Of a DNA stretch of 64,000 bases, positions 1 to 64,000 are shown piece by piece (the stretch's first letter is position 1; every line of letters begins with the position of its first letter). Location of the stretch: the NCBI RefSeq assembly GCF_030397575.1, contig NZ_JAPNXS010000009.1, forward strand, positions 62,001-126,000. Reading direction: 5' to 3'. The notes under the pieces were generated by a model that did not search any database, had not been told where the DNA came from, and saw nothing but the letters and a program-made list of their open reading frames with translations. The translations under genes were made by a program, and so were the position numbers. This DNA comes from Psychromonas sp. 14N.309.X.WAT.B.A12. Lineage in GTDB: Bacteria; Pseudomonadota; Gammaproteobacteria; Enterobacterales; Psychromonadaceae.

Positions 1-600
1 TCCTTCCGTATCAACTAACCAAGCATAACTGCCTAAACCCAATTTAATAGAGGCTAATTTTTTAGGCAGAATATCAATAGGTACTGCAGCAGCTATTGTT
101 CCACTCCATTCATTTTTCTCATTACGAATTGGCACTGAAACCATAATTACCGGCTTAGTTTCAAAGCTAGTATTGACAGGATTACTTATATTAAACTCTT
201 TATTATCCCAATCCTTACCTTTTAACAATGATGGATGAACCGCTTTCATTCTATTGTAATTTGCATCGGTAAGGTTTAATGCTTGGTCAATGTAAATAGC
301 ATTAATAAAGTTATCTCCGCCGGCCTTTATTAACCTTTGCAATAATCGGTGAATAGTTTCTTGATCATTATGTACAGGTTCAAAATCACCACTCAACACT
401 TTTAGCATTGCAACATATTGGGCAAACTCTTGGCTTAATTTAGTGGCATGCATTTGTGATATTTCAGTAGAAGTTGTTAACTCCAACTCTAACATTCTAT
501 CTTTTTCATTAATGTATACTGTTAATAAAAGTAATGATGCAAATGCAACAATAACAATAGAATAAATAGTAATGATCTGGGCTTTAATACTATGAAACAT
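1..600 (-). CDS. dCache-type sensor protein, N-terminal part (runs off the window)
   Basis: An open frame starts with ATG at 600 and runs without a stop to the window edge (200 codons). The product begins with a cytoplasmic stub and one membrane helix (about residues 8-28, IITIYSIVIVAFASLLLLTV), followed by a periplasmic region with Cache-type features: an amphipathic helix with EISQMHATKLSQEFAQY, then VPIRNEKNEWSGTIAAAVPID and AWLVDTEG near the edge. This is the sensing half of a bacterial transducer. The output domain (chemotaxis, GGDEF or histidine kinase) lies outside the window, so the signalling role cannot be named. No gene follows it within the window. Confidence 0.75.
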   Translation of the reverse strand, partial: MFHSIKAQIITIYSIVIVAFASLLLLTVYINEKDRMLELELTTSTEISQMHATKLSQEFAQYVAMLKVLSGDFEPVHNDQETIHRLLQRLIKAGGDNFINAIYIDQALNLTDANYNRMKAVHPSLLKGKDWDNKEFNISNPVNTSFETKPVIMVSVPIRNEKNEWSGTIAAAVPIDILPKKLASIKLGLGSYAWLVDTEG

Positions 601-1046
601 AATGACCTTAAAATTTAATTAGTAGGCAGATACTTAGCATCAGATTTAAAATGAAGATATATTTATTAATTATCGACCAAATAAAAAAATACTTAACTTC
701 AAATAACAGGTTTGACGTGATTTAAATTATCTATGGTAGATATTACATAAAACATACAATTATGGTTATTAAGAACCACTTTTATTTATGTAAAGTTTCA
801 TGTTTTATAGATTAAAAGTGATATTCAGCACTTAATCTTGATAATTTTAACATTTGCCTACACCTTAGACATTGTTTTTTTTCAGTTACAGCTTATAAAA
901 GAAAGTATATTACTCTTACTATTTAATCATTAACCATCTAAGTAACCTATCAAAATACAATAACTTTAATCAATCTCAGCTAGCAAAATCTTCCATTTAC
1001 TTTAAGCTAGCAATGTACTTTATTAACAGAGCGAATAGGACAATAT
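601..1046. other. Intergenic region between divergent genes
   Basis: This is an AT-rich gap between the divergently transcribed sensor gene and the DUF2750 gene, so it should hold promoters for both directions. I see no convincing -35/-10 pair, no RNA gene and no ORF of note. The only clear signal is AGGA at 1037-1040, the ribosome binding site for the gene starting at 1047. Confidence 0.5.
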
Positions 1047-1439
1047 ATGAGCGATTTAACGCCACAACGTATTAAAGAAATTTTAAAATTTGATGCTCAA
1101 CAACGGTTTCAATACTTATGTAAAGAAATTCAAAAACAACAAGAAGTATGGTTATTAGTTGATGAGCATGGCTGTGTAATGCTTAATACGGAAGATGAAG
1201 ATTGTGTGCCTGTATGGCCTAATAAAGTATTTGCTGAAGACTGGGCGACAGATGAGTGGTCACACTGTACAGCACAAGCCATTGATTTAACAACTTGGTT
1301 TTCACGCTGGACACCCGGCTTAACAGAAGACGAATTATCTATCGTGATTTTCCCTGATAACCAATTAAATGGCATTATTTTGTTCCCTGAAGAGTTTGAG
1401 CAAGAACTTACGCCTAACTCAAAACAAAAACGCTATTAA
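1047..1439 (+). CDS. DUF2750 family protein
   Basis: Small acidic soluble protein of 130 aa with no signal peptide or membrane segment. It carries features recalled for DUF2750: a central VWLLVDEHG...VPVWPNKVFAEDWA stretch, then IDLTTWFSRWTPGL and a C-terminal ILFPEEFEQEL. The biochemical function of the family is not known. The start is supported by AGGA six bases upstream. The next gene begins 12 bases after its stop, so the two are probably co-transcribed. Confidence 0.75.
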   Translation: MSDLTPQRIKEILKFDAQQRFQYLCKEIQKQQEVWLLVDEHGCVMLNTEDEDCVPVWPNKVFAEDWATDEWSHCTAQAIDLTTWFSRWTPGLTEDELSIVIFPDNQLNGIILFPEEFEQELTPNSKQKRY

Positions 1440-1451
1440 TAAAACCTTAGT

Positions 1452-2108
1452 ATGTACTTTTTTATCACAAAAAATAAAAGCCTCTGGTGCCGTAAAATAC
1501 TCTTTATTATAGCGCTGCTATTACCAACGCTTTTATCGGCCCATCCACACGCATGGGTTAATACCAACACTTATTTTGAAACTCACGAGGCACATATTAG
1601 GTCGCTCCATATGACTTGGTCATTTGATGCAGATACTTCGGCTTATATGCTACAAGGTGAAGATGTAAGCCCAGATAACCTTGAAGCTACACTACAAAAA
1701 CTAACAAAGGCTGTTATCGCTAACCTGTATAACGAACACTATTTTACTTATTTATACGACGGTAATACGCCAGTAAAATATAAAAGTGCGATCCACCCAC
1801 AAATGGTGAAAGATAAAGATAAGATAGTGCTCAGTTTTGAACTTCCGTTATCTTCACCTATTGCTTTTGCAGGAAAAAACTTCAGACTTTATATTTACGA
1901 TGAAACCTATTTTGTTGATATGTCTTGGTTAAATAAAGGTGATGTACAGCTATCCGAGCAACTTATCTCTGCTTGTAACGGTGAAATAGTAGAGCCTAAA
2001 GTGTCAGACGCACAGAGAGCTTATACATTAGCACTGGCTGCAGATGTAACACCTGATAATACCTTGGGAAGATACTTTTCACAGCAATATAAACTCAATT
2101 GCCAATAA
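1452..2108 (+). CDS. DUF1007 family periplasmic protein
   Basis: The protein has a short charged N-terminus, a hydrophobic signal segment (about residues 15-30) and then the AHPHAW motif directly after the probable cleavage site, which is typical of DUF1007. Later segments (SFDADTSAYML, FAGKNFRLYIYDETYFVDM) also fit. In other bacteria DUF1007 proteins often sit beside NicO/RcnA-like metal exporters or in zinc-responsive gene sets; here no such transporter follows, so a metal link is only suggested by family context. The ribosome binding site is weak. The protein is 218 aa and is probably translated from the same transcript as the DUF2750 gene. Confidence 0.7.
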   Translation: MYFFITKNKSLWCRKILFIIALLLPTLLSAHPHAWVNTNTYFETHEAHIRSLHMTWSFDADTSAYMLQGEDVSPDNLEATLQKLTKAVIANLYNEHYFTYLYDGNTPVKYKSAIHPQMVKDKDKIVLSFELPLSSPIAFAGKNFRLYIYDETYFVDMSWLNKGDVQLSEQLISACNGEIVEPKVSDAQRAYTLALAADVTPDNTLGRYFSQQYKLNCQ

Positions 2109-2206
2109 AAAATATCAGCATTATAAATTAACCACAATAACCTCAAACAAGTGCCTTGGATGTCAACTATCTAAGGCGAGCTGTTGATAATGTTAAGGAG
2201 TATTTA

Positions 2207-3574
2207 ATGCTATCCATTTTCGATATCTATAAAATTGGTATAGGTCCTTCCAGCTCGCATACCAGTGGCCCAATGCTAGCAGCTTATTTATTTGCAACTG
2301 AAAATAAAGCACAAGCAAAACTAATCACCTCTATCACTGTTCAACTATATGGCTCTTTATCTCTTACAGGTAAAGGACATCATACAGACAGAGCAATTAT
2401 ATTGGGATTAAGTGGCTATAAACCAGACACCATTAAAGCAGCAACTGCAAAGGCACTTTTGCAGAAAACCTCTGAACAAAAAACATTAACATTTCTTAAT
2501 CACACACCTATTGCATTCGATCCTGCGATTCATATTGAATTTCATAAAACCAGCTTACCTCTGCATGAAAATGCGCTTCGTTTTCTTGCTTACCAGGGAG
2601 AAACACTACTTGACTCAGAAACCTATTACTCCACAGGTGGTGGGTTTATTAGCACTGAACAACAATTATTAACCCCGACTGAGAACACTGAGCGTCAAGT
2701 CCCCTTTCCCTTTAATTCAGCGAATGATTTACTAGCGCAAGCAGATAAAAATGGATTAAGTATTGGCGGTTTAGTATTGCAAAACGAACTAACCTTTACC
2801 AATCAACAAACCCTAGACGCAACGGCTGAAAAGATCTGGAAAGTAATTAGCCTCTGTTTAGAGCGAGGATTAACCAGTGAAGGTATTTTAGAGGGTGGAT
2901 TACAAGTGGTAAGGCGAGCACCTGCATTATTAAAAACCTTACAAGCAAACGAAGGTATAGATAATGATCCAATGAGTGCTTTAGATTGGGTTAACTTATA
3001 TGCTTTTGCAGTGAGTGAAGAAAATGCAGCAGGAGGGCAGGTGGTGACCTCACCAACTAATGGTGCAGCAGGAGTAATTCCAGCCGTATTGATGTATTAC
3101 CATAAATACCTACGCAAAATTGATACTACGCAGCTTAAAGACTTTTTAGCAGTATCCGCTGCGATTGGTATGTTATATAAGCGCAATGCGTCTATTTCTG
3201 GTGCCGAAGTAGGTTGCCAAGGAGAAATAGGTGTTTCCTCTTCAATGGCAGCTGCTGGCTTAACCGCAATCCAAGGGGGCAGTAATGAACAAGTATGTAT
3301 CGCTGCTGAAATAGCCATGGAGCACTCTTTAGGTATGACCTGTGATCCAATAGGAGGTTTAGTACAAATACCTTGTATTGAACGTAATGCCATGGGCGCA
3401 ATGAAAGCGATTAATGCATCAAGAATGGCTTTGAAACGTAACAGTAAATCCCTTATATCTCTAGATAAGGTGATCGCGACTATGTACCAAACAGGGAAAG
3501 ATATGAATAAAAAATATCGTGAGACATCACAGGGAGGTTTAGCGGTTATTCACATGGCACCGCCTTGTGAATAG
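2207..3574 (+). CDS. sdaA: L-serine ammonia-lyase (L-serine deaminase), 4Fe-4S type
   Basis: Converts L-serine to pyruvate and ammonia in the cytoplasm. The frame is open from 2156, but the ATG at 2207 has AGGAG six bases upstream and gives the usual protein start (MLSIFDIYKIGIGPSSSHTSGPM) and a normal length of 455 aa. The N-terminal half is the serine dehydratase beta domain with GIGPSSSHTSGPM; the C-terminal half is the alpha domain. Cysteines near residues 337 (GCQGE), 379 (MTCDP) and 390 (IPCIE) match the three core cluster ligands. The penultimate residue is Cys454, the position of the tail-in-mouth fourth ligand described for Legionella serine deaminase. sdaA versus sdaB cannot be separated from sequence alone. 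Confidence 0.93.
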   Translation: MLSIFDIYKIGIGPSSSHTSGPMLAAYLFATENKAQAKLITSITVQLYGSLSLTGKGHHTDRAIILGLSGYKPDTIKAATAKALLQKTSEQKTLTFLNHTPIAFDPAIHIEFHKTSLPLHENALRFLAYQGETLLDSETYYSTGGGFISTEQQLLTPTENTERQVPFPFNSANDLLAQADKNGLSIGGLVLQNELTFTNQQTLDATAEKIWKVISLCLERGLTSEGILEGGLQVVRRAPALLKTLQANEGIDNDPMSALDWVNLYAFAVSEENAAGGQVVTSPTNGAAGVIPAVLMYYHKYLRKIDTTQLKDFLAVSAAIGMLYKRNASISGAEVGCQGEIGVSSSMAAAGLTAIQGGSNEQVCIAAEIAMEHSLGMTCDPIGGLVQIPCIERNAMGAMKAINASRMALKRNSKSLISLDKVIATMYQTGKDMNKKYRETSQGGLAVIHMAPPCE

Positions 3575-3578
3575 GCAC

Positions 3579-3613
3579 AACAATACACCTCTCATGATTA
3601 AAGGTGTATTGTT
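3579..3613. terminator. Bidirectional terminator hairpin
   Basis: A perfect 12-bp inverted repeat, AACAATACACCT (3579-3590) and AGGTGTATTGTT (3602-3613), with an 11-base loop. It lies between the convergent serine deaminase and FKBP genes. The T tracts are short, so its strength is uncertain. Confidence 0.6.
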
Positions 3614-3622
3614 ATCAAATCA

Positions 3623-4096
3623 TTATGGATTAATTTTTAGTAATTCAACATCAAAAATCAATAATGAACCAGCAGGAATTTTACCTGCACTACGATTACC
3701 ATAAGCAAGTCGACTTGGGATAAAGAAACGGAATTTATCACCTTCTACCATTAATTGTACACCTTCAGTCCAGCCCGGAATCACTTGGTTTAAACCAAAA
3801 GAGATTGGCTCACCACGTTCCACAGAACTGTCAAATACAGTGCCATCAATTAATGTACCATGGTAATGTACTTTAACTTTACTCTTTGCTGTTGGGTGCT
3901 CTGTTCCTTCACCTTTTTCTAACACTAAGTACTGTAAACCTGAATCAGTACTAACAACGCCTTCTTTCGTTGCATTTTCAGCTAGGAAGCCTTGCCCTTT
4001 TTGGATGTTTACAGGTGCATCTCTCCCTGAAGTCATCGATTGAAAAACAAAAAATGCCACGATTACAATCGCCACAATTAAAATAAACTTAAGCAT
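3623..4096 (-). CDS. Membrane-anchored FKBP-type peptidyl-prolyl isomerase
   Basis: Catalyses proline cis-trans isomerisation in protein folding. The frame is open further upstream, but ATG 4096 is preferred: AGGG lies upstream at good spacing and the product starts with a clean hydrophobic anchor (MLKFILIVAIVIVAFFVFQS). After a short linker comes a single FKBP domain over about residues 50-157, with KVKVHYHGTLIDGTVFDSS, FGLNQVIPGWTEGVQLM, RLAYGNRSAG and FDVELLKI, which form the classic aromatic pocket. The catalytic domain is expected on the periplasmic side, held by the anchor. The length is 157 aa. It is convergent with serine deaminase and separated from the RND operon by a terminator. 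Confidence 0.88.
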   Translation of the reverse strand: MLKFILIVAIVIVAFFVFQSMTSGRDAPVNIQKGQGFLAENATKEGVVSTDSGLQYLVLEKGEGTEHPTAKSKVKVHYHGTLIDGTVFDSSVERGEPISFGLNQVIPGWTEGVQLMVEGDKFRFFIPSRLAYGNRSAGKIPAGSLLIFDVELLKINP

Positions 4097-4177
4097 GATA
4101 AACCCTGTTTTATTAATTAAAGCCCAGAGGGTACTAAATTTTAGAAAGGAGTTTAAGAACAATTTCTCTGCGAATAT

Positions 4178-4213
4178 AAAAAAAGCGAGAAGTTGTTACT
4201 CTCCTCGCTTTTT
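4178..4213 (-). terminator. Rho-independent terminator of the RND operon
   Basis: The minus strand forms a stem from AAAAAGCGAG (arm at 4204-4213) and CTCGCTTTTT (arm at 4180-4189), followed by more T residues down to 4178. It lies just downstream of the RND permease stop. Confidence 0.85.
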
Positions 4214-4233
4214 AGCATCACTTTATCATTAAC

Positions 4234-7200
4234 TTATACTGATTTATCTTGCTTTGACATTGCTTCACTCAAACGCAGTTCTTCATTTAACAATGCTTCA
4301 ACATGGCCCGGTGAATGCGTACTCCCGGAAATCAATCGATACATGGCCGGAATAACAAATAATGTTACGATTGTAGCAAAGGCCATTCCGAAGAACACCA
4401 CCGTCCCCACTGATATACGACTTTCAGAGCCTGCTCCGACAGATAAAATCAATGGAATGGAGCCAGCTAAGGTAGTAAATGCCGTCATTAAGATCGGACG
4501 AAGTCGACGCGCAGCAGCATCAATAATAGCAGTATCTAAGCTCTTACCACGGTCACGTAACTGATTGGCAAATTCTACAATTAAAATGCCGTTTTTGGTC
4601 ACCATGCCAATCAGCATGATCATGCCAATTTGACTGTAGATGTTCAGGCCTTGATTCATTAACACCATACCAATGAAACCACCTAAAACCCCCATCGGTA
4701 CGGTAAACATAACGACGAGTGGATTAATAAAGCTTTCAAACTGAGCTGCTAATACTAGGTAAGCCACCAGCAATGCCAACCCAAAAACAATTAACACACT
4801 GCTACTATTTTCACGGTACTCCTGTGATTCACCAGTGTATGAAACGGTAATATCGCTTGGAAATAGTTCGATAGCTTTGGCATCCAAATAATCTAACACT
4901 TCACCTAATGATTTACCTTCCGCTGCACTACCACCAAGCGTAATAGATTTCTGCTTATTAAAATGCGATAGGCGACTAGCAGACGCGACTTCTTCAATAT
5001 CTGCTAATGTATCTAATGTAATCAATTCACCATCTTTAGTGCGCATGTAAATTTGGCTTAAATCACTCACATTATTAAAGCTATTTTCATCGCCACGTAG
5101 GTAAACATCATACTCTTCACCACGCTCTACATAAGTAGTATCACTCTTCCCCCCGAGCATCACTTCTAAAGTTTCAGAGATTTCATCTAAGCTAACGCCT
5201 AATTCTGCAGCACGCTCTTTATCCAAAGAAACTAACAATTCAGGTGTTTTTTCTGAATAATCTAAATCACTACCAACAACCATCCCATCAGCTTCTGCTT
5301 GTTGTCTTAATAGCTCAGCGTATTTACCTAACTCACTATAATCAGAACCGCCTAAAACAAACTCTACTTGATCGCTAGATCCGCCACGGAAACCAGGTAA
5401 TAAAGGTCGAACCCGAATATCAGGTAAATCATCTAACGTTCTCTTCACTAACCCTAATGCCTGATTAGCCGAAACGGTACGTTCATTCCAATCCTCTAGC
5501 ACCATGATAACAAAGCCCGTTTGATCTCCGGCATTGCCGCCAAAAGCAGGTGCTTGTGTACTAAAGGATCTAATCACGCCTTGTCCCAATAAAGGTAATA
5601 GACGTTCTTGGATTAAATCCATATTCGCAGACATACGATTAAAGCTGGTGCCTTCTGCGGCTTTTACAAAGGCAAAGATAACCCCCCTATCCTCTTTCGG
5701 TGCAAGTTGCGATGGCACTTGTTTCATCAAGAAGTAACTGCCCGCGATACAAGCAAGAATAACCAAAGGTGCCGCTAAACGTAATTTAATGGCATAACCT
5801 AAACCCCCACGATAAACGCCCTCTAAACGTGAGAATTGTTTATCCACCCAACGATTAAAGCGATTTTGTTGCTGATGCTCCTTGAGCATTTTACTGGCTA
5901 AAACCGGAGTTAACGTCAATGCGATAAACGAGGAGAAAATCACCGACATTGCTAATAACACAGAAAATTCAGTGAACAATAATCCAACCATGCCATCCAT
6001 AAATGAAATAGGTAGGAAGACCATCACCAAAACTAACGTTGTTGCTATTACTGCAAAGCCAACCTCTCTGGTGCCTTTATAAGCAGCCATTAACGGTTTT
6101 TCACCTTGCTCAATATGGTGAAATATATTCTCCACCACTACAATCGCATCATCCACCACTAAGCCTATCGATAAAATAAGCGCCATTAAGGTAATAAGAT
6201 TGATCGAAAAACCAAAGTAATAAGCGGCAATGAAAGCAGAAATCAGAGAAACAGGTACAGTGATCGCAGGAATAATGGTTGCTCGAGCTTGACCAATAAA
6301 GATATATAACACCAAGACCACTAACCCTCCGGTGATTAATAGCGTGTTATATACTTCATCAATGGAACGCTCAATGAATACCGTAGAATCATAATTTAAT
6401 TCTAACTCAGTATTTTCAGGTAAGAATTGTTGGATTTTATCAACTTCAGATCGCACTGCAGCGGCAACATCTAAAGGGTTTGCATCGGTTTGTGTAACAA
6501 CCCCTAAACTGATATTAACAATGCCATTATTTTTAAACGCAGAGTTCTCATTTTCAGCCCCAACATTTACTTCTGCCACATCTTTTAAGTAGATAGGAGT
6601 ACCGTCGTTAGCACGACGTACCACTAAATAATCAAAGTCCTCAGGCTGTGCATACAAGCGCGCAGTTCGTACTGACATAACTGTTGTATCATTGCGTACT
6701 TCGCCGCCGGGGCTTTCTACATTTTCAGCTTCTAATGCAGAAAGAATATCATTGACAGTGACAGATCTCCCTGCCATTAAATCCGGCAATAACTTAACGT
6801 ACATGACTTTGTATAAACCACCAGTCACATTGACTGAACTCACTCCACTGATTAAGCTGAATCGATCCGTTAGAGCACGCTCGGCGTAATCGGTTAGTTG
6901 AGTTCGGTCCATGGTTGAGGACCTGAGATTAATGTATAAAGAAGGCTCCCCAGAACCGTCATCTTTTGACACAATTGGCTCATCAGCTTCATCTGGTAAG
7001 GCTCCTTCCGCTTTAGCAACGGCATCTCGTATATCACTCACCCCTTCGGTAAGATCCCAACCGATATCAAAGGTGACAGTAATACGCGACATACCATTAC
7101 GAGTGACCGATTCTACTTCGTCAATGCCACTGATACCTGTCACTTGATCCTCGATCACTGACGTCACCTGACTTTCCATGATGGTAGCACTAGCACCTTC

Positions 7201-7353
7201 ATAACGAGTAGTAATCGATACCACTGGACTTTCTACATCAGGCATCTCTCTAACAGCTAGCTTTTCAAAGGAGACAATCCCAAAAACACAAAGTAATAGG
7301 CTCATTACAATGGCCATTACCGGTCGTTTTACTGATACATCGGATAACCACAT
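4234..7353 (-). CDS. RND efflux pump inner-membrane permease (AcrB/HAE1-like)
   Basis: Proton-driven exporter subunit of a tripartite efflux pump. Its 1039 aa length and duplicated architecture (12 membrane helices, two large periplasmic loops) are normal for the family. Helix 1 is MWLSDVSVKRPVMAIVMSLLL. Helix 4 near residue 400 carries GLVVDDAIVVVENI with the paired Asp of the proton relay. The second half carries MVTKNGILIVEFANQL with the matching Lys. The start codon overlaps the stop of the adaptor gene in TAATG, so translation is coupled. No outer-membrane factor lies in the operon, so a TolC encoded elsewhere is presumably used. Substrates cannot be inferred. Confidence 0.93.
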   Translation of the reverse strand: MWLSDVSVKRPVMAIVMSLLLCVFGIVSFEKLAVREMPDVESPVVSITTRYEGASATIMESQVTSVIEDQVTGISGIDEVESVTRNGMSRITVTFDIGWDLTEGVSDIRDAVAKAEGALPDEADEPIVSKDDGSGEPSLYINLRSSTMDRTQLTDYAERALTDRFSLISGVSSVNVTGGLYKVMYVKLLPDLMAGRSVTVNDILSALEAENVESPGGEVRNDTTVMSVRTARLYAQPEDFDYLVVRRANDGTPIYLKDVAEVNVGAENENSAFKNNGIVNISLGVVTQTDANPLDVAAAVRSEVDKIQQFLPENTELELNYDSTVFIERSIDEVYNTLLITGGLVVLVLYIFIGQARATIIPAITVPVSLISAFIAAYYFGFSINLITLMALILSIGLVVDDAIVVVENIFHHIEQGEKPLMAAYKGTREVGFAVIATTLVLVMVFLPISFMDGMVGLLFTEFSVLLAMSVIFSSFIALTLTPVLASKMLKEHQQQNRFNRWVDKQFSRLEGVYRGGLGYAIKLRLAAPLVILACIAGSYFLMKQVPSQLAPKEDRGVIFAFVKAAEGTSFNRMSANMDLIQERLLPLLGQGVIRSFSTQAPAFGGNAGDQTGFVIMVLEDWNERTVSANQALGLVKRTLDDLPDIRVRPLLPGFRGGSSDQVEFVLGGSDYSELGKYAELLRQQAEADGMVVGSDLDYSEKTPELLVSLDKERAAELGVSLDEISETLEVMLGGKSDTTYVERGEEYDVYLRGDENSFNNVSDLSQIYMRTKDGELITLDTLADIEEVASASRLSHFNKQKSITLGGSAAEGKSLGEVLDYLDAKAIELFPSDITVSYTGESQEYRENSSSVLIVFGLALLVAYLVLAAQFESFINPLVVMFTVPMGVLGGFIGMVLMNQGLNIYSQIGMIMLIGMVTKNGILIVEFANQLRDRGKSLDTAIIDAAARRLRPILMTAFTTLAGSIPLILSVGAGSESRISVGTVVFFGMAFATIVTLFVIPAMYRLISGSTHSPGHVEALLNEELRLSEAMSKQDKSV

Positions 7354-8435
7354 TATTTGTTATCCTTCTGTAACGCATTAACATTCACGGTGGTTTCACC
7401 GGCTTGCTCTACTGTACTTAAATCTTTAATAGTTAGTCCGTCACGCATATTAACCAGACCTTGCACAACAATTCGCTCACCAATCTCTAAACCTGATGCA
7501 ATCACAGCCTGGTCTCTAATACGGGGACCTAATACTACTTCTCGACGAGATACTTTATTATCGTCACCAACGACATAAACAAAACGTTTAGTGCCTGAAT
7601 ACTCTAAAGATTGCACAGCTATAATAGGCTCATTAACGGCATTAAACACTAAGTTCGCAGACATCAACATACCCGGTTTTAAAAACTCATCTTTATTATC
7701 AAAAAGTAACCGAACACGTAAATTTAATGTATCTGGATTAATACGAGAATCAATCGCAACCACTCTACCTACAAAAGGTTGATCCCCCCAAGCACGTGTT
7801 TTAGCTGATACTTCCATGCCTACTTGTATTTTAGAAAGGTAACGTTCTGGAACAGGTAAATCTAAGGTCATTTCGGAAAGGTTATCTAGTGTCAAAAGCG
7901 ACTCGCTAATTGCAACCATCTTACCTTCGCTAAAATCTAATAACCCTATGGTGCCATCAAAAGGTGCAGTAATATTGTGATTATCAATAAACACCTGTGC
8001 GGCTAATAATCGAGCTTTACCGATTGCAACGACTGAAGCTTGGCTATCTAACTCTGTTTGCGTGATCGCTTGTTTACCGATAAGACGCTGATAATCTTTT
8101 AAGGTACGTTGCTCATTGGCTAAATAAGCTTTTGCTTCAGCTAATAATGCATTGGCACCAGCACTATTCAACTTTATAAGCAGCTGACCCTTTTTAACTT
8201 TTTGATTAGCTTGCACTGCAATTTGGGTTACTTTGGCCGCAACCTCAGACTCGATGCTCACATACTCCTTAGCTTGTAACTTTCCAATTAAAGATAAGGA
8301 TTCTGATACTTCATAAGCACCGACTACCTCGCTATAAATAGGCACTGCTGGAGAAGGCGTGAGTGCCATAGCAAAACTGCTAAATAGACTCAGTAAAAAA
8401 CTTATTAAGATAAAAACTGGGTTGAATTTTTTCAT
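7353..8435 (-). CDS. RND efflux periplasmic adaptor (membrane fusion protein)
   Basis: Links the RND permease to an outer-membrane channel. It has an N-terminal signal peptide (MKKFNPVFILISFLLSLFSSFAMA), a barrel-sandwich lipoyl-like half motif (VSIESEVAAKVTQIAVQANQ, then ITAPFDGTIGLLDFSEGKMV), a short helical hairpin between them and beta-barrel/membrane-proximal domains to the C-terminus (VVQGLVNMRDGLTI). The short hairpin (about residues 90-140) resembles MdtA/MexH-type adaptors. It is first in a two-gene operon and ends in the TAATG overlap with the permease. Length 360 aa is normal. Confidence 0.9.
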   Translation of the reverse strand: MKKFNPVFILISFLLSLFSSFAMALTPSPAVPIYSEVVGAYEVSESLSLIGKLQAKEYVSIESEVAAKVTQIAVQANQKVKKGQLLIKLNSAGANALLAEAKAYLANEQRTLKDYQRLIGKQAITQTELDSQASVVAIGKARLLAAQVFIDNHNITAPFDGTIGLLDFSEGKMVAISESLLTLDNLSEMTLDLPVPERYLSKIQVGMEVSAKTRAWGDQPFVGRVVAIDSRINPDTLNLRVRLLFDNKDEFLKPGMLMSANLVFNAVNEPIIAVQSLEYSGTKRFVYVVGDDNKVSRREVVLGPRIRDQAVIASGLEIGERIVVQGLVNMRDGLTIKDLSTVEQAGETTVNVNALQKDNK

Positions 8436-8656
8436 TTTATTTCTTCTATTTAAAGTGAGGTAAAAGCGTATAGGTAGTGTTTATAACAGCTAACACCAAT
8501 AAAATTAAGCGAATGATCTTAATTGTCATCAATGGTATTGCATTCATCATAAAGTAAAAACCGGAAAAGATTGTGAAGAAAATATGGAGAAATTGTAACA
8601 AACGTTACGCAAAACAAGGGAGGTAAATATTAAGAGGTAGTTGCAAAGCTTAATTT

Positions 8657-8705
8657 GATATCAATCAAGCGAGCTAACTGTTCTAGTTTGCTTGATAAAA
8701 AACTG
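8657..8705 (-). repeat. Decayed end of the dispersed ATACCAAT repeat
   Basis: About 50 bases align with the end of the copy at 54242-54460 in the same orientation, sharing ATATCAATCA, TAACTGTTCTA and CTTG at matching spacing, with roughly three quarters identity by eye. The rest of the element is not recognisable, so this is a remnant. Confidence 0.5.
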
Positions 8706-8763
8706 ATTGAATATAATTAGTATTAGCACTAAAGAACGGGTTACAAATTGATTCAAAAGTGTC

Positions 8764-8801
8764 AATAATGACTTGAAATGATATCACTTCAAGTCATTAT
8801 T
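8764..8801 (-). terminator. Hairpin downstream of the nitroreductase gene
   Basis: A 14-bp perfect inverted repeat (AATAATGACTTGAA at 8764-8777 and its complement at 8788-8801) with a 10-base loop. It lies 37 bases beyond the nitroreductase stop. The T run is on the plus-strand side, so its use as a terminator for the minus-strand gene is plausible but not certain. Confidence 0.45.
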
Positions 8802-8837
8802 TTTATAAAAGACCTAACTGTTCAGAAACTTAGTTGA

Positions 8838-9515
8838 TTAAAGAACCGTTAATACATCTGATAATGCTAGGCGTGTTTTAGGTAAACTAAAATTGTAATC
8901 TTCAGAAGCATGATGGTAACCAATAACCAATGCAACGTGACATTCGAAACCATTTAGCTCTTCAGCGAATATCTCACCAACGAGTTCATGGTCAATGCCT
9001 TCCATAGGCGTTGAGTCAACTTTCAAACGCGCCAATGTATGCATTGCATTACCTAATGCAATATAAAGCTGTGCTTTAGTCCATGCACTGTTATTGCCTT
9101 GCTGGTCAGTATTGCTCTCAGCAAAATGGAATCCACCAAAGGCTTTTTCTCTATTTTCTAATGCAGTGCGTTTATCCTGTATACCTTTATCAACGACTTT
9201 TGCATAATCAGCACGGGTATAAGTTGGATTGTGTGCAAATAAAATAATATGCGAACTATCAAATATTAGGTGCTGATTAAACTGATGTTTATTGGCAAAA
9301 GAGTCATGCATTCTCTGTTTTGCAGCATCACTTTCAATCACAATAAACTTCCACGGCTGAGAATTAATTGAAGAAGGAGAAAGACGCAAACTTTCATACA
9401 ACACCGCTAAATCCTGTTGTGACACTTTCTTGCTAGGATCGTATTTTTTGGTTGTATAACGTGTCGCTAAATCACTAATAATTTGCTCGTGCGTCTCATT
9501 TGTTGTTTGCTTCAT
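8838..9515 (-). CDS. NAD(P)H nitroreductase family protein (NfsB-like)
   Basis: FMN-dependent oxidoreductase that reduces nitroaromatics or quinones. Family features are the N-terminal RYTTKKYDPSKK, the FMN-binding SSINSQPWKFIVIES at about residues 52-66, an ALGNAMHTLARLKVDSTPMEGID stretch, and the C-terminal LVIGYHHASEDYN. The frame extends upstream to 9602, but ATG 9515 (MKQTTNETHEQ) has AAAGG seven bases upstream and gives 225 aa, close to E. coli NfsB. It is divergent from a LysR regulator, which is a common regulator-target arrangement. The physiological substrate is unknown. Confidence 0.88.
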   Translation of the reverse strand: MKQTTNETHEQIISDLATRYTTKKYDPSKKVSQQDLAVLYESLRLSPSSINSQPWKFIVIESDAAKQRMHDSFANKHQFNQHLIFDSSHIILFAHNPTYTRADYAKVVDKGIQDKRTALENREKAFGGFHFAESNTDQQGNNSAWTKAQLYIALGNAMHTLARLKVDSTPMEGIDHELVGEIFAEELNGFECHVALVIGYHHASEDYNFSLPKTRLALSDVLTVL

Positions 9516-9696
9516 AGACATACCTTTCGTCGTACTTAAATCAAAGAATTTAATATTCATAACACCAGCGATGTTACCGATATAAAAATAAGCTGGATTC
9601 ATAGACCCACTGCTAGTTTATAAATACATTGTACGCTTGATTATTTTATTTGATAATAACGAATAAATTTGAATAACTTTAAAATTATTTTTGAAT

Positions 9697-10608
9697 ATGT
9701 ATCATTTAAACGACCTGAAATTGGCGATTCGAATTGCCGATCTGAACAGTATTTCTGCTGCTAGCCGAGAATTAAACTTAACGCCAGCGGCAGCAAGCGC
9801 TGCACTTAAACGCTTGGAGAAAAGGCTAAACTGCCAAATATTTATTCGTTCCACGCGAAATATGCAATTAACCGAAGAGGGAAAATTGTTCATTGAAAGC
9901 AGTAAAGACGCCATTCAAATATTGGAAGTCGCCAGTAATACGTTAAACAACAATAATGACCAAGTGAGCGGTGATATAGGGTTAAGTGTGCCATCTGACT
10001 TAGGTCGCAATATAGTTAGTCACTGGCTAGAAGAATTTTTATCCGCAACACCTTCAGTCACCATGACGCTGCATTTAAGTGATCACAACAGTGATTTAAT
10101 AGAGCAAAACTTACAAATAGCATTACGTTATGGGCATTTAGCAGACTCGCCATTAAAGCGTAGATACCTAGCTTCATCACCACGTTATGTGGTTGCCTCG
10201 CCAGATTATATTAAACAGCATGGTCAACCAAACAGTCCTGCCGAGTTACAACAGCATCGTTTATTAAACTGGAATTTAGGCAAAAACAAACAACATATAT
10301 GGAAATTTCAAAAAGATAACCAAGCATTAGATCTTCGTATTGAGCCAGCTAAAACCACCAATGATGGCGCACTGTTAAGGGAATGGGCGATTGCCGGCCA
10401 TGGGATCGCCTATAAAAACTGGATAGATATTGCTAAAGATGTTGAACAAGGCAGATTGATCATTTTATTAAAAGAGTACCGCAGCGAAGATGTACCAGTG
10501 CAGCTAGTCTACTTACAAACTGAATATCCAAGAAAGAAGTTACGCATGGTAATCGACTTTTTACTGCAAAAATTTAACGAGTTTAGTCAACAATATCCGT
10601 GCCCTTAA
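9697..10608 (+). CDS. LysR-family transcriptional regulator
   Basis: The N-terminal winged helix-turn-helix (about residues 1-60: FSLLNDL-like LNDLKLAIRIADLNSISAAS, TPAAASAALKRLEKRLNC, IFIRSTRNMQLTEEG) is followed by a periplasmic-binding-protein-like effector domain with LRYGHLADSPLKRRYLASSPRYVVASP, which resembles the DsdC/CrgA subgroup. It faces the nitroreductase gene across fewer than 200 bases and probably controls it. The frame also begins two codons earlier with TTG; ATG 9697 is the more usual choice. No clear ribosome binding site is visible for either. The length from ATG is 303 aa. Confidence 0.87.
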   Translation: MYHLNDLKLAIRIADLNSISAASRELNLTPAAASAALKRLEKRLNCQIFIRSTRNMQLTEEGKLFIESSKDAIQILEVASNTLNNNNDQVSGDIGLSVPSDLGRNIVSHWLEEFLSATPSVTMTLHLSDHNSDLIEQNLQIALRYGHLADSPLKRRYLASSPRYVVASPDYIKQHGQPNSPAELQQHRLLNWNLGKNKQHIWKFQKDNQALDLRIEPAKTTNDGALLREWAIAGHGIAYKNWIDIAKDVEQGRLIILLKEYRSEDVPVQLVYLQTEYPRKKLRMVIDFLLQKFNEFSQQYPCP

Positions 10609-10640
10609 CAAGCATTAATAATATGCAATACTTGTCAAGG
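10603..10640. terminator. Hairpin between convergent genes
   Basis: CCTTAACAAG (10603-10612) pairs with CTTGTCAAGG (10631-10640) with one mismatch, plus an inner GCAT/ATGC pair. It overlaps the LysR stop codon and lies between two converging genes. There is no long T tract. Confidence 0.4.
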
Positions 10641-10672
10641 ACACTCATTAAAAGACGACTGTAACTTTTGAT

Positions 10673-13519
10673 TTAGCTACTGACTTCATCAACCAAGTAC
10701 AAAATAGACTGGTAAGCAATGCCACTATGGTGTGATAAACCTATCTCACAAGTACGGCTATTACTATAACCTCGAGTACATCCATTGGGTATTTGCGACC
10801 TTAAAGGTGATAATGCAGCACTATTTAATTCAGGTGTTGTAAAACCTTTATCACCAGCCCAACCACAACATTCAATGTGCTCAGGGACAATCACTTCAGA
10901 AGCACACTGCTGTGCTAACTGTAGCATCTGTTTATCTAATGCCATTTTTCGTGTACTACAAGTAATGTGTAACATAATCGGCTCTTGTAGCGGCGTAATA
11001 TTCAAGTATTCAACCAAATAATTAAGTACAAACAAACTCGGCTCTACTACCTGCATCTGCTGTACAGTTTCTTCTGAAAAAGCCTCAATACTGCGTTTTG
11101 CACAAGGGCTAGTATCCATTAACACAGGCCACTTGCCATGCTCACTAGCTTCCCATAACGCAGTTTCCAGTTGCGCTGATTTCTGTTTTGCTATATCAAA
11201 AAAGCCTTTGCTATCATGTGGCTGACCACAACAAAGGTCATTAATATTATCTGGAATGATTACATCAAAACCTGCTTTAGCTAACAGAGAGCTAGTCACT
11301 TCAGTCAAAGAACGTTGATCTTTATTATCAGCTTGCTGCCCCATGCTTCGACTTGAACAGGATGCTAAATACACAACTTTTTTATCGTTTTGTTGACCAT
11401 GAAGCTTATTGAAAGTACTTTTTAACTTAAAAGTATTTGCGCCAGGCACTTCTGCCGACCAACGTTGTACTCCGTTATTAGATAGATTTGCAATGCCTTT
11501 ACTGGCTTTATTAAGCCGAGCAGAGCCAAAGGTTTTTTGAGCGACTTGGTTAACCTTCAAGCCTACATTTAATAATTTATTCGTAGTACTAAAATGATTC
11601 GCAGTCCAACGAGCAATAGGTGCAAACTGTTGATATTTTAGAGAACGTAATTTTTTTACGAGATCACCAGTATTAATTCCCACCGGGCAACGGTCTGCAC
11701 ATAGCCCAGTCGCTGCACAGGTATCAATACCTTGATACTGAAAAGTATCTGCTAAAGATTTACTGTATGCACTATCACCGCTTTGTTCACTACGTTTCAT
11801 CTCTCGGTACAACACAATACGCTGACGCGGTGATAATGTCAGCGTACGTGACGGACAAACGGGTTCACAAAAACCACACTCAATACAACGGTCAATTAGA
11901 TCATCCGCGGCAGGCATTGGTTTTAGATTTTCAATATGTGCTTGGCTACTTTCATTAATAATCACACCAGGGTTCAATAATCCGTTGGGATCAAAAATCG
12001 CTTTAATCTTCTGCATTAATGCATAGCCTGCTTTGCCCCACTCTAATTCGACGTATGGAGCCATGTTTCTGCCTGTACCATGCTCTGCTTTTAGTGAGCC
12101 TTTATGTTTAATCGCCACTAACTGAGTTAATGCATCCATAAAATCACTGTAACGAACTATTTCAGATTCTGTTTCAAAGCTTTGTGTGAATACAAAGTGT
12201 AAGTTACCATCTAATGCATGACCAAAAATAATTGCTTCATGGTAATCAAACTGATCAAACAGCGCCTGTAAATCTCTAACCCCTGCCGCTAAATGCTGTA
12301 CAGGAAAAGCGACATCTTCTATGATTACTGTTGTACCAACTTCTCGAACAGCCCCAACAGCAGGAAACAAACCTTTGCGTATTGCCCACAAGCTTTCTAC
12401 CACACTTGGGTCGCGCGTAAACTCGATGGATTCTTTAACGGTATAATTAGAAATAGCCTCCATCACGGCCGCACACTGCTGATTAAGACTCTCTAAGTCA
12501 CTGGCTCTAGATTCTATTAATAAGGTGCCGACCTCTAAGTCTAACTGCTTAATAAAAGCAGCCATACCAGGTTTATCTGCAATCGAATGCATAGCTCGCC
12601 CATCCATCATTTCCACCGCTGACACAGGTAGTTTCGCTAATACAGAAACCACTTGGCAAGCCGTTTCAATATCATTGAATACAATTAATGCAGAGGCTTT
12701 ATATCGATGCTCAATCACCGTGTTATAGGTAATTTCCTTGATAAAGCCTAAAGTGCCTTCTGAACCAATCATTAAATGTTGAATTACATCAATCGGATCT
12801 TGGTAGTCCACTAAGGCATTTAGGGAATAGCCAGTGGTATTTTTAAGGCGATACTTATGTTTAATTAACTTACTTAAAGCGCTGTCATTTTTTACTTGTT
12901 CACACAGATCTTTAAGGTCATTAATTAAAGAAGGATGAGACATTTTAAAGCGACTCACACTGTTATTATCGGCAGTATTTAATTGCGTTCCATCAGCAAA
13001 AATAAGCTGCATACTATCGACTGTTCGATATGAGTTTTGTGCGACACCACAACACATACCACTGGCATTATTAGCAGCTATCCCACCTATTTTGCAGGTA
13101 TTGATAGAAGCAGGATCAGGACCTATTTTACGACCATAAGGTAATAGATATTTATTCGCATCAGCACCTATAACACCCGGTTGTAATGTAATCTTATGAC
13201 CTTGTTCAAGTATTTCATGCCCACGCCATTGATCACTTAATGTAATTAATACTGAATCAGATACCGCTTGGCCAGACAAACTGGTTCCCGCTGCTCTAAA
13301 TGTGCAAGAGATGTTTAAGGCAGCACAACTTCGAAGTGTATAAATAACTTCATTCGCATTATGCAAACGCACTACTACCTTAGGCACTAAGCGATAAAAA
13401 CTAGCATCAGTCCCATAGGCAAGTAACTGAGCTGGCTCAGTAAAGATACGCGCTTTATCAATACAAGCTAATAAGGTTTCTTCAAGCTGCTCAAATTGTT
13501 TCACATTACTTGCCAACAT
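10673..13519 (-). CDS. FAD- and Fe-S-containing D-lactate dehydrogenase (Dld-II type)
   Basis: Membrane-associated flavoprotein that oxidises D-lactate or a related 2-hydroxy acid and passes electrons to the respiratory chain. Domains in order: an FAD-binding 4 (PCMH) domain (about 30-250, with RAAGTSLSGQAV and GSEGTLGFI), an FAD-linked oxidase C-terminal domain (about 280-530, with FGHALDGNLHFVF and EHGTGRNMAPYVE), two 4Fe-4S motifs (CIECGFCEPVCPS and CAATGLCADRCPVG), and a CCG-type domain (CCGQPHDSKGF, CCGWAGDKGF). This matches Shewanella Dld-II in layout and length. ATG 13519 is preferred to the GTG one codon earlier because AAGGAG is five bases from it. No lactate permease is adjacent. 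Confidence 0.85.
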   Translation of the reverse strand: MLASNVKQFEQLEETLLACIDKARIFTEPAQLLAYGTDASFYRLVPKVVVRLHNANEVIYTLRSCAALNISCTFRAAGTSLSGQAVSDSVLITLSDQWRGHEILEQGHKITLQPGVIGADANKYLLPYGRKIGPDPASINTCKIGGIAANNASGMCCGVAQNSYRTVDSMQLIFADGTQLNTADNNSVSRFKMSHPSLINDLKDLCEQVKNDSALSKLIKHKYRLKNTTGYSLNALVDYQDPIDVIQHLMIGSEGTLGFIKEITYNTVIEHRYKASALIVFNDIETACQVVSVLAKLPVSAVEMMDGRAMHSIADKPGMAAFIKQLDLEVGTLLIESRASDLESLNQQCAAVMEAISNYTVKESIEFTRDPSVVESLWAIRKGLFPAVGAVREVGTTVIIEDVAFPVQHLAAGVRDLQALFDQFDYHEAIIFGHALDGNLHFVFTQSFETESEIVRYSDFMDALTQLVAIKHKGSLKAEHGTGRNMAPYVELEWGKAGYALMQKIKAIFDPNGLLNPGVIINESSQAHIENLKPMPAADDLIDRCIECGFCEPVCPSRTLTLSPRQRIVLYREMKRSEQSGDSAYSKSLADTFQYQGIDTCAATGLCADRCPVGINTGDLVKKLRSLKYQQFAPIARWTANHFSTTNKLLNVGLKVNQVAQKTFGSARLNKASKGIANLSNNGVQRWSAEVPGANTFKLKSTFNKLHGQQNDKKVVYLASCSSRSMGQQADNKDQRSLTEVTSSLLAKAGFDVIIPDNINDLCCGQPHDSKGFFDIAKQKSAQLETALWEASEHGKWPVLMDTSPCAKRSIEAFSEETVQQMQVVEPSLFVLNYLVEYLNITPLQEPIMLHITCSTRKMALDKQMLQLAQQCASEVIVPEHIECCGWAGDKGFTTPELNSAALSPLRSQIPNGCTRGYSNSRTCEIGLSHHSGIAYQSILYLVDEVSS

Positions 13520-13740
13520 CACTACTCCTTAACTAACATTTCAGAAAAGCAGCGAACATAGTAGAATGAAGTTAACCGTTTAAATGTGATCTTGCTGGTA
13601 TTCTATCGATAGCATTATTGATCCCCCCTAGGTTTTTAATAAACACTGTTTAATAACACCCATCATATTTTTAATATCAAAGACATAAGTAGCTTTTTAA
13701 TGTAGAGTTTCTTGCAAAATATTAAAGAGAGCAAAACAGA

Positions 13741-14036
13741 ATGTCAGAAAGTAAAAATGATAATGCACTACAATTAACACAACTAATTACTCCATTAAAC
13801 GCAATGCATTTAGCACAATTAACTGCTTTTAGTTTTGGCCTACCTCCACTTTATTTCTGCCGTGAATATCAATCTCTAACATCAGACACTATAAAAAACA
13901 ATGTGAAGAGCGGTTATTAAAACAGCTCAATAATGAGCAAATAACAGTACAAGAATTGCAACAATTACTATTGGATAAAGAGTACTTTGATGAAGAAGAA
14001 GCAGGCCTACGAGTTGCTCCGCTTACTGAAGAATAG
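13741..14036 (+). pseudogene. Small conserved-looking gene split by a -1 frameshift
   Basis: The ATG at 13741 opens a frame of 59 codons (MSESKNDNALQLTQLITPL..., stop TAA at 13918-13920). The coherent continuation, QCEERLLKQL...QELQQLLLDKEYFD...GLRVAPLTEE, lies in the -1 frame and ends with TAG at 14034-14036. The two frames join at a run of six A (13893-13898) that forms A AAA AAC in phase with the upstream frame at 13893-13899. A slip back by one base there gives a single protein of about 98 aa. Either one A has been lost (pseudogene or sequencing error), or the gene uses programmed frameshifting. I do not recognise the family. It is soluble, rich in Leu and Gln, with an acidic end. Confidence 0.6.
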
Positions 14037-14172
14037 TCTTAGTCATTATGAAATAAGTCTTTTAGATTAAAGACTCCTATTTCTGTTTCGACTAAATAAA
14101 ATAGTAAAATACAACCATAAGCATTACAGAGGGTGACCAGAAATGCTGATGGTTGTTGATACAGGTGCAGTG
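14037..14172. other. Spacer with a weak hairpin
   Basis: AGTCTTT (14056-14062) and AAAGACT (14069-14075) form a 7-bp hairpin between the frameshifted gene and the end of the chemotaxis receptor gene, which converge. It may act as a weak terminator. Confidence 0.3.
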
Positions 14173-16086
14173 TTATTTATCTAATTTAAAGCGTCCTACA
14201 ATATTATTAAGCTGCTCATTAACTTCATGAATATGATGGGTTTCTTGATTCACATTTGCCCCCGTTACCGTTAACTCTTGTACAATTGAGTGAATACGCG
14301 CCATGTTTTGACTCACCTCTCTAATAACTGCATTTTGTTCCTGCGCCGAAGAGGCGATCTGATTACTTAAATCATTAATTTTTGAAACAAAACTATTCAT
14401 TACTTCTAAGCTCTCAGCCACACTTGCAGCCTCTGAAACGGTTTGCTGGCTAGTGGCTCTTGTACTATCAATTGAGCTCACTACTGCTGTAGATTCATGG
14501 CGTAGTTTTTCTAACGCATTTTCCACTTCACCCGTACTGGTTTGAGTACGTGCAGCTAGGGCTCTCACCTCATCAGCTACTACTGCAAAGCCTCTCCCTT
14601 GCTCTCCTGCACGGGCAGCTTCAATCGCTGCATTTAACGCTAACAAGTTGGTTTGGTCTGCAATGGCACCAATCACACTTAAAATAGATCCTATATCTTG
14701 TGTTTCCTGACTCATATTAGCCACATTAACCGTTGCACTTTCAACCTCTTTAGATAAGCGTTGCAAGCTCACCTGAGCATTAGTAATAATATCTTTAGAC
14801 GTTTCACCAGAATGATTAGCTTCCTGCGTAAACTGTGCAGTATCCTGTGCGTTAGCAGCTACCATTTCAGCAGTCACACTCAACTCTTCAACCGCGGTGA
14901 CAACTTGATCCGTTTCCTGCTGATGTTGCGCTAAGATGCCTGCACTATTATCAGAATGATTTTTCAGTGTTTCCACGCCTTCAGATAAACGCCCACTCAC
15001 CTTTTTTACATCCAACATCATCAACTGTAATGTTTCGATAAAGCGATTTACACTACTGGCAATTTGCCCCAAATCATCATTCGAGTTAACCGCTAAACGT
15101 TGCGTTAAATCACCATCACCATTGGATAAATTACCCACCAGCGTTTTCAGTGCTATTACGGGTTGATAGATGCGATTAAGTACAAAAATAAACACTACAA
15201 TAAATAATAACGTGATCATTAATACCCACAATAACAATGCCCAAGTTGCCTTAGAGACTGCAGCAAAAGCTATTTCATCTTTAACTGCAATCATCAAATA
15301 CCATGGCGCGCTACCTTCCAACTCAACACGGGTGGAAACCAATAAACTTGGCTTTCCAGCTAATGTAGTATCAGCAATAACACGTTCATTTTTTAACATA
15401 TTGGCTGAAAAATCACTGAGTTCATCTATTTCTTGTATTTGCTCCTGTGGTTTTACTACTTCACTAGTTGAAGCTAATACCATCCCCTTTTGGTCTACTA
15501 GAATCGCCACTGAATCCTTGGCGACATCCACACCTTCCACTAATGTTTGTAAACGAGTTAAACGTACATCGGACGCAATCACTCCATCCTGAACAGCTTG
15601 TACTGCAAGTAATAATAAGACGCCCTCTTTAGTGGCAAATACTTCACTTAACGTCAATTTTTCGCTTTTTTTACCAAGTTGATACCAAGAACGCGTACGA
15701 GGATCATATTTAGATGGAATACCAATACCATTAGGGAAAGATTCCGATGCTCTTGATGTATAAGATCGCCCATCATCAAACCCTAGCGTCAACTTAGCAA
15801 CCCCAGTGGCCTCTTTAGCAAATAACATATGCTTCTCATGGTCTGTTTGGTAATTGTTCGCTTTATATAATGCAGCTAAATTACTGACAGGTTGGGAATA
15901 TGAAGCGATATATTGCTTAATATTATTTGCTTCATATTGAGATGCACTGCTGATCTTATTAATCAACGTACTCTTCGTCGTTTCTGATAACTTATCAATA
16001 GAGATAAAAGAAGTGATACCTAGTGCTAAAATCAGCAAACTGGTAATCACTACAATTAAAATATTTTTAAAACCAAGCTTATTCAT
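14173..16086 (-). CDS. Methyl-accepting chemotaxis protein with dCache sensor
   Basis: Inner-membrane chemoreceptor. Layout: a membrane helix at about 10-30, a periplasmic dCache_1 domain at about 35-275, a second helix at about 280-300, a HAMP domain, and a cytoplasmic signalling domain with the invariant hairpin-tip region around [19 protein letters not shown]. The sensor domain contains [10 protein letters not shown] and a later Asp (ASDVRLTRL), resembling the amino-acid-binding Y/R/W/Y/D pattern of PctA-type receptors, so an amino acid ligand is possible. The frame runs open to 16152, but ATG 16086 has AAGGA six bases upstream and places the first helix normally, giving 637 aa. It is a single gene with no che genes nearby. 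Confidence 0.9.
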
Positions 16087-16339
16087 GAATTTTCCTTGTT
16101 GAAACGTGAAACCAATAATGAGTTGACCTTGCGCTCTGTTAGTTTCTGACACTATTCCAACAGTCTAACGACTACTGCCCATGAGTTTTTAAGAGAATGT
16201 TAAAAGTATGACTATTACCCCATTAGTAATACAAATGATTTTTAAAAAGTTTTAACTCCATCAAGAAATGACATTTCCTGTTTAAAAACACCACAAAACC
16301 AGAGTAAATCGGCTCGATAGATCTTGCTCACATTATTAG

Positions 16340-16367
16340 TTCAATTGACTGTAAATTCTGCTAAAAT
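16340..16367 (+). promoter_or_regulatory. Probable mnmA promoter with extended -10
   Basis: TGCTAAAAT at 16359-16367 is an extended -10 element. A weak -35, TTCAAT (16340-16345), lies 16 bases upstream. The promoter sits about 30 bases ahead of the mnmA start codon. Confidence 0.5.
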
Positions 16368-16396
16368 CTGCGCCTGAATTCGTTGGAGAGTATTTT

Positions 16397-17500
16397 ATGA
16401 AAGACAATAGCCAAACTAAAGTGATCGTCGGAATTTCCGGTGGTGTTGATTCCTCAGTATCTGCGTACTTGTTGCAGCAGCAAGGCTATCAAGTTGAAGG
16501 CTTATTCATGAAAAACTGGGAGGAGGATGATACTGATGAATATTGTTCTGCTGCTGAAGACCTTCAAGATGCTAAAGCTGTTTGTGATAAATTAGGTATC
16601 AAACTACATACCATCAATTTCGCAGCAGAATATTGGGATAATGTATTCGAACATTTTTTAGAAGAATACAAAGCGGGCCGCACACCTAATCCAGATATCA
16701 TGTGTAATAAAGAGATTAAGTTTAAAGCCTTTTTAGAATTTGCAGCTGAAGATTTAGGTGCAGATTACATCGCGACTGGCCATTACTGTCGCCGCCGCGA
16801 AGTTGATGGTAAAGCACAATTACTACGTGGATTAGATACTAACAAAGACCAAAGCTACTTTTTATATGCGGTGGGCGGCGAACAAATTGCCAAAACCTTA
16901 TTCCCTGTTGGTGAACTAGAAAAACCAGAAGTGCGCCGTATTGCGGAAGAGCAAGATCTAGTGACACACAATAAAAAAGACAGCACAGGTATCTGCTTTA
17001 TTGGTGAGCGTAAGTTCACTGATTTCCTACAGACTTATCTACCAGCTCAACCCGGCGACATTGTTACGCCTGAAAATGAAGTCATTGGTCAACACCAAGG
17101 TTTGATGTACCACACGCTAGGCCAACGTAAAGGTTTAGGCATAGGTGGTTTACAAAACTCAAATGAGAACCCATGGTACGTAGTGGGTAAAGACATGGAA
17201 AACAACCGTTTATTAGTCGCTCAAGGTGCAGACCACCCAGCGCTATTTTCTTATGGGTTAATTGCTAAAAAATGTGATTGGGTAGATAGAACAGCGAAGA
17301 AAGAAAGCTTTAAATGTACCGTTAAAACACGTTACCGCCAAACGGATATTCCTTGTACTGTAAACCCAATTGACGATGATACGTTAGAAGTTATCTTCGA
17401 TCAGCCACAAGCGGCAGTAACACCTGGACAATCAGCTGTATTTTACCTCGATGAAGTTTGTCTTGGTGGTGCGATTATTGACCAGCACTTGCAAAAGTAG
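16397..17500 (+). CDS. mnmA: tRNA-specific 2-thiouridylase MnmA
   Basis: Installs the 2-thio group of the wobble uridine (s2U34) in tRNA-Glu, -Gln and -Lys, taking sulfur from the Tus relay. The PP-loop SGGVDSS is at residues 14-20. The two catalytic cysteines are present: Cys103 in [12 protein letters not shown] and Cys200 in [12 protein letters not shown]. The C-terminal beta-barrel is complete ([16 protein letters not shown]). Length 367 aa is normal. GGAG lies upstream of the ATG. It is the first gene of mnmA-hflD-purB, the order found in E. coli and many gammaproteobacteria. Confidence 0.97.
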
Positions 17501-17541
17501 CTGGTAGCCCAAATATAAGCTGTATAAAGCAATAAGGCTTA

Positions 17542-17563
17542 GAGGTAGATAAATGTCTACCTC
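17542..17563 (+). terminator. Hairpin between mnmA and hflD
   Basis: GAGGTAGA (17542-17549) and TCTACCTC (17556-17563) form a perfect 8-bp stem with a 6-base loop. It is not followed by a T run, so attenuation or RNA processing is as likely as termination. Confidence 0.35.
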
Positions 17564-17595
17564 CACATTCATTTATAATAAGAAGTGTACTGATC

Positions 17596-18225
17596 ATGTC
17601 ATTCCATACCTTAGAATCTCGTAGCATTGCTTTTGCGGCAATGTGCCAAGCAGCTTACTTAGTCGATAAGATTGCGACTAAGGGTATTTGTCCCGATGCA
17701 GTTGCCTTTAATGCCTCATTACGTTCAATAGTACGCACTGATAGTGCTGCTCCGTTGGATATTTTAGGTGGGCATGAATCACTAAAACTTGGTTACAAAA
17801 CCGTGATTGCACAACTGGATAATGTCGACAGCAGCCGTAATATGCAAATCACTAAATATGTAGCAGGTTTGATGGCCTTGGAGCGCAAATTATCAGCTAA
17901 TTCAGGCACATTAAATCTACTTGGTGAACGTATTAACCAAGTGAATCGTCAATTAGCACATTTTGAAATTGATGACAGTAGTGTGTTAAGTAACTTAGAT
18001 TCTATCTATAAAGATCTAATTAGTAACTTAGGCCCTAAAATTCAAGTTAATGGTAACCCTAGCTACTTGCAACAATCACAAACACAACATAAAATCCGCG
18101 CATTATTATTAGCCGGTGTGCGTGCCGCTGTACTATGGCGTCAAATTGGCGGTAAACGTCGTCAATTATTATTATCTCGCAAAGCGATAGTGCAACAAAC
18201 CAAACAAAATTTACTAAGAACATAA
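17596..18225 (+). CDS. hflD: HflD, high-frequency-lysogenisation protein homologue
   Basis: Peripheral, mostly helical protein of 209 aa. In E. coli HflD binds the lambda CII activator and affects lysogeny; its normal cellular role is not settled. It is recognised by the start MSFHTLESRSIAFAAMCQAAYLVDKIA, the middle QITKYVAGLMALERKL, and the end GVRAAVLWRQIGGKRRQLLLSRKAI. Its place between mnmA and purB supports the call strongly. No signal peptide or membrane helix is visible. Confidence 0.93.
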   Translation: MSFHTLESRSIAFAAMCQAAYLVDKIATKGICPDAVAFNASLRSIVRTDSAAPLDILGGHESLKLGYKTVIAQLDNVDSSRNMQITKYVAGLMALERKLSANSGTLNLLGERINQVNRQLAHFEIDDSSVLSNLDSIYKDLISNLGPKIQVNGNPSYLQQSQTQHKIRALLLAGVRAAVLWRQIGGKRRQLLLSRKAIVQQTKQNLLRT

Positions 18226-18290
18226 TATTCGTATTACTCTTTCCCAGTAAGGGAATAAAGAAACTATTTAAACAACCTACATATCATTAG

Positions 18291-19670
<1,380 letters not shown>

Positions 19671-19695
19671 TCCGCTCATTAAGCTAATCGATAAG

Positions 19696-19720
19696 AGGCA
19701 ACCTTAGGGTTGCCTTTTTT
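19696..19720 (+). terminator. Rho-independent terminator after purB
   Basis: AGGCAACC, loop TTAG, GGTTGCCT, then a run of six T: a textbook intrinsic terminator 25 bases beyond the purB stop. Confidence 0.95.
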
Positions 19721-19735
19721 ATTGCGCTAAATATA

Positions 19736-20665
19736 TTATTTCTCAGTGAGTACCTTAGTATCACTTCTCTTACAGCTAAATAACCAATCTAAAAATGGTT
19801 GTAGACTACTGTAACAAGCAATACCCACAGAACAGATCAAAATAGCAACCGCCATCTGTAAAGTTAATGTTTGATCCAAAATCCATATAGCTAACAATAC
19901 AGAAACCACAGGCACTAAGGCCATAATCGCCGACGCAGATACCGCCCCTAACTTATTGATACAGTAACTCATACAAAACAAGGCTAAAATACTAACAACT
20001 ATCCCTTGATATACACCTTGTAGAATAATCTCAGATACTGGTGCAATGCTGAGGTGGGTAGGTAGAAAAAACCAAATCGGCGTAAAAAATAACGCATTCA
20101 CAATCGGAACAGAGATCATAATCGTCTTAATATTGATCTGCCATATTTTCATTGAAACAGAATAAAAAGCGATGAAGAAAGCCGCCAGTAGTAACCATAA
20201 CAAAGCAATTAGACTCGCCCCACCACTACTCGTAAACAGTAAACTATTAGCCACCAAAATCAGAGTAATACCCAAATATTGAGTACGGCCTAAACGCCCT
20301 TTTTTCCACACATACAAAATCAGCGCACACATAATCGGCATAGTCCCATTAATGATCACGCCAGTATTCGCAGCATCTGAAATTAATAAACCAATCAAAC
20401 TAGCGCAGACATATAAAGCACCGCAACATAGACTACAAATAATAATAGGTAAGGTGAAAATAGACTTAAGTGAAGTTTTACTTAATAAAGCATACAGGGC
20501 AATGATCGCTGCCGCTGTTAAAAATCGCACGCCAGTTACATCCCACACCGTTAAAGAACGTGATAACCCCCATTTAGAAATAATGATCCAACCTGACCAA
20601 ATCATCACCACCACTAACCCGGCGAGTAAACCCGTGACCTTATCAAACTTGATCGACCTTTCCAT
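19736..20665 (-). CDS. DMT-superfamily transporter (EamA)
   Basis: Ten hydrophobic helices arranged as two EamA repeats (about residues 12-145 and 155-295). Typical pieces are VVVMIWSGWIIISKWGLS near the N-terminus, GVRFLTAAAIIALYALL, and the second-repeat end ASAIMALVPVVSVLLAIWILDQTLTLQM. The substrate is unknown; family members export amino acids, metabolites or drugs. AAGGAAG lies four bases before the ATG. It is convergent with purB. The tail after the last helix is basic and short. Confidence 0.85.
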   Translation of the reverse strand: MERSIKFDKVTGLLAGLVVVMIWSGWIIISKWGLSRSLTVWDVTGVRFLTAAAIIALYALLSKTSLKSIFTLPIIICSLCCGALYVCASLIGLLISDAANTGVIINGTMPIMCALILYVWKKGRLGRTQYLGITLILVANSLLFTSSGGASLIALLWLLLAAFFIAFYSVSMKIWQINIKTIMISVPIVNALFFTPIWFFLPTHLSIAPVSEIILQGVYQGIVVSILALFCMSYCINKLGAVSASAIMALVPVVSVLLAIWILDQTLTLQMAVAILICSVGIACYSSLQPFLDWLFSCKRSDTKVLTEK

Positions 20666-20826
20666 TATACTTCCTTGAAAATGAACTAATATGAGGATAA
20701 CTTCATCAACATTATCACAAAAATCGGCTTTTAATGATGAATATCTAGTGGCATAGCGGTATCGCTACCCTGCTTATAAACGACCTGTTACACTCCAAAT
20801 TATTTTATACAGAAAGGCGCGACAAC

Positions 20827-21954
20827 ATGTTTGAACTTAATTTTGAAATTAACCAGTTTTTAGATACTTACTGGCAAAAGAAACCCGCTTTACTCAAACA
20901 AGGTTTTATCGACTTTCAAGATCCAATTGCACCCGATGAACTTGCAGGACTGGCCATGGAAGAAGACTTGGAAAGCCGATTAGTTTATCAACAAGATGAC
21001 CAATGGCATGCAGAGTGTGGCCCATTTAAAAGCTTTGAACGTTTAGAAAAAGATGGCGCGACTTTACTGGTTCAAGCCGTGGACCATTGGCATCCAGATG
21101 CACAACAACTAGTACGCCCTTTTCGCTTTCTACCTAACTGGCGCATCGATGATCTGATGATCAGTTACTCAACACCTAAAGGTGGTGTTGGCCCACATAT
21201 TGATAACTATGATGTATTTATAATTCAAGGTGAAGGTAAGCGTCACTGGCGTGTTGGTGCTCGTCAAACATTACCTGAATTTGCTGCACATGGTGCACTA
21301 AAACACTGTGGTGAATTTAATGCCGCTATTGATGTAGAAATGGAACCAGGTGACATCCTATACATCCCAAGTGGCTGTCCGCATGAAGGTTATGCGATTG
21401 AACCATCTTTAAATTACAGTGTTGGCTTCCGAGCACCAGACCAAAATGATTTACTGAGTAGCTTTACAGATTACAACATCGACAACCATGACAACGCTTT
21501 GCGTTACACTGACATTCCAATGCAAGTACGCGAAAAACCGGGGTGTATTGAAGACTCTGAATTAAATAAGCTACATCACGTAATGCTTGCTAACTGTAAA
21601 ACACCAGAACAACTTATTCCTTGGTTCGGGCGAATGATCAGCGAAGCAAAACATGACTTAGACATCGCAGCACCAGAGTACCCGCTAGAAAATAAAGAGA
21701 TCCTAGAGTTTTTAGAAGACGGCGCTCAATTTACTCGCCTAGGCGGATTACGTGCCGTTTATTTTCAACAAACGCCAAAGTTAGTGTTTATCAATGGTGA
21801 AGAATACGACTTCTCAGGGTTTACAGAATTAGCACATTGCTTATGTGATCAAGATGAAGCCGCGAGCGAGTTACTTACAATCTTTAAAGATGAAGAGGCG
21901 GCACTCACTTTGTTCACTAAATTAGTGAATCTAGGTTATTGGTATGCCGAGTAA
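20827..21954 (+). CDS. roxA: Ribosomal protein uL16 3-hydroxylase (RoxA/YcfD)
   Basis: JmjC-type Fe(II)/2-oxoglutarate oxygenase that hydroxylates an arginine of ribosomal protein uL16 in E. coli. The metal triad is visible as His124 and Asp126 (GPHIDNYD) and His186 (GCPHEGYAI). The start ELNFEINQFLDTYWQKKPALLK is typical, and the C-terminal winged-helix part is present (DEAASELLTIFKDEEAALTLFTKLVNLGYWYAE). Length 375 aa is normal. AAAGG precedes the start. Its location near mnmA-hflD-purB matches E. coli, where ycfD also lies close by. Confidence 0.93.
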   Translation: MFELNFEINQFLDTYWQKKPALLKQGFIDFQDPIAPDELAGLAMEEDLESRLVYQQDDQWHAECGPFKSFERLEKDGATLLVQAVDHWHPDAQQLVRPFRFLPNWRIDDLMISYSTPKGGVGPHIDNYDVFIIQGEGKRHWRVGARQTLPEFAAHGALKHCGEFNAAIDVEMEPGDILYIPSGCPHEGYAIEPSLNYSVGFRAPDQNDLLSSFTDYNIDNHDNALRYTDIPMQVREKPGCIEDSELNKLHHVMLANCKTPEQLIPWFGRMISEAKHDLDIAAPEYPLENKEILEFLEDGAQFTRLGGLRAVYFQQTPKLVFINGEEYDFSGFTELAHCLCDQDEAASELLTIFKDEEAALTLFTKLVNLGYWYAE

Positions 21955-21970
21955 AAAATAGCGTAAATGC

Positions 21971-22222
21971 TAAACACCTCTAATACCAATTACATTAAAT
22001 AAGTGATCTAAATTTTGCGCAGGAAAAATGACTGAGTTCAAGGCGTAATTTGAGCCTTTCGAAGATTAACTTCGTTAAAAGTCTATCGGAGAATTAACCA
22101 AAAGAAGTTAATTCTTTAATAGTTATTCTATTTGCGAAAATTACAACGAAGGAATAAGTTATTTTAACAAGTAAAATAGATCAATTAATTATTGTGATTG
22201 GTATAACCTTGAGAGGTGTTTA
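21971..22222. other. Terminator-like hairpin arms split by a repeat element
   Basis: TAAACACCTCT (21971-21981) and AGAGGTGTTTA (22212-22222) are perfect 11-bp complements just downstream of roxA and between converging genes. The 230 bases between them are the dispersed repeat plus a few bases such as AACCTTG. The natural reading is an original short-loop terminator into whose loop the element inserted. Confidence 0.65.
21983..22204 (+). repeat. Dispersed MITE-like repeat, copy A (complete)
   Basis: This 222-bp non-coding element begins ATACCAATTACATTAAAT and ends GTGATTGGTAT, so its tips are inverted repeats (ATACCAAT/ATTGGTAT). It aligns along its whole length with copy C at 54242-54460 (reverse orientation) and with an internally shortened copy B at 31037-31199. 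Flanking TAA on both sides, if TACC...GGTA is taken as the element, suggests a short target duplication. It encodes nothing, so it would need a transposase from elsewhere. Confidence 0.8.
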
Positions 22223-22241
22223 AAATACCCACCAATCAGCG

Positions 22242-22658
22242 CTAAACCCACAACCCTTTAAACCATCCCCAGATACCAAATGAGAAGTTTGGAATCAGGT
22301 TAATACCTAACGCAGACTTGATTAAATAAACCACTAACAACCCCACTAAAGTGCAAAATATCAATAGTATCGTTAGCATAATCGCTTTACTAATTAATGA
22401 TAAATTCTGCTCTTGCCTTGATAGCTTTCGAAAGTTTTTACCCGCCAAAAATACATAATAAAAACGTCGGCGATAAAGGGGGATCTTAAAAGTGCCGCGC
22501 AAATCAATACTATGTTTAGCCCAGCTGCGCGAGCTTAAAATAGTAAATAAATGAGTCAGTTGCTCTTCATTAAAACTGTCAGCAACAGGCTTAGGCATTT
22601 TACTTAATAAGTTAACAATCGTTTGCTCATCTTTAATATTCTTTTTTAAATTAGCCAA
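22242..22658 (-). CDS. Conserved hypothetical membrane protein
   Basis: 138 aa. A basic, helical N-terminal half (residues 1-85, with HSIDLRGTFKIPLYRRRFYYVFLAGKNFRKLSRQEQ) is followed by one strong membrane helix (AIMLTILLIFCTLVGLLVVYLI, about 92-113) and a Trp/Gly-rich tail ending FGIWGWFKGLWV. I recognise similar small proteins in Shewanella and Vibrio only as conserved hypotheticals; no function is known to me. It converges with roxA across the repeat-split hairpin. Confidence 0.75.
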   Translation of the reverse strand: MANLKKNIKDEQTIVNLLSKMPKPVADSFNEEQLTHLFTILSSRSWAKHSIDLRGTFKIPLYRRRFYYVFLAGKNFRKLSRQEQNLSLISKAIMLTILLIFCTLVGLLVVYLIKSALGINLIPNFSFGIWGWFKGLWV

Positions 22659-22780
22659 CGCCTCACCTTATAAATATGCTATATGTAAATTATAGAAATC
22701 GAACATAGCGTTATATTAACACTTTATATAATTAAACCATCAAAAAAACACTCAATTAGACATTATCATCAGAGGATTAT

Positions 22781-23401
22781 ATGCAGCTTAATTTTTCAAA
22801 ATACAGTGCTTCAGAGCGTTATCATTTAATGACTCAAACTGTTATCCCTCGTCCAATCGCTTGGGTATTGACGGAATCAGAAGGCACACCAAGCAGCTTC
22901 AATCTAGCGCCATTCTCTTACTTTACAGCCGTATCAAGCGCCCCTGCTTTATTGATGCTTTCAGTAGGTAAAAAGCCTAATGGCGATGATAAAGATACGC
23001 TAGTTAATGTTTTGAAAAACAAAAAGATGGTCATTCATATTGCTTCCGAACAACAAGCAGACCTGGTTACTCAAACTGCCGCAACGCTAGCACATGGTGA
23101 ATCAGAGCTAACCAACACCTCTTTAAGCACAACAGAATTTGCAGACTTTTCACTGCCACGTATTAGCCAGTGTGATATAGCTTATGCTTGTGAACTATAT
23201 GAGATAAAAGAGATTGGCGATGTACCGCAAACATTGATCTTTGTAGAAGTTAAACACCTTTACGTTAGCGATAGTGTGATTAATAAAGAACAGACTGAAC
23301 GTATTGATATTGCAGCAGAGAAAGTCAATCCACTAGCACGTTTAGGCGGCGGTGAATACGCATCAATCACAGCACCATTTAAACTCAATAGACCAGATTA
23401 A
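22781..23401 (+). CDS. Flavin reductase-like, FMN-binding split-barrel protein
   Basis: 206 aa, soluble. It has features of the flavin reductase-like domain family: VIPRPIAWVLTESEGTPSSFNLAPFSYFTAVSSAPALLMLSVG (residues about 20-65), where the Ser/Asn-Leu-Ala-Pro-Phe-Ser segment binds the FMN phosphate, then DTLVNVLKNKKMVIHIAS and a C-terminal LARLGGGEYASI. It could be an FMN-dependent reductase or a flavin store. AGAGGA precedes the ATG. It is a single gene between two minus-strand genes. Confidence 0.82.
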   Translation: MQLNFSKYSASERYHLMTQTVIPRPIAWVLTESEGTPSSFNLAPFSYFTAVSSAPALLMLSVGKKPNGDDKDTLVNVLKNKKMVIHIASEQQADLVTQTAATLAHGESELTNTSLSTTEFADFSLPRISQCDIAYACELYEIKEIGDVPQTLIFVEVKHLYVSDSVINKEQTERIDIAAEKVNPLARLGGGEYASITAPFKLNRPD

Positions 23402-23423
23402 CTGACGTTCAGATTTAAAATAG

Positions 23424-23978
23424 TTAGATTATACGGCGTGACTGCCAGTAATGTTTACGCCAGTAAGGGTTAGAAAGCGAAGATATTTTTGTGCCCTTGC
23501 TGGTAGAAACATGAAAAAACTCATTGTTTCCCATATAGATGCCAACATGGCGAGTTGTTCGGCTGGTTTTAAAGAAGACTAAATCACCGACTTTTAACTC
23601 GCTCTTCTTAATAGCAAAACCTTTCTTAACTTGGTATTCGGTAGTGCGAGGTAAAGGGATATTGAAGCTATTCTTAAACACCTGTTGCACTAGACTAGAA
23701 CAATCAATGCCACGTAAAGTATTGCCGCCTAGTCGATAAGGGCTACCTGCCCAATACGTATATTCGCTGCGGAGAATGGCATACAGTAAATCATCAGGCT
23801 GCATATTAGATTGTTGTTTTGAAGAAGATTGAGTGGGTACTTTAATACTTGCTGGTTGACCAGACAGACTTTGCTGATCTGTTTGCTTATCAGGAGTAGA
23901 ACTACAAGCGGCGATAAAATAGAGCAGGGATAATAAACTAAAATGTCGTGAATAACTTTTCCATAGTCTCAACTGCAT
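23424..23978 (-). CDS. NlpC/P60 lipoprotein, probable murein endopeptidase
   Basis: Secreted lipoprotein: the signal peptide ends in the lipobox FIAAC, with Cys25 the lipidated residue. After a Ser/Gln-rich linker (26-62) comes a C40 peptidase domain with the catalytic triad Cys93 (RGIDCSSLVQ), His144 (TRHVGIYM) and His156 (FFHVSTS). These enzymes cut peptide cross-links in peptidoglycan; the size and layout resemble Spr/MepS and NlpC. It is expected to be anchored in the outer membrane. It lies directly downstream of the adk terminator. Length 184 aa. Confidence 0.9.
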   Translation of the reverse strand: MQLRLWKSYSRHFSLLSLLYFIAACSSTPDKQTDQQSLSGQPASIKVPTQSSSKQQSNMQPDDLLYAILRSEYTYWAGSPYRLGGNTLRGIDCSSLVQQVFKNSFNIPLPRTTEYQVKKGFAIKKSELKVGDLVFFKTSRTTRHVGIYMGNNEFFHVSTSKGTKISSLSNPYWRKHYWQSRRII

Positions 23979-23997
23979 TTGCTCTCCTTATCCCTGT

Positions 23998-24018
23998 AAA
24001 AAAGGGGCTAACGCCCCT
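23998..24018 (-). terminator. Rho-independent terminator after adk
   Basis: On the minus strand AGGGGC, loop GTTA, GCCCCT, followed by a T run: a strong intrinsic terminator 27 bases beyond the adk stop. Confidence 0.93.
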
Positions 24019-24044
24019 AATATTAATGATTTATGTAATAAAGC

Positions 24045-24698
<654 letters not shown>

Positions 24699-24713
24699 CT
24701 ATATAATTAATAA

Positions 24714-24753
24714 ATTCTACAGCGAAATTTACACCGTTGTGAGTGAATTCACA
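24714..24753 (-). promoter_or_regulatory. CRP-type site and -10 element upstream of adk
   Basis: TGTGA-N6-TCACA occurs perfectly at 24738-24753, within a longer TTGTGA/TCACAA palindrome. A -10-like TAGAAT (minus strand, 24714-24719) puts the predicted transcription start near 24707. The palindrome centre would then be about 38-39 bases upstream, close to a class II CRP position (-41.5). The palindrome alone could also be read as a small hairpin. Confidence 0.55.
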
Positions 24754-24765
24754 AGATTATCCACT

Positions 24766-24791
24766 AAAAAGGCCTGCATAAGCAGGCCTTT
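24766..24791 (-). terminator. Rho-independent terminator after htpG
   Basis: AAAGGCCTGC and GCAGGCCTTT form a perfect 10-bp stem with a 4-base loop, followed on the minus strand by T residues. It lies about 30 bases beyond the htpG stop. Confidence 0.92.
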
Positions 24792-24821
24792 AACACATTT
24801 ATGAGTAGATAAAGCGCTTCA

Positions 24822-26726
24822 TTAAGCGATTAATAACTTGTTAATGCGAGCAACAAATTCAGATGGATCATCCAAGCTACCTTTTTCAGATAGGATTGCT
24901 TGTGCTAATAATAACTCTGTCCATTCTGCAAATAACTCTTCATCAGCCATATCTGCTAATTTAGTAATCATTTCGTGCTCAGGGTTAAGTTCAAAGATAG
25001 GCTTGCTATCTGGTACTGGTTGCCCCATTTGCGCCATCAATTTAGCCATTTGAGTGCTCATATCATCGCTATCAGCAACAATACATGAAGGCGTTGACGT
25101 TAGACGTTGCGTTAAACGTACATCTTTTACTTTATCACCTAGCACTTTCTTAGTACGTTCGATGAAGCTAGCAAATTCAGTTTCTTGTTTTTCTTGCTCT
25201 TTCTTCTCTTCTTCAGTATCTAATTTACCTAGGTCTAAATCGCCCTGTGTCACACTGATGAAGGCTTTACCGTCATACTCTGGTAAATGGCTTAATAACC
25301 ATTCATCAACTCGGTCTGATAGTAATAATACTTCGATACCCTTTTTACGTAGGATCTCTAAGTGAGGGCTATTTTTAGCCGCATTAAAGCTATCTGCAGT
25401 GATGTAGTAAATTTTATCCTGCTCTTCGTTCATACGAGAGATGTAAGCGTCTAAAGAAACAGTTTGGTCTGCTTTATCAGTTTCAGTTGAAGCGAAACGG
25501 AATAATTTAGCAATCTGCTCTTTGTTGCTTGGATCTTCAGCAGGACCTTCTTTTAATACTTGGCCAAACTCTTTCCAGAAAGCGTTGTACTCAGTTTCAT
25601 TTTTCTTAGCAAACTTAGTTAACATGGTTAATGCACGTTTCGTACAAGCACTACGTAGCTTAGTGGTTACACGTGTATCTTGTAGGATTTCGCGTGATAC
25701 GTTTAGTGGTAAGTCATTTGAATCCAACACACCTTTAACAAAACGTAGGTAAGTTGGCATAAACTGTTCAGCATCGTCCATGATAAATACACGTTGAACG
25801 TATAGTTTTAGACCATGTGCTTTTTCACGGTTCCATAGATCATATGGCGCGCGTTTTGGAATGTATAATAAGCTAGTGTACTCTTGCTCACCTTCTACTT
25901 TGTTATGAGACCAAGTTAGTGGATCTTCAAAGTCATTTGCGATGTGCTTGTAGAACTCTTTGTATTCTTCGTCTTTTAAATCACTCTTAGCACAGTTCCA
26001 TAGAGCTGTTGCTTTGTTGATCGATTCCCAAGTTGCTTCAACAGCAGGTACTTTCTCGCCATCAGGACCTTCAGACTCAGGTACCGCGTCTTTAAACATT
26101 TGTACAGGGATACTGATGTGATCTGAGTATTTAGAAACAACGCTACGTAATTTGTAATCGTTTAGGAATTCAGTTTCATCGTCACGTAAATGAAGAATGA
26201 TTTCAGTACCGCGATCCGCTTTTTCGATGTTCGCTACAGTGTAGTCAGCTTCACCCGTTGATTCCCACATAGTACCTTGGCTAGCGTCATCACCTGCTTT
26301 ACGTGTATTAACCGTCACTTTATCGGCAACAATAAATGCAGAATAAAAACCAACACCAAACTGACCGATTAACTGTGAATCTTTAACTTGATCACCAGAT
26401 AATTGTTCGAAGAAATCGCTTGTACCAGATTTAGCAATAGTACCTAAGTGCTCAATGACTTCGTCTTGAGTCATACCGATACCGTTATCGCTAATAGTGA
26501 TTGTTTTTGCTTCTTCATCAAAGCTTAAACGCACGCGTAAGTCTGCATCGTCTTCAAAAAGACTACCATCAGATAATGCTTTGAAGCGTAATTTGTCTGC
26601 AGCATCTGCAGCATTTGAAACAAGCTCGCGTAGGAAAATCTCTTTATTTGAGTATAAAGAGTGAATCATTAATTTAAGAAGTTTACCAGTGTCAGCACTG
26701 AAAGCATGGTTTTGTTGCTTTTCCAT
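24822..26726 (-). CDS. htpG: Hsp90-family chaperone HtpG
   Basis: ATP-dependent chaperone dimer of the cytoplasm. The N-terminal GHKL ATPase shows [31 protein letters not shown] and [17 protein letters not shown]; the middle domain has [42 protein letters not shown] with the catalytic Arg. The C-terminal dimerisation domain is present, and the eukaryotic MEEVD tail is absent as expected. Length 634 aa. It begins [32 protein letters not shown] heat-shock promoter lies directly upstream. Confidence 0.98.
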
Positions 26727-26775
26727 ATTTCTATTTCTCTCTTAATTAAGGGTTACTACTAATAAGTTAATTAAT

Positions 26776-26803
26776 AGATGGAGACAGTTGATTGGATTTC
26801 AAG
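26776..26803 (-). promoter_or_regulatory. Sigma-32 heat-shock promoter of htpG
   Basis: On the minus strand CTTGAAA (26797-26803) is followed after 13 bases by CTCCATCT (26776-26783). The RpoH consensus is CTTGAAA, 11-16 bases, CCCCATNT, so there is one mismatch in fifteen positions. It lies 50 bases ahead of the htpG start, as expected for a heat-shock gene. Confidence 0.82.
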
Positions 26804-26978
26804 AGGGAAATTGATTTTTTTAATGTTGTTTTTTAAAAAAGTGAAGAAAACAACTATATATTTATGCATCATGAAGCTGACTTGCAGGTTTGCAGATTCA
26901 ATAAACACCCAGCTAATACAGGTTAATGAGAGGCTAATTTTAACAACTAATGTAAGCTAATAGCATCTCCGCTATTTA

Positions 26979-27872
26979 TCATTCACTCATTCGCTTAAAA
27001 AAGTTATCAATGTCTTCTGCAACGTTTACCTCTTTTGCAAACCAAGGATGTAATTTCATTAAGATTTTTACATGCGTAACTTTCTGCCCATAAATTAAAG
27101 TCTCAACCTTATCTGCATTGTTTGTTAATGCCTCTGCCATTATCTGTTGATTGAATAAACCTACCGTTGTATCACCTTCAGAATGAATAAGCAGTGCAGG
27201 TGGTTCATTACCATTAAGGTGATTTTCTATTCTCATATCATTGAAATTTTCTTCACCAAAAATATCAATATACTGCTGTTCTTTAGGAGTGAAGTTATAG
27301 GGGCCAGCAATACCCGCCACCGCTTTAATAATAGATGTAGGTTGGTGTTCAGCAGCTAAATATTGATCATTAAAAGCAACCATCGCCGCAATGTAAGCGC
27401 CAGCAGAGTGCCCAGCGATAAACAGCTGTTCAGTATCACCACCGTATTTAGCGATATGTTGGTTGACCCAGGCTACGGCTTTAGCGCCATCTTTTACAAA
27501 CTCAGGGTATTTAGCTGTTGGATAAAGCGTGTAATTAGGAATAACAACGAGATAACCTTTGTCTACAAAACTATCTGCAACAAAGGTAAAATAATCCTTA
27601 TCTCCCCAACGCCAACCACCTCCATAAAAAAATACAAGCACTGGGCGCTTAGTGTCAGCTTTCCAGCCCTTTTTACTGTATATATCAAGCTTTAGGTCTT
27701 TATTGGCATCAAAAACAATATCTTTTTGCACTTTCAAGTTTGATGATAAGGATATCGCAGTATTAAGTATTTTTAGCTCAGTGGCAGCACTGTCTTTTAA
27801 GAATGAGAAAATGAGAATAGCGATAGGAATCAGTGCGATAAGGAGTAATAGTTTCTTCAATGGGACACTCAT
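26979..27872 (-). CDS. Alpha/beta hydrolase (esterase/lipase family)
   Basis: 297 aa with an N-terminal signal or membrane anchor (LLLLIALIPIAILIFSF, residues 8-24). The oxyanion-hole motif is YGGGW (83-87), a variant of HGGG. The nucleophile is Ser156 in GHSAG. A probable acid is the Asp in HSEGDTTVG and a probable base the His in KVTHVKIL. The fold resembles the BD-FAE and carboxylesterase groups. It probably acts in the periplasm on an ester substrate that cannot be named. The ribosome binding site is poor. Confidence 0.83.
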   Translation of the reverse strand: MSVPLKKLLLLIALIPIAILIFSFLKDSAATELKILNTAISLSSNLKVQKDIVFDANKDLKLDIYSKKGWKADTKRPVLVFFYGGGWRWGDKDYFTFVADSFVDKGYLVVIPNYTLYPTAKYPEFVKDGAKAVAWVNQHIAKYGGDTEQLFIAGHSAGAYIAAMVAFNDQYLAAEHQPTSIIKAVAGIAGPYNFTPKEQQYIDIFGEENFNDMRIENHLNGNEPPALLIHSEGDTTVGLFNQQIMAEALTNNADKVETLIYGQKVTHVKILMKLHPWFAKEVNVAEDIDNFFKRMSE

Positions 27873-27952
27873 TTGTTGGCGAGTAAGTAGGTTATTACGT
27901 TGCTCAAGTTATTAAGATCATTATTAATTGGTAAATATTCATTTTTATATAA

Positions 27953-27987
27953 AGCTCATTCTCATACAAGTGTTATTAGAATGAGCT
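27953..27987 (-). terminator. Terminator of the EF-hand/YHYH operon
   Basis: AGCTCATTCT and AGAATGAGCT (10 bp, perfect), followed on the minus strand by TTTATATAAAAA. It lies 36 bases beyond the stop of the EF-hand-like gene. Confidence 0.7.
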
Positions 27988-28022
27988 AATTAACCCTAGC
28001 GCTAGCTAAGCAAATAGACTGC

Positions 28023-28583
28023 TTAATTAAATACTGAAATCGAAGGTTGACTAGGGATCACTTCAAATTCGTGAGTCAATTTTTTGTTTTTATCTGTAGC
28101 CACAAAATCATACTGTTGAGTGGTCATATCATCACTAAAAAGAGCAACATTTAAAGCAACTTTAGCATTGCTTGATGTTAATGCATAGCGCCCCATAATA
28201 GTAACATGCTTAATGCTTTCACCTGCAGTATGCCTATAATTACCAGCTTCTTCATGGCCAGTAGTCGGCTCCAATAACAAGCCATCAACAACAAACTTAC
28301 GTTTATCTTCCGTTAAATAGATATTTTCTTTTATTTTTTCGCTTATCAAATCACGATGATTATTAAATTCTTGGATAGTAACGTGTTTATCACCATTATC
28401 ATCAACACCTTTAAAGGCAGACATAGGCAAAGATAACGCGATATAAACATTACTACCAATAAAGCTCAACGTACCATGCTGTGCAGCCATTAAGTGAGCA
28501 AAGCTGGTATTTGGTGTTGTTAAACATAACGCACAAGTTAAACTTAACAGTCCTTTTTTCATTAATTTCATATTCTTTTTCAT
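28023..28583 (-). CDS. Secreted protein with an EF-hand-like segment
   Basis: 186 aa with a signal peptide (basic start, then LLSLTCALCLTTPNTSFA). The mature protein begins HLMAAQHGTLSFIGSNVYIALSLPMSAF and continues into GVDDNGDKHVTIQEF (about residues 60-74), an EF-hand-like calcium loop with Asp/Asn at the expected positions. The C-terminal half is beta-rich and ends without a membrane segment. It lies 26 bases after the YHYH lipoprotein gene on the same strand, so the two are probably one operon. Function unknown. The ATG choice is uncertain because MKK occurs more than once in the N-terminus. Confidence 0.7.
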   Translation of the reverse strand: MKKNMKLMKKGLLSLTCALCLTTPNTSFAHLMAAQHGTLSFIGSNVYIALSLPMSAFKGVDDNGDKHVTIQEFNNHRDLISEKIKENIYLTEDKRKFVVDGLLLEPTTGHEEAGNYRHTAGESIKHVTIMGRYALTSSNAKVALNVALFSDDMTTQQYDFVATDKNKKLTHEFEVIPSQPSISVFN

Positions 28584-28609
28584 TATTTAATTACCTGTTG
28601 CACATCAAT

Positions 28610-29545
28610 TTAAATTCTCCCTTTCACACAACGTTGAAAGTAGGGGTAACTATCCGTTGCGTAATAATGATAAATTCCTTCAGGGAACTCAGGTGTGACA
28701 CCAATTTGACCATTACATTCATCTAGATCTCCAGATCCTGGCACATATTCCCAGTCTTGCTTAAAAGTCCCTAGAGGGTAAATGTCCAACGGCGGTCGTT
28801 TGTCACTAATATCACTGACCAATTGATAACTGCCTCTCATCAACTTGATTGCAGAACTGGAATCAGCAGGATTTGAATACCCATAGCGCGCATAAATAGG
28901 AAAGCCATCAGCAGCCCAACCAATCAGAGTCATTCGATCACTATCACCGCCTCGGCTAGCGATAAAGCCTTCAGGCATGCCATGGTAATGATAAGTGCCA
29001 TTAGGCTGCACATGCGCATTATTTTTATCAATACCAAAATTAAAAGCACTTTGCCCTATAGTTTCGATACTCCAATTGCCTCTGTAATCCGTCGCACTAC
29101 ACTTTTTACCTAAATCATCACAGCTACCGCCTATACCGCCTGAAATTTTCACGCCATTCAGCGTCACGCCAATCATTGCATGCTCCCCACTAAGCCTAGT
29201 AGCCACTTTGGTTTCAACTGGGTGCAAAGGAAAGCTTTCGATAACAGACTGTTGAAAAATAGTATAAGGGTTATGCGCGTTCGGAAACTTCCCTACTTGA
29301 TGGTCAGGGATACCATTAGCATCGAGATCTCTCGAATTGCTATCACATGACCAGTAAGCAACACTGTTTGCTTCTACTGATTTTGAACTGTTGTATTGGT
29401 TATATTGATAGTTACATAAAACATCAGCCGTTGATTGATGTGGCTCAACCTTTAATAAAACTGATTCATGCTTATCAGAGCAAGCGTTTAATAATGTTAA
29501 CAACATACTAACCAATAAAATTTTAAAAAATTTATAAGCAAACAT
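28610..29545 (-). CDS. YHYH-domain lipoprotein
   Basis: The preferred start, ATG 29545, gives MFAYKFFKILLVSMLLTLLNAC, a lipoprotein signal with lipobox LLNAC; GGAGG lies 11 bases upstream, slightly far. The frame is also open to 29620. The body contains PNGTYHYHGMPEGF (the YHYH motif), IGWAADGFPIYARYGY, and EGIYHYYATDSYPYFQRCVKG near the end, all typical of the YHYH domain. Several paired cysteines suit an extracytoplasmic protein. The domain is widespread in marine bacteria and has no assigned function. It is upstream of the EF-hand-like gene. Confidence 0.82.
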   Translation of the reverse strand: MFAYKFFKILLVSMLLTLLNACSDKHESVLLKVEPHQSTADVLCNYQYNQYNSSKSVEANSVAYWSCDSNSRDLDANGIPDHQVGKFPNAHNPYTIFQQSVIESFPLHPVETKVATRLSGEHAMIGVTLNGVKISGGIGGSCDDLGKKCSATDYRGNWSIETIGQSAFNFGIDKNNAHVQPNGTYHYHGMPEGFIASRGGDSDRMTLIGWAADGFPIYARYGYSNPADSSSAIKLMRGSYQLVSDISDKRPPLDIYPLGTFKQDWEYVPGSGDLDECNGQIGVTPEFPEGIYHYYATDSYPYFQRCVKGRI

Positions 29546-29662
29546 TCTGCTTATATCCTCCAAGTTACTAATAAATAATAGCATAACCATTAATTGTGCA
29601 AAGACTGTGCACTTTAACAAATAGATAGAAGGATAACTTTCAGAGAGGGATTGAAGACATTA

Positions 29663-29692
29663 AAGTGCACTCTTTAAACGATGAGTGCACTT
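29663..29692 (-). terminator. Hairpin downstream of the riboflavin transporter gene
   Basis: AAGTGCACTC (29663-29672) and GAGTGCACTT (29683-29692), a perfect 10-bp stem with a 10-base loop, 22 bases beyond the stop. Only three T residues follow, so termination may be weak. Confidence 0.5.
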
Positions 29693-29713
29693 ATTAATCG
29701 TAATCAAATAAAA

Positions 29714-30625
29714 CTAGGTTGTTAATGAAGGCTTTCGTTGCACCATCGTACTCGCTGCAACTAACGTAACTGCACCGAGTAGTTGAATTTGAGTCATTTC
29801 CACATTTAAAAATAGCCAATTTATTAAGATTGCCGCCACCGGGAAAAACATTTCAGCTAAGGTAGCCCAATGCGCAGGTATACGCTTTAACCCTTGGTAA
29901 TAACAATACATCCCCAAGACACCAGACAGCACAGCTAACATGGCAATTTTTTGTAGCACGGTTAACTCAATACTAGTTATCAAACTCGGTGTAATAAAAG
30001 CAAAAGGCAACATACCAAGTAGGCCAAAACTAAAACGCCCGGCCATTAAATCTAAGCTACTAAGTCCTTGGGTACTCAGTTTTTTACCAAATACCGTTGC
30101 ACTTCCCCAGCTCACAACAGCAAATAAAGCGAGGCCATAACCCCATAATGCTTTTTGTCCATGCTGTAAATCCCCCTCTTTAAAATCGGCTAATAACACT
30201 TGGAAGTCAGGCCAAATCAATAACAAACTGCCTAAAATAGCTAATCCTAACCAAAGGAAAAACCGAGAATCTATTTTTTCCTTCAATAAAACACAGGCGA
30301 GTGTTACCGCAACGAGTGGCTGTAACTTTTGTAGCAAAATAACCACAGTAGGGTTAGACAAATAGAATGCTTCGGTAAACGCTAAGGTACCTAAAGCAGA
30401 GCCAAAAAAACCAATCACTAAAAAAGGGATGAAGGTTTGTCGAGAGATGAAGTTAAATTTACGACGTTTAAATAAAAAGATGCCAGCTAATACAGCAACT
30501 AATATTAAATGCTCAAACAACACAATTTGTTGTGCGCTGGAGCCGCCAAATAAAAGAGGATAACGTATCAATGTATCTGCGGCCCATAATAAGCACGCAA
30601 AAAATATAAAGGTAATACCTGTCAT
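29714..30625 (-). CDS. ribN: RibN-like EamA transporter, probable riboflavin importer
   Basis: 303 aa with ten hydrophobic helices in two EamA repeats (about 3-135 and 150-295), starting MTGITFIFFACLLWAADTLIRYPLL. AGGA lies six bases before the ATG. The fold alone does not give a substrate. The assignment rests on the FMN riboswitch about 300 bases upstream on the same strand with no other gene between. RibN, an EamA-family riboflavin importer, is known under such riboswitch control in Rhizobium and Vibrio. The function is therefore inferred from regulation plus family, not from a binding motif. Confidence 0.7.
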   Translation of the reverse strand: MTGITFIFFACLLWAADTLIRYPLLFGGSSAQQIVLFEHLILVAVLAGIFLFKRRKFNFISRQTFIPFLVIGFFGSALGTLAFTEAFYLSNPTVVILLQKLQPLVAVTLACVLLKEKIDSRFFLWLGLAILGSLLLIWPDFQVLLADFKEGDLQHGQKALWGYGLALFAVVSWGSATVFGKKLSTQGLSSLDLMAGRFSFGLLGMLPFAFITPSLITSIELTVLQKIAMLAVLSGVLGMYCYYQGLKRIPAHWATLAEMFFPVAAILINWLFLNVEMTQIQLLGAVTLVAASTMVQRKPSLTT

Positions 30626-30921
30626 TACAATTCCTAAACTAAAAAGGAGAGAAAGACAGAGCTTGGAAAGAACGTTATACCGCCCACATCATTAACCATT
30701 CCATTTATTTTCTGGAATAGTTTCATTAAGGCTAACGGTATTATTCAATAGTTGTAACACTAAAGAACTGAATAAATAACTGACAATTTTGCAGTATAAC
30801 CTGCCCTCATTGGAATAATGAAGATCAACAATTTCTGTAAGGGATCAAGTTCATGTCCCCAATTATCGTATTAAAACGATAGGGTCGAATAGTTGATATT
30901 TTGCACGCTATTTACTCTCGA
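30626..30921 (-). other. Long leader between riboswitch aptamer and transporter gene
   Basis: Nearly 300 bases of untranslated leader. A hairpin of CCCTATCGT/ACGATA...GGGG type (30857-30884) follows the aptamer, and a smaller ATTCCA/TGGAAT hairpin lies nearer the gene. Neither has a proper T tract nor covers the ribosome binding site, so I cannot say how the expression platform works. Short ORFs exist but none has a good start signal. Confidence 0.45.
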
Positions 30922-31250
30922 TCTTCTTCCATCCGGACTATAACCGTCGGATTTGGCCTCTCACCAAATCTGCTGACCCTAATAAAGCTATTACTAGTAA
31001 TAATTAGGCGCTCGTGGGCTCTTTTACTGATACCTAATACCAATTATATTAAATGAGAGATCTAAATTTTGTGTAGAATAAATGATTTAGTCCAAGAGAT
31101 AAGTTGAGGTAAATGGTTATTCCCTTTACCAGACTTACAACGAAGCAATAAATTATTTTTAACAAGCAAAACAAATCAATTAATTAGCGTGATTGGTATA
31201 CATATCGTAAAAATACCACCGGTGGGGAATTACACCCCGCCCTGAAGTCG
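30922..31250 (-). promoter_or_regulatory. FMN riboswitch (RFN element) interrupted by a repeat
   Basis: Read on the minus strand, the conserved blocks occur in order: CTTCAGGGCGGGGTG, AATTCCCCACCGGTGGT, GAGCCCACGAGCG, GGGTCAGCAGAT, then TCCGACGGTTATAGTCCGGA and TGGAAGAAG, with the outer P1 stem CTTC/GAAG. These match the RFN consensus closely. Between GGTGGT and GAGCCC, where a variable stem-loop is usual, 163 bases of the dispersed repeat are inserted at its tip. The flanking arms (31022-31032 and 31203-31212) still pair with one bulge. It precedes the RibN-like gene and should reduce its expression when FMN is abundant. Confidence 0.92.
31037..31199 (+). repeat. Dispersed MITE-like repeat, copy B (internally deleted)
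   Basis: Starts ATACCAATTATATTAAAT and ends GTGATTGGTAT, with the same ends and subterminal sequence as copy A (for example GATCTAAATTTTG and AATCAATTAATTA), but about 60 bases shorter in the middle. It lies inside the FMN riboswitch, antisense to the riboswitch RNA if copy A orientation is taken as plus. Flanks are TAA on the left and TAC on the right. Confidence 0.78.
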
Positions 31251-31425
31251 AATGACTTAACTTGTTATATCAATAACAGTGATTAAGTCATTGCTCATCA
31301 TAATAAGGATTTTAAAAAATACAAGAAAAATGCTTAAGATCACATTTTCTGCGGAGAGATAAAAGTAAAGAGAGAAACCAAAAGACAAATAACCCAAAGC
31401 TATTAGTTCAGAAACCTCAAACTCT

Positions 31426-32172
31426 CTATTGATTGGTCCAAATAGTTGGATTAGATTCAAATATCAAATTCGGTGTTTTTACAAATAATTGTTTAGCACA
31501 TTCATCGCCAAGTTGATTCGCCACGGCTGAAAAAGCTTCTTTCATTTTAGAAGGCCGACGATTAACATTATGCATATCTGAGGCAACTATAGTAACTTCG
31601 TCTTTTTGTAGTAAATCCCAAACTAGTTCCTTAGATCTTTCACCAAAATCCCCCACTATCGAAGCTGCAGTGACTTGAAATAAACAACCACGCTCTTTAA
31701 ACGGAGCTAACAATTCAGGAGACTCCCAAACGCCTCTGTTACGCTCAGGGTGTGCAATCATCGGCATAATGTTATGTGCCAATAACCAATCAACTAACTT
31801 TTCACTACCGGGTGGGATATGGCTGTGCGGGAACTCTAATAATAATAAGCTGTAACCTTGCCATTTCCCCATAAAAGGTAATTGTTGAGTGCTAGCCAAC
31901 ATCATAATTTCAGGACAAATTCGTACTTCCGCGGCATAAGCAAGAGAGAGTTTTTGAGAGGAGGAACTTTCACTAACAGAAGAAACAAGCTTGTTAAAAG
32001 CGTGCTTGATCGTAGTTAAATCATTATCAAAGGTGCCTAAATGAATATGCGGTGTCGCTAATATCTTTTGCACACCGCTGTTTGTAGAACCTTCAATTAA
32101 TTGCAGAGAATCAACTAAGGAGCGAGCCCCATCATCAATTCCTGCTAATATATGACTGTGTAGATCAATCAT
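31426..32172 (-). CDS. PHP-family protein-tyrosine phosphatase (CpsB/YwqE type)
   Basis: Metal-dependent phosphatase that removes phosphate from the tyrosine autokinase controlling polysaccharide length and export. The start MIDLHSHILAGIDDGARS carries the first metal-binding motif (HSH). Later metal ligands sit in TPHIHLGTF, MIAHPERNRG and ASDMHNVNRRPS. At 248 aa it matches CpsB/YwqE rather than the low-molecular-weight Wzb type. It follows the kinase gene by 27 bases, as the last gene of the export operon. Confidence 0.88.
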   Translation of the reverse strand: MIDLHSHILAGIDDGARSLVDSLQLIEGSTNSGVQKILATPHIHLGTFDNDLTTIKHAFNKLVSSVSESSSSQKLSLAYAAEVRICPEIMMLASTQQLPFMGKWQGYSLLLLEFPHSHIPPGSEKLVDWLLAHNIMPMIAHPERNRGVWESPELLAPFKERGCLFQVTAASIVGDFGERSKELVWDLLQKDEVTIVASDMHNVNRRPSKMKEAFSAVANQLGDECAKQLFVKTPNLIFESNPTIWTNQ

Positions 32173-32199
32173 TGTTCCACTTGTATGCCCTCAGGAATA

Positions 32200-34383
32200 T
32201 TATTGACCGTAGCCATAATAGCCTTCGTAATCTTCTTTATCTGCTTTTTTGATATCTACTCTATTTAAGACAATACCATCTATGTGAGCGTTAACTTGCA
32301 TTAAACGAGACACACCTTTTTTAACAGCAGCTTGCTTCGTAGAATCAGATTGAACGACATAAATAACAGAGTCTGCACGTTTAGATAACACTAACGCATC
32401 ACTCACAGCTAAAGCAGGTGGAGAGTCAATTACGATACGATCGTATTTCTGTTTTAGAATCACCATCGCCGCATCAAATTTCGCGCTTGATAATAATTCA
32501 AGCGGATTACTCGGTATAAAACCAGAAGGTAAAATATCAAGTCCAGATGCTTCATCATGCACAATTACATTCTCAAGTTTTTCAGATCCTGAAATTAAGT
32601 TAGATAGACCAGCTTGTTCAGCCCCTAATTTAAATACACCAAGGAAACTTGGACGGCGCATATCCGCCTCAATCAATAACGTTTTTTCAACTTGAGATAT
32701 CGCAAACGCAATATTAATTGAGGTAGTCGTCTTACCTTCACCAGGAATAGATGAGGTAACGAGTACGACTTTATGTTGATCATCAATATGTGACAAAACA
32801 AAGCCTGTGCGCAAGGTTCTAACCGCTTCAGAAAATGCTTTATTCTTATCATCAAAAAATACATGAGGCGATAAAGATTGATTACGCTTTAATTTAATTA
32901 ACGGTAATAAGCCTAGCAAACGTAAACCAAGTTTAGATTCAATCTCGGCAGCCGTTCTGAAAGTGTCATTTAACGCATCAATCACAAATGCATAGACAAC
33001 CGCAAAAGCAAACGAAGCAATAAAGGCTAAAATAACCAGTAATTTTTTATTGGGTTTAATAGGTGATAGCGGCACTTCTGCTTTATCTAAGATTTTAGCT
33101 TGTTGCACATCAAGGTCAGTAGTGACTTCAGTTTCTTTATAACGTGTTAAAAATGTATCATAAAGACTTTGGTTCGCTTCAACTTCACGCTGCAGTTTTA
33201 AATAACCTTGTTCAGTACTAGTGATATCTTGATATTTACGCTTTTCTTGTTCTAATTCATTAATCAGACGTTGTTCATTATTTTTCGCTGCTTGTAACTC
33301 TTTAGCAAAGCCTCTTACTAACTTATTAGCTTGCTGTTTCAATTCCTCTTGAATCGATGCTAATTGTGCTTTCGCTGCGACCAATTTAGGATGCTTATCA
33401 CCATAACGAAAACTTAACTCAGACACCTTTTGCTGTGTTTGGTTTTCAATATTTTTAATATTAGTGATCAGTGGATGTTGGCTAATTTCAGGCAAACTCA
33501 TCAAATAATTTATATCATTACCGCTGGCATTACTAACAAACAAATAAAGCGTTTCTGCTTCAAAGCGAGTTTGTTTTGCTTTTAAATAACTGTCCGTTAA
33601 GCTCTCTAGCTCATCACTGGCGATACTACGTACACCTGTTGCGTTTAAATCAATTAGGTTTTCTTTAATACGGTACGCTTCTAATGCATTAATTGACTCT
33701 TCAAGATTAACACGTAACTCTTCTAATCTTATCTCCAACCAATCAGCGGCTTTTTGCGTTGAAGTAGATTGACCTAATACTTCTTGATTTATATAAACAC
33801 GCGCAACCGTATTTGCTACAAGTGCCGCTAATTCAGGATCTTTGGCATCAAAAGAGATATTAACAAGTTGAGTATTACGAACAGGAGTAATCGTTAATTT
33901 TGATTGAAAAGCATCAATTAACATTACTTTTTCACTACGTGGGCTCAGTGATGTTTTCTCTTCCTTACTATCTAACTCCGCAGGTAATAAAGACTTAATG
34001 TAATCAGTTAGTTCTTTTTTTAAGCTCACTTCATCATCAGGCATAAACTCTTTATTTGCGCCTAAATCAAGCTTATCAATCACTTGCTCAGATACAGAAC
34101 GTGATTTTAAAATTTCAAACTGAGTCAAAAAGTAATCTTGACGGCTAGTGTCCAAAGGTAACACTGAGTCAATTGAAATCGTATTATCGGTACTGGTTTT
34201 TATCAATAACGAGCCCGTTGCACGGTAAATAGGCGTTAAACTCGTGACAAAGACCGCAACTAAAATAGTAATGAACAACGAAAAACCTAAAATTTTCCAT
34301 TTTGCATTCATCATCACAGACCAATAAGCTTTCAGATCAATGACTTGTTCTTGTGAATTTAAAGGTTTATTAACTGATTGCAT
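32200..34383 (-). CDS. Wzc-type polysaccharide co-polymerase and tyrosine autokinase
   Basis: Inner-membrane BY-kinase of 727 aa. Layout: a cytoplasmic start, TM1 at about 30-52 (ILGFSLFITILVAVFVTSL), a large periplasmic coiled-coil Wzz region with the GNVR-type stretch, TM2 (LLVILAFIASFAFAVVYAFVI) at about 445-465, then the kinase. Walker A (SSIPGEGKTTTS) is near residue 547, Walker A' is LIEADMRRPSF, and Walker B is RIVIDSPPAL. The C-terminal tyrosine cluster (YEGYYGYGQ) is the autophosphorylation target. It regulates chain length and export with the OPX protein and the phosphatase next to it. Confidence 0.93.
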   Translation of the reverse strand: MQSVNKPLNSQEQVIDLKAYWSVMMNAKWKILGFSLFITILVAVFVTSLTPIYRATGSLLIKTSTDNTISIDSVLPLDTSRQDYFLTQFEILKSRSVSEQVIDKLDLGANKEFMPDDEVSLKKELTDYIKSLLPAELDSKEEKTSLSPRSEKVMLIDAFQSKLTITPVRNTQLVNISFDAKDPELAALVANTVARVYINQEVLGQSTSTQKAADWLEIRLEELRVNLEESINALEAYRIKENLIDLNATGVRSIASDELESLTDSYLKAKQTRFEAETLYLFVSNASGNDINYLMSLPEISQHPLITNIKNIENQTQQKVSELSFRYGDKHPKLVAAKAQLASIQEELKQQANKLVRGFAKELQAAKNNEQRLINELEQEKRKYQDITSTEQGYLKLQREVEANQSLYDTFLTRYKETEVTTDLDVQQAKILDKAEVPLSPIKPNKKLLVILAFIASFAFAVVYAFVIDALNDTFRTAAEIESKLGLRLLGLLPLIKLKRNQSLSPHVFFDDKNKAFSEAVRTLRTGFVLSHIDDQHKVVLVTSSIPGEGKTTTSINIAFAISQVEKTLLIEADMRRPSFLGVFKLGAEQAGLSNLISGSEKLENVIVHDEASGLDILPSGFIPSNPLELLSSAKFDAAMVILKQKYDRIVIDSPPALAVSDALVLSKRADSVIYVVQSDSTKQAAVKKGVSRLMQVNAHIDGIVLNRVDIKKADKEDYEGYYGYGQ

Positions 34384-34406
34384 AATATTTATGATCCAAT
34401 TGCTTG

Positions 34407-34925
34407 TTAGAAAAAGCTCTGTTTAATAGTAATAATATCACCAGGTGAAACCGCATAGGTTAACTCAACCTTCTGCTCCCCTTGTGTTTGTGACTTTTTA
34501 AGGTATATCTTTGAAACTGAAGCACGAGCGGTTAACCCACCTGCTAATGCAATAGCTTGGTCAATATTTAACCCTGGTTTATATGGATAACCACCGGGTT
34601 GGTTGACTTCTCCATGGATATAAAAAGAGCGATAAGTGATAATATCGACTTGTACAGAAGGGTTTAATAGATAATCCCCCAGTAACCCATCATGTATCAC
34701 TTTTTGTACTTCAGGTAAGGTCTTACCCGTCACAGAAACAAGCCCAATAAATGGGAAGTTAATATTTCCGTCATCATTGATGACGGTTTCAATGGTTAAG
34801 TCTGGCTCGTCATATACCAAAATTTTAATTTCATCCCCTGCATCTAAGCGATAGTTTGTTAGCTCTGCAGCAAACAAATTAAAAGAGGAGAAAAACATTA
34901 GTAAAACAAAAAAGTAATTCATCAT
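34407..34925 (-). CDS. Short OPX (Wza-type) polysaccharide export protein
   Basis: 172 aa with a signal peptide (MMNYFFVLLMFFSSFNLFAA), a poly-export domain (YRLDAGDEIKILVYDEPDLT...GLVSVTGKTLPEV, about 25-110) and one SLBB domain (FYIHGEVNQPGGYPYKPGLNIDQAIALAGG). It has no lipobox and lacks the extra SLBB repeats and the C-terminal amphipathic helix that forms the outer-membrane pore in E. coli Wza. It overlaps the upstream beta-barrel gene by four bases (ATGA), suggesting coupled synthesis. Together they may form the outer-membrane exit. Confidence 0.88.
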   Translation of the reverse strand: MMNYFFVLLMFFSSFNLFAAELTNYRLDAGDEIKILVYDEPDLTIETVINDDGNINFPFIGLVSVTGKTLPEVQKVIHDGLLGDYLLNPSVQVDIITYRSFYIHGEVNQPGGYPYKPGLNIDQAIALAGGLTARASVSKIYLKKSQTQGEQKVELTYAVSPGDIITIKQSFF

Positions 34926-36118
34926 AAAGCAACCACAATCCCTATATTAACCGAGTTTTTATCGTAACTAATGTCGGTTTCTGTTGAGTTTTTATCAGTA
35001 AATTGGTATCCCGCGTTCAATTTTATCCAGCGAGTTACAGTGTAATTTAAATTTAATGCCAAGTTTTTGGTTTTATCGTTACGAGCAAAACCAACATAAT
35101 CTTCATCGGTATAAGTGAATTTAAAAGTAGAGTCAAAATCTTCAGTCCAAGACTGCTTCCAAGCTAATGCACTATCAATTTCAAGGATGTAATCTCCAAC
35201 TGTGCTTGAGTCTTTCGCTGCGCGACTAAAACTCACATTAAAAGTAGAATATTCTTGCGGCTGCCAAGTTGCGCCAAGCTCCACTGTGTTACCAGAGAAA
35301 TTAACACGACTATCTGACTCAAAAGTTTTATATTGATAACCGGCTTTAGCAGTGACCGTTGTTTTACCTAATCCTAGCCATCTAAAACCAAGCAAGGCAC
35401 TAGAGTCCTTGTTATCACTGCTATCTTCACCAGCTTCTAATTCTTCATACTTAACATCAGTTGTTGATATATCAAAAGTTAAATAAGTTACATTACCCGC
35501 TTGATAATCTGCATCAGCAAAAAAGGTAAGCTTACTCACGTCATCAAACTGAGTCGTGACTCTAAAATTCCTATAATCTTTATCAATAAAATTAACCCCA
35601 CCACCAATTCGCATTAACGCATTGAGGCTACCAAATTGATAGTAACCTCTAGCAGTTAGTTCATTGTATTTAATAGGTTCATTATAAAAAGAGGCATTAC
35701 CTTCACTGAGGCCACTACCCCTGTCTTCATGTAAATTGGCAAATGAAAAAGTAAGGTCTGTACGGTGTCTATCTGTAAATTCAGAGTGTGCTAATAAACT
35801 TAAGCGGTGATCCACATAATCATCTTCACTACCGTTTTCATAAGTTGCAGCAGTTAAACGATAAGAACCGCCATAACGGTTAATCCCGTCATCAACACCA
35901 AAACGAATAGAGGGAGAAACAATATAAATAGCAGAAGAAGTTGTATCATCTTCCTGCTCATAAATATTATCGTCGAACTCCACGCTGCTTGTTAACTGTG
36001 GCACAACTAAAAAACCATCTGTAACTTTAATAGGAGCAGGATCAAACTCTGTTGCAAAAGCGTTAACAACAAGTCCAGGAGAAAGTGCTAAAAGGGTAAA
36101 ATATTTCACTTTTTTCAT
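34922..36118 (-). CDS. Outer-membrane beta-barrel protein, probable export porin (Wzp-like)
   Basis: 398 aa. Signal peptide MKKVKYFTLLALSPGLVVNAFA, then long alternating hydrophobic/polar strands rich in Tyr, Phe and Thr (YGGSYRLTAATYENG, TLTFDIST-like segments, LNLNYTVTRWIKLNAGYQFTD) and a terminal SVNIGIVVAL, as expected of a beta-barrel of the BBP2/Gram-negative porin-like type. The AAGG ribosome binding site abuts the ATG with no spacer, so GTG at codon 4 is an alternative start. Its gene overlaps that of the short OPX protein. Role inferred from context: a transmembrane channel for the polymer. Confidence 0.82.
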   Translation of the reverse strand: MKKVKYFTLLALSPGLVVNAFATEFDPAPIKVTDGFLVVPQLTSSVEFDDNIYEQEDDTTSSAIYIVSPSIRFGVDDGINRYGGSYRLTAATYENGSEDDYVDHRLSLLAHSEFTDRHRTDLTFSFANLHEDRGSGLSEGNASFYNEPIKYNELTARGYYQFGSLNALMRIGGGVNFIDKDYRNFRVTTQFDDVSKLTFFADADYQAGNVTYLTFDISTTDVKYEELEAGEDSSDNKDSSALLGFRWLGLGKTTVTAKAGYQYKTFESDSRVNFSGNTVELGATWQPQEYSTFNVSFSRAAKDSSTVGDYILEIDSALAWKQSWTEDFDSTFKFTYTDEDYVGFARNDKTKNLALNLNYTVTRWIKLNAGYQFTDKNSTETDISYDKNSVNIGIVVAL

Positions 36119-36205
36119 CCTTAAATAAAGCGCTCAACGACAGCGTTTTTAAAATAAACAATTTGTTTCTTCAACACCGAGGCATTCAACAACTATTTAC
36201 TATAA

Positions 36206-37612
36206 TTAGTAAGCGTTCTTATTAATGAATCCTTTAAAAACAGTTAAAAATACGATTCTGATATCGAGCAACAACGACCATTGACGGATATACTCCAAAT
36301 CAAACTCAATACGCTTTTCCATTTTTTCAAGGGTATCCGTTTCGCCACGCCAACCATTTATTTGAGCCCAGCCTGTAATGCCTGGTTTCATTTTATGGCG
36401 TAACATATAAAAATCGACTAACTTTCTATATTCTTCATTGTGTGCAACAGCATGAGGACGAGGCCCAACAATTGACATGTGCCCTTGCAAGACATTAATA
36501 AACTGCGGAAGTTCGTCAAGAGATGTACGTCTTAATACAGCGCCTAACTTAGTAATACGGGCATCACCTTTGGTGGCTTGCTTCACTACGCTACCGTTAT
36601 CAGCAACCGTCATAGATCGGAACTTCCAAACATTAATCGCTTTTCCATCCAAACCGTAACGTTTCTGTTTGAAGAAAACTGGACCACGTGAATCCAACTT
36701 AATTAAAATAGAAATAATCAACATAGGAATCGCAATCATCGACAATATAAGCGTTGCACCAATAAGATCTTCCAAACGCTTAGCGAAAGAAGAAAGCCCA
36801 CTTAATGGTGATTCATATACGCTGATCGTTTGAATAGAGCCAACATGAGAAAGGTGGCCATTTAATAAGTTAAAAGTAAAGAAGTCAGGCACTAAATGCA
36901 CATCAACCGTGGTATCACCTAATTCACGTAAAATAGATTCAATGCGCTTTTGTGCGGCTAAGGGTAAAGCAATATAAACAAGATCATATTTCCCCTGTTT
37001 AGCCAACTCAATGCCTGTTGCTATATCGCCCTGTAACTTTGAGAAAAACTTAGAGTTAGCTGATAACCGGTCATTGGTTCTGTCATCAAAGAAAGCACTT
37101 AATGTAAAGCCGATTTCGGGGTGATTAGCAAATTCAGTGGCCAAACGAAAACCAGAGCTAGTTAAGCCGATAATGGCAACTCGTCTAGTGTTCAAACCTT
37201 TACGACGACGTTTGTATAGATATAAACGAAAGGACATACGCCAGCCAATTAACAACAACGCACTACTAATAAACCAAGAACCAATAACCAATCGAGAAAG
37301 ATCGTCACTCATTTTACTGAAAAACAGATAAACAACGACCATAAAAACAGCAAAGAACCAACTTAGGAAAGTATAAAGGGATAGACGGGAAGACGATCCG
37401 GTTCGCCACGAACGATATAAACGAATATTTTCAGCAAAAATAATGAAAGAGAGTGACCCAATAAGACCTACAATAATATAAGGATCACTCACTTCAATAG
37501 AATGAGCGCCAATACAGAAAAACAACAAAAATTGAACAATGGAAAAATCAACAATCCGATATACCGCAGACAATTGATTTATATTATTCTTGACGAAATC
37601 TTGTTCAGTCAT
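36206..37612 (-). CDS. Undecaprenyl-phosphate sugar phosphotransferase (WcaJ type)
   Basis: Starts the repeat unit by moving a hexose-1-phosphate (usually glucose) onto undecaprenyl phosphate. 468 aa: four to five N-terminal helices (about 20-125), a CoA-binding-like/Rossmann domain (RRVAIIGLTSSGFRLATEF, 142-160), a helix near 280, and the C-terminal sugar-transferase domain with KRLEDLIGATLILSMIAIP, GPVFFKQKRYGLDGKAINVWKFRSM, RTSLDELPQFINVLQGHMSIVGPRPH and MKPGITGWAQING. AAGGG precedes the start. It is the first gene of the export operon, with its own upstream control region. Confidence 0.92.
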   Translation of the reverse strand: MTEQDFVKNNINQLSAVYRIVDFSIVQFLLFFCIGAHSIEVSDPYIIVGLIGSLSFIIFAENIRLYRSWRTGSSSRLSLYTFLSWFFAVFMVVVYLFFSKMSDDLSRLVIGSWFISSALLLIGWRMSFRLYLYKRRRKGLNTRRVAIIGLTSSGFRLATEFANHPEIGFTLSAFFDDRTNDRLSANSKFFSKLQGDIATGIELAKQGKYDLVYIALPLAAQKRIESILRELGDTTVDVHLVPDFFTFNLLNGHLSHVGSIQTISVYESPLSGLSSFAKRLEDLIGATLILSMIAIPMLIISILIKLDSRGPVFFKQKRYGLDGKAINVWKFRSMTVADNGSVVKQATKGDARITKLGAVLRRTSLDELPQFINVLQGHMSIVGPRPHAVAHNEEYRKLVDFYMLRHKMKPGITGWAQINGWRGETDTLEKMEKRIEFDLEYIRQWSLLLDIRIVFLTVFKGFINKNAY

Positions 37613-37650
37613 AAGTCCCTTTACATCACTCTATATAGATCGCTTCATTG

Positions 37651-37671
37651 GATCACAAAAATGTGATCACA
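37651..37671 (-). promoter_or_regulatory. Candidate operator of the export operon
   Basis: GATCACA, AAAA, TGTGATC, overlapping a second palindrome TGTGATCACA. It lies 39 bases upstream of the start codon of the initiating transferase. The half-site order and spacing do not fit CRP. The regulator is unknown. Confidence 0.4.
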
Positions 37672-37711
37672 ATAACAAAACAAACGGTGTTTAACAATAT
37701 TTAAAACGTCG

Positions 37712-37752
37712 AAAAAAAGTATTCTCAAATAAAAAATGAGAATTAAAATACT
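37712..37752 (-). terminator. Terminator between the glycosyltransferase block and export operon
   Basis: On the minus strand ATTCTCA pairs with TGAGAAT (with AAGT/ACTT extending it past a bulge), followed by a run of seven T. It should end transcripts from the acyltransferase side, leaving the wcaJ operon on its own promoter. Confidence 0.7.
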
Positions 37753-37952
37753 TAATTTTATCACATATAAATTTATAAAAACTTATTAAAAAACAACAAG
37801 TAAAAAACAAAACAAATAAGTACCCCATATGTGTTAGACAAGTGCTCAATAAAAACTCACAACTAAAAAATCAAAAGAATATATTGAGCAATAAAAATCA
37901 AATAAAACAAAAACTTTAGATGAAAATTAAAAATAATATGTCACTTTATAGC

Positions 37953-38930
37953 TTATTTAAATAAGCTTTTAGCATACTTATTTAAATTAGTTTCAATATA
38001 TATAAAAACCAAGTGCCCAACTATTAATGAACTAACTACCAGATATAATAGATAACTAAAAAGCTCTCCCGCCCCAAAAAAGTAAAGGTATATTTTATTG
38101 AAAACAACCAAGGTAAAAGTATGGGATAAATAAAGCGAATATGAGGAATTACCTAAATTATGTAAAAGTTTACCTAAAATACTTAGCTCAAAAACATTTA
38201 ATTTATTATTAATTAATAAACCTATATGGAAAATCAACCACATTGGTAAACCATAGATAATAAACCGATTAGACAACCCTGCGACATTAACTAACAATAG
38301 GAACAGTACTAAAACAGCTAATAAGCAGCTAATTTGTAAGTAGCTGTTAACTTTTTTATGATAAGCGATGTATGACAGAGTCCCCATCGCAAACTCTAGT
38401 AAGAATTGGTCAAAAAAGAAGTATATAGATGATGGGTGTAAATAACTTATCAATGGCAATAAGCACAATAAAGTTAATAGCCATATTTTATTTAACCTAC
38501 AAACAAGAATAAAAGAACAGATTAAATAAAAATAAAACTCATAAGATAACGTCCAACCATTTTGAATCAAATATTTACTTTCAGTAGGAATTAAAAAAAA
38601 TGATTCCAAAATAAGTGTTTTACCGCCACTGCTATTAACCATCGTAGGCACTAAAAAATAGGCAATTAAAGCAATTAAAGTAAAAAACCAATATAAAGGA
38701 ATAATCCTAAGCACTCTAGATTTTAAAAAATTCAAAACCTTGAAATTTTTATTATCCGTTACAAAACAAATAATAAACCCAGATATAATAAAAAACAGAT
38801 CAACACCTGACTCCCCAACATTAAAAATTGATGCGTCAGTTATATTATTTTGTACAGCCTTAATGGTTGAATGATAATAAACAACTAAAATGGCGGCAAT
38901 TCCACGTAAATATTGAATAGAATTAATCAT
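37953..38930 (-). CDS. Acyltransferase family 3, probable O-acetylase of the polysaccharide
   Basis: Multi-pass membrane enzyme (about ten helices) that probably transfers acetyl groups to a sugar. It starts INSIQYLRGIAAILVVYYHSTIKAV, with the catalytic-type His in YYHS, and has GVDLFFIISGFIICFVT at about 43-60, both hallmarks of the family. The frame begins three codons earlier with TTG, but ATG 38930 is the better start and overlaps the end of the Wzy-like gene by eight bases. The length is 325 aa. It is the last gene of the glycosyltransferase block and is followed by a terminator. Confidence 0.88.
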   Translation of the reverse strand: MINSIQYLRGIAAILVVYYHSTIKAVQNNITDASIFNVGESGVDLFFIISGFIICFVTDNKNFKVLNFLKSRVLRIIPLYWFFTLIALIAYFLVPTMVNSSGGKTLILESFFLIPTESKYLIQNGWTLSYEFYFYLICSFILVCRLNKIWLLTLLCLLPLISYLHPSSIYFFFDQFLLEFAMGTLSYIAYHKKVNSYLQISCLLAVLVLFLLLVNVAGLSNRFIIYGLPMWLIFHIGLLINNKLNVFELSILGKLLHNLGNSSYSLYLSHTFTLVVFNKIYLYFFGAGELFSYLLYLVVSSLIVGHLVFIYIETNLNKYAKSLFK

Positions 38931-40113
38931 GATGCTCAAATAAGTAAGGATTTAGAAAAGAAAACAGAAAAACTATTAACACCGCTTGTCCATCAGCCAT
39001 AAAAGTAATTACAAACAAACAATACAGATTAAACAGTAGGAGATTTATTGAAAACCTTTTACTTGAATAACTAAAAAAAGATAGCACGGCAGCCCATAAT
39101 AAGTGTAAGAAAAGGCCAATAACTCCATATTTTACAGACATGTCCATATAAAAATTGTGCGCACCATTATTAAGGCGTTGGTCAGCATAAAACTGACCCA
39201 TAAACTCAGTTATCCTATCGGCACCAATACCAAAAAAGAAATTGTCTCTAATGATTTGATAGGCATTAATTAATAAGCTCTCTCTATGCATATTAGATGT
39301 AAAAAGAGCCAATTTTTCATCTAAAAAGTAACTTTCATAAATCTTACCATCAATAAAATCACTCGCTTGAGTCAAAAGATAAGGGATAAATAACATAGTA
39401 AATCCAGTTAAAAATATCACAGCTCCTTTAAGTTTTGGTTTAGCAATCACCACTCTTATTGAAGCGACTAATATAATCACTAAAATAACTCCCAATACCC
39501 CCTTCCGCTCCATTGACAAACTAAGTGGTATTAAGCTCATCGCAAAATAGATCCAATATCTACGTTCACTAGAGCTATTAGCTTTTAATAATAACAGTAC
39601 TGTTAATAAGCCAAAGGCATACTTACCATCAGAAGCAAGTTTATAACGTGTAAAATGCCCTAAAGAAAAGTGATAAAAAATGGTATATAAAGCGGATAGA
39701 GCAAGAAATATTAACATCCATTTGAAGAAGGCTTTACTATCCCACTGAGTATAAATTGAAGCAATTCCCAAGTAAAAACATACCCATAAGAACTGAATGG
39801 ACTCTTTAACTGAACTAGCAGTGTTCTCTAAAAGCATTCCCTGAACAATAATATAGCCAACTAACAACCACATTGGTAAGAACTTGACTTGAAAGAACTT
39901 TAAATAAAATTTAGGAAAAATAAGCAATGTCAGAAAAAGAGTAACTGCACAAACTAAGTCAGCAATTCTTAGCGTTGCACCAAAGACATGGTAACGAAAC
40001 ATAGAGAAATATAAAGGCAAGATAGACGCAGCTAAAATAGTTAACATGCGTTTATATTTGAGCATAGTTGGTGTTTCTAAATATATTTTGTGTAAAGCTA
40101 CTTCAGGTATCAT
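38923..40113 (-). CDS. Wzy-like O-antigen/exopolysaccharide polymerase
   Basis: 396 aa with about ten hydrophobic helices and one larger periplasmic loop containing NMHRESLLINAYQIIRDNFFFGIGADRITEFMGQF...NGAHNFYMDMSVKYGVIGLFLHLLW. The RE-x-L and GxGxxxF...HNxY pattern is the O-antigen ligase/polymerase (Wzy_C) signature. In this Wzx/Wzy context polymerase is more likely than ligase, but sequence cannot decide. It overlaps the preceding glycosyltransferase by four bases (ATGA). Confidence 0.78.
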   Translation of the reverse strand: MIPEVALHKIYLETPTMLKYKRMLTILAASILPLYFSMFRYHVFGATLRIADLVCAVTLFLTLLIFPKFYLKFFQVKFLPMWLLVGYIIVQGMLLENTASSVKESIQFLWVCFYLGIASIYTQWDSKAFFKWMLIFLALSALYTIFYHFSLGHFTRYKLASDGKYAFGLLTVLLLLKANSSSERRYWIYFAMSLIPLSLSMERKGVLGVILVIILVASIRVVIAKPKLKGAVIFLTGFTMLFIPYLLTQASDFIDGKIYESYFLDEKLALFTSNMHRESLLINAYQIIRDNFFFGIGADRITEFMGQFYADQRLNNGAHNFYMDMSVKYGVIGLFLHLLWAAVLSFFSYSSKRFSINLLLFNLYCLFVITFMADGQAVLIVFLFSFLNPYLFEHHD

Positions 40114-41141
40114 TTCATATTTCCATTATAAAAACGCTGATACATTAATGCAGTATTTTCAGCAGAAAAATATTGCGCTTTCTGCAATGAAGCTAAAGAC
40201 ATTTTAACGTACAGCTCTCCCGATCCTTTAATATCTGTAATTAATGCTAGTAGCTTTTCAACATCAGCAACATTAAACAAAGCCTCTTTTGATACGATAT
40301 CATTAAGTCCTTCAACATTTGTCGCTAAACATGGAAGACCTGCGGCCATAGCTTCAACTGCAGCCAGCCCAAACCCTTCCCAATTTGATGATTGCACATA
40401 AAGATCTAAGGATTCTAAAAACTCAGGAATATTATTAACTTGCCCATAAAAATAAACCTTATCCGAGACACCAATTTCATTAGCGTAAGATTCAAGCTGT
40501 GAACGTAACTCGCCATCTCCAGCTAAATGGAGTTCGCAATGACTGTCTAACAATTTAATACAATCTATTAGTGTTTTAATGTCTTTTTGAGGATGAAGAC
40601 GACCGACCATACCTATTTTAAATTGCTTGTTTTCAAGGGGTAGCTCTTTGCGTTTTAATGAAAATCGACTTAAATCTATCCCATTGCATATAACCTCAGT
40701 CTTATTAGAAGACCAATTTAAATCCCTTAATAGAGCATTTTGAACGCCGTTAGAAATACAAGCAGTTTTTTTAAATTTACGAAAGAGTAGACTTTCCAGC
40801 GTTTTAATAAAAAGAATATCACGACGTCGGTAATGTGGATTATGCTCAGTAATAACTGTAGGTGTCGACGTTAGTAATGCGATATACAATGACGGAAAAA
40901 GATGTGCATGCACTAAATCTGCTGCATTCATACGTTTAATAACACCACGTAAACCGATATCACGCTTATGGTAAACACTTATCCCTAATTGCTTTAACTC
41001 GTCAACATACTCATTCTCACCTCGAGTAAGAATCACTTCAAACTGGAAATCGTCTTTTTGTAAAGTCATTAGGTCAACTAACAAGCGCTGGACACCGCCC
41101 AGGCGTTGAAGGTCATTGGTGATATGTACTATTTTTTTCAT
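40110..41141 (-). CDS. Glycosyltransferase, GT4 family
   Basis: Cytoplasmic GT-B enzyme of 343 aa. The N-terminal part has HITNDLQRLGGVQRLLVDLM (the glycine-rich acceptor loop). The C-terminal part has KIGMVGRLHPQKDIKTLIDC and the donor-binding signature SNWEGFGLAAVEAMAAGLPCLATNVEGLNDIV, with the E-x7-E motif. It retains anomeric configuration by family rule; sugar and linkage are unknown. AAGG precedes the ATG, and it overlaps both neighbours by four bases. Confidence 0.9.
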   Translation of the reverse strand: MKKIVHITNDLQRLGGVQRLLVDLMTLQKDDFQFEVILTRGENEYVDELKQLGISVYHKRDIGLRGVIKRMNAADLVHAHLFPSLYIALLTSTPTVITEHNPHYRRRDILFIKTLESLLFRKFKKTACISNGVQNALLRDLNWSSNKTEVICNGIDLSRFSLKRKELPLENKQFKIGMVGRLHPQKDIKTLIDCIKLLDSHCELHLAGDGELRSQLESYANEIGVSDKVYFYGQVNNIPEFLESLDLYVQSSNWEGFGLAAVEAMAAGLPCLATNVEGLNDIVSKEALFNVADVEKLLALITDIKGSGELYVKMSLASLQKAQYFSAENTALMYQRFYNGNMK

Positions 41142-41713
41142 TTTGGAGCCTTATTAATAAACTCATCACTGCATAAATGAATTGAATATTGGTGAATATC
41201 ATCGACCTTCTTGATCACCTTCGCAGGTGAACCGACAACAACAGCACTTTCTTCAATATCTTTAACTGCGACAGTTCCAGCACCTAACACAACATTGTTA
41301 CCAATGACAATATCACCGACAATATTTGTATTTGGGCCAATGTAGACATTATCGCCAATCGTCGCAGCAATGCTGTTATTCATAGCTCCAATAGACACAA
41401 ACTGGAGTAAACTGCAATTATTACCAATTGTTGTCTTCGCATTTACAACAATATTTCCATGCGGGATGTATAAGCCATATCCGATCGACACTTTAGGGCT
41501 TAGTTGAACATTCACTTTTCTACCCAAACCTGCTTTTAATAATTTAAAAAAACACGATATAAAGTAATTATTAGCCTGTGTCATTCTCAAGTAAACTTGA
41601 AAGCGAAAATAAGGATTTTTCATTAATAACTTAACAAATATTTTTAAATCGCATTCCCCTTCATAGCGAAATAAATCACTCCGGATAAATGCAATCGGAC
41701 TATGGTTTTTCAT
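41138..41713 (-). CDS. Serine-acetyltransferase-like hexapeptide acetyltransferase
   Basis: Left-handed beta-helix acyltransferase of 191 aa. N-terminal SPIAFIRSDLFRYEGECDLKIF is like the short CysE/WcaB-type start, followed by hexapeptide repeats (VSIGYGLYIPHGNIVVNAKTTIGNN, IGDNVYIGPNTNIVGDIVIGNNVVLGAGTVAVKDI) and a final VVGSPAKVIKKVD. The probable role is O-acetylation of a sugar in the polymer. ATG 41713 sits in a TAATG overlap with the upstream gene; a TTG eight codons earlier is less likely. Confidence 0.85.
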   Translation of the reverse strand: MKNHSPIAFIRSDLFRYEGECDLKIFVKLLMKNPYFRFQVYLRMTQANNYFISCFFKLLKAGLGRKVNVQLSPKVSIGYGLYIPHGNIVVNAKTTIGNNCSLLQFVSIGAMNNSIAATIGDNVYIGPNTNIVGDIVIGNNVVLGAGTVAVKDIEESAVVVGSPAKVIKKVDDIHQYSIHLCSDEFINKAPK

Positions 41714-42651
41714 TATAAAAATTTCCCTATCGAGCAAATAAATTGTGAAAATTTAAATTTAAATTTAACCATTAATGAATGATTAAATTGCTTTAATAAC
41801 GGAGTAAAAGATAAATTGATTTTCTTGCACTGTTTAAAGAAATGGCGACGATCACTACGATCTTTAATTGTAAAACCTTTAAGGCTAACCAAAAACGAAT
41901 ATCTAACAACCTGACTAACTACTTCAGCTTTATCTTGAAAACACTCAATTGTAGAATTTGTTGAATTAACTAAGTTAAGTAAAAGGTTAGAGTAACTCGA
42001 CGTTCTGCCGCTGGTTGTTGAACCTTCACGTTTTCTATAAAATACTAAACAACTCGATAAGCGTAAGGTGCTTTTTGCTTCTGAAAATGCATGTACGTTA
42101 TAAAATATGTCTTCAAAAATCACCCCTTCAGGAAAGCGTAACTCCTCAACAATGGATTTTTTGTATAACCTTGTCCAAACAAAAAAACCATAATGAAAAG
42201 GATTTAAGTTTGAAGAAGGTAACTCGGTAATATCAGTTTTACTAACTTCAGGTAACGTTTCCTTAAACTCTTCAAAGGTAAATTCAATAATGTCATATTG
42301 TGCAGCAAGCGCATAAGGGCGTAAAGCTTCCCAGTAATAGGGAGAAATAGCATCGTCAGAATCAATAAAACCAATATATTCGCCTTGAGCAATAGCTAAT
42401 GCGACATTTCGAGCGGCTGCTTGGCCTTGGTTAACAGACTGCTTAATAATTTTATATTGAAATTTAATCAGTTCAGCGTGTTCGCTGAGGAACTGCTCAC
42501 AAACCAGGATAGATTGTTCAGGGCAACAATCATCAACAAAAACAACTTCTACTTGCTCACTATTAACACCGTCTAATAGACTCTTCATTAGCTCAGGCAA
42601 ATAAGCAGCCACTTTATAAACGGGACAAATCAGTGATACGCTAACTGTCAT
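41713..42651 (-). CDS. Glycosyltransferase, GT2 family
   Basis: GT-A fold, inverting family, 312 aa. MTVSVSLICPVYKVAAYLPELMKSLL is the usual start, then VEVVFVDDCCPEQS, GQAAARNVALAIAQGEYIGFIDSDDAISPYYWE (the DxD motif in DSDD), and FPEGVIFEDIFYN, with the catalytic base Asp in the ED motif. ATG 42651 has AGGG eight bases upstream and is preferred to the GTG three codons earlier. It overlaps the following gene at TAATG. Confidence 0.88.
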   Translation of the reverse strand: MTVSVSLICPVYKVAAYLPELMKSLLDGVNSEQVEVVFVDDCCPEQSILVCEQFLSEHAELIKFQYKIIKQSVNQGQAAARNVALAIAQGEYIGFIDSDDAISPYYWEALRPYALAAQYDIIEFTFEEFKETLPEVSKTDITELPSSNLNPFHYGFFVWTRLYKKSIVEELRFPEGVIFEDIFYNVHAFSEAKSTLRLSSCLVFYRKREGSTTSGRTSSYSNLLLNLVNSTNSTIECFQDKAEVVSQVVRYSFLVSLKGFTIKDRSDRRHFFKQCKKINLSFTPLLKQFNHSLMVKFKFKFSQFICSIGKFL

Positions 42652-42652
42652 T

Positions 42653-43762
42653 TTAAACACCCTGCTTTGGCTTTAATACACCATATTCTTCAGCATAGCT
42701 GGTTAGCATGACAGGTAATGAATACTTTTGTTTATATAGCGTATAAGCAGCTAATCCATGATCAACAACCTTTTGTTTATCATCGACATATTCAATCATT
42801 GATTGAGCCATGATTTTAGCATCTCTTATTGGCACTAAGTATCCAGATTTTTGTTCGATAATTAATTCAGAACACCCTCCAACATCAGAAGTTACTACGG
42901 CTTTTTTACAAGCCATTGCTTCAATAATACTGCGTGGCAGTCCTTCCCAAAAACTAGATAAAATAAATACATCTGCTTCCGCTAACTTGTCAGCAAAGTT
43001 ATCCACCACACCACAAAAATGGATCATACCTTCAGGAAAGTCAGCAAAGCGTGCTTTTACTTCTGATTCATATTGACCATCACCATAAATACTCAGTGTA
43101 AAAGCTTTATTCGCAGCTAACAGCTGATGACAAGCAGCAGATAAAGTCACATAGTCTTTTTGATCTTCAAAACGAGCGGCTGTAATAAAATGCACCGGTT
43201 TATCGGTTAATTGCCACGTATTATTCTCTTTGCCTAACATCCCGTTACGGATCACTAATAATTTTTTATCTGGCACGCCGATACGTAAATATTCATTTTT
43301 ATCGAATTCACACACACCAATAATTTTGGAAGGCAAAATAGACAACATTTTTTCAATTAGCTGATACTTTTTATACCCTTTGTTTTCTGGGGTGTTAACA
43401 AAAGGTACACCGTGCGGCACATAATAAGAACGTTTAAAGGTTAACATCGCCGCCATACGCCCTAATGCACCAATTTTGGCAGTGTGCCATGAACAAACCT
43501 GTGGCTTTTCACATAAAATTAACCGCACCAACTTCAATAAAGAAAAAAGATCACTTAACGGACTCACTTCTCTTTTTAAATCAGTCAATGCATGCACTTT
43601 AAAACCAGAGTCACGTAACTTGTCTATTGCTTCACCGTTACCACCAATGGCATAAACGACCTCTGCACCTTCCTTGCGAAATTTTTCACCAATTTGGCAA
43701 ATATGTTTAAATGAACCAGATACAATAGTATCCGAACGTGTCATGCCAATTAAAACTTTCAT
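42653..43762 (-). CDS. Glycosyltransferase, GT4 family
   Basis: 369 aa, GT-B fold. N-terminal VLIGMTRSDTIVSGSFKHICQIGEKFRKEGAEVVYAIGG and the C-terminal donor site LSSFWEGLPRSIIEAMACKKAVVTSDVGGCSELI identify the family. KPQVCSWHTAKIGALGRMAAMLTFKRSYYVPHGV resembles enzymes such as WbpH-like and Pse/CapM-type transferases of surface glycans. The acceptor is unknown. ATGA overlap with the next GT4 gene upstream; AGGG eight bases before its start. Confidence 0.9.
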   Translation of the reverse strand: MKVLIGMTRSDTIVSGSFKHICQIGEKFRKEGAEVVYAIGGNGEAIDKLRDSGFKVHALTDLKREVSPLSDLFSLLKLVRLILCEKPQVCSWHTAKIGALGRMAAMLTFKRSYYVPHGVPFVNTPENKGYKKYQLIEKMLSILPSKIIGVCEFDKNEYLRIGVPDKKLLVIRNGMLGKENNTWQLTDKPVHFITAARFEDQKDYVTLSAACHQLLAANKAFTLSIYGDGQYESEVKARFADFPEGMIHFCGVVDNFADKLAEADVFILSSFWEGLPRSIIEAMACKKAVVTSDVGGCSELIIEQKSGYLVPIRDAKIMAQSMIEYVDDKQKVVDHGLAAYTLYKQKYSLPVMLTSYAEEYGVLKPKQGV

Positions 43763-44919
43763 TTATTTGTCCCTGTTAATTTTTTATAAAGTGCTAAATA
43801 TTGTTCTGCGATGACCTCGACGGTAAAGTTGTCTGCTATTAACTGAGCAGAAAAATGCTTAACAGACTCAGTATTTTGCTTATGTAATTGAATCCCTTTT
43901 ATTGTGCTATTTTTAATATCTTCTGCTTTAAAAGAATCTGATATATAACCGTTTTTCCCAGGGTATATCGCATCACTGGCCCCACTCACTGGCGTAGAAA
44001 CAAGTACCTTACCCGCTAATAAAGCCTCTAATAATGAATTTGAAAACCCTTCAGCCTCAGAAGCATTAACAAACACATCAAATTGCTGTATGAATACAAC
44101 GGGGTCGTTCACTTCACCATGGAACGTCACCTTGCTGCCTAAACCTTGCTGTTTAATATAATCTTTAGCAGAGGCTAAAACACTACCACTGCCAATCAAA
44201 TGAAAATGTATATTTGTATGTTCGGCTACTAACAATGCAAATGATTCCATTAATACATCAACTTTTTTAATGTTTTCCAATCGTCCATGATAAAACAGGT
44301 TAATCACATCATTAGCTTTTTGTATTGGCTGTTCAGTGTACTGCTGCATATCGATCAAGTTAGTATCAATGCTATTTGGTATATTAATAATGTTATTAAA
44401 CCCAAAATCTTTACAGTTCTGAGCAATAACATCGGTGATAGCCACCACAGTAGGGTTAGTTTTCAACACAAAGTCAGCCATGATTGGTCCAACAAATTTT
44501 TTAGCTTTTAATGCATTAAAATCCATAAACTGATTGGAGTTGCCCACTTTAATAGAAATTTTTTTCTTAAATAAACGAGCAAAACAACAACCAACAAAAG
44601 CCCCAAATTTCCCCTGGTGACAATGAATAACATCAAATTGTTTATGGTTAAAAACTCCCCATACGAGAACTCTCAACAACCAATAAGCAGAGAAAGGCAA
44701 CCAACGCCCCAATAAGTCAGGCGCTATAGGTGAATACAAACGCCTTACAGGCACTCCATTTAACACCTCTTTTGCCTTGCCTTTGTGCTGCTGGCGTGAA
44801 GTTAGGATTTGTATCTCTAAGCCTTTATTTCTCAAACCTTTAGATATACGACCACATTGTTTCTCCGCCCCACCAAAAACATCAGGCATATACTGGCAAG
44901 TAAGCATTAATATTTTCAT
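43759..44919 (-). CDS. Glycosyltransferase, GT4 family
   Basis: 386 aa, GT-B fold. MLTCQYMPDVFGGAEKQCGRISKGL is the acceptor-loop start, LFYHGRLENIKKVDVLMESFALL opens the donor domain, and FVNASEAEGFSNSLLEALLAGKVLVSTPVSGASDAI holds the E-x7-E motif. It overlaps the acyltransferase gene upstream by four bases (ATGA), so this block is translated as one unit. Specific sugar unknown. Confidence 0.9.
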   Translation of the reverse strand: MKILMLTCQYMPDVFGGAEKQCGRISKGLRNKGLEIQILTSRQQHKGKAKEVLNGVPVRRLYSPIAPDLLGRWLPFSAYWLLRVLVWGVFNHKQFDVIHCHQGKFGAFVGCCFARLFKKKISIKVGNSNQFMDFNALKAKKFVGPIMADFVLKTNPTVVAITDVIAQNCKDFGFNNIINIPNSIDTNLIDMQQYTEQPIQKANDVINLFYHGRLENIKKVDVLMESFALLVAEHTNIHFHLIGSGSVLASAKDYIKQQGLGSKVTFHGEVNDPVVFIQQFDVFVNASEAEGFSNSLLEALLAGKVLVSTPVSGASDAIYPGKNGYISDSFKAEDIKNSTIKGIQLHKQNTESVKHFSAQLIADNFTVEVIAEQYLALYKKLTGTNK

Positions 44920-45959
44920 TTAATCACAAACCTTTTCATATATAGATTTAAATTTCTTTCTACTAACGAATACACAATGCACCCAAAAAGTATTGAAATA
45001 AGCGTAATAACTCCCCAAACAATAACGATAGGGATATTGATAAACTCAACGATAGGTATTTTCTTAAACACCCCACTTAACACCATGATTGGAAACATAT
45101 GGAACAAGTAGATTGAATAAGATGCATCACCTAAATAAATAAATAAATTAGGAACTTTACAATCACGTATTGGGCAGTAAAAAACAGCAATAACAAAAAT
45201 AGAGATAGCAATAGGAGCTCGTGAAATAAGAGAGGTGTAATGCCATAACCAAGTAGAATAGAAAAATAATGATAGCCAGATCAATGCGATTAGTAGCAAA
45301 GCATACACCTGCATTTTAGTGATAGTAAAACCAGCTAAATAAAACCTAGCTAACCAACCACCTACTACAAATTCGAATAAGATAGGGTTTTGCAATAAAG
45401 CAAACAAAGCTAAATTAGAATTTACAATACCCGAAATAATCCATAATAAAGCAATAATACCTGTGATTAGCTCTAGCCTTTTATTTTTTGTTATGATGAG
45501 ACAAATCCCAAATAAGCTATAAAATAGAATTTCGTAATTTAAAGTCCACCCTATCTTCAAGAAAGGTGCCAGGCTTCCATCTGTATAGTGGGGTATTAAT
45601 AACAAAGAGTATAAGACGTGTTTCCACTCAAAAACTGCTGAAGTACCTGGTAAAATCGCAATGACACCCATAAAGAAAATAGCAACAAACCAAATAGGAT
45701 AAATTCTAACGGCTCGTTTTTTTATATAGAGCCATAAATCACTTGAATGACGAGAGGTATAAAAAATAATAAACCCAGACAACACAAAAAAAACATCTAC
45801 ACCTATCGCACCAATTTTTACAAACTGGTTTTCAGCTAACCAAAATGGATGATCAGCGCCTAACTCTGATGCACGCTTAATAATTAAACCATGAACATGA
45901 TAAGCTACTACAACAACTGCAGCTATCCCTCTCAAAAATTGCAATGTTAATAGTTTCAT
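44916..45959 (-). CDS. Acyltransferase family 3, second copy
   Basis: 347 aa, about ten membrane helices. It starts LLTLQFLRGIAAVVVVAYHVHGLI, then GAIGVDVFFVLSGFIIFYTSRHSS and KRAVRIYPIWFVAIF, the conserved family blocks. It is distinct in sequence from the other acyltransferase of the locus (37953-38930), so the polymer may carry two acyl decorations or two polymers are made. AAGGG lies close before the ATG. Confidence 0.9.
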   Translation of the reverse strand: MKLLTLQFLRGIAAVVVVAYHVHGLIIKRASELGADHPFWLAENQFVKIGAIGVDVFFVLSGFIIFYTSRHSSDLWLYIKKRAVRIYPIWFVAIFFMGVIAILPGTSAVFEWKHVLYSLLLIPHYTDGSLAPFLKIGWTLNYEILFYSLFGICLIITKNKRLELITGIIALLWIISGIVNSNLALFALLQNPILFEFVVGGWLARFYLAGFTITKMQVYALLLIALIWLSLFFYSTWLWHYTSLISRAPIAISIFVIAVFYCPIRDCKVPNLFIYLGDASYSIYLFHMFPIMVLSGVFKKIPIVEFINIPIVIVWGVITLISILFGCIVYSLVERNLNLYMKRFVIK

Positions 45960-46018
45960 AGTTCCCTTACATCCATTTGTCTTTCAAAATACATTCCTAA
46001 ATTTGTCAAACTTAACAA

Positions 46019-47464
46019 TCATTTTCGTAATTTTTTTATATTTAAAATAATTTCTGATGTTTTTTTAGGAAAAACAAAACGATAAAACAATGCGTATACA
46101 CCACACCCAACTCCAACACTCACAATAACTTTTATAAGCGGTTCAAAAGTATTTAAAGATGTTTGTAAACAAATATATACCACTCCCCCCATAAACAAAG
46201 CTGATACAAACGAAGGGGTAATACTCTTAATGATACGAGCTACTGAAAACGAAAATTTTCTATTTAAAATTAATAACATAATGAAACTTATTAATGTTGC
46301 GACTACAACATTTGCATACGCTACATAGTAAATAGAGAATTGAGAAGAGATACTAACTAACGTAATAATCACAATAAATTCAATAATACGAATTCTAAAT
46401 GGGATATGTGAGTTGTGTGAAGCGTGGCAAAGTTGAGAGAAAAAATAGTTTAGTGATGCACTCACTCCACCTAGACATAAAATAGAAAATATGACCCCGC
46501 TGATTTCCCATTGCTTTCCGAAAATTAAATTTACTATATCAGAGCCAATAACCAGTGCCCCGATAAAAGCAGGAAAAGAAAATAGAGCGGCTGTATTAAT
46601 GAAGTTTAAATAGCATTCTTCAAGTTTGATTGGCGAATCTTTTAAATTAGCAAAAGCTGAAAAGGAGACATCAACAATGGGTTTAATGGTAAATTGCACA
46701 ATAGCATCCAACAACTTACTTGCGATCTTTAAATGCCCCAATACAGCCACACCTAGAAAGTAGCCAACAATTAATTCGATAAACCTAAAAATACTTTTAC
46801 CTATTAACGAACTTAAAAGAATTGGCTGCCCTTGCTTTAATATATCAATCAGATTTAAATAAGAAGCATTAAAGCTAGGACGCCATTTGACACTTCTCCA
46901 GACTAAAAATAATAGAATCGCAGTTGAGATAACCTTTTGGATAATTAAACTATAAAAACCAAAATCATGATAAGCAAGATAGATGGCTACGGCTCCCGAA
47001 AAAACTGCTGAGCATAATAAACGAATAGCCAGAGCTTTGAACTTAAACTCTCTTCTTAATATACCTTCAGGCGTTGAGGATAATGCCTGCATTAAAGGTA
47101 CAACAGAAAGTATTTGTAATGAGATAGCCAAGCCAGGAGCATCAAAAACCAACTCTAAATAAGACGATAAAATAACGAATAAAAAACAAGTAATAAGACC
47201 AAGTAATAATGTCGCTATAAAAGTACTATTTTCAATTATGTCATCATTAGTTTTTGTATTTCGCACTACGACTTCAACTAACCCATATCGTACGATGACG
47301 TTACTTAACTCAACAAAAACAATAGCGAGAGCAGCAGTCCCAAAATCAATAGGTGTTAGAATATGAGACAAAATTACAAATATGATCAGACCTGAAGCTT
47401 GATAAGATGAATTACCTATCAAGCTCCAGATTGAGCCATTTAAAATTTGTTTTGTTAAAGTCAT
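46019..47464 (-). CDS. Wzx-type polysaccharide flippase
   Basis: 481 aa with 12-14 hydrophobic helices. It starts LTKQILNGSIWSLIGNSSYQASGLIIFVILSHILTPIDFGTAALAIVFVELSNVIVRYGL, the pattern of the polysaccharide transport family, with the LTPxDFG motif. It moves the lipid-linked repeat unit across the inner membrane. It is separated by 500 bases from a second flippase gene, and is at the head of the block with acyltransferases, GT4s and Wzy. Confidence 0.88.
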   Translation of the reverse strand: MTLTKQILNGSIWSLIGNSSYQASGLIIFVILSHILTPIDFGTAALAIVFVELSNVIVRYGLVEVVVRNTKTNDDIIENSTFIATLLLGLITCFLFVILSSYLELVFDAPGLAISLQILSVVPLMQALSSTPEGILRREFKFKALAIRLLCSAVFSGAVAIYLAYHDFGFYSLIIQKVISTAILLFLVWRSVKWRPSFNASYLNLIDILKQGQPILLSSLIGKSIFRFIELIVGYFLGVAVLGHLKIASKLLDAIVQFTIKPIVDVSFSAFANLKDSPIKLEECYLNFINTAALFSFPAFIGALVIGSDIVNLIFGKQWEISGVIFSILCLGGVSASLNYFFSQLCHASHNSHIPFRIRIIEFIVIITLVSISSQFSIYYVAYANVVVATLISFIMLLILNRKFSFSVARIIKSITPSFVSALFMGGVVYICLQTSLNTFEPLIKVIVSVGVGCGVYALFYRFVFPKKTSEIILNIKKLRK

Positions 47465-47968
47465 ATATGCCGCTTTAAATTATGTTGATGAAACCAACAC
47501 GATCATTTAAGAATTATGATGTTTGCTTTTTCAAGTTTCTTTAAAAAATTTTAACGTTTATAAAGAAAAGTACTTCATTTTAAAATATCAAAAGTACCGA
47601 ATAAAAAATATAAAATTGCCATTCAACAGATAATAACCAAATATGTTATAGCCATTTTTCATGAGTAATAAAATCCAAATAACCAAACTCTAACCAATAA
47701 ATATTAGAAAAAATCTAATACTGCACATTACATATTCACTAAGAAGATTATAATGGTCAGTTGTAATGCTTCCTCCTCTAAATTAGCAGTATTAAATCAA
47801 ACAAAACTGAGGAATAAATATCACAAAAAACATAAAATCTAAAAAATTAAATATCTTTTTCCAGCCCCCCCTTAAAAATAATACTAGTTACTAAAAGGCT
47901 ATAAATGGCAAACAACATTCATATAATATTAAGTTATCAAACACTATCATTTAGACCTTAAATTTTAA
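47465..47968. other. AT-rich gap between the two flippase genes
   Basis: Just over 500 bases with a very high AT content. I see no ORF, no clear terminator and no repeat copy. It must hold the promoter of the block running from 47464 down to 37953. It may be a joint between two separately acquired segments. Confidence 0.5.
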
Positions 47969-49417
47969 TTAAGATTTAAAGTAACGTTTTTTTATAATAC
48001 TGAGGAAATTAACTCCACTTTCCGACATTAATACTTTCATAGGAAAAAGAATATATGTCGACAATAAGAAAATAACCGCGACAATGACCCCAAACAATCC
48101 AATAAATATTGGTAACTGAGAAAGTAAGAAGTAAATAAAAATAATTATTAATGATGAAAATAGCGAAGGAATAAATGCTTTAATCAACAAACTAGTTTTA
48201 ACATAAGTATTTAAAACGATTAAAAGTAATGTTAAAAAAAAACGTAGAGCACTAGCTATAACAACAGAGTAAGCAATTCCTATTACTCCATAGTCTAGAG
48301 CCGACCAAATAGAAATAACTAAAAGAAATAAAGAGAAAATTTGCTTTATTGTTAATATTTTAACTAAGCCGTAAGCAGCCAAAAAAGAATCCATAAATGC
48401 AGTAAGAGCTCTAAAGATGATACAAGCTGCCAATACCTGCAATATATCTCCTACAACTCCCCATTGCTCCCCCATCATTAGTGAGACTATTTCATGGGAC
48501 CCGAAAATTAATACAACAGTTCCTATAGTTAAGCCTAGGGATAGTAAAGATATAGATTCTAAAAAAAATAAAGTTAGCTTTTCTTTTTCTGATTTCATAG
48601 TAGACATTACTGGAAAAACAACTCTATCAACAACTAACCAATACACTTGATTAGGAAACTCAACTAACTGCATTGCTCTTGAGTAATTACCTAACGCTAC
48701 GCTCCCCATAAATCGGCTAACAATAGCTACATCAATTTGTTGGCTTAACAAAGTTAATGTATTATTTAAGAAGAACGCAGAAGAATATTGTGCAATTTCA
48801 ATTGCCTCTTTCCTATAAACCTTAAAATGAAGTTTTTTAAAATTCTTACATAAAATAAACACAACAGAAATAAGCTCAGAAGCCCATAAGCCAATTATAA
48901 TTGCCCAATATCCAATATCAAAATAAAGCAACGGAATAGTAACAAAAACATTACCAAAAATTGTCCCGAAGGCTTGAACTTTCCCAATAAAAACAACTTC
49001 TCCGTCTCTTTGTAATAAAGCGGAACAAACATTACTGACTCCAAGCAACAAGAACATCATACTAGATATTCCTAAAGGTAAGCTTATGTCATCAATAGTT
49101 AAAATTTTAGAAATATAGTCATTAAATAATATAAGCGAAGAGGCAACAATTAAACTCAAAAAGACTGATAAAACGAGTGCACTACCGATATGTTTTATAT
49201 TGATTTCTGGTCTTTGAATAATAGTTCTAACTATACCCATTTCAGAAAGTAAATAAGCAAAAGCAAATACCATGGTAAAAGCAGCAACCACCCCAAAATC
49301 TTCAGGAGTAAGAAAACGTGCAGTTATCATTAAAATTAGTAAACGTACTAATTTAGAAGAGATAGTCAATGCTGCCATTGTACCTATACCTGACATCACA
49401 GACTTTTGCTGATTCAT
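47969..49417 (-). CDS. Second Wzx-type polysaccharide flippase
   Basis: 482 aa with 12-14 membrane helices. MAALTISSKLVRLLILMITARFLTPEDFGVVAAFTMVFAFAYLLSEMGIVRTIIQ shows the same LTPEDFG family motif as the other flippase but the two differ throughout, so this is not a recent duplication. GAGGG precedes the start. It begins two bases beyond the GT2 gene, so it belongs to the operon epimerase-GT2-flippase. Confidence 0.88.
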   Translation of the reverse strand: MNQQKSVMSGIGTMAALTISSKLVRLLILMITARFLTPEDFGVVAAFTMVFAFAYLLSEMGIVRTIIQRPEINIKHIGSALVLSVFLSLIVASSLILFNDYISKILTIDDISLPLGISSMMFLLLGVSNVCSALLQRDGEVVFIGKVQAFGTIFGNVFVTIPLLYFDIGYWAIIIGLWASELISVVFILCKNFKKLHFKVYRKEAIEIAQYSSAFFLNNTLTLLSQQIDVAIVSRFMGSVALGNYSRAMQLVEFPNQVYWLVVDRVVFPVMSTMKSEKEKLTLFFLESISLLSLGLTIGTVVLIFGSHEIVSLMMGEQWGVVGDILQVLAACIIFRALTAFMDSFLAAYGLVKILTIKQIFSLFLLVISIWSALDYGVIGIAYSVVIASALRFFLTLLLIVLNTYVKTSLLIKAFIPSLFSSLIIIFIYFLLSQLPIFIGLFGVIVAVIFLLSTYILFPMKVLMSESGVNFLSIIKKRYFKS

Positions 49418-49418
49418 T

Positions 49419-50396
49419 TTATATTACCCTCGTAAAAAAACGCACTTTAAAAAAAGTTAAACATAATAAACGAGGTACTATTTTTATATATTGAGATTTC
49501 GTAATGCAATTATTTATGTCTTGTTTTATCGATATATGTTTTGCTAAATTCGATAGTGTTAATCGCCACTCATCTTTGTTAACCAATTCTTTTCGCCACT
49601 TTAGATAGCGGCCTAACAGATCAAAATATAAACGGCTATACATACGTTCTATGCTTATATCTTTATTTTGGCTCTTCATATGCTGTTCTAAAGCAAAAGC
49701 GTTATGAGCGATTTTAAAATACTCTGCATTAAACTTTTTACTAACCGAGTCATCGTTTAAATCGTAGAAATACGTGCCCTCACAATACTCCACCATATTT
49801 GCTTCGGCAAAAATAATTCGAGACAATAATTCGTCTTTATAAGTTTTAGAAAGTGATTCAAATTTATCTAAGTCAACATAAGCATTACTAAACACTTCTT
49901 TGCGATATACTCCAAAGCTATGAGCCCCCCAACCATCGATGCAAGATTTAAAAACATCAATCCCCTTTTGAGGCCATTTATCAGTAAACATATTAAAATG
50001 AATTGGCTCATCGCCACCTACTTTAATTTGCTTAAATAAAACAAGATCTACTTCTTCATTAAATTTAGCCATGGCTAATTGAATAGCATCTTCAGAAATT
50101 GCATCGTCGATATCTAAATAAGCAATATAATCACCTCGTGCGCGTTGAGCACCTACACGACGAGCTTCAGCAGCACCAGCATTTTTCTGATCGATAATAG
50201 TAAGGTTTGAATAATCAGAAGCTATTTTTTGTAATTTACTTAAACTAGCATCTTGAGATCCATCATTAATAACAACCCACTCTATATTTTGATATGACTG
50301 GCTTTGAATACAGGAAAAACATTTATCAATGTATGCGTTTCCGTTATAGACAGGCGTAATAATCGATACGGTTGGAGAGCAGACGTCATTAATCAT
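49419..50396 (-). CDS. Glycosyltransferase, GT2 family
   Basis: 325 aa. PTVSIITPVYNGNAYIDKCFSCIQSQSYQNIEWVVINDGSQDAS and RVGAQRARGDYIAYLDIDDAISEDAI give the nucleotide-binding Asp and the DxD motif (DIDD) of the GT-A fold. The C-terminal half is basic and helical. It lies between the epimerase and the second flippase with two-base gaps, so it probably adds the sugar made by the epimerase or a derivative. Confidence 0.9.
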   Translation of the reverse strand: MINDVCSPTVSIITPVYNGNAYIDKCFSCIQSQSYQNIEWVVINDGSQDASLSKLQKIASDYSNLTIIDQKNAGAAEARRVGAQRARGDYIAYLDIDDAISEDAIQLAMAKFNEEVDLVLFKQIKVGGDEPIHFNMFTDKWPQKGIDVFKSCIDGWGAHSFGVYRKEVFSNAYVDLDKFESLSKTYKDELLSRIIFAEANMVEYCEGTYFYDLNDDSVSKKFNAEYFKIAHNAFALEQHMKSQNKDISIERMYSRLYFDLLGRYLKWRKELVNKDEWRLTLSNLAKHISIKQDINNCITKSQYIKIVPRLLCLTFFKVRFFTRVI

Positions 50397-50398
50397 TT

Positions 50399-51406
50399 TT
50401 ACTTGTCCACTTTGTAATAATCTTTAAACCAGTCAACAAACTGCTGCATCCCAAATTCAATGTTTGTATCAGGCTTAAACCCTACTTCTTCTTTTAAACT
50501 ATCAATATCTGCAAAAGTCGCAGGTACATCACCTGCTTGCATTGGCATAAAATTTTTCTTTGCTTCTTTACCGGCAGCCTTTTCGATTGATTCGATAAAC
50601 GTCATTAATGCAATTGGTTCGTTATTACCGATATTAAATACTTTATAAGGCGCTTTACCTGATGAAGGGGAAGTGTTTGGGTTATCGGCGTTACGCACGG
50701 GTACGACATCTTGAATACGAATAATGCCCTCAACAATGTCATCAATATAAGTAAAATCACGCTTCATCTTGCCGTTGTTAAACACTTTAATTTCGCGGTC
50801 ATTTAAAATAGCATCAGTGAATAAGAACGGTGCCATATCAGGACGTCCCCATGGGCCGTATACTGTAAAGAAACGTAACCCTGTAGTAGGTAAGTCGTAT
50901 AAATGGCTATAGCTATGAGCCATTAGCTCATTTGACTTTTTAGTAGCAGCATATAAAGAAACAGGATGGTTGACTTCATCTTCAGTTGAGAATGGCATTT
51001 TCTCATTCATACCGTATACAGAACTTGATGAAGCGTAGACTAGGTGTTTCACTTTATTATGACGGCACCCTTCTAAAATAGTAGCCATGCCCACTAAATT
51101 AGAATCGATATAAGCCATTGGATTTTCAATAGAATAACGGACACCAGCTTGTGCTGCGAGGTGAATAACGCGATCAAACTTCTCTTCAGCAAATAAACTT
51201 TGCATGCCTTCTCTATCGGCTAAGTCAAGTTTTACAAAGGTAAAGTTATTAAATTTATCAAGGCGTTTTAAACGAGCTAGTTTAAGATTAGGATCATAGT
51301 AATCATTTAAGTTATCTAACCCAACAACATCATGCCCAGCATCACATAAACGCTCTGACACAAAATTTCCAATAAAACCAGCTGCACCTGTTACTAAATA
51401 TTTCAT
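50399..51406 (-). CDS. UDP-glucuronate 4-epimerase-like NAD-dependent epimerase
   Basis: Extended short-chain dehydrogenase of 335 aa. The NAD-binding TGAAGFIG is at residues 6-13. SVYG follows, and the catalytic YxxxK is in SLYAATKKSNELMAHSY near residue 151. TVYGPWGRPDMAPFLFTDAIL with INDREIKVFNNGKMKRDFTYIDDIVEG-like text is typical of the UDP-glucuronate 4-epimerase group (Cap1J/LspL/Gla), which makes UDP-galacturonate. UDP-glucose dehydrogenase is not in this window and must come from elsewhere if the call is right. It is first of a three-gene unit. Confidence 0.85.
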   Translation of the reverse strand: MKYLVTGAAGFIGNFVSERLCDAGHDVVGLDNLNDYYDPNLKLARLKRLDKFNNFTFVKLDLADREGMQSLFAEEKFDRVIHLAAQAGVRYSIENPMAYIDSNLVGMATILEGCRHNKVKHLVYASSSSVYGMNEKMPFSTEDEVNHPVSLYAATKKSNELMAHSYSHLYDLPTTGLRFFTVYGPWGRPDMAPFLFTDAILNDREIKVFNNGKMKRDFTYIDDIVEGIIRIQDVVPVRNADNPNTSPSSGKAPYKVFNIGNNEPIALMTFIESIEKAAGKEAKKNFMPMQAGDVPATFADIDSLKEEVGFKPDTNIEFGMQQFVDWFKDYYKVDK

Positions 51407-52213
51407 ATTTTTACTGCCTTTAAAAATTAAGTTTTATATAAATAGTAAAACAAGCCCTACTTATATTGCTTTATGCTTTTTTAGATAATAGAAATTAAGT
51501 ACTTTATTACAAAAGAAAAAAGAGCAAATACATTTTATGTAAAAATGGCAATCGCCGAATAAAACAAGTGGATATCAAAAGATAAAACAAAAAGGAAAGA
51601 CTTACTGATTAGACATTCCGTTTATCTGAGTTAGCGTATTGAGCCGTTTTGCACAAAGCTAAAAATACAATCCGTTGTACTTGTTCTAAAGTTAAAAGCT
51701 GATCGTTTAAACGTTTATCTAAAACTTATATTACACAGCTAGTCGCTTATTCCAAGCCACTAGTTCTCGTTATTTTTAAAATGACTAACTCGATTGCTAA
51801 ATAAAAGACTATATTAGCTATCAATTCAGCTTAACTTTGATATTCACAACAATTTAAAGCCATTTGTTACAATTAATTTTGTCAAAAAAAAACAACTAAT
51901 GAATAAATTTTAGTGATTTAGATCTCTTTTGTCACTTACTTTCGTTAATTAATAACAGCTTTAGTTCCATAAAAAAAGATATCGTTTTAATTTCGAACAA
52001 AAACACTAGTAACTACCACCTTTTAGCTAGTTAACTAAAAAAATCAAATACCTACAAGTAAATAGAAATCTCTACTTGTTACAAGAGAAAGGCTAAATCA
52101 AACTTTTAATTTAAAAACAATGCACTATGTTGTCCTGACGCTTTAATTGATACCAGATGTTAAAAATATAAAATATTAAGCAGGACGGAAAGAAAGGAGG
52201 GAGAGAGCACAGG
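51407..52213. other. Long AT-rich non-coding region
   Basis: An 807-base gap between the sulfotransferase and epimerase genes, all transcription around it being leftward. It should hold the epimerase operon promoter. It contains an inverted pair ACAAGTA/TACTTGT around 52060-52080 and a purine-rich stretch just before 52213. A 38-codon minus-strand open stretch without a start codon (51609-51725) could be a gene remnant. I see no RNA gene, ops element or repeat copy. Confidence 0.5.
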
Positions 52214-53101
52214 TTATTTTCGTTTCAACTTATATTTCCGTGGGTTAATTACTTTTTTAAACCACAGCTCTTTTATAAATTCTTTTATGATATGTATTTT
52301 CGTTACTTTGAGAGTGCCCGTATCAATTAACTCGTAGCCTAAAATGTTTAATGCATCGCCAGCATAGTATTGAAAATCTGCAATATTCTGTTGAGTTAGT
52401 TTTGCTTTCCAAGCCTGTGAACGGCTTGTTTCAGGCGCTTTCCCTACCAACGCGTGCTGTTTTTTTGAAAAGTCAGGCACAAAGTCATTGTTTATTGAAG
52501 CGCCATTCAGCTGTGGTTTACCTAGAAGCGTTAATATTTTTGCAATCTCTTTTTCGCTGTCTAAAAGTAAATCTTCATATTTAATTAAAATCGTCTTTTC
52601 GGGGAATAAGCTTTGCGCCATGAAGCCATATAAAATCTTGTTTAACCACGCTCTTGATGATTGTAAGAAAGTATTTTCCCCCCATTCTAGTGGTATTTGT
52701 GAATTTGCAACGGCCCGTCCATCTCTAACAATATGTATAAAATAACTCTCTTTAAATGTTGAGTTAAGTAACTTTGCATACATTAAGTTATTTGGTGAGT
52801 GATCGATCCAATATTGTGGTGCAGGGTTTGAAGAGTACAAACTTAAGATGTCTTGGTAGATATCATCGTAGGTTTGATAATCAGTGTTATTGAGTCGGCT
52901 TGTATCTACGCCCCAGCGTTTGAAGCGTTTATCTTTATTAAGCTGCTGGCTATAATTTTCAATTGAGATAGGGGATTCAAATGGGATGTCTGTTTTAAAT
53001 AAGGATTCTGGTGCAACCACGCTATCTTTGATGTTGGCTAATAAAGAAGCCAACATGGTTGTACCACTTCGATCTGCCCCACCAATAAAAATACACTTCA
53101 T
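52214..53101 (-). CDS. Sulfotransferase-family protein
   Basis: 295 aa, cytoplasmic. The PAPS 5'-phosphosulfate loop is MKCIFIGGADRSGTTMLASLL at the N-terminus, and the 3'-phosphate site is ESYFIHIVRDGRAVANS (about residues 118-134), followed by ILIKYEDLLLDSEKEIAKIL and KPQLNG. This is the bacterial carbohydrate sulfotransferase layout (Sulfotransfer_3). Its place at the edge of the polysaccharide locus suggests sulfation of the polymer or of a lipid-linked precursor. AGGTGAG precedes the ATG. Confidence 0.85.
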   Translation of the reverse strand: MKCIFIGGADRSGTTMLASLLANIKDSVVAPESLFKTDIPFESPISIENYSQQLNKDKRFKRWGVDTSRLNNTDYQTYDDIYQDILSLYSSNPAPQYWIDHSPNNLMYAKLLNSTFKESYFIHIVRDGRAVANSQIPLEWGENTFLQSSRAWLNKILYGFMAQSLFPEKTILIKYEDLLLDSEKEIAKILTLLGKPQLNGASINNDFVPDFSKKQHALVGKAPETSRSQAWKAKLTQQNIADFQYYAGDALNILGYELIDTGTLKVTKIHIIKEFIKELWFKKVINPRKYKLKRK

Positions 53102-53441
53102 ATCTCACCTAAAAAATTATAAAGCATTGAAAATGCTTGGATCTTAAAATAATATCCTCATTATAAATAAATTTTTTATAATGCGAATAAGAACCAATAA
53201 AAATGAAGACATACAAACAACAATTCAATGCAGTCATTTTCTAGATCGGAGTATATATTAGACGCATATTCCCCTGAAAGTTCCATTAAAGTACAACCTT
53301 CATAGTTTAACCTGTAAATAAAAAATTAATAAAAACAATAGCACAGATAAAGCCAATTATAGATACTTCGGTGTGGGTAATTAGAGCAATATAAAAACAC
53401 TCGCCAAAAAGGTAAGTGTCTTTATATTTGTGGGTATAAGC
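53102..53441. other. Intergenic region upstream of the sulfotransferase gene
   Basis: 340 AT-rich bases. It holds the terminator of the binding-protein gene near its right end (53393-53419) and presumably the sulfotransferase promoter at the left. Nothing else is recognised. Confidence 0.5.
53393..53419 (-). terminator. Rho-independent terminator after the binding-protein gene
   Basis: On the minus strand ACACTTACC, loop TTTTT, GGCGAGTGT (one wobble, one mismatch), followed by TTTTTATA, 22 bases beyond the stop. Confidence 0.75.
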
Positions 53442-54203
53442 TTACATTAGCGAATTATCTTTCATTAATTGAATATCTACACCTTTAAGCTTCATCTCAT
53501 CCATTATGAAGTTAACAGTATTTAGTAATCGCTGTTCACCCACTGGCATTAAGTAGCCAAACTGGCTTTTGGTAAATGGGTTTTCTTCACGAACAGCCTG
53601 TAGTTTCTTATTAATCGTTTGATAATAAAGCGCTTCCGGTGTTTCAGTTACCATTACATCTACATCACCATTGGCAACAGCTTTAGGAACATCTAAGTTG
53701 TTTTCATATTTTACTAAAGTCGCTTCCGTTAAAAACTGCTCGGCAAATTTTTCATTAGTGCCACCAATATTAACTCCGACTTTTACGCTAGGACGATTCA
53801 CTTCCGCTAAGGTATCAAATTGCGCTTCTTTACCATTGGCAACTAAAAATAGTTTACCAAAAGTCATGTAACCTTGTGATTGTTCTGCTGCTAGTTGACG
53901 AGAGATACGACGAGTAATTCCTCCCATGGCAATATCATATTTACCCGCTTGTAGATTAGGCACTAAGCCTTTCCACGTCGTTTGTACAAACTCTACTTTT
54001 ACGCCTAACTGTTCACCAAGATGTTTAGCAACATCAATATCGTAACCAGAGTAGTTTGAACCATCGTAATAAGAGAAAGGTTTATAATCACCCGTTGTAC
54101 CAACCGTGATAACACCCTTTTCTTGAATATCATCGAGTAAATCAGCTTGTGCATTAAACGTTAATGCAGCCATAGAAAGTAAAGCAATTTGAGAGAGTTT
54201 CAT
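53442..54203 (-). CDS. Periplasmic family-3 solute-binding protein, PheC-like
   Basis: 253 aa with signal peptide MKLSQIALLSMAALTFNAQA. The body has GVITVGTTGDYKPFSYYDG, YSGYDIDVAKHLGEQLGVKVEFVQTTWKGLVPNL, DIAMGGITRR and VGVNIGGTNEKFAEQFL. As I recall, these blocks are close to those of periplasmic cyclohexadienyl dehydratase PheC (TTGDYKPFSY, then NPGGTNEKFA). It may therefore be a prephenate/arogenate dehydratase rather than a transporter part. No ABC permease or ATPase gene is adjacent, which fits an enzyme or orphan receptor. AAGG lies six bases before the ATG. Confidence 0.8.
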   Translation of the reverse strand: MKLSQIALLSMAALTFNAQADLLDDIQEKGVITVGTTGDYKPFSYYDGSNYSGYDIDVAKHLGEQLGVKVEFVQTTWKGLVPNLQAGKYDIAMGGITRRISRQLAAEQSQGYMTFGKLFLVANGKEAQFDTLAEVNRPSVKVGVNIGGTNEKFAEQFLTEATLVKYENNLDVPKAVANGDVDVMVTETPEALYYQTINKKLQAVREENPFTKSQFGYLMPVGEQRLLNTVNFIMDEMKLKGVDIQLMKDNSLM

Positions 54204-54241
54204 AAATATCCTTATTAAAATTGAATAGATGTCAGGCTACT

Positions 54242-54460
54242 ATATCAATCATACTAATTAACTGTTCTATTTTACTTGTTAAAATAACTTATTTCTTCGT
54301 TGTAAATTTCGTAAGGGAACTGCCATTAAAGAATAAATACTTTTTCTTTCATTCTTCGACAGACGATCAACGAGGTTAATCTTAGCAAGGCTCAGTTTAT
54401 GCTTTAAACTAGTTTATTTTTCCTGCCCAGAGTTTAGATAGCTTTATTTAATATAATGGC
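54242..54460 (-). repeat. Dispersed MITE-like repeat, copy C
   Basis: 219 bp, in reverse orientation to copy A. It matches the complement of copy A along the whole length, for example TTTTACTTGTTAAAATAACT, TTCTTCGTTGTAA, GTTAATCTT and TATTTTTCCTGC, with roughly three quarters identity by eye. The ends have drifted: it begins ATATCAATC and ends AATGGC. It lies 38 bases upstream of the binding-protein start codon. Confidence 0.8.
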
Positions 54461-54588
54461 CTAGAAATGAAGCTATTTTAATAAAATGACTTATAGAAGA
54501 TACATAATAAGTTGATATTGATAGGAAGTGATAAAGGTTTATTGGGGAAGAATTAACTGTCTCTGCACTGGGTAATTATTGCAATGAG

Positions 54589-54625
54589 ATGAGTAATGTA
54601 GTCTCTAGGAAACTACTTTACTCAT
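54589..54625 (-). terminator. Hairpin downstream of the DUF302 gene
   Basis: ATGAGTAATGTAGT and ACTACTTTACTCAT pair over 14 positions with one T-T mismatch and a 9-base loop, 14 bases beyond the stop. No T run follows. Confidence 0.45.
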
Positions 54626-54639
54626 TTAGAAGGGAGATA

Positions 54640-55089
54640 CTATTTTGCAGCTGCGTTGGTCAAGGCACTTAATACATTAGCTACTTTGGAAAATACAGCA
54701 TCACATCCAGTCACCTGATGGCGTTGCTTTATGTACTCAGGGTCATTGTAAGATAACCACACGTTCCCGTCAGCGTCTTTAGCAATTAACACTTTCTGTG
54801 GTAAATCAATCGCAACTTGTTGCTCACATTGCATTAATGGTGTGCCTACTTTTGGGTTCCCGAAAATTAGCACTTCTGTTTCTCTTAGCTCCAGATTGAC
54901 ACTTTTCGCATTTTTTTGGTGATCAATACGCGCAAAAAGAGTTAACCCTTTTTTAGACAATATATCTACAAATCTATCAGCGGTTTCTTTTACTGAATGG
55001 TGGCTCGCAACAGAAGTAACACCCTCAGATGCATGGCTGTAACTAGTTACAAAAAATGATAAAAATAGTAATGGTATTAATTTTTTCAT
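54640..55089 (-). CDS. Secreted DUF302 protein
   Basis: 149 aa with a signal peptide (MKKLIPLLFLSFFVTSYSHA). The DUF302 core shows SVKETADRFVDILSKKGLTLFARIDHQKNAKSV, TEVLIFGNPKVGTPLMQCEQQVAIDLPQKVLIAKDADGNVWLSYNDPEYI, as known from small proteins of unknown function. The frame starts two codons earlier (ATG ATC ATG), but GAGAG is better spaced for the second ATG. Two cysteines in the mature part could form a disulfide. It is a single gene. Confidence 0.82.
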   Translation of the reverse strand: MKKLIPLLFLSFFVTSYSHASEGVTSVASHHSVKETADRFVDILSKKGLTLFARIDHQKNAKSVNLELRETEVLIFGNPKVGTPLMQCEQQVAIDLPQKVLIAKDADGNVWLSYNDPEYIKQRHQVTGCDAVFSKVANVLSALTNAAAK

Positions 55090-55251
55090 GATCATATCTC
55101 TCGGTTTAGGTTTAAGGCTCTTATCACGCTAAAAATAAAACAAGATTCAAAGTAACACCTATTTTTTTAACAGGCTACTTTACTTTGTAGGTATTCAATA
55201 TTGATAATTATCCACTCTTTTACAGCGCTCACATATTAAGATTTCAGGTAC

Positions 55252-56277
55252 TTAAGTAATTGTCGCTAATGTTTCATCTAAACGCTGCATATTTAACATA
55301 TCAGTTAAACCAAATCGAAGAGCGTTACCTTCATCTGTTAACCTTACATATACAGCTTGGCGGCATAATTTTTCATAAATATCAGGTGCATTATCTAAGA
55401 AAACAGTAATAAACAAAGCATTCGCTTCAATGCGTGCATTCAATAAATACGATTTCAGCAATAGTTGCATCGCTTCACTTTGTTGATTAAGTCGTTCATT
55501 CTGTGCGGCTTGCCATTGTGTATCTTGTAATGCTTGCTCAGCGATAAATAATGCAGGCCCGTTAATTGACCAAGGACCAATACTTTCTTTAATGATATCT
55601 CGCCATATTTCAGTGGTGCATGCAAAGCCGATGCGGATCCCTGCTAGGCCAAAGAACTTACCAAATGAACGCAATACGATCAGGTCCTCATATCCATTAT
55701 CATTGGTGATATGAGGCACAAAGCTGAATTCAGGTGTAAAAATATCGGCAAAAGCTTCATCAATAATAAGCAGTGCTTGCTGCTGCTGACAGTGCTTTTT
55801 TAATTGGGTTAGTTGTTGGATAGAGAAAGTATCGGTAAGTGGATTATTTGGGTTAATCACTATCACTACGCTATTTTTTTCGATGTTATTTGGCAAAAAT
55901 TCTTGATAAAAATGCAGTTGATAACCGGCTAACGACCAAGCTCGTTGATGTTCTTTATAACCGACTTTAGGCAAATACGCATGCTTTACTTCCCCTGCTT
56001 TTATCGCACTATTTTTATCGTTCCAAAGTGATGGTAATTTTTCGATTAATTGTTGACTGCCTGCAACAGGCCAACAGAATTCGGCTTGGTAATATTGCTG
56101 TGCAGCGGTAATTAAATTCGGTGAAATAGTTGGGAGATCTTGCCATATTTTTTCTGGAATCGTAGGAATAGCATAACTAAATGGCGCAATACCCGTTGAA
56201 AGATCTAACCATGCTTGTTCAGGTATCGCAAACTGCTTTGCTACTTTACTCAGCTGTCCGCCATGTATTATTGCCAT
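55252..56277 (-). CDS. cobD: Threonine-phosphate decarboxylase, cobalamin synthesis
   Basis: PLP enzyme that makes (R)-1-amino-2-propanol phosphate, the linker of the nucleotide loop of B12. It is a fold-type I aminotransferase of 341 aa: LDLSTGIAPFSYAIP near the start, VVIVINPNNPLTDTF, LLIIDEAFADIF, and the PLP lysine in VLRSFGKFFGLAGIRIGFA near residue 207. HGGQLSKVAKQF is the usual N-terminus. The ribosome binding site is weak. It is the last gene of the cobC-cbiB-cobD unit. The name follows Salmonella; in Pseudomonas the same enzyme is called CobC. Confidence 0.9.
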   Translation of the reverse strand: MAIIHGGQLSKVAKQFAIPEQAWLDLSTGIAPFSYAIPTIPEKIWQDLPTISPNLITAAQQYYQAEFCWPVAGSQQLIEKLPSLWNDKNSAIKAGEVKHAYLPKVGYKEHQRAWSLAGYQLHFYQEFLPNNIEKNSVVIVINPNNPLTDTFSIQQLTQLKKHCQQQQALLIIDEAFADIFTPEFSFVPHITNDNGYEDLIVLRSFGKFFGLAGIRIGFACTTEIWRDIIKESIGPWSINGPALFIAEQALQDTQWQAAQNERLNQQSEAMQLLLKSYLLNARIEANALFITVFLDNAPDIYEKLCRQAVYVRLTDEGNALRFGLTDMLNMQRLDETLATIT

Positions 56278-56329
56278 TATTTTAATAAACCTTGTTTAAT
56301 CTGTTGTTTATAAATTAAAAATGTACCAA

Positions 56330-57256
56330 TCACAAAATGCTTTGCCATAATGCAACCATCAACAACCAAAGTAATACTGCTTTTTTTACTAACGTTAAGC
56401 TTGCAGCGATATGTTTACTTTGTACTGCTTCACCTTCCCCTAATTGTGGAGAAACCACTGTTTTGCCAAAATAAACCGCACTGCCGCCTAAACAAACCTG
56501 TAAAACCGTTGCGCCTGATGCCATCACCCAGCCACCATTGTGACTTTTATAGTCTCTACTCTGTTGATAAGCATTATTTAATGCCTGTTGTGCAGTGCCA
56601 TTAAACAAGCCAATGATTGCAAATAATAAAGCGGTGATTTTAGCGCTGATAAAACCTAATAGATCATCAATACGGGCGCTGCATTTACCAAAATAGTTAA
56701 ACTGTTCGTTTCGATATCCCCACATCGCATCCAGCGTATTACTTAAGCGATGTATAATAACTAATGATGCGCCGCCTAATACAAAATAGATTAAGGTCGC
56801 AGTTACGCCGTCGTGACCATTTTCTAACATGGATTCAGTGGTTGCTCGGCTTATCGCTTGGGCATCAAGTTCACTGGTGTCACGACTTACAATGTAAGAG
56901 CAAAAATGCTGTGCTTTTGATAAATCACCTTCACTTAAAGGCTGATAGATTTGCATACCATGTTGGTTAAGGCTATTTAATGCCACGGCCCAATACACAA
57001 TATAGATGTTAACTAATAGTAAGAGATAAACAGGTAAGATCCACATTAAGAGTAAGTAAATCAACGGTACAGGTAACACTAATATAGCCCAGCTAAACAT
57101 ACCTTTAATAAAGCGTTGTTGCGGCGTACCTTTGTTTAATTTTTTTTCCAGCGTATTCGCTAGATTGCCAAATAAGACTAATGGATGGTAACGATTAGGC
57201 TCACCAATAAAGTAATCAATAACCAAAGCAATCACTAGGGTGAAAAAAACCATCAT
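56330..57256 (-). CDS. cbiB: Adenosylcobinamide-phosphate synthase CbiB
   Basis: Inner-membrane enzyme joining aminopropanol phosphate to adenosylcobyric acid. 308 aa with several helices. Family blocks: LVIALVIDYFIGEPNRYHPLVLFGNLANTLEKKLN at the start, IVSRDTSELDAQAISRATTESMLENGHDGVTATLIYFVLGGASLVI in the middle, and SHNGGWVMASGATVLQVCLGG late. It overlaps the cobC stop by four bases (ATGA), so the two are coupled. Confidence 0.93.
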   Translation of the reverse strand: MMVFFTLVIALVIDYFIGEPNRYHPLVLFGNLANTLEKKLNKGTPQQRFIKGMFSWAILVLPVPLIYLLLMWILPVYLLLLVNIYIVYWAVALNSLNQHGMQIYQPLSEGDLSKAQHFCSYIVSRDTSELDAQAISRATTESMLENGHDGVTATLIYFVLGGASLVIIHRLSNTLDAMWGYRNEQFNYFGKCSARIDDLLGFISAKITALLFAIIGLFNGTAQQALNNAYQQSRDYKSHNGGWVMASGATVLQVCLGGSAVYFGKTVVSPQLGEGEAVQSKHIAASLTLVKKAVLLWLLMVALWQSIL

Positions 57257-57861
57257 AGGCTTGTAAAAGTACCAGAATCTTGATCGTAACTTAATGCTAT
57301 CAGCTCGGCATTTTTATAATCATAACCTGTGCTTACGTTATCCTTAGAGCCCGAATTCGGGGTTAGGTGAGGGATAAACTGCGCCATAAAACAACGTAAG
57401 ATATCACCATGAATAATGATTAAACTAACTTCCTTTGCTGCGTTTTTAAGCTCTTCTCGTAAGGTTGCTTCAAAACGGGTTACTAACTGTTTTGAACTCT
57501 CACCATGCTTGGGTTTGCAGTCGGTAATCTGAGAAGTTATTTCATCATAATCACTTAACGTATTCACTTGATGGGTAAATTTACCTTGCCAATCGCCAAA
57601 ATGACGCTCTTCAAAACCTTTCACTGGCACTGGCGTTATTTGTAAGAGTTGTCCACAAACATCCGCGGTTTGCACTGCTCTGCCCAAGGGGGAAGTCAAA
57701 ATTTTAGTGATATTTAATTGGCGACACTGCTCTGCTAATAATGCAGCTTGTTGTTTGCCTTGTGGCGTAAGTGGGCTGTCTAGTTGACCTTGAATACGCT
57801 GTGCAACATTCCATTCAGTCTGTCCATGACGGGCAAGATAAAAAGTAGTTTGGTTATTCAA
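57253..57861 (-). CDS. cobC: Alpha-ribazole phosphatase (histidine phosphatase family)
   Basis: Removes phosphate from alpha-ribazole 5'-phosphate or from the coenzyme in the last steps of B12 synthesis. 202 aa. The phosphohistidine motif LARHGQTEWNVAQRIQGQLDSPLT is at residues 9-32, and the second His is in LIIIHGDILRCFMAQ. The only suitable start is TTG 57861, with AAGAG about seven bases upstream, as no ATG lies near. Its place beside cbiB and cobD separates it from general phosphoglycerate mutases. Confidence 0.87.
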   Translation of the reverse strand: MNNQTTFYLARHGQTEWNVAQRIQGQLDSPLTPQGKQQAALLAEQCRQLNITKILTSPLGRAVQTADVCGQLLQITPVPVKGFEERHFGDWQGKFTHQVNTLSDYDEITSQITDCKPKHGESSKQLVTRFEATLREELKNAAKEVSLIIIHGDILRCFMAQFIPHLTPNSGSKDNVSTGYDYKNAELIALSYDQDSGTFTSL

Positions 57862-57992
57862 TGTACACTCTTAAATTAGTAAAGGTGAAAGTTAAGACAA
57901 TCATAATCAAATTTGATTCAATAGACTAACTGATTTTAACGTATCTAAGCTATTGAATATAAGAGCATAGTATAAGGAGCGAAATGGAGAGT

Positions 57993-58024
57993 AAACAGTT
58001 ATCAAAGATTATTGATAACTGTTT
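57993..58024 (-). terminator. Terminator after cbiX
   Basis: AAACAGTTATCAA and TTGATAACTGTTT form a perfect 13-bp stem with a 6-base loop, about 50 bases beyond the cbiX stop. It separates the cobW-cobN-bluB-cbiX part from cobC-cbiB-cobD. The T tract is short. Confidence 0.6.
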
Positions 58025-58071
58025 CTTGGTAAGCTTTCTACGTAAGCCCCCAATTTAATAGTGCGCGAATA

Positions 58072-59250
58072 CTATTTACGATGTGCTAGTGCTTCGCCTT
58101 GTACACCATTCTCGATACGCTCTTTTTCTTCATCTAATAATTCTTGAGGAAATTGACTCATAAAGCAGTTACAAATACCCTCACCAATCATTGTTCTTGG
58201 TCCTAGTGGGTGTGCAATGTGCTTATAGACGCCATGGCTATGAGGTTCTGCATGACTGTGACTATGTGCATGACTATGATCGTGCGAATGACCGTGAGCA
58301 TGGCTGTGATCATGAGAATGGTCGTGGCTATGGTCATGCGAATGACTGTGGTCGTGATCATGGCTATGCGCTTCAGGATCTTGATACTCTGCATGGTGGT
58401 GATGAACGTCTACTTCACCCGCCGCTAAACGACGCTTAAAGGTCGCCATTAAATCTTCACCTTGTACTTGTTGGTTATCCATAATATTACGAACACGTAC
58501 TTCAAAGGCATCAATTACTTTGTCGTGATCACGTAGGTACGGTGTGTTAATGAATTCAACTTCTGGGTTCTCTTTTGCTACTTTATCAATATATCCAGAA
58601 ATACGTTTAATTAAACGACCAGTGAACAAGAAGTAAGGCGCAACAACAATACGCTTAAAGCCAAGCTTTAATAGTTTCTCAAGACCTACACCCACTGACG
58701 GATAAGTCACACCAGAGTAAACGGTATCAGCCCAACCAAAGCCCATATTTTCACTTACAATACGTGTTAGTTTAGCAGCTTCTGCATTAGCCTCAGTATC
58801 TGAAGTACCACGCCCTACTACCACCAGCATAGTATCGTAAAGTTCTTTAGGGGGATTGTCCGCATCCAGTCCTAATGATTCATAAATACGTGCTTGAAAG
58901 GCGTTGATCATAGGTTGTTGTAAACCTAATTCTTGACCGTAAGTCACTTGTAAGCCCGCATTTTTTTCTTCAAAGGTAGTTAATACCGATGGAATATCAT
59001 TTTTCGCATGAGTGGCTGCAAATAACATGCCTGGTACCGCATATATATGGTTAACCCCTTGTGCGATTAGGCTATTCAATCCCATATGGATATTAGGTGC
59101 AGAATACTCTAAAAAACCATATTCAATAGGCATATCAGGGAAGCGTTTTTTTAACCCTTCTGCTACTAATGAAAATTCAACTTCAGCATCTTTATCACGA
59201 CTACCGTGACCACATACCATAATGCCTTTTTTAACTACTTGTTCATTCAT
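58072..59250 (-). CDS. cbiX: Sirohydrochlorin cobaltochelatase CbiX with His-rich tail
   Basis: Class II chelatase that inserts cobalt early, into sirohydrochlorin. Two CbiX modules: KKGIMVCGHGSRDKDAEVEF (His15) with MLFAATHAKNDIP in the first, and LVVVGRGTSDTEANAEAAKL with VVAPYFLFTGRL in the second. Residues 283-339 hold 26 histidines in His-Ser/Asp/Ala repeats, likely a cobalt store. A tail with GICNCFMSQF follows; long CbiX proteins with a His-rich region and C-terminal Cys motif are known from Bacillus. ATG 59250 is chosen over the open frame upstream since it gives the standard start. Length 392 aa. Confidence 0.9.
   Translation of the reverse strand: MNEQVVKKGIMVCGHGSRDKDAEVEFSLVAEGLKKRFPDMPIEYGFLEYSAPNIHMGLNSLIAQGVNHIYAVPGMLFAATHAKNDIPSVLTTFEEKNAGLQVTYGQELGLQQPMINAFQARIYESLGLDADNPPKELYDTMLVVVGRGTSDTEANAEAAKLTRIVSENMGFGWADTVYSGVTYPSVGVGLEKLLKLGFKRIVVAPYFLFTGRLIKRISGYIDKVAKENPEVEFINTPYLRDHDKVIDAFEVRVRNIMDNQQVQGEDLMATFKRRLAAGEVDVHHHHAEYQDPEAHSHDHDHSHSHDHSHDHSHDHSHAHGHSHDHSHAHSHSHAEPHSHGVYKHIAHPLGPRTMIGEGICNCFMSQFPQELLDEEKERIENGVQGEALAHRK
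58234..58404 (-). repeat. Short tandem repeats coding the His-rich segment of CbiX
   Basis: Degenerate CAT-AGC/GAC-CAT type units in tandem encode alternating His-Ser and His-Asp. Such arrays can gain or lose units, so strains may differ in the number of histidines. Confidence 0.8.
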
Positions 59251-59345
59251 TTTAAATCTCTTTTTCTTATCTATATTTATGCTGAGCTGATTTGGCTGCC
59301 ATGGTACCAATAGCCATAAAAACAGCAACGTTAACGTATCATTAA

Positions 59346-59999
59346 TTACACTTTTTCTGGCCAACGGTTCTCAAACAAAAATGTTTCTATGGGAGCGGCC
59401 TCTCCCCACTTTTGCTCGATTAACATTGGCTTTTCATAAAACTTTTCAACATGGCCAATGCATAAAATCGCAATGGGCCGGCTGTCTTCTGGCATATTCA
59501 ATAGGTTAGCTAATTGAACTGGTTCAAACAATGACACCCACCCTAACCCAATACCTTCTGCTCGCGCTGCTAACCACATATTTTGAATAGCACAGGATAC
59601 TGATGCTAAATCCATATCTGGCATAGTCCGACGGCCAAATACATGCTTTTCACGACCATCGGGTAATGCAACAACAATCAATTCTGCACATTCAGCAATT
59701 CCCTCTACTTTTAACTTTAGGAATTCACTTTTACGTTCATCTAATAAATTAGCCGTTGCAGTTCGTTCTGCGGCAACGAGCTGTTGAATATCACTTCGTA
59801 GCGGTTTACTGGTCACACGTATAAACCGCCACGGTTGCATTAAACCTACACTTGGCGCTTGATTTGCGACGGTTAATAAACGCAACAATAAGCCTTCTTC
59901 CAACGGTTTAGGGCTAAAGTGACGCATATCGCGGCGCTCTTTAATCACTTTATAGATAGCCTGCTTTTCACTTTCTTGATAACTGTGCTGGCTCTTCAT
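59346..59999 (-). CDS. bluB: 5,6-dimethylbenzimidazole synthase BluB
   Basis: Oxygen-dependent nitroreductase-fold enzyme that breaks FMNH2 to form the lower ligand of B12. 217 aa. KVIKERRDMRHFSPKPLEEGLLLRLLTVANQAPSVGLMQPWRFIRVTS is the FMN-binding start, and RRTMPDMDLASVSCAIQNMWLAARAEGIGLGWVSLFEPVQLANLLNMPEDSRPIAILCIGHV the core typical of BluB. It overlaps the cobN stop by four bases (ATGA). It implies that the cell makes its own lower ligand in the presence of oxygen. Confidence 0.93.
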   Translation of the reverse strand: MKSQHSYQESEKQAIYKVIKERRDMRHFSPKPLEEGLLLRLLTVANQAPSVGLMQPWRFIRVTSKPLRSDIQQLVAAERTATANLLDERKSEFLKLKVEGIAECAELIVVALPDGREKHVFGRRTMPDMDLASVSCAIQNMWLAARAEGIGLGWVSLFEPVQLANLLNMPEDSRPIAILCIGHVEKFYEKPMLIEQKWGEAAPIETFLFENRWPEKV

Positions 60000-62900
60000 G
60001 ACTTACTCTCTTGCATCTCATCACACTGTAACAATAAGTCTTGTAGCTTTTCTTGATATTCATCAGGTGCTTGCCATAAACCACGCTGTGCAGCTTCCAT
60101 TAATCGTTCAGCCATTTCTTCCATTATCTGTGGGTTATTGTCTTTTAAAAATTGTTGGTTAGTCGGATCCATCAACAAGGTGTCGGTGACTTGCTGATAT
60201 TGATAATCGGCTATCAAATCAGTAGTCGCATCGTAGGCGAACAAATAATCTACTGTCGCCCCCATCTCGAAAGCACCTTTGTAACCATGTTCTCGCATTG
60301 CTTCGATCCATTTCGGATTCAATACGCGAGAACGCAGTACTCGGTTTAATTCCTCTTTCAAAGTACGGATCACTGGTTTGCTTGGATTGCTATGGTCACT
60401 ATGATAAATGGTCGGCGCTTTCCCAGAGTAAACCTGAGCAGCATTGCTCATGCCACCTTGGAATTGATAATAATCATCAGAATCCAGCAGATCATGCTCA
60501 CGATTATCTTGGTTTTGCACCACTACGTCGATATTGCTTAGCCTATCTAGAAAGGCCTCTTTTGCCTGTACGCCATCTTTATCGCTGTTACCATAAGCGT
60601 AACCGCCCCAGTTTAAGTAGGCTTCAGCTAAATCGCTTTTTTCTTCCCAACAGCGCTCATCAATCAAACCTTGTAAACCTGCACCGTAAGCGCCCGGTTT
60701 CGAGCCAAATACACGATAACTTGCTTGTCGTTTTGCTTCGTCAATTGTCATACCGTAGGCAATTAACTCTGCTTCGCGTTGTTGTATATTATGCTGAATT
60801 AAATTGCCATTACCTGGCTCATCAAGTTTACTAATGGCCACTACGGCGGCATCAAAGAGCGCCATTACGTTTGCAAAGGCATCACGGAAAAAACCAGATA
60901 CTCGTAGTGTTACGTCAACACGCGGTCGGTTCAGTAATTGGAAGGGAATAATTTCAAAATCTACTACACGATGACTCCCTTCTGCCCAAATGGGTTTTAC
61001 ACCCATTAACGCAAAGGCCTGTGCAATATCATCACCACCGGTACGCATGGTCGCCGTTCCCCACACCGATAAACCGAGTTGTTTAGGGTAATCCCCTTGC
61101 TCTTGTAGATGACGATGTATTAACGCTTGGGCCGATTGCTGGCCTAATACCCAAGCGGCTTTAGAAGGAATAGCTCGGTTATCTACGGAATAAAAATTAC
61201 GCCCGGTAGGCAAAGTATCTAATCGGCCACGCGTAGGCGCGCCACTTGGCCCGGCCTCAATAAACTTACCATCAAGCCCATCTATGATCGCGCTCAACTC
61301 ATTTTCAACACTTTGTTGTAAGGCGCTATGGATAGTGTTTTGGGCATAAACCAGTAAAGCATGGCTTGCAGGAAAAGCTATCAATTCAGCGAGATCGTTA
61401 TTCGCCAATAAATAGTGTTCTACCCACTGTAAAGCCAGTAACTCTAAACGTTCTCGCGTGTCTGCAGTACTACGCCATAATGACTCACTGATATTGACTA
61501 ATAGCGCTGGTTGTTCGCCTAACCATGGCTCACGCCCAGCACTTAACGGGTCAAATAGCTCGCCATCAATCCGTAGAGAAAAGTCCTTCACTAAACAATG
61601 CAAAATACCTTGGTTGATCTGCCCTTCTCCGCGTGGCAAACGTAATAAGGCAACCAAAGTATTGGCCACTTTATGCTGCTCTGGCAATTGTCCTAAAATA
61701 TGTAAACCATGACGGATTTGCGCTTCTTTGATATCACATAAATAGGTATCTAACTCTTCTAAAACTTGGTTTTCATCGCCACGCGCTGCTTCATTTAATT
61801 CATCTAAGATGTTGGTACTTTGTACTTTTTCTAAAATTTGTTCTCTTAACCACACTTCACGGCGTGTATCCAACCCTTGCGCTTGATAGTATTCATCCAC
61901 CAGCCCTTCTAATTCGGCCATATCACCATAGGTTTCCGCACGCGCCATCGGTGGCATCAGGTGATCCACTATTACCGCCTGTGTTCGACGTTTAGCCTGT
62001 GCCCCTTCACCGGGATCATTGACAATAAACGGATAAAAGTGAGGCATTGGGCCTAATACTGCATCTGGCCAGCACTCATTAGATAACGCTAATCCTTTAC
62101 CGGGTAACCACTCAAGGTTGCCATGTTTACCTACGTGAATAACGGCATTCACTTGATAAGTAAAACGCAACCAAAAATAGAAGGCTAGGTAGTTATGTGG
62201 TGGCACTAAATCAGGATCGTGGTAATTGGCTAATAAATCGATATTAAAGCCACGCGCAGGCTGAATACCAATAAAGGTTTCACCCAATCGGATCCCTGCA
62301 ATCATCAAACGTCCATCACGACATTTAAGGTCATCTTCAGGTTGCCCCCAGCGATCGGTAATCGCTTGCTGACTGACTAACGGTAACGCTGCAAAATACC
62401 TTTTGTATTCAGTTAGAGAGAGACTTTGCCAACACGCTAAATGATGTAAGGTATTTGGATTGTTGGTAACGGATTGTAGTAGCTGTTCAATCAGTTGGTT
62501 ACCATTTTCTGGAACCTCACCAATCGGATAACCTGCTGTTTTTAGTTTAGTTAATATATTGACTGTCGAGTTCGGAGTATCTAACCCTACACCATTGCCT
62601 ATTCGACCATCTTTTGTTGGGTAGTTTGCTAGGATCAAGGCAATGCGTTTATCTTGATTAGCGGTTTGAGATAACTGAATATATTTTTTAGCCAATTCAA
62701 TCACAAACAACGCACGCTCTTGGTGTAATTGATATTGCACGAGTGATATTTGTGTTTTTTCGTCATAAAAGGCTTCACTTTTGAAGCTAATGGCGCGAGT
62801 TAATACCTTGCCATCCATTTCCGGTAACACCACTTGCATGGCGATATCACGACTACGTAGGCCTTGCTTATAATCGTTCCAATCTTCTAAAGTACTACTC

Positions 62901-63787
62901 GATAAGACTAACTGTAAAATAGGAATATCTACGTCAAACAAGCGTGTAAAGCTATTTGGCTGAGAACTTAACCCCGGTGTGCTGACAGTGTTTGATGCAA
63001 AGCCTGTAGAGTTTAAAATCAAACGACAATCATGCTCAACAAGCAAGGCATTGACAACTTGCATTGCCTGCGGATCTTTTAATGAGCTGATCACTATGGG
63101 TAATGGATTCAATCCACTATCTGACATTAATTCAATAAGCTTATCAAACATCTGGCAGTTAGCTGATTGTAAATGACTACGATAAAAAAGCAGTGCAACT
63201 ACTTGCTGCCCAGCTTGCCAGTGTATTTTTTCTTGGTTATAAAACTGTGCAACAGGTAGAAATTCCGCCTCAGTATAATCCACTGAAAGGTCAAAAAACT
63301 GCTTATTTAAAAAGGTAAATAACTGTGCACTATTATCAATGCCACCAGCTCGGCAATAGCGCCAAACTTGATGCTGAACTTGCGTAGACACAGTCGATAA
63401 CTCAATCAACTCGGGATCGATGTTATCATCACCAGGCACTAAAATAAGATGGCGATTAGGTGCTTCTTTCGACCAACGAATCAGTCCTTCCACACCATAT
63501 TGCCAATAAGCTTTGCCACCTAATAACGACACCACCACCACCTGCGCTTGCCCTAGTACTTTATCTTCATAAAGATCAAAGGCGGCTGGCTTTAATAAAT
63601 TAGTCCAATTCACTAAACGCGTTTCTGCTAAAGCGTGTGTTTCACTCACTGCTTGATATCCAGCAGAAAGCGCCGTTAATTGACTATCGGCGGCGCTGAA
63701 CACCACTAAAGGTGCAGGGGATTGTGCTAAATCCACAATCCCCTCTTGCTCAACAAACCCGCCTGGTTGTGCTGCTAATAGGTGCAT
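59996..63787 (-). CDS. cobN: Cobaltochelatase subunit CobN
   Basis: Large subunit (1263 aa) of the ATP-dependent chelatase that inserts cobalt into hydrogenobyrinic acid diamide in the late-insertion pathway. Conserved blocks: VIHVGKHGNLEWLPGKGLALSNECWPDAVLGPMPHFYPFIVNDPGEGAQAKRRTQAVIVDHLMPPM, TLPTGRNFYSVDNRAIPSKAAW, LSVWGTATMRTGGDDIAQAFALMG, and DRLSNIDVVVQNQDNREHDLLDSDDYYQFQGGMSNA. Partners CobS/CobT or ChlI/ChlD are not in the window. AGAGG lies 11 bases before the ATG, and the gene begins seven bases after cobW. Confidence 0.95.
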   Translation of the reverse strand: MHLLAAQPGGFVEQEGIVDLAQSPAPLVVFSAADSQLTALSAGYQAVSETHALAETRLVNWTNLLKPAAFDLYEDKVLGQAQVVVVSLLGGKAYWQYGVEGLIRWSKEAPNRHLILVPGDDNIDPELIELSTVSTQVQHQVWRYCRAGGIDNSAQLFTFLNKQFFDLSVDYTEAEFLPVAQFYNQEKIHWQAGQQVVALLFYRSHLQSANCQMFDKLIELMSDSGLNPLPIVISSLKDPQAMQVVNALLVEHDCRLILNSTGFASNTVSTPGLSSQPNSFTRLFDVDIPILQLVLSSSTLEDWNDYKQGLRSRDIAMQVVLPEMDGKVLTRAISFKSEAFYDEKTQISLVQYQLHQERALFVIELAKKYIQLSQTANQDKRIALILANYPTKDGRIGNGVGLDTPNSTVNILTKLKTAGYPIGEVPENGNQLIEQLLQSVTNNPNTLHHLACWQSLSLTEYKRYFAALPLVSQQAITDRWGQPEDDLKCRDGRLMIAGIRLGETFIGIQPARGFNIDLLANYHDPDLVPPHNYLAFYFWLRFTYQVNAVIHVGKHGNLEWLPGKGLALSNECWPDAVLGPMPHFYPFIVNDPGEGAQAKRRTQAVIVDHLMPPMARAETYGDMAELEGLVDEYYQAQGLDTRREVWLREQILEKVQSTNILDELNEAARGDENQVLEELDTYLCDIKEAQIRHGLHILGQLPEQHKVANTLVALLRLPRGEGQINQGILHCLVKDFSLRIDGELFDPLSAGREPWLGEQPALLVNISESLWRSTADTRERLELLALQWVEHYLLANNDLAELIAFPASHALLVYAQNTIHSALQQSVENELSAIIDGLDGKFIEAGPSGAPTRGRLDTLPTGRNFYSVDNRAIPSKAAWVLGQQSAQALIHRHLQEQGDYPKQLGLSVWGTATMRTGGDDIAQAFALMGVKPIWAEGSHRVVDFEIIPFQLLNRPRVDVTLRVSGFFRDAFANVMALFDAAVVAISKLDEPGNGNLIQHNIQQREAELIAYGMTIDEAKRQASYRVFGSKPGAYGAGLQGLIDERCWEEKSDLAEAYLNWGGYAYGNSDKDGVQAKEAFLDRLSNIDVVVQNQDNREHDLLDSDDYYQFQGGMSNAAQVYSGKAPTIYHSDHSNPSKPVIRTLKEELNRVLRSRVLNPKWIEAMREHGYKGAFEMGATVDYLFAYDATTDLIADYQYQQVTDTLLMDPTNQQFLKDNNPQIMEEMAERLMEAAQRGLWQAPDEYQEKLQDLLLQCDEMQESKS

Positions 63788-63793
63788 TAACGA

Positions 63794-64000
63794 TTAAACC
63801 TCTGCGCTTTTTAAAATAGCGGTCACGGTAGCTTCATCTAAGCCTTTACCGATTAATACTAGTTCTGTCTTTGGCGTTTCAACGGCTTCCCATAAACGGT
63901 CAAAATGTACATCTAAACGTTTACCAACGGCTTGTAATACTTGGCGCATCGGTTTGTTTTGAACGGCTGCAAAACCTTTGATACGAAATAAATTAAACTC
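63794..64000 (-). CDS. cobW: CobW family GTPase, C-terminal part (runs off the window)
   Basis: The last 68 codons of a frame that enters from the right edge: LFRIKGFAAVQNKPMRQVLQAVGKRLDVHFDRLWE, then TELVLIGKGLDEATV, ending in AEV. This is the CobW C-terminal domain. CobW is a G3E GTPase thought to deliver cobalt to CobN; its place directly upstream of cobN fits. The GTPase half and any cobalamin riboswitch would lie beyond the window. Confidence 0.88.
   Translation of the reverse strand, partial: EFNLFRIKGFAAVQNKPMRQVLQAVGKRLDVHFDRLWEAVETPKTELVLIGKGLDEATVTAILKSAEV

Follow-up and report, generated by a model that had tools for sequence, protein, structure and literature searches.

An FMN riboswitch with a MITE in its P3 arm upstream of an EamA-family transporter gene in Psychromonas

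The closest described system is the FMN riboswitch, or RFN element (Rfam RF00050), with which the locus studied here shares the conserved sequence blocks, helices P1 to P6, a membrane transporter gene downstream and the known site for an optional helix in the T-loop of P3. In the available text of PMC2258182 (Barrick and Breaker), P2, P3 and P5 are capped by T-loops into whose triloop an additional helix is sometimes inserted, and many riboswitches are said to tolerate long insertions at particular sites. The Psychromonas riboswitch differs from RF00050 in possessing a P3 arm of 195 nt, in deriving the extra length from a mobile element, and in the loss of a predicted pair between P3 and P5.

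Mobile elements within leaders and structured RNAs have precedents. In the leader of the pneumococcal trp operon, a BOX element, likewise a MITE-like repeat, is co-transcribed between two T-box riboswitches, which the authors inferred to be still functional (PMC3049150, accessible portion); BOX sits between two aptamers, whereas the Psychromonas MITE sits inside one arm of a single aptamer. Small palindromic mobile elements are likewise present in the Rickettsia genes for tmRNA and RNase P RNA, where they are thought to be possibly neutral, but those hosts are a translation/processing RNA and a ribozyme, whereas the host here is a ligand-sensing riboswitch (PMC2229807, accessible portion). With ERIC, RUP and NEMIS, bacterial MITEs with terminal TA treated in the same portion of PMC2229807, the Psychromonas family shares small size, terminal inverted repeats, multiple copies and the lack of an ORF of 80 aa; unlike them, it was not found under any published name in the literature searched. 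In the part of the MITE review PMC10969869 that was available, riboswitches are mentioned only as speculation, and no transposon or MITE inside a riboswitch aptamer was encountered in the titles and abstract openings searched, a coverage outside which most subscription journals lie.

The window referred to below is the whole 64-kb stretch of Psychromonas DNA analysed. Our preferred reading, to which a probability of about 0.8 is assigned, is that an FMN riboswitch in this window received a MITE in its P3 arm, and that the aptamer core folds as before and most likely still senses FMN.

Riboswitch halves, leader and transporter gene

At the gathering cut-off of RF00050 (66.2 bits), no match was obtained across the 64-kb window. 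A permissive E-value Rfam search of 30700-31500 matched the family twice, both on the minus strand: 31119-31253 (22.6 bits, E 0.0086), well aligned over the 5′ half of the aptamer, and 30917-31065 (47.8 bits, E 1.2e-9), well aligned over the 3′ half. That both half-matches fall below 66.2 bits is attributed to the insert splitting the aptamer; the seven uninterrupted orthologous riboswitches described below scored 99.9 to 106.4 bits. Conserved sequence blocks and helices P1 to P6 were all present, every helix forming in the folding model. The minus-strand stretch 31253-30917 is a real FMN riboswitch interrupted in its P3 arm. A riboswitch on this strand had been claimed by the first-pass annotation, and the two half-matches together with the orthologs bear the claim out; the covariance-model check proposed with it failed at the gathering threshold and recovered both halves in the permissive search. 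An interrupted riboswitch can drop below the Rfam cut-off and escape notice, as at this locus.

Read along the minus strand, the 5′ half (31202-31253), delimited by its RF00050 half-hit and by alignment with the seven orthologous riboswitches, comprised the 5′ strand of P1, the P2 hairpin, the 5′ strand of P3 and the 5′ arm of an optional P3 extension. It was followed by a left target-site copy GTA (31199-31201; the family form is TWA, and one base differs from the right copy), a 161-bp insert with the ends TACCAAT and ATTGGTA (31038-31198), a right target-site copy TTA (31035-31037), and the 3′ half (30917-31034; half-hit of 47.8 bits) with the 3′ arm of the P3 extension, the 3′ strand of P3, P4, P5, P6 and the 3′ strand of P1. 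The limits of the insert were set by genome-wide matches, a family consensus and empty sites. The host P3 hairpin was retained, 31203-31212 pairing with 31022-31032 around one bulged A, the same arms and bulge as had been noted at first. The P3 T-loop is interrupted here by the optional helix, and the insert occupies the tip of this helix, so that its earlier assignment to the tip of a variable P3 hairpin agrees with a known optional helix.

Among 76 distinct aptamers parsed by pattern from 89 loci (13 unparsed; mostly best-scoring, 22 from Psychromonas), the P3 arm had a median length of 18 nt and a next-longest value of 86 nt, versus 195 nt in the window. Surveys of 394 genomes of the order and 369 of the class, both of them samples passed through stricter filters that lose weak matches, gave RF00050 matches in 239 genomes (three with only sub-cut-off hits among the matches listed) and in 41 genomes (one, G720, with only sub-cut-off hits), respectively. 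Several unusual FMN riboswitches were observed on the way. One from Psychromonas genome G001 (locus L045) had a P3 arm of 70 nt, in which the MITE consensus gave no BLAST match. In G260 of the order (L093, 1475-1540 and surroundings), the P4 arm measured 131 nt and contained 3.9 copies of a 17-nt unit, and arm length may thus vary there; in G353 (L094, 1251-1700), P3 was minimal and the P4 arm measured 145 nt, and the three genomes searched contained no further copy of this arm at E < 0.05. G201 carried the 5′ half of an FMN riboswitch with no 3′ half recognisable by eye (L095), a possible remnant, and the sub-threshold FMN-riboswitch-like sequence of G720 (L186, 200-640) was split, with both variable arms long and an altered region before P5. 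None of the interruptions in G260, G353, G201 and G720 was shown to be a transposon.

Downstream of the riboswitch, the remaining leader (30626-30916, minus strand) led to its presumed target, a gene on the same strand for an EamA-family transporter of 303 aa (29714-30625; PF00892, E 6.2e-34), the reading frame of which was open and evolved with dN well below dS. An FMN riboswitch preceded the EamA gene in all eight orthologs, from which the protein is probably a riboflavin transporter. Several riboflavin transporters have been found through FMN riboswitches, and gammaproteobacterial RibN orthologs are described as lacking the riboswitch (PMC4418817, accessible portion); the EamA gene of the window may accordingly belong to ImpX or another group. 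In the alignment of the eight leaders, a pyrimidine-rich and Shine-Dalgarno-like block near the start codon (30626-30680) was nearly invariant, unlike much of the leader, and possibly represents the regulatory end of the riboswitch. Pairing of the 3′ strand of P1 with the block before the start codon was matched by 59 to 146 of 300 simple shuffles in seven of the eight leaders (59 in the window) and by 14 of 300 in L051; a downstream switching element was not demonstrated by this test on eight leaders, a result counted against the preferred reading. The same genome possesses a second, intact FMN riboswitch (L001, 112.5 bits) upstream of a 232-aa ORF, which we take to be ribB-like.

The insert, its repeat family and the empty sites

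The insert had been described as a mobile-element-like repeat copy of 163 bp, a description that holds in kind and nearly in size (161 bp as measured). Matches to it were found in at least 49 places of its own 3.77-Mb genome, a single copy in some cases accounting for two of them; 40 of the 94 initial candidates were scored. A consensus of 164 bp, built from the 22 near-full-length copies (the window copy included) among 30 fetched, matched 40 places in the same genome and was detected in 23 of the 24 Psychromonas genomes examined (E <= 1e-6). The 22 aligned copies were 77 to 95% identical to the consensus and the window copy 83.5%. The family ends in the inverted repeats TACCAAT/ATTGGTA, the consensus ends matching over about 28 bp with mismatches, and no listed ORF of at least 80 aa touches the insert. 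Target duplications of the 3-bp form TWA agreed in 10 of the 16 copies with both ends readable, versus an expectation of 5.2 when the partners were shuffled (10 or more in 33 of 10,000 shuffles); six of the 22 copies were dropped from this count, and some ends, e.g. those of L016 and L023, were perhaps misplaced. The duplication of the window copy itself is imperfect (GTA/TTA, two of three bases), a point against the preferred reading. By its sequence, the insert is one copy of a non-autonomous, multi-copy MITE family.

Two other copies of the family lie in the window, at 21980-22205 and from 54241 to 54327 or 54457, with a diverged middle. Target sites of the form TNA are linked to IS5-type elements. 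A search of five Psychromonas genomes with the transposase profile PF01609 gave 13 matches, one of which (L141) sits among MITE copies, and no complete parent element with matching ends was recognised among these matches. A promoter or a terminator inside the MITE was considered and rejected, as 30600-31420 contained four promoter-like sites (3.1 expected) and no terminator (0.4 expected). The test for a conserved RNA structure in the family gave a consensus energy of only -2.5 kcal/mol from 16 sequences that included a mis-cut, non-aligning row (L101). At 38 other loci of the MITE, scanned over about 1.5 kb on each side where present, only two tRNAs and no riboswitch were found.

An EamA ortholog (E <= 1e-60) was present in eight of the 24 Psychromonas genomes, and the riboswitch upstream was uninterrupted in seven of the eight. 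In the nearest relative, Psychromonas sp. B3M02 (G014), whose EamA protein is 90% identical (dS 1.28, dN 0.06), the P3 tip reads straight through. Since seven of the eight orthologous sites are empty, parsimony makes the insert the derived state, probably gained in the window lineage after its split from the B3M02 lineage, with loss elsewhere as the less likely alternative. The comparison with relatives, by which the first-pass annotation proposed to judge the insert, thus yielded seven orthologous sites without it, which shows the 161 bases to be no regular component of the riboswitch. That they might nonetheless represent a lineage-specific long P3 arm sharing sequence with intergenic repeats, and not mobile DNA, would accord with the long insertions tolerated at specific sites and the extra helices that FMN T-loops can hold (PMC2258182, available text), as well as with the P3 arms of 70 to 86 nt and P4 arms of 131 to 145 nt in other genomes. 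This idea is hardly credible, being already refuted by the family copies and the empty sites: the insert follows a multi-copy consensus, is bounded by the family termini and is missing from all seven orthologous positions.

Related elements were also seen in B3M02. Adjoining the orthologous P1 on its upstream side (G014:C13; L189, about 528-570) is a short element (about 41 bp) whose ends, by eye, are likewise TACCAAT...ATTGGTA, one end only being recovered by BLAST; it is apparently a separate insertion of a related element near the same site. Many MITE copies with equal match scores are located at contig ends of this assembly, e.g. C80:4-166 and C152:4-166, suggesting recent activity that broke the assembly.

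Folding and conservation of the aptamer core

Folding was modelled from energies that take in neither tertiary structure nor FMN. In the minimum-energy fold, P3 continued through the host hairpin into the terminal repeats of the MITE, giving 26 pairs in total, the extension of the arm by terminal inverted repeats that had been put forward as a possibility. The insert left the pair probabilities of P1 to P6 unchanged at two decimals (mean core-pair probability 0.80 in its presence and in its absence), and the comparison called for at the outset thus showed no effect on the modelled core helices. Of 100 dinucleotide-shuffled inserts, 11 preserved 95% or more of the mean core probability, as did 18 of the 100 random segments taken from the window and 21 of 28 constructs carrying 14 other MITE copies in both orientations; with the pairs of the P3 extension included, the observed mean was reached by none of 200 shuffles and none of 198 window segments. 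By these comparisons, the MITE is predicted to insulate the core better than random sequence. The core was retained in 31 of 40 constructs with the MITE ends kept and the interior shuffled, and still in 18 of 40 with the ends shuffled, the latter counting against the preferred reading; the ends would therefore contribute to the insulation and not be its whole reason. When the MITE was moved along the riboswitch, 6 of 56 sites retained the core, namely those in the P2 loop, the P3 tip, the P4 tip and the P6 loop. It is suggested that small elements tend to fold shut on themselves and that insertion at a hairpin tip can thus spare a core. Fold stability was not unusual (z -1.25 for the whole RNA and -1.46 for the insert), which likewise weighs against the preferred reading.

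A different fate is suggested by the predicted arm itself, i.e. cleavage by RNase III, after which any remaining aptamer activity would come from two fragments joined through P1 and the core, and the MITE would also set the stability of the transporter mRNA. The 26 pairs are interrupted by small bulges; a helix of 26 pairs is long enough for RNase III, and a two-piece aptamer would be comparable to fragmented rRNAs. RNase III has been proposed to act on the hairpins of transcribed NEMIS MITEs (PMC2229807, accessible portion). Much of the arm, however, is A-U rich and bulged, and such cleavage is considered quite improbable.

Of the 121 nt of the core, 120 were identical to those of the nearest relative, and two to four differences separated the window from the other six orthologs, an extra A in L046-L048 having been collapsed before counting. 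At most one core change without selection has a probability of 8e-9 if the age of the insert equals the tree branch (0.165, an upper bound), and of 0.03 with a lower estimate from the private changes of the MITE (7 in 160 columns). Private changes in the core (1/121) and the MITE (7/160) did not differ significantly (Fisher p 0.14), a result counted against the preferred reading. With 120 of 121 nt identical despite a gene dS of 1.28, the core has probably, though not provably, been under selection after the insertion.

The sole private core substitution lies at 30951 (minus strand), directly 3′ of P5, where the window has U and all seven orthologs have G; G occupies this position in 75 of the 76 parsed aptamers. 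In the model of PMC2258182 (available text), a base pair is predicted between the nucleotide directly 3′ of P5 and the 3′ bulge in the T-loop of P3. This T-loop corresponds in the window to A-G-C at 31018-31020 (minus strand), with the C at 31018 as the bulge. The predicted cross-arm pair is C-G in 74 of the 76 aptamers; L164 has G.G instead, and the window has C.U. In the window, the U-A pair of the P3 T-loop can form, as can G-C, the other of the two pairs predicted with the P5 flank. Thus, through G to U at 30951, the MITE-bearing arm would have lost a predicted core contact, a link that was noticed post hoc. The earlier statement that the core is untouched is correct for 120 of 121 nt and fails at this predicted contact. 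The change fits early decay, or a constraint relaxed by the new arm; the pair is also missing from the natural aptamer L164, which suggests that it is not strictly required.

Early decay would mean that the MITE disabled the riboswitch, leaving the transporter without FMN control or unexpressed, with 30951 as the first mark of a dying relic. The only private core change does affect a nucleotide that hardly varies, and with it a predicted contact to the insert-bearing arm is lost, and the second intact FMN riboswitch in the genome (L001) might make loss here tolerable. However, the core has kept 120 of 121 nt while the MITE copy differs from its consensus by 16.5%, every core helix is intact in the model, the transporter reading frame remains open and its dN lies far below its dS, and L164 likewise does without the P3-P5 pair. 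Decay is therefore regarded as rather unlikely.

Proposed course of events and implications

According to the preferred reading, a 161-bp MITE would have jumped into the P3 arm upstream of the EamA gene in one Psychromonas lineage, after the split from B3M02. It would have landed in the optional T-loop helix of P3, a place at which length already differs among FMN aptamers. In the RNA, the terminal inverted repeats are predicted to pair and to stack on the host helix, producing one sealed arm that would leave the aptamer core free to fold as before. FMN sensing would be retained, perhaps with altered kinetics or affinity, in view of the predicted 26-pair P3 helix with its long loop and of the loss of the pair predicted to join the P5 flank to the T-loop of P3; by this model, switching may have been retuned by the lost pair. 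It is also conceivable, and on balance unlikely, that the insertion remodelled a working riboswitch, in that the long self-paired P3 relaxed or replaced the contact between the P3 T-loop and P5, leaving the riboswitch retuned, or in two pieces if cut. If this were true, riboswitch arms would be able to grow longer and more diverse by way of mobile elements.

The locus represents a natural insertion experiment in an RNA that binds a ligand, the seven empty sites serving as matched controls, and through it the importance of the predicted P3-P5 contact in FMN aptamers can be tested directly. It suggests that small mobile elements could be domesticated as RNA arms.
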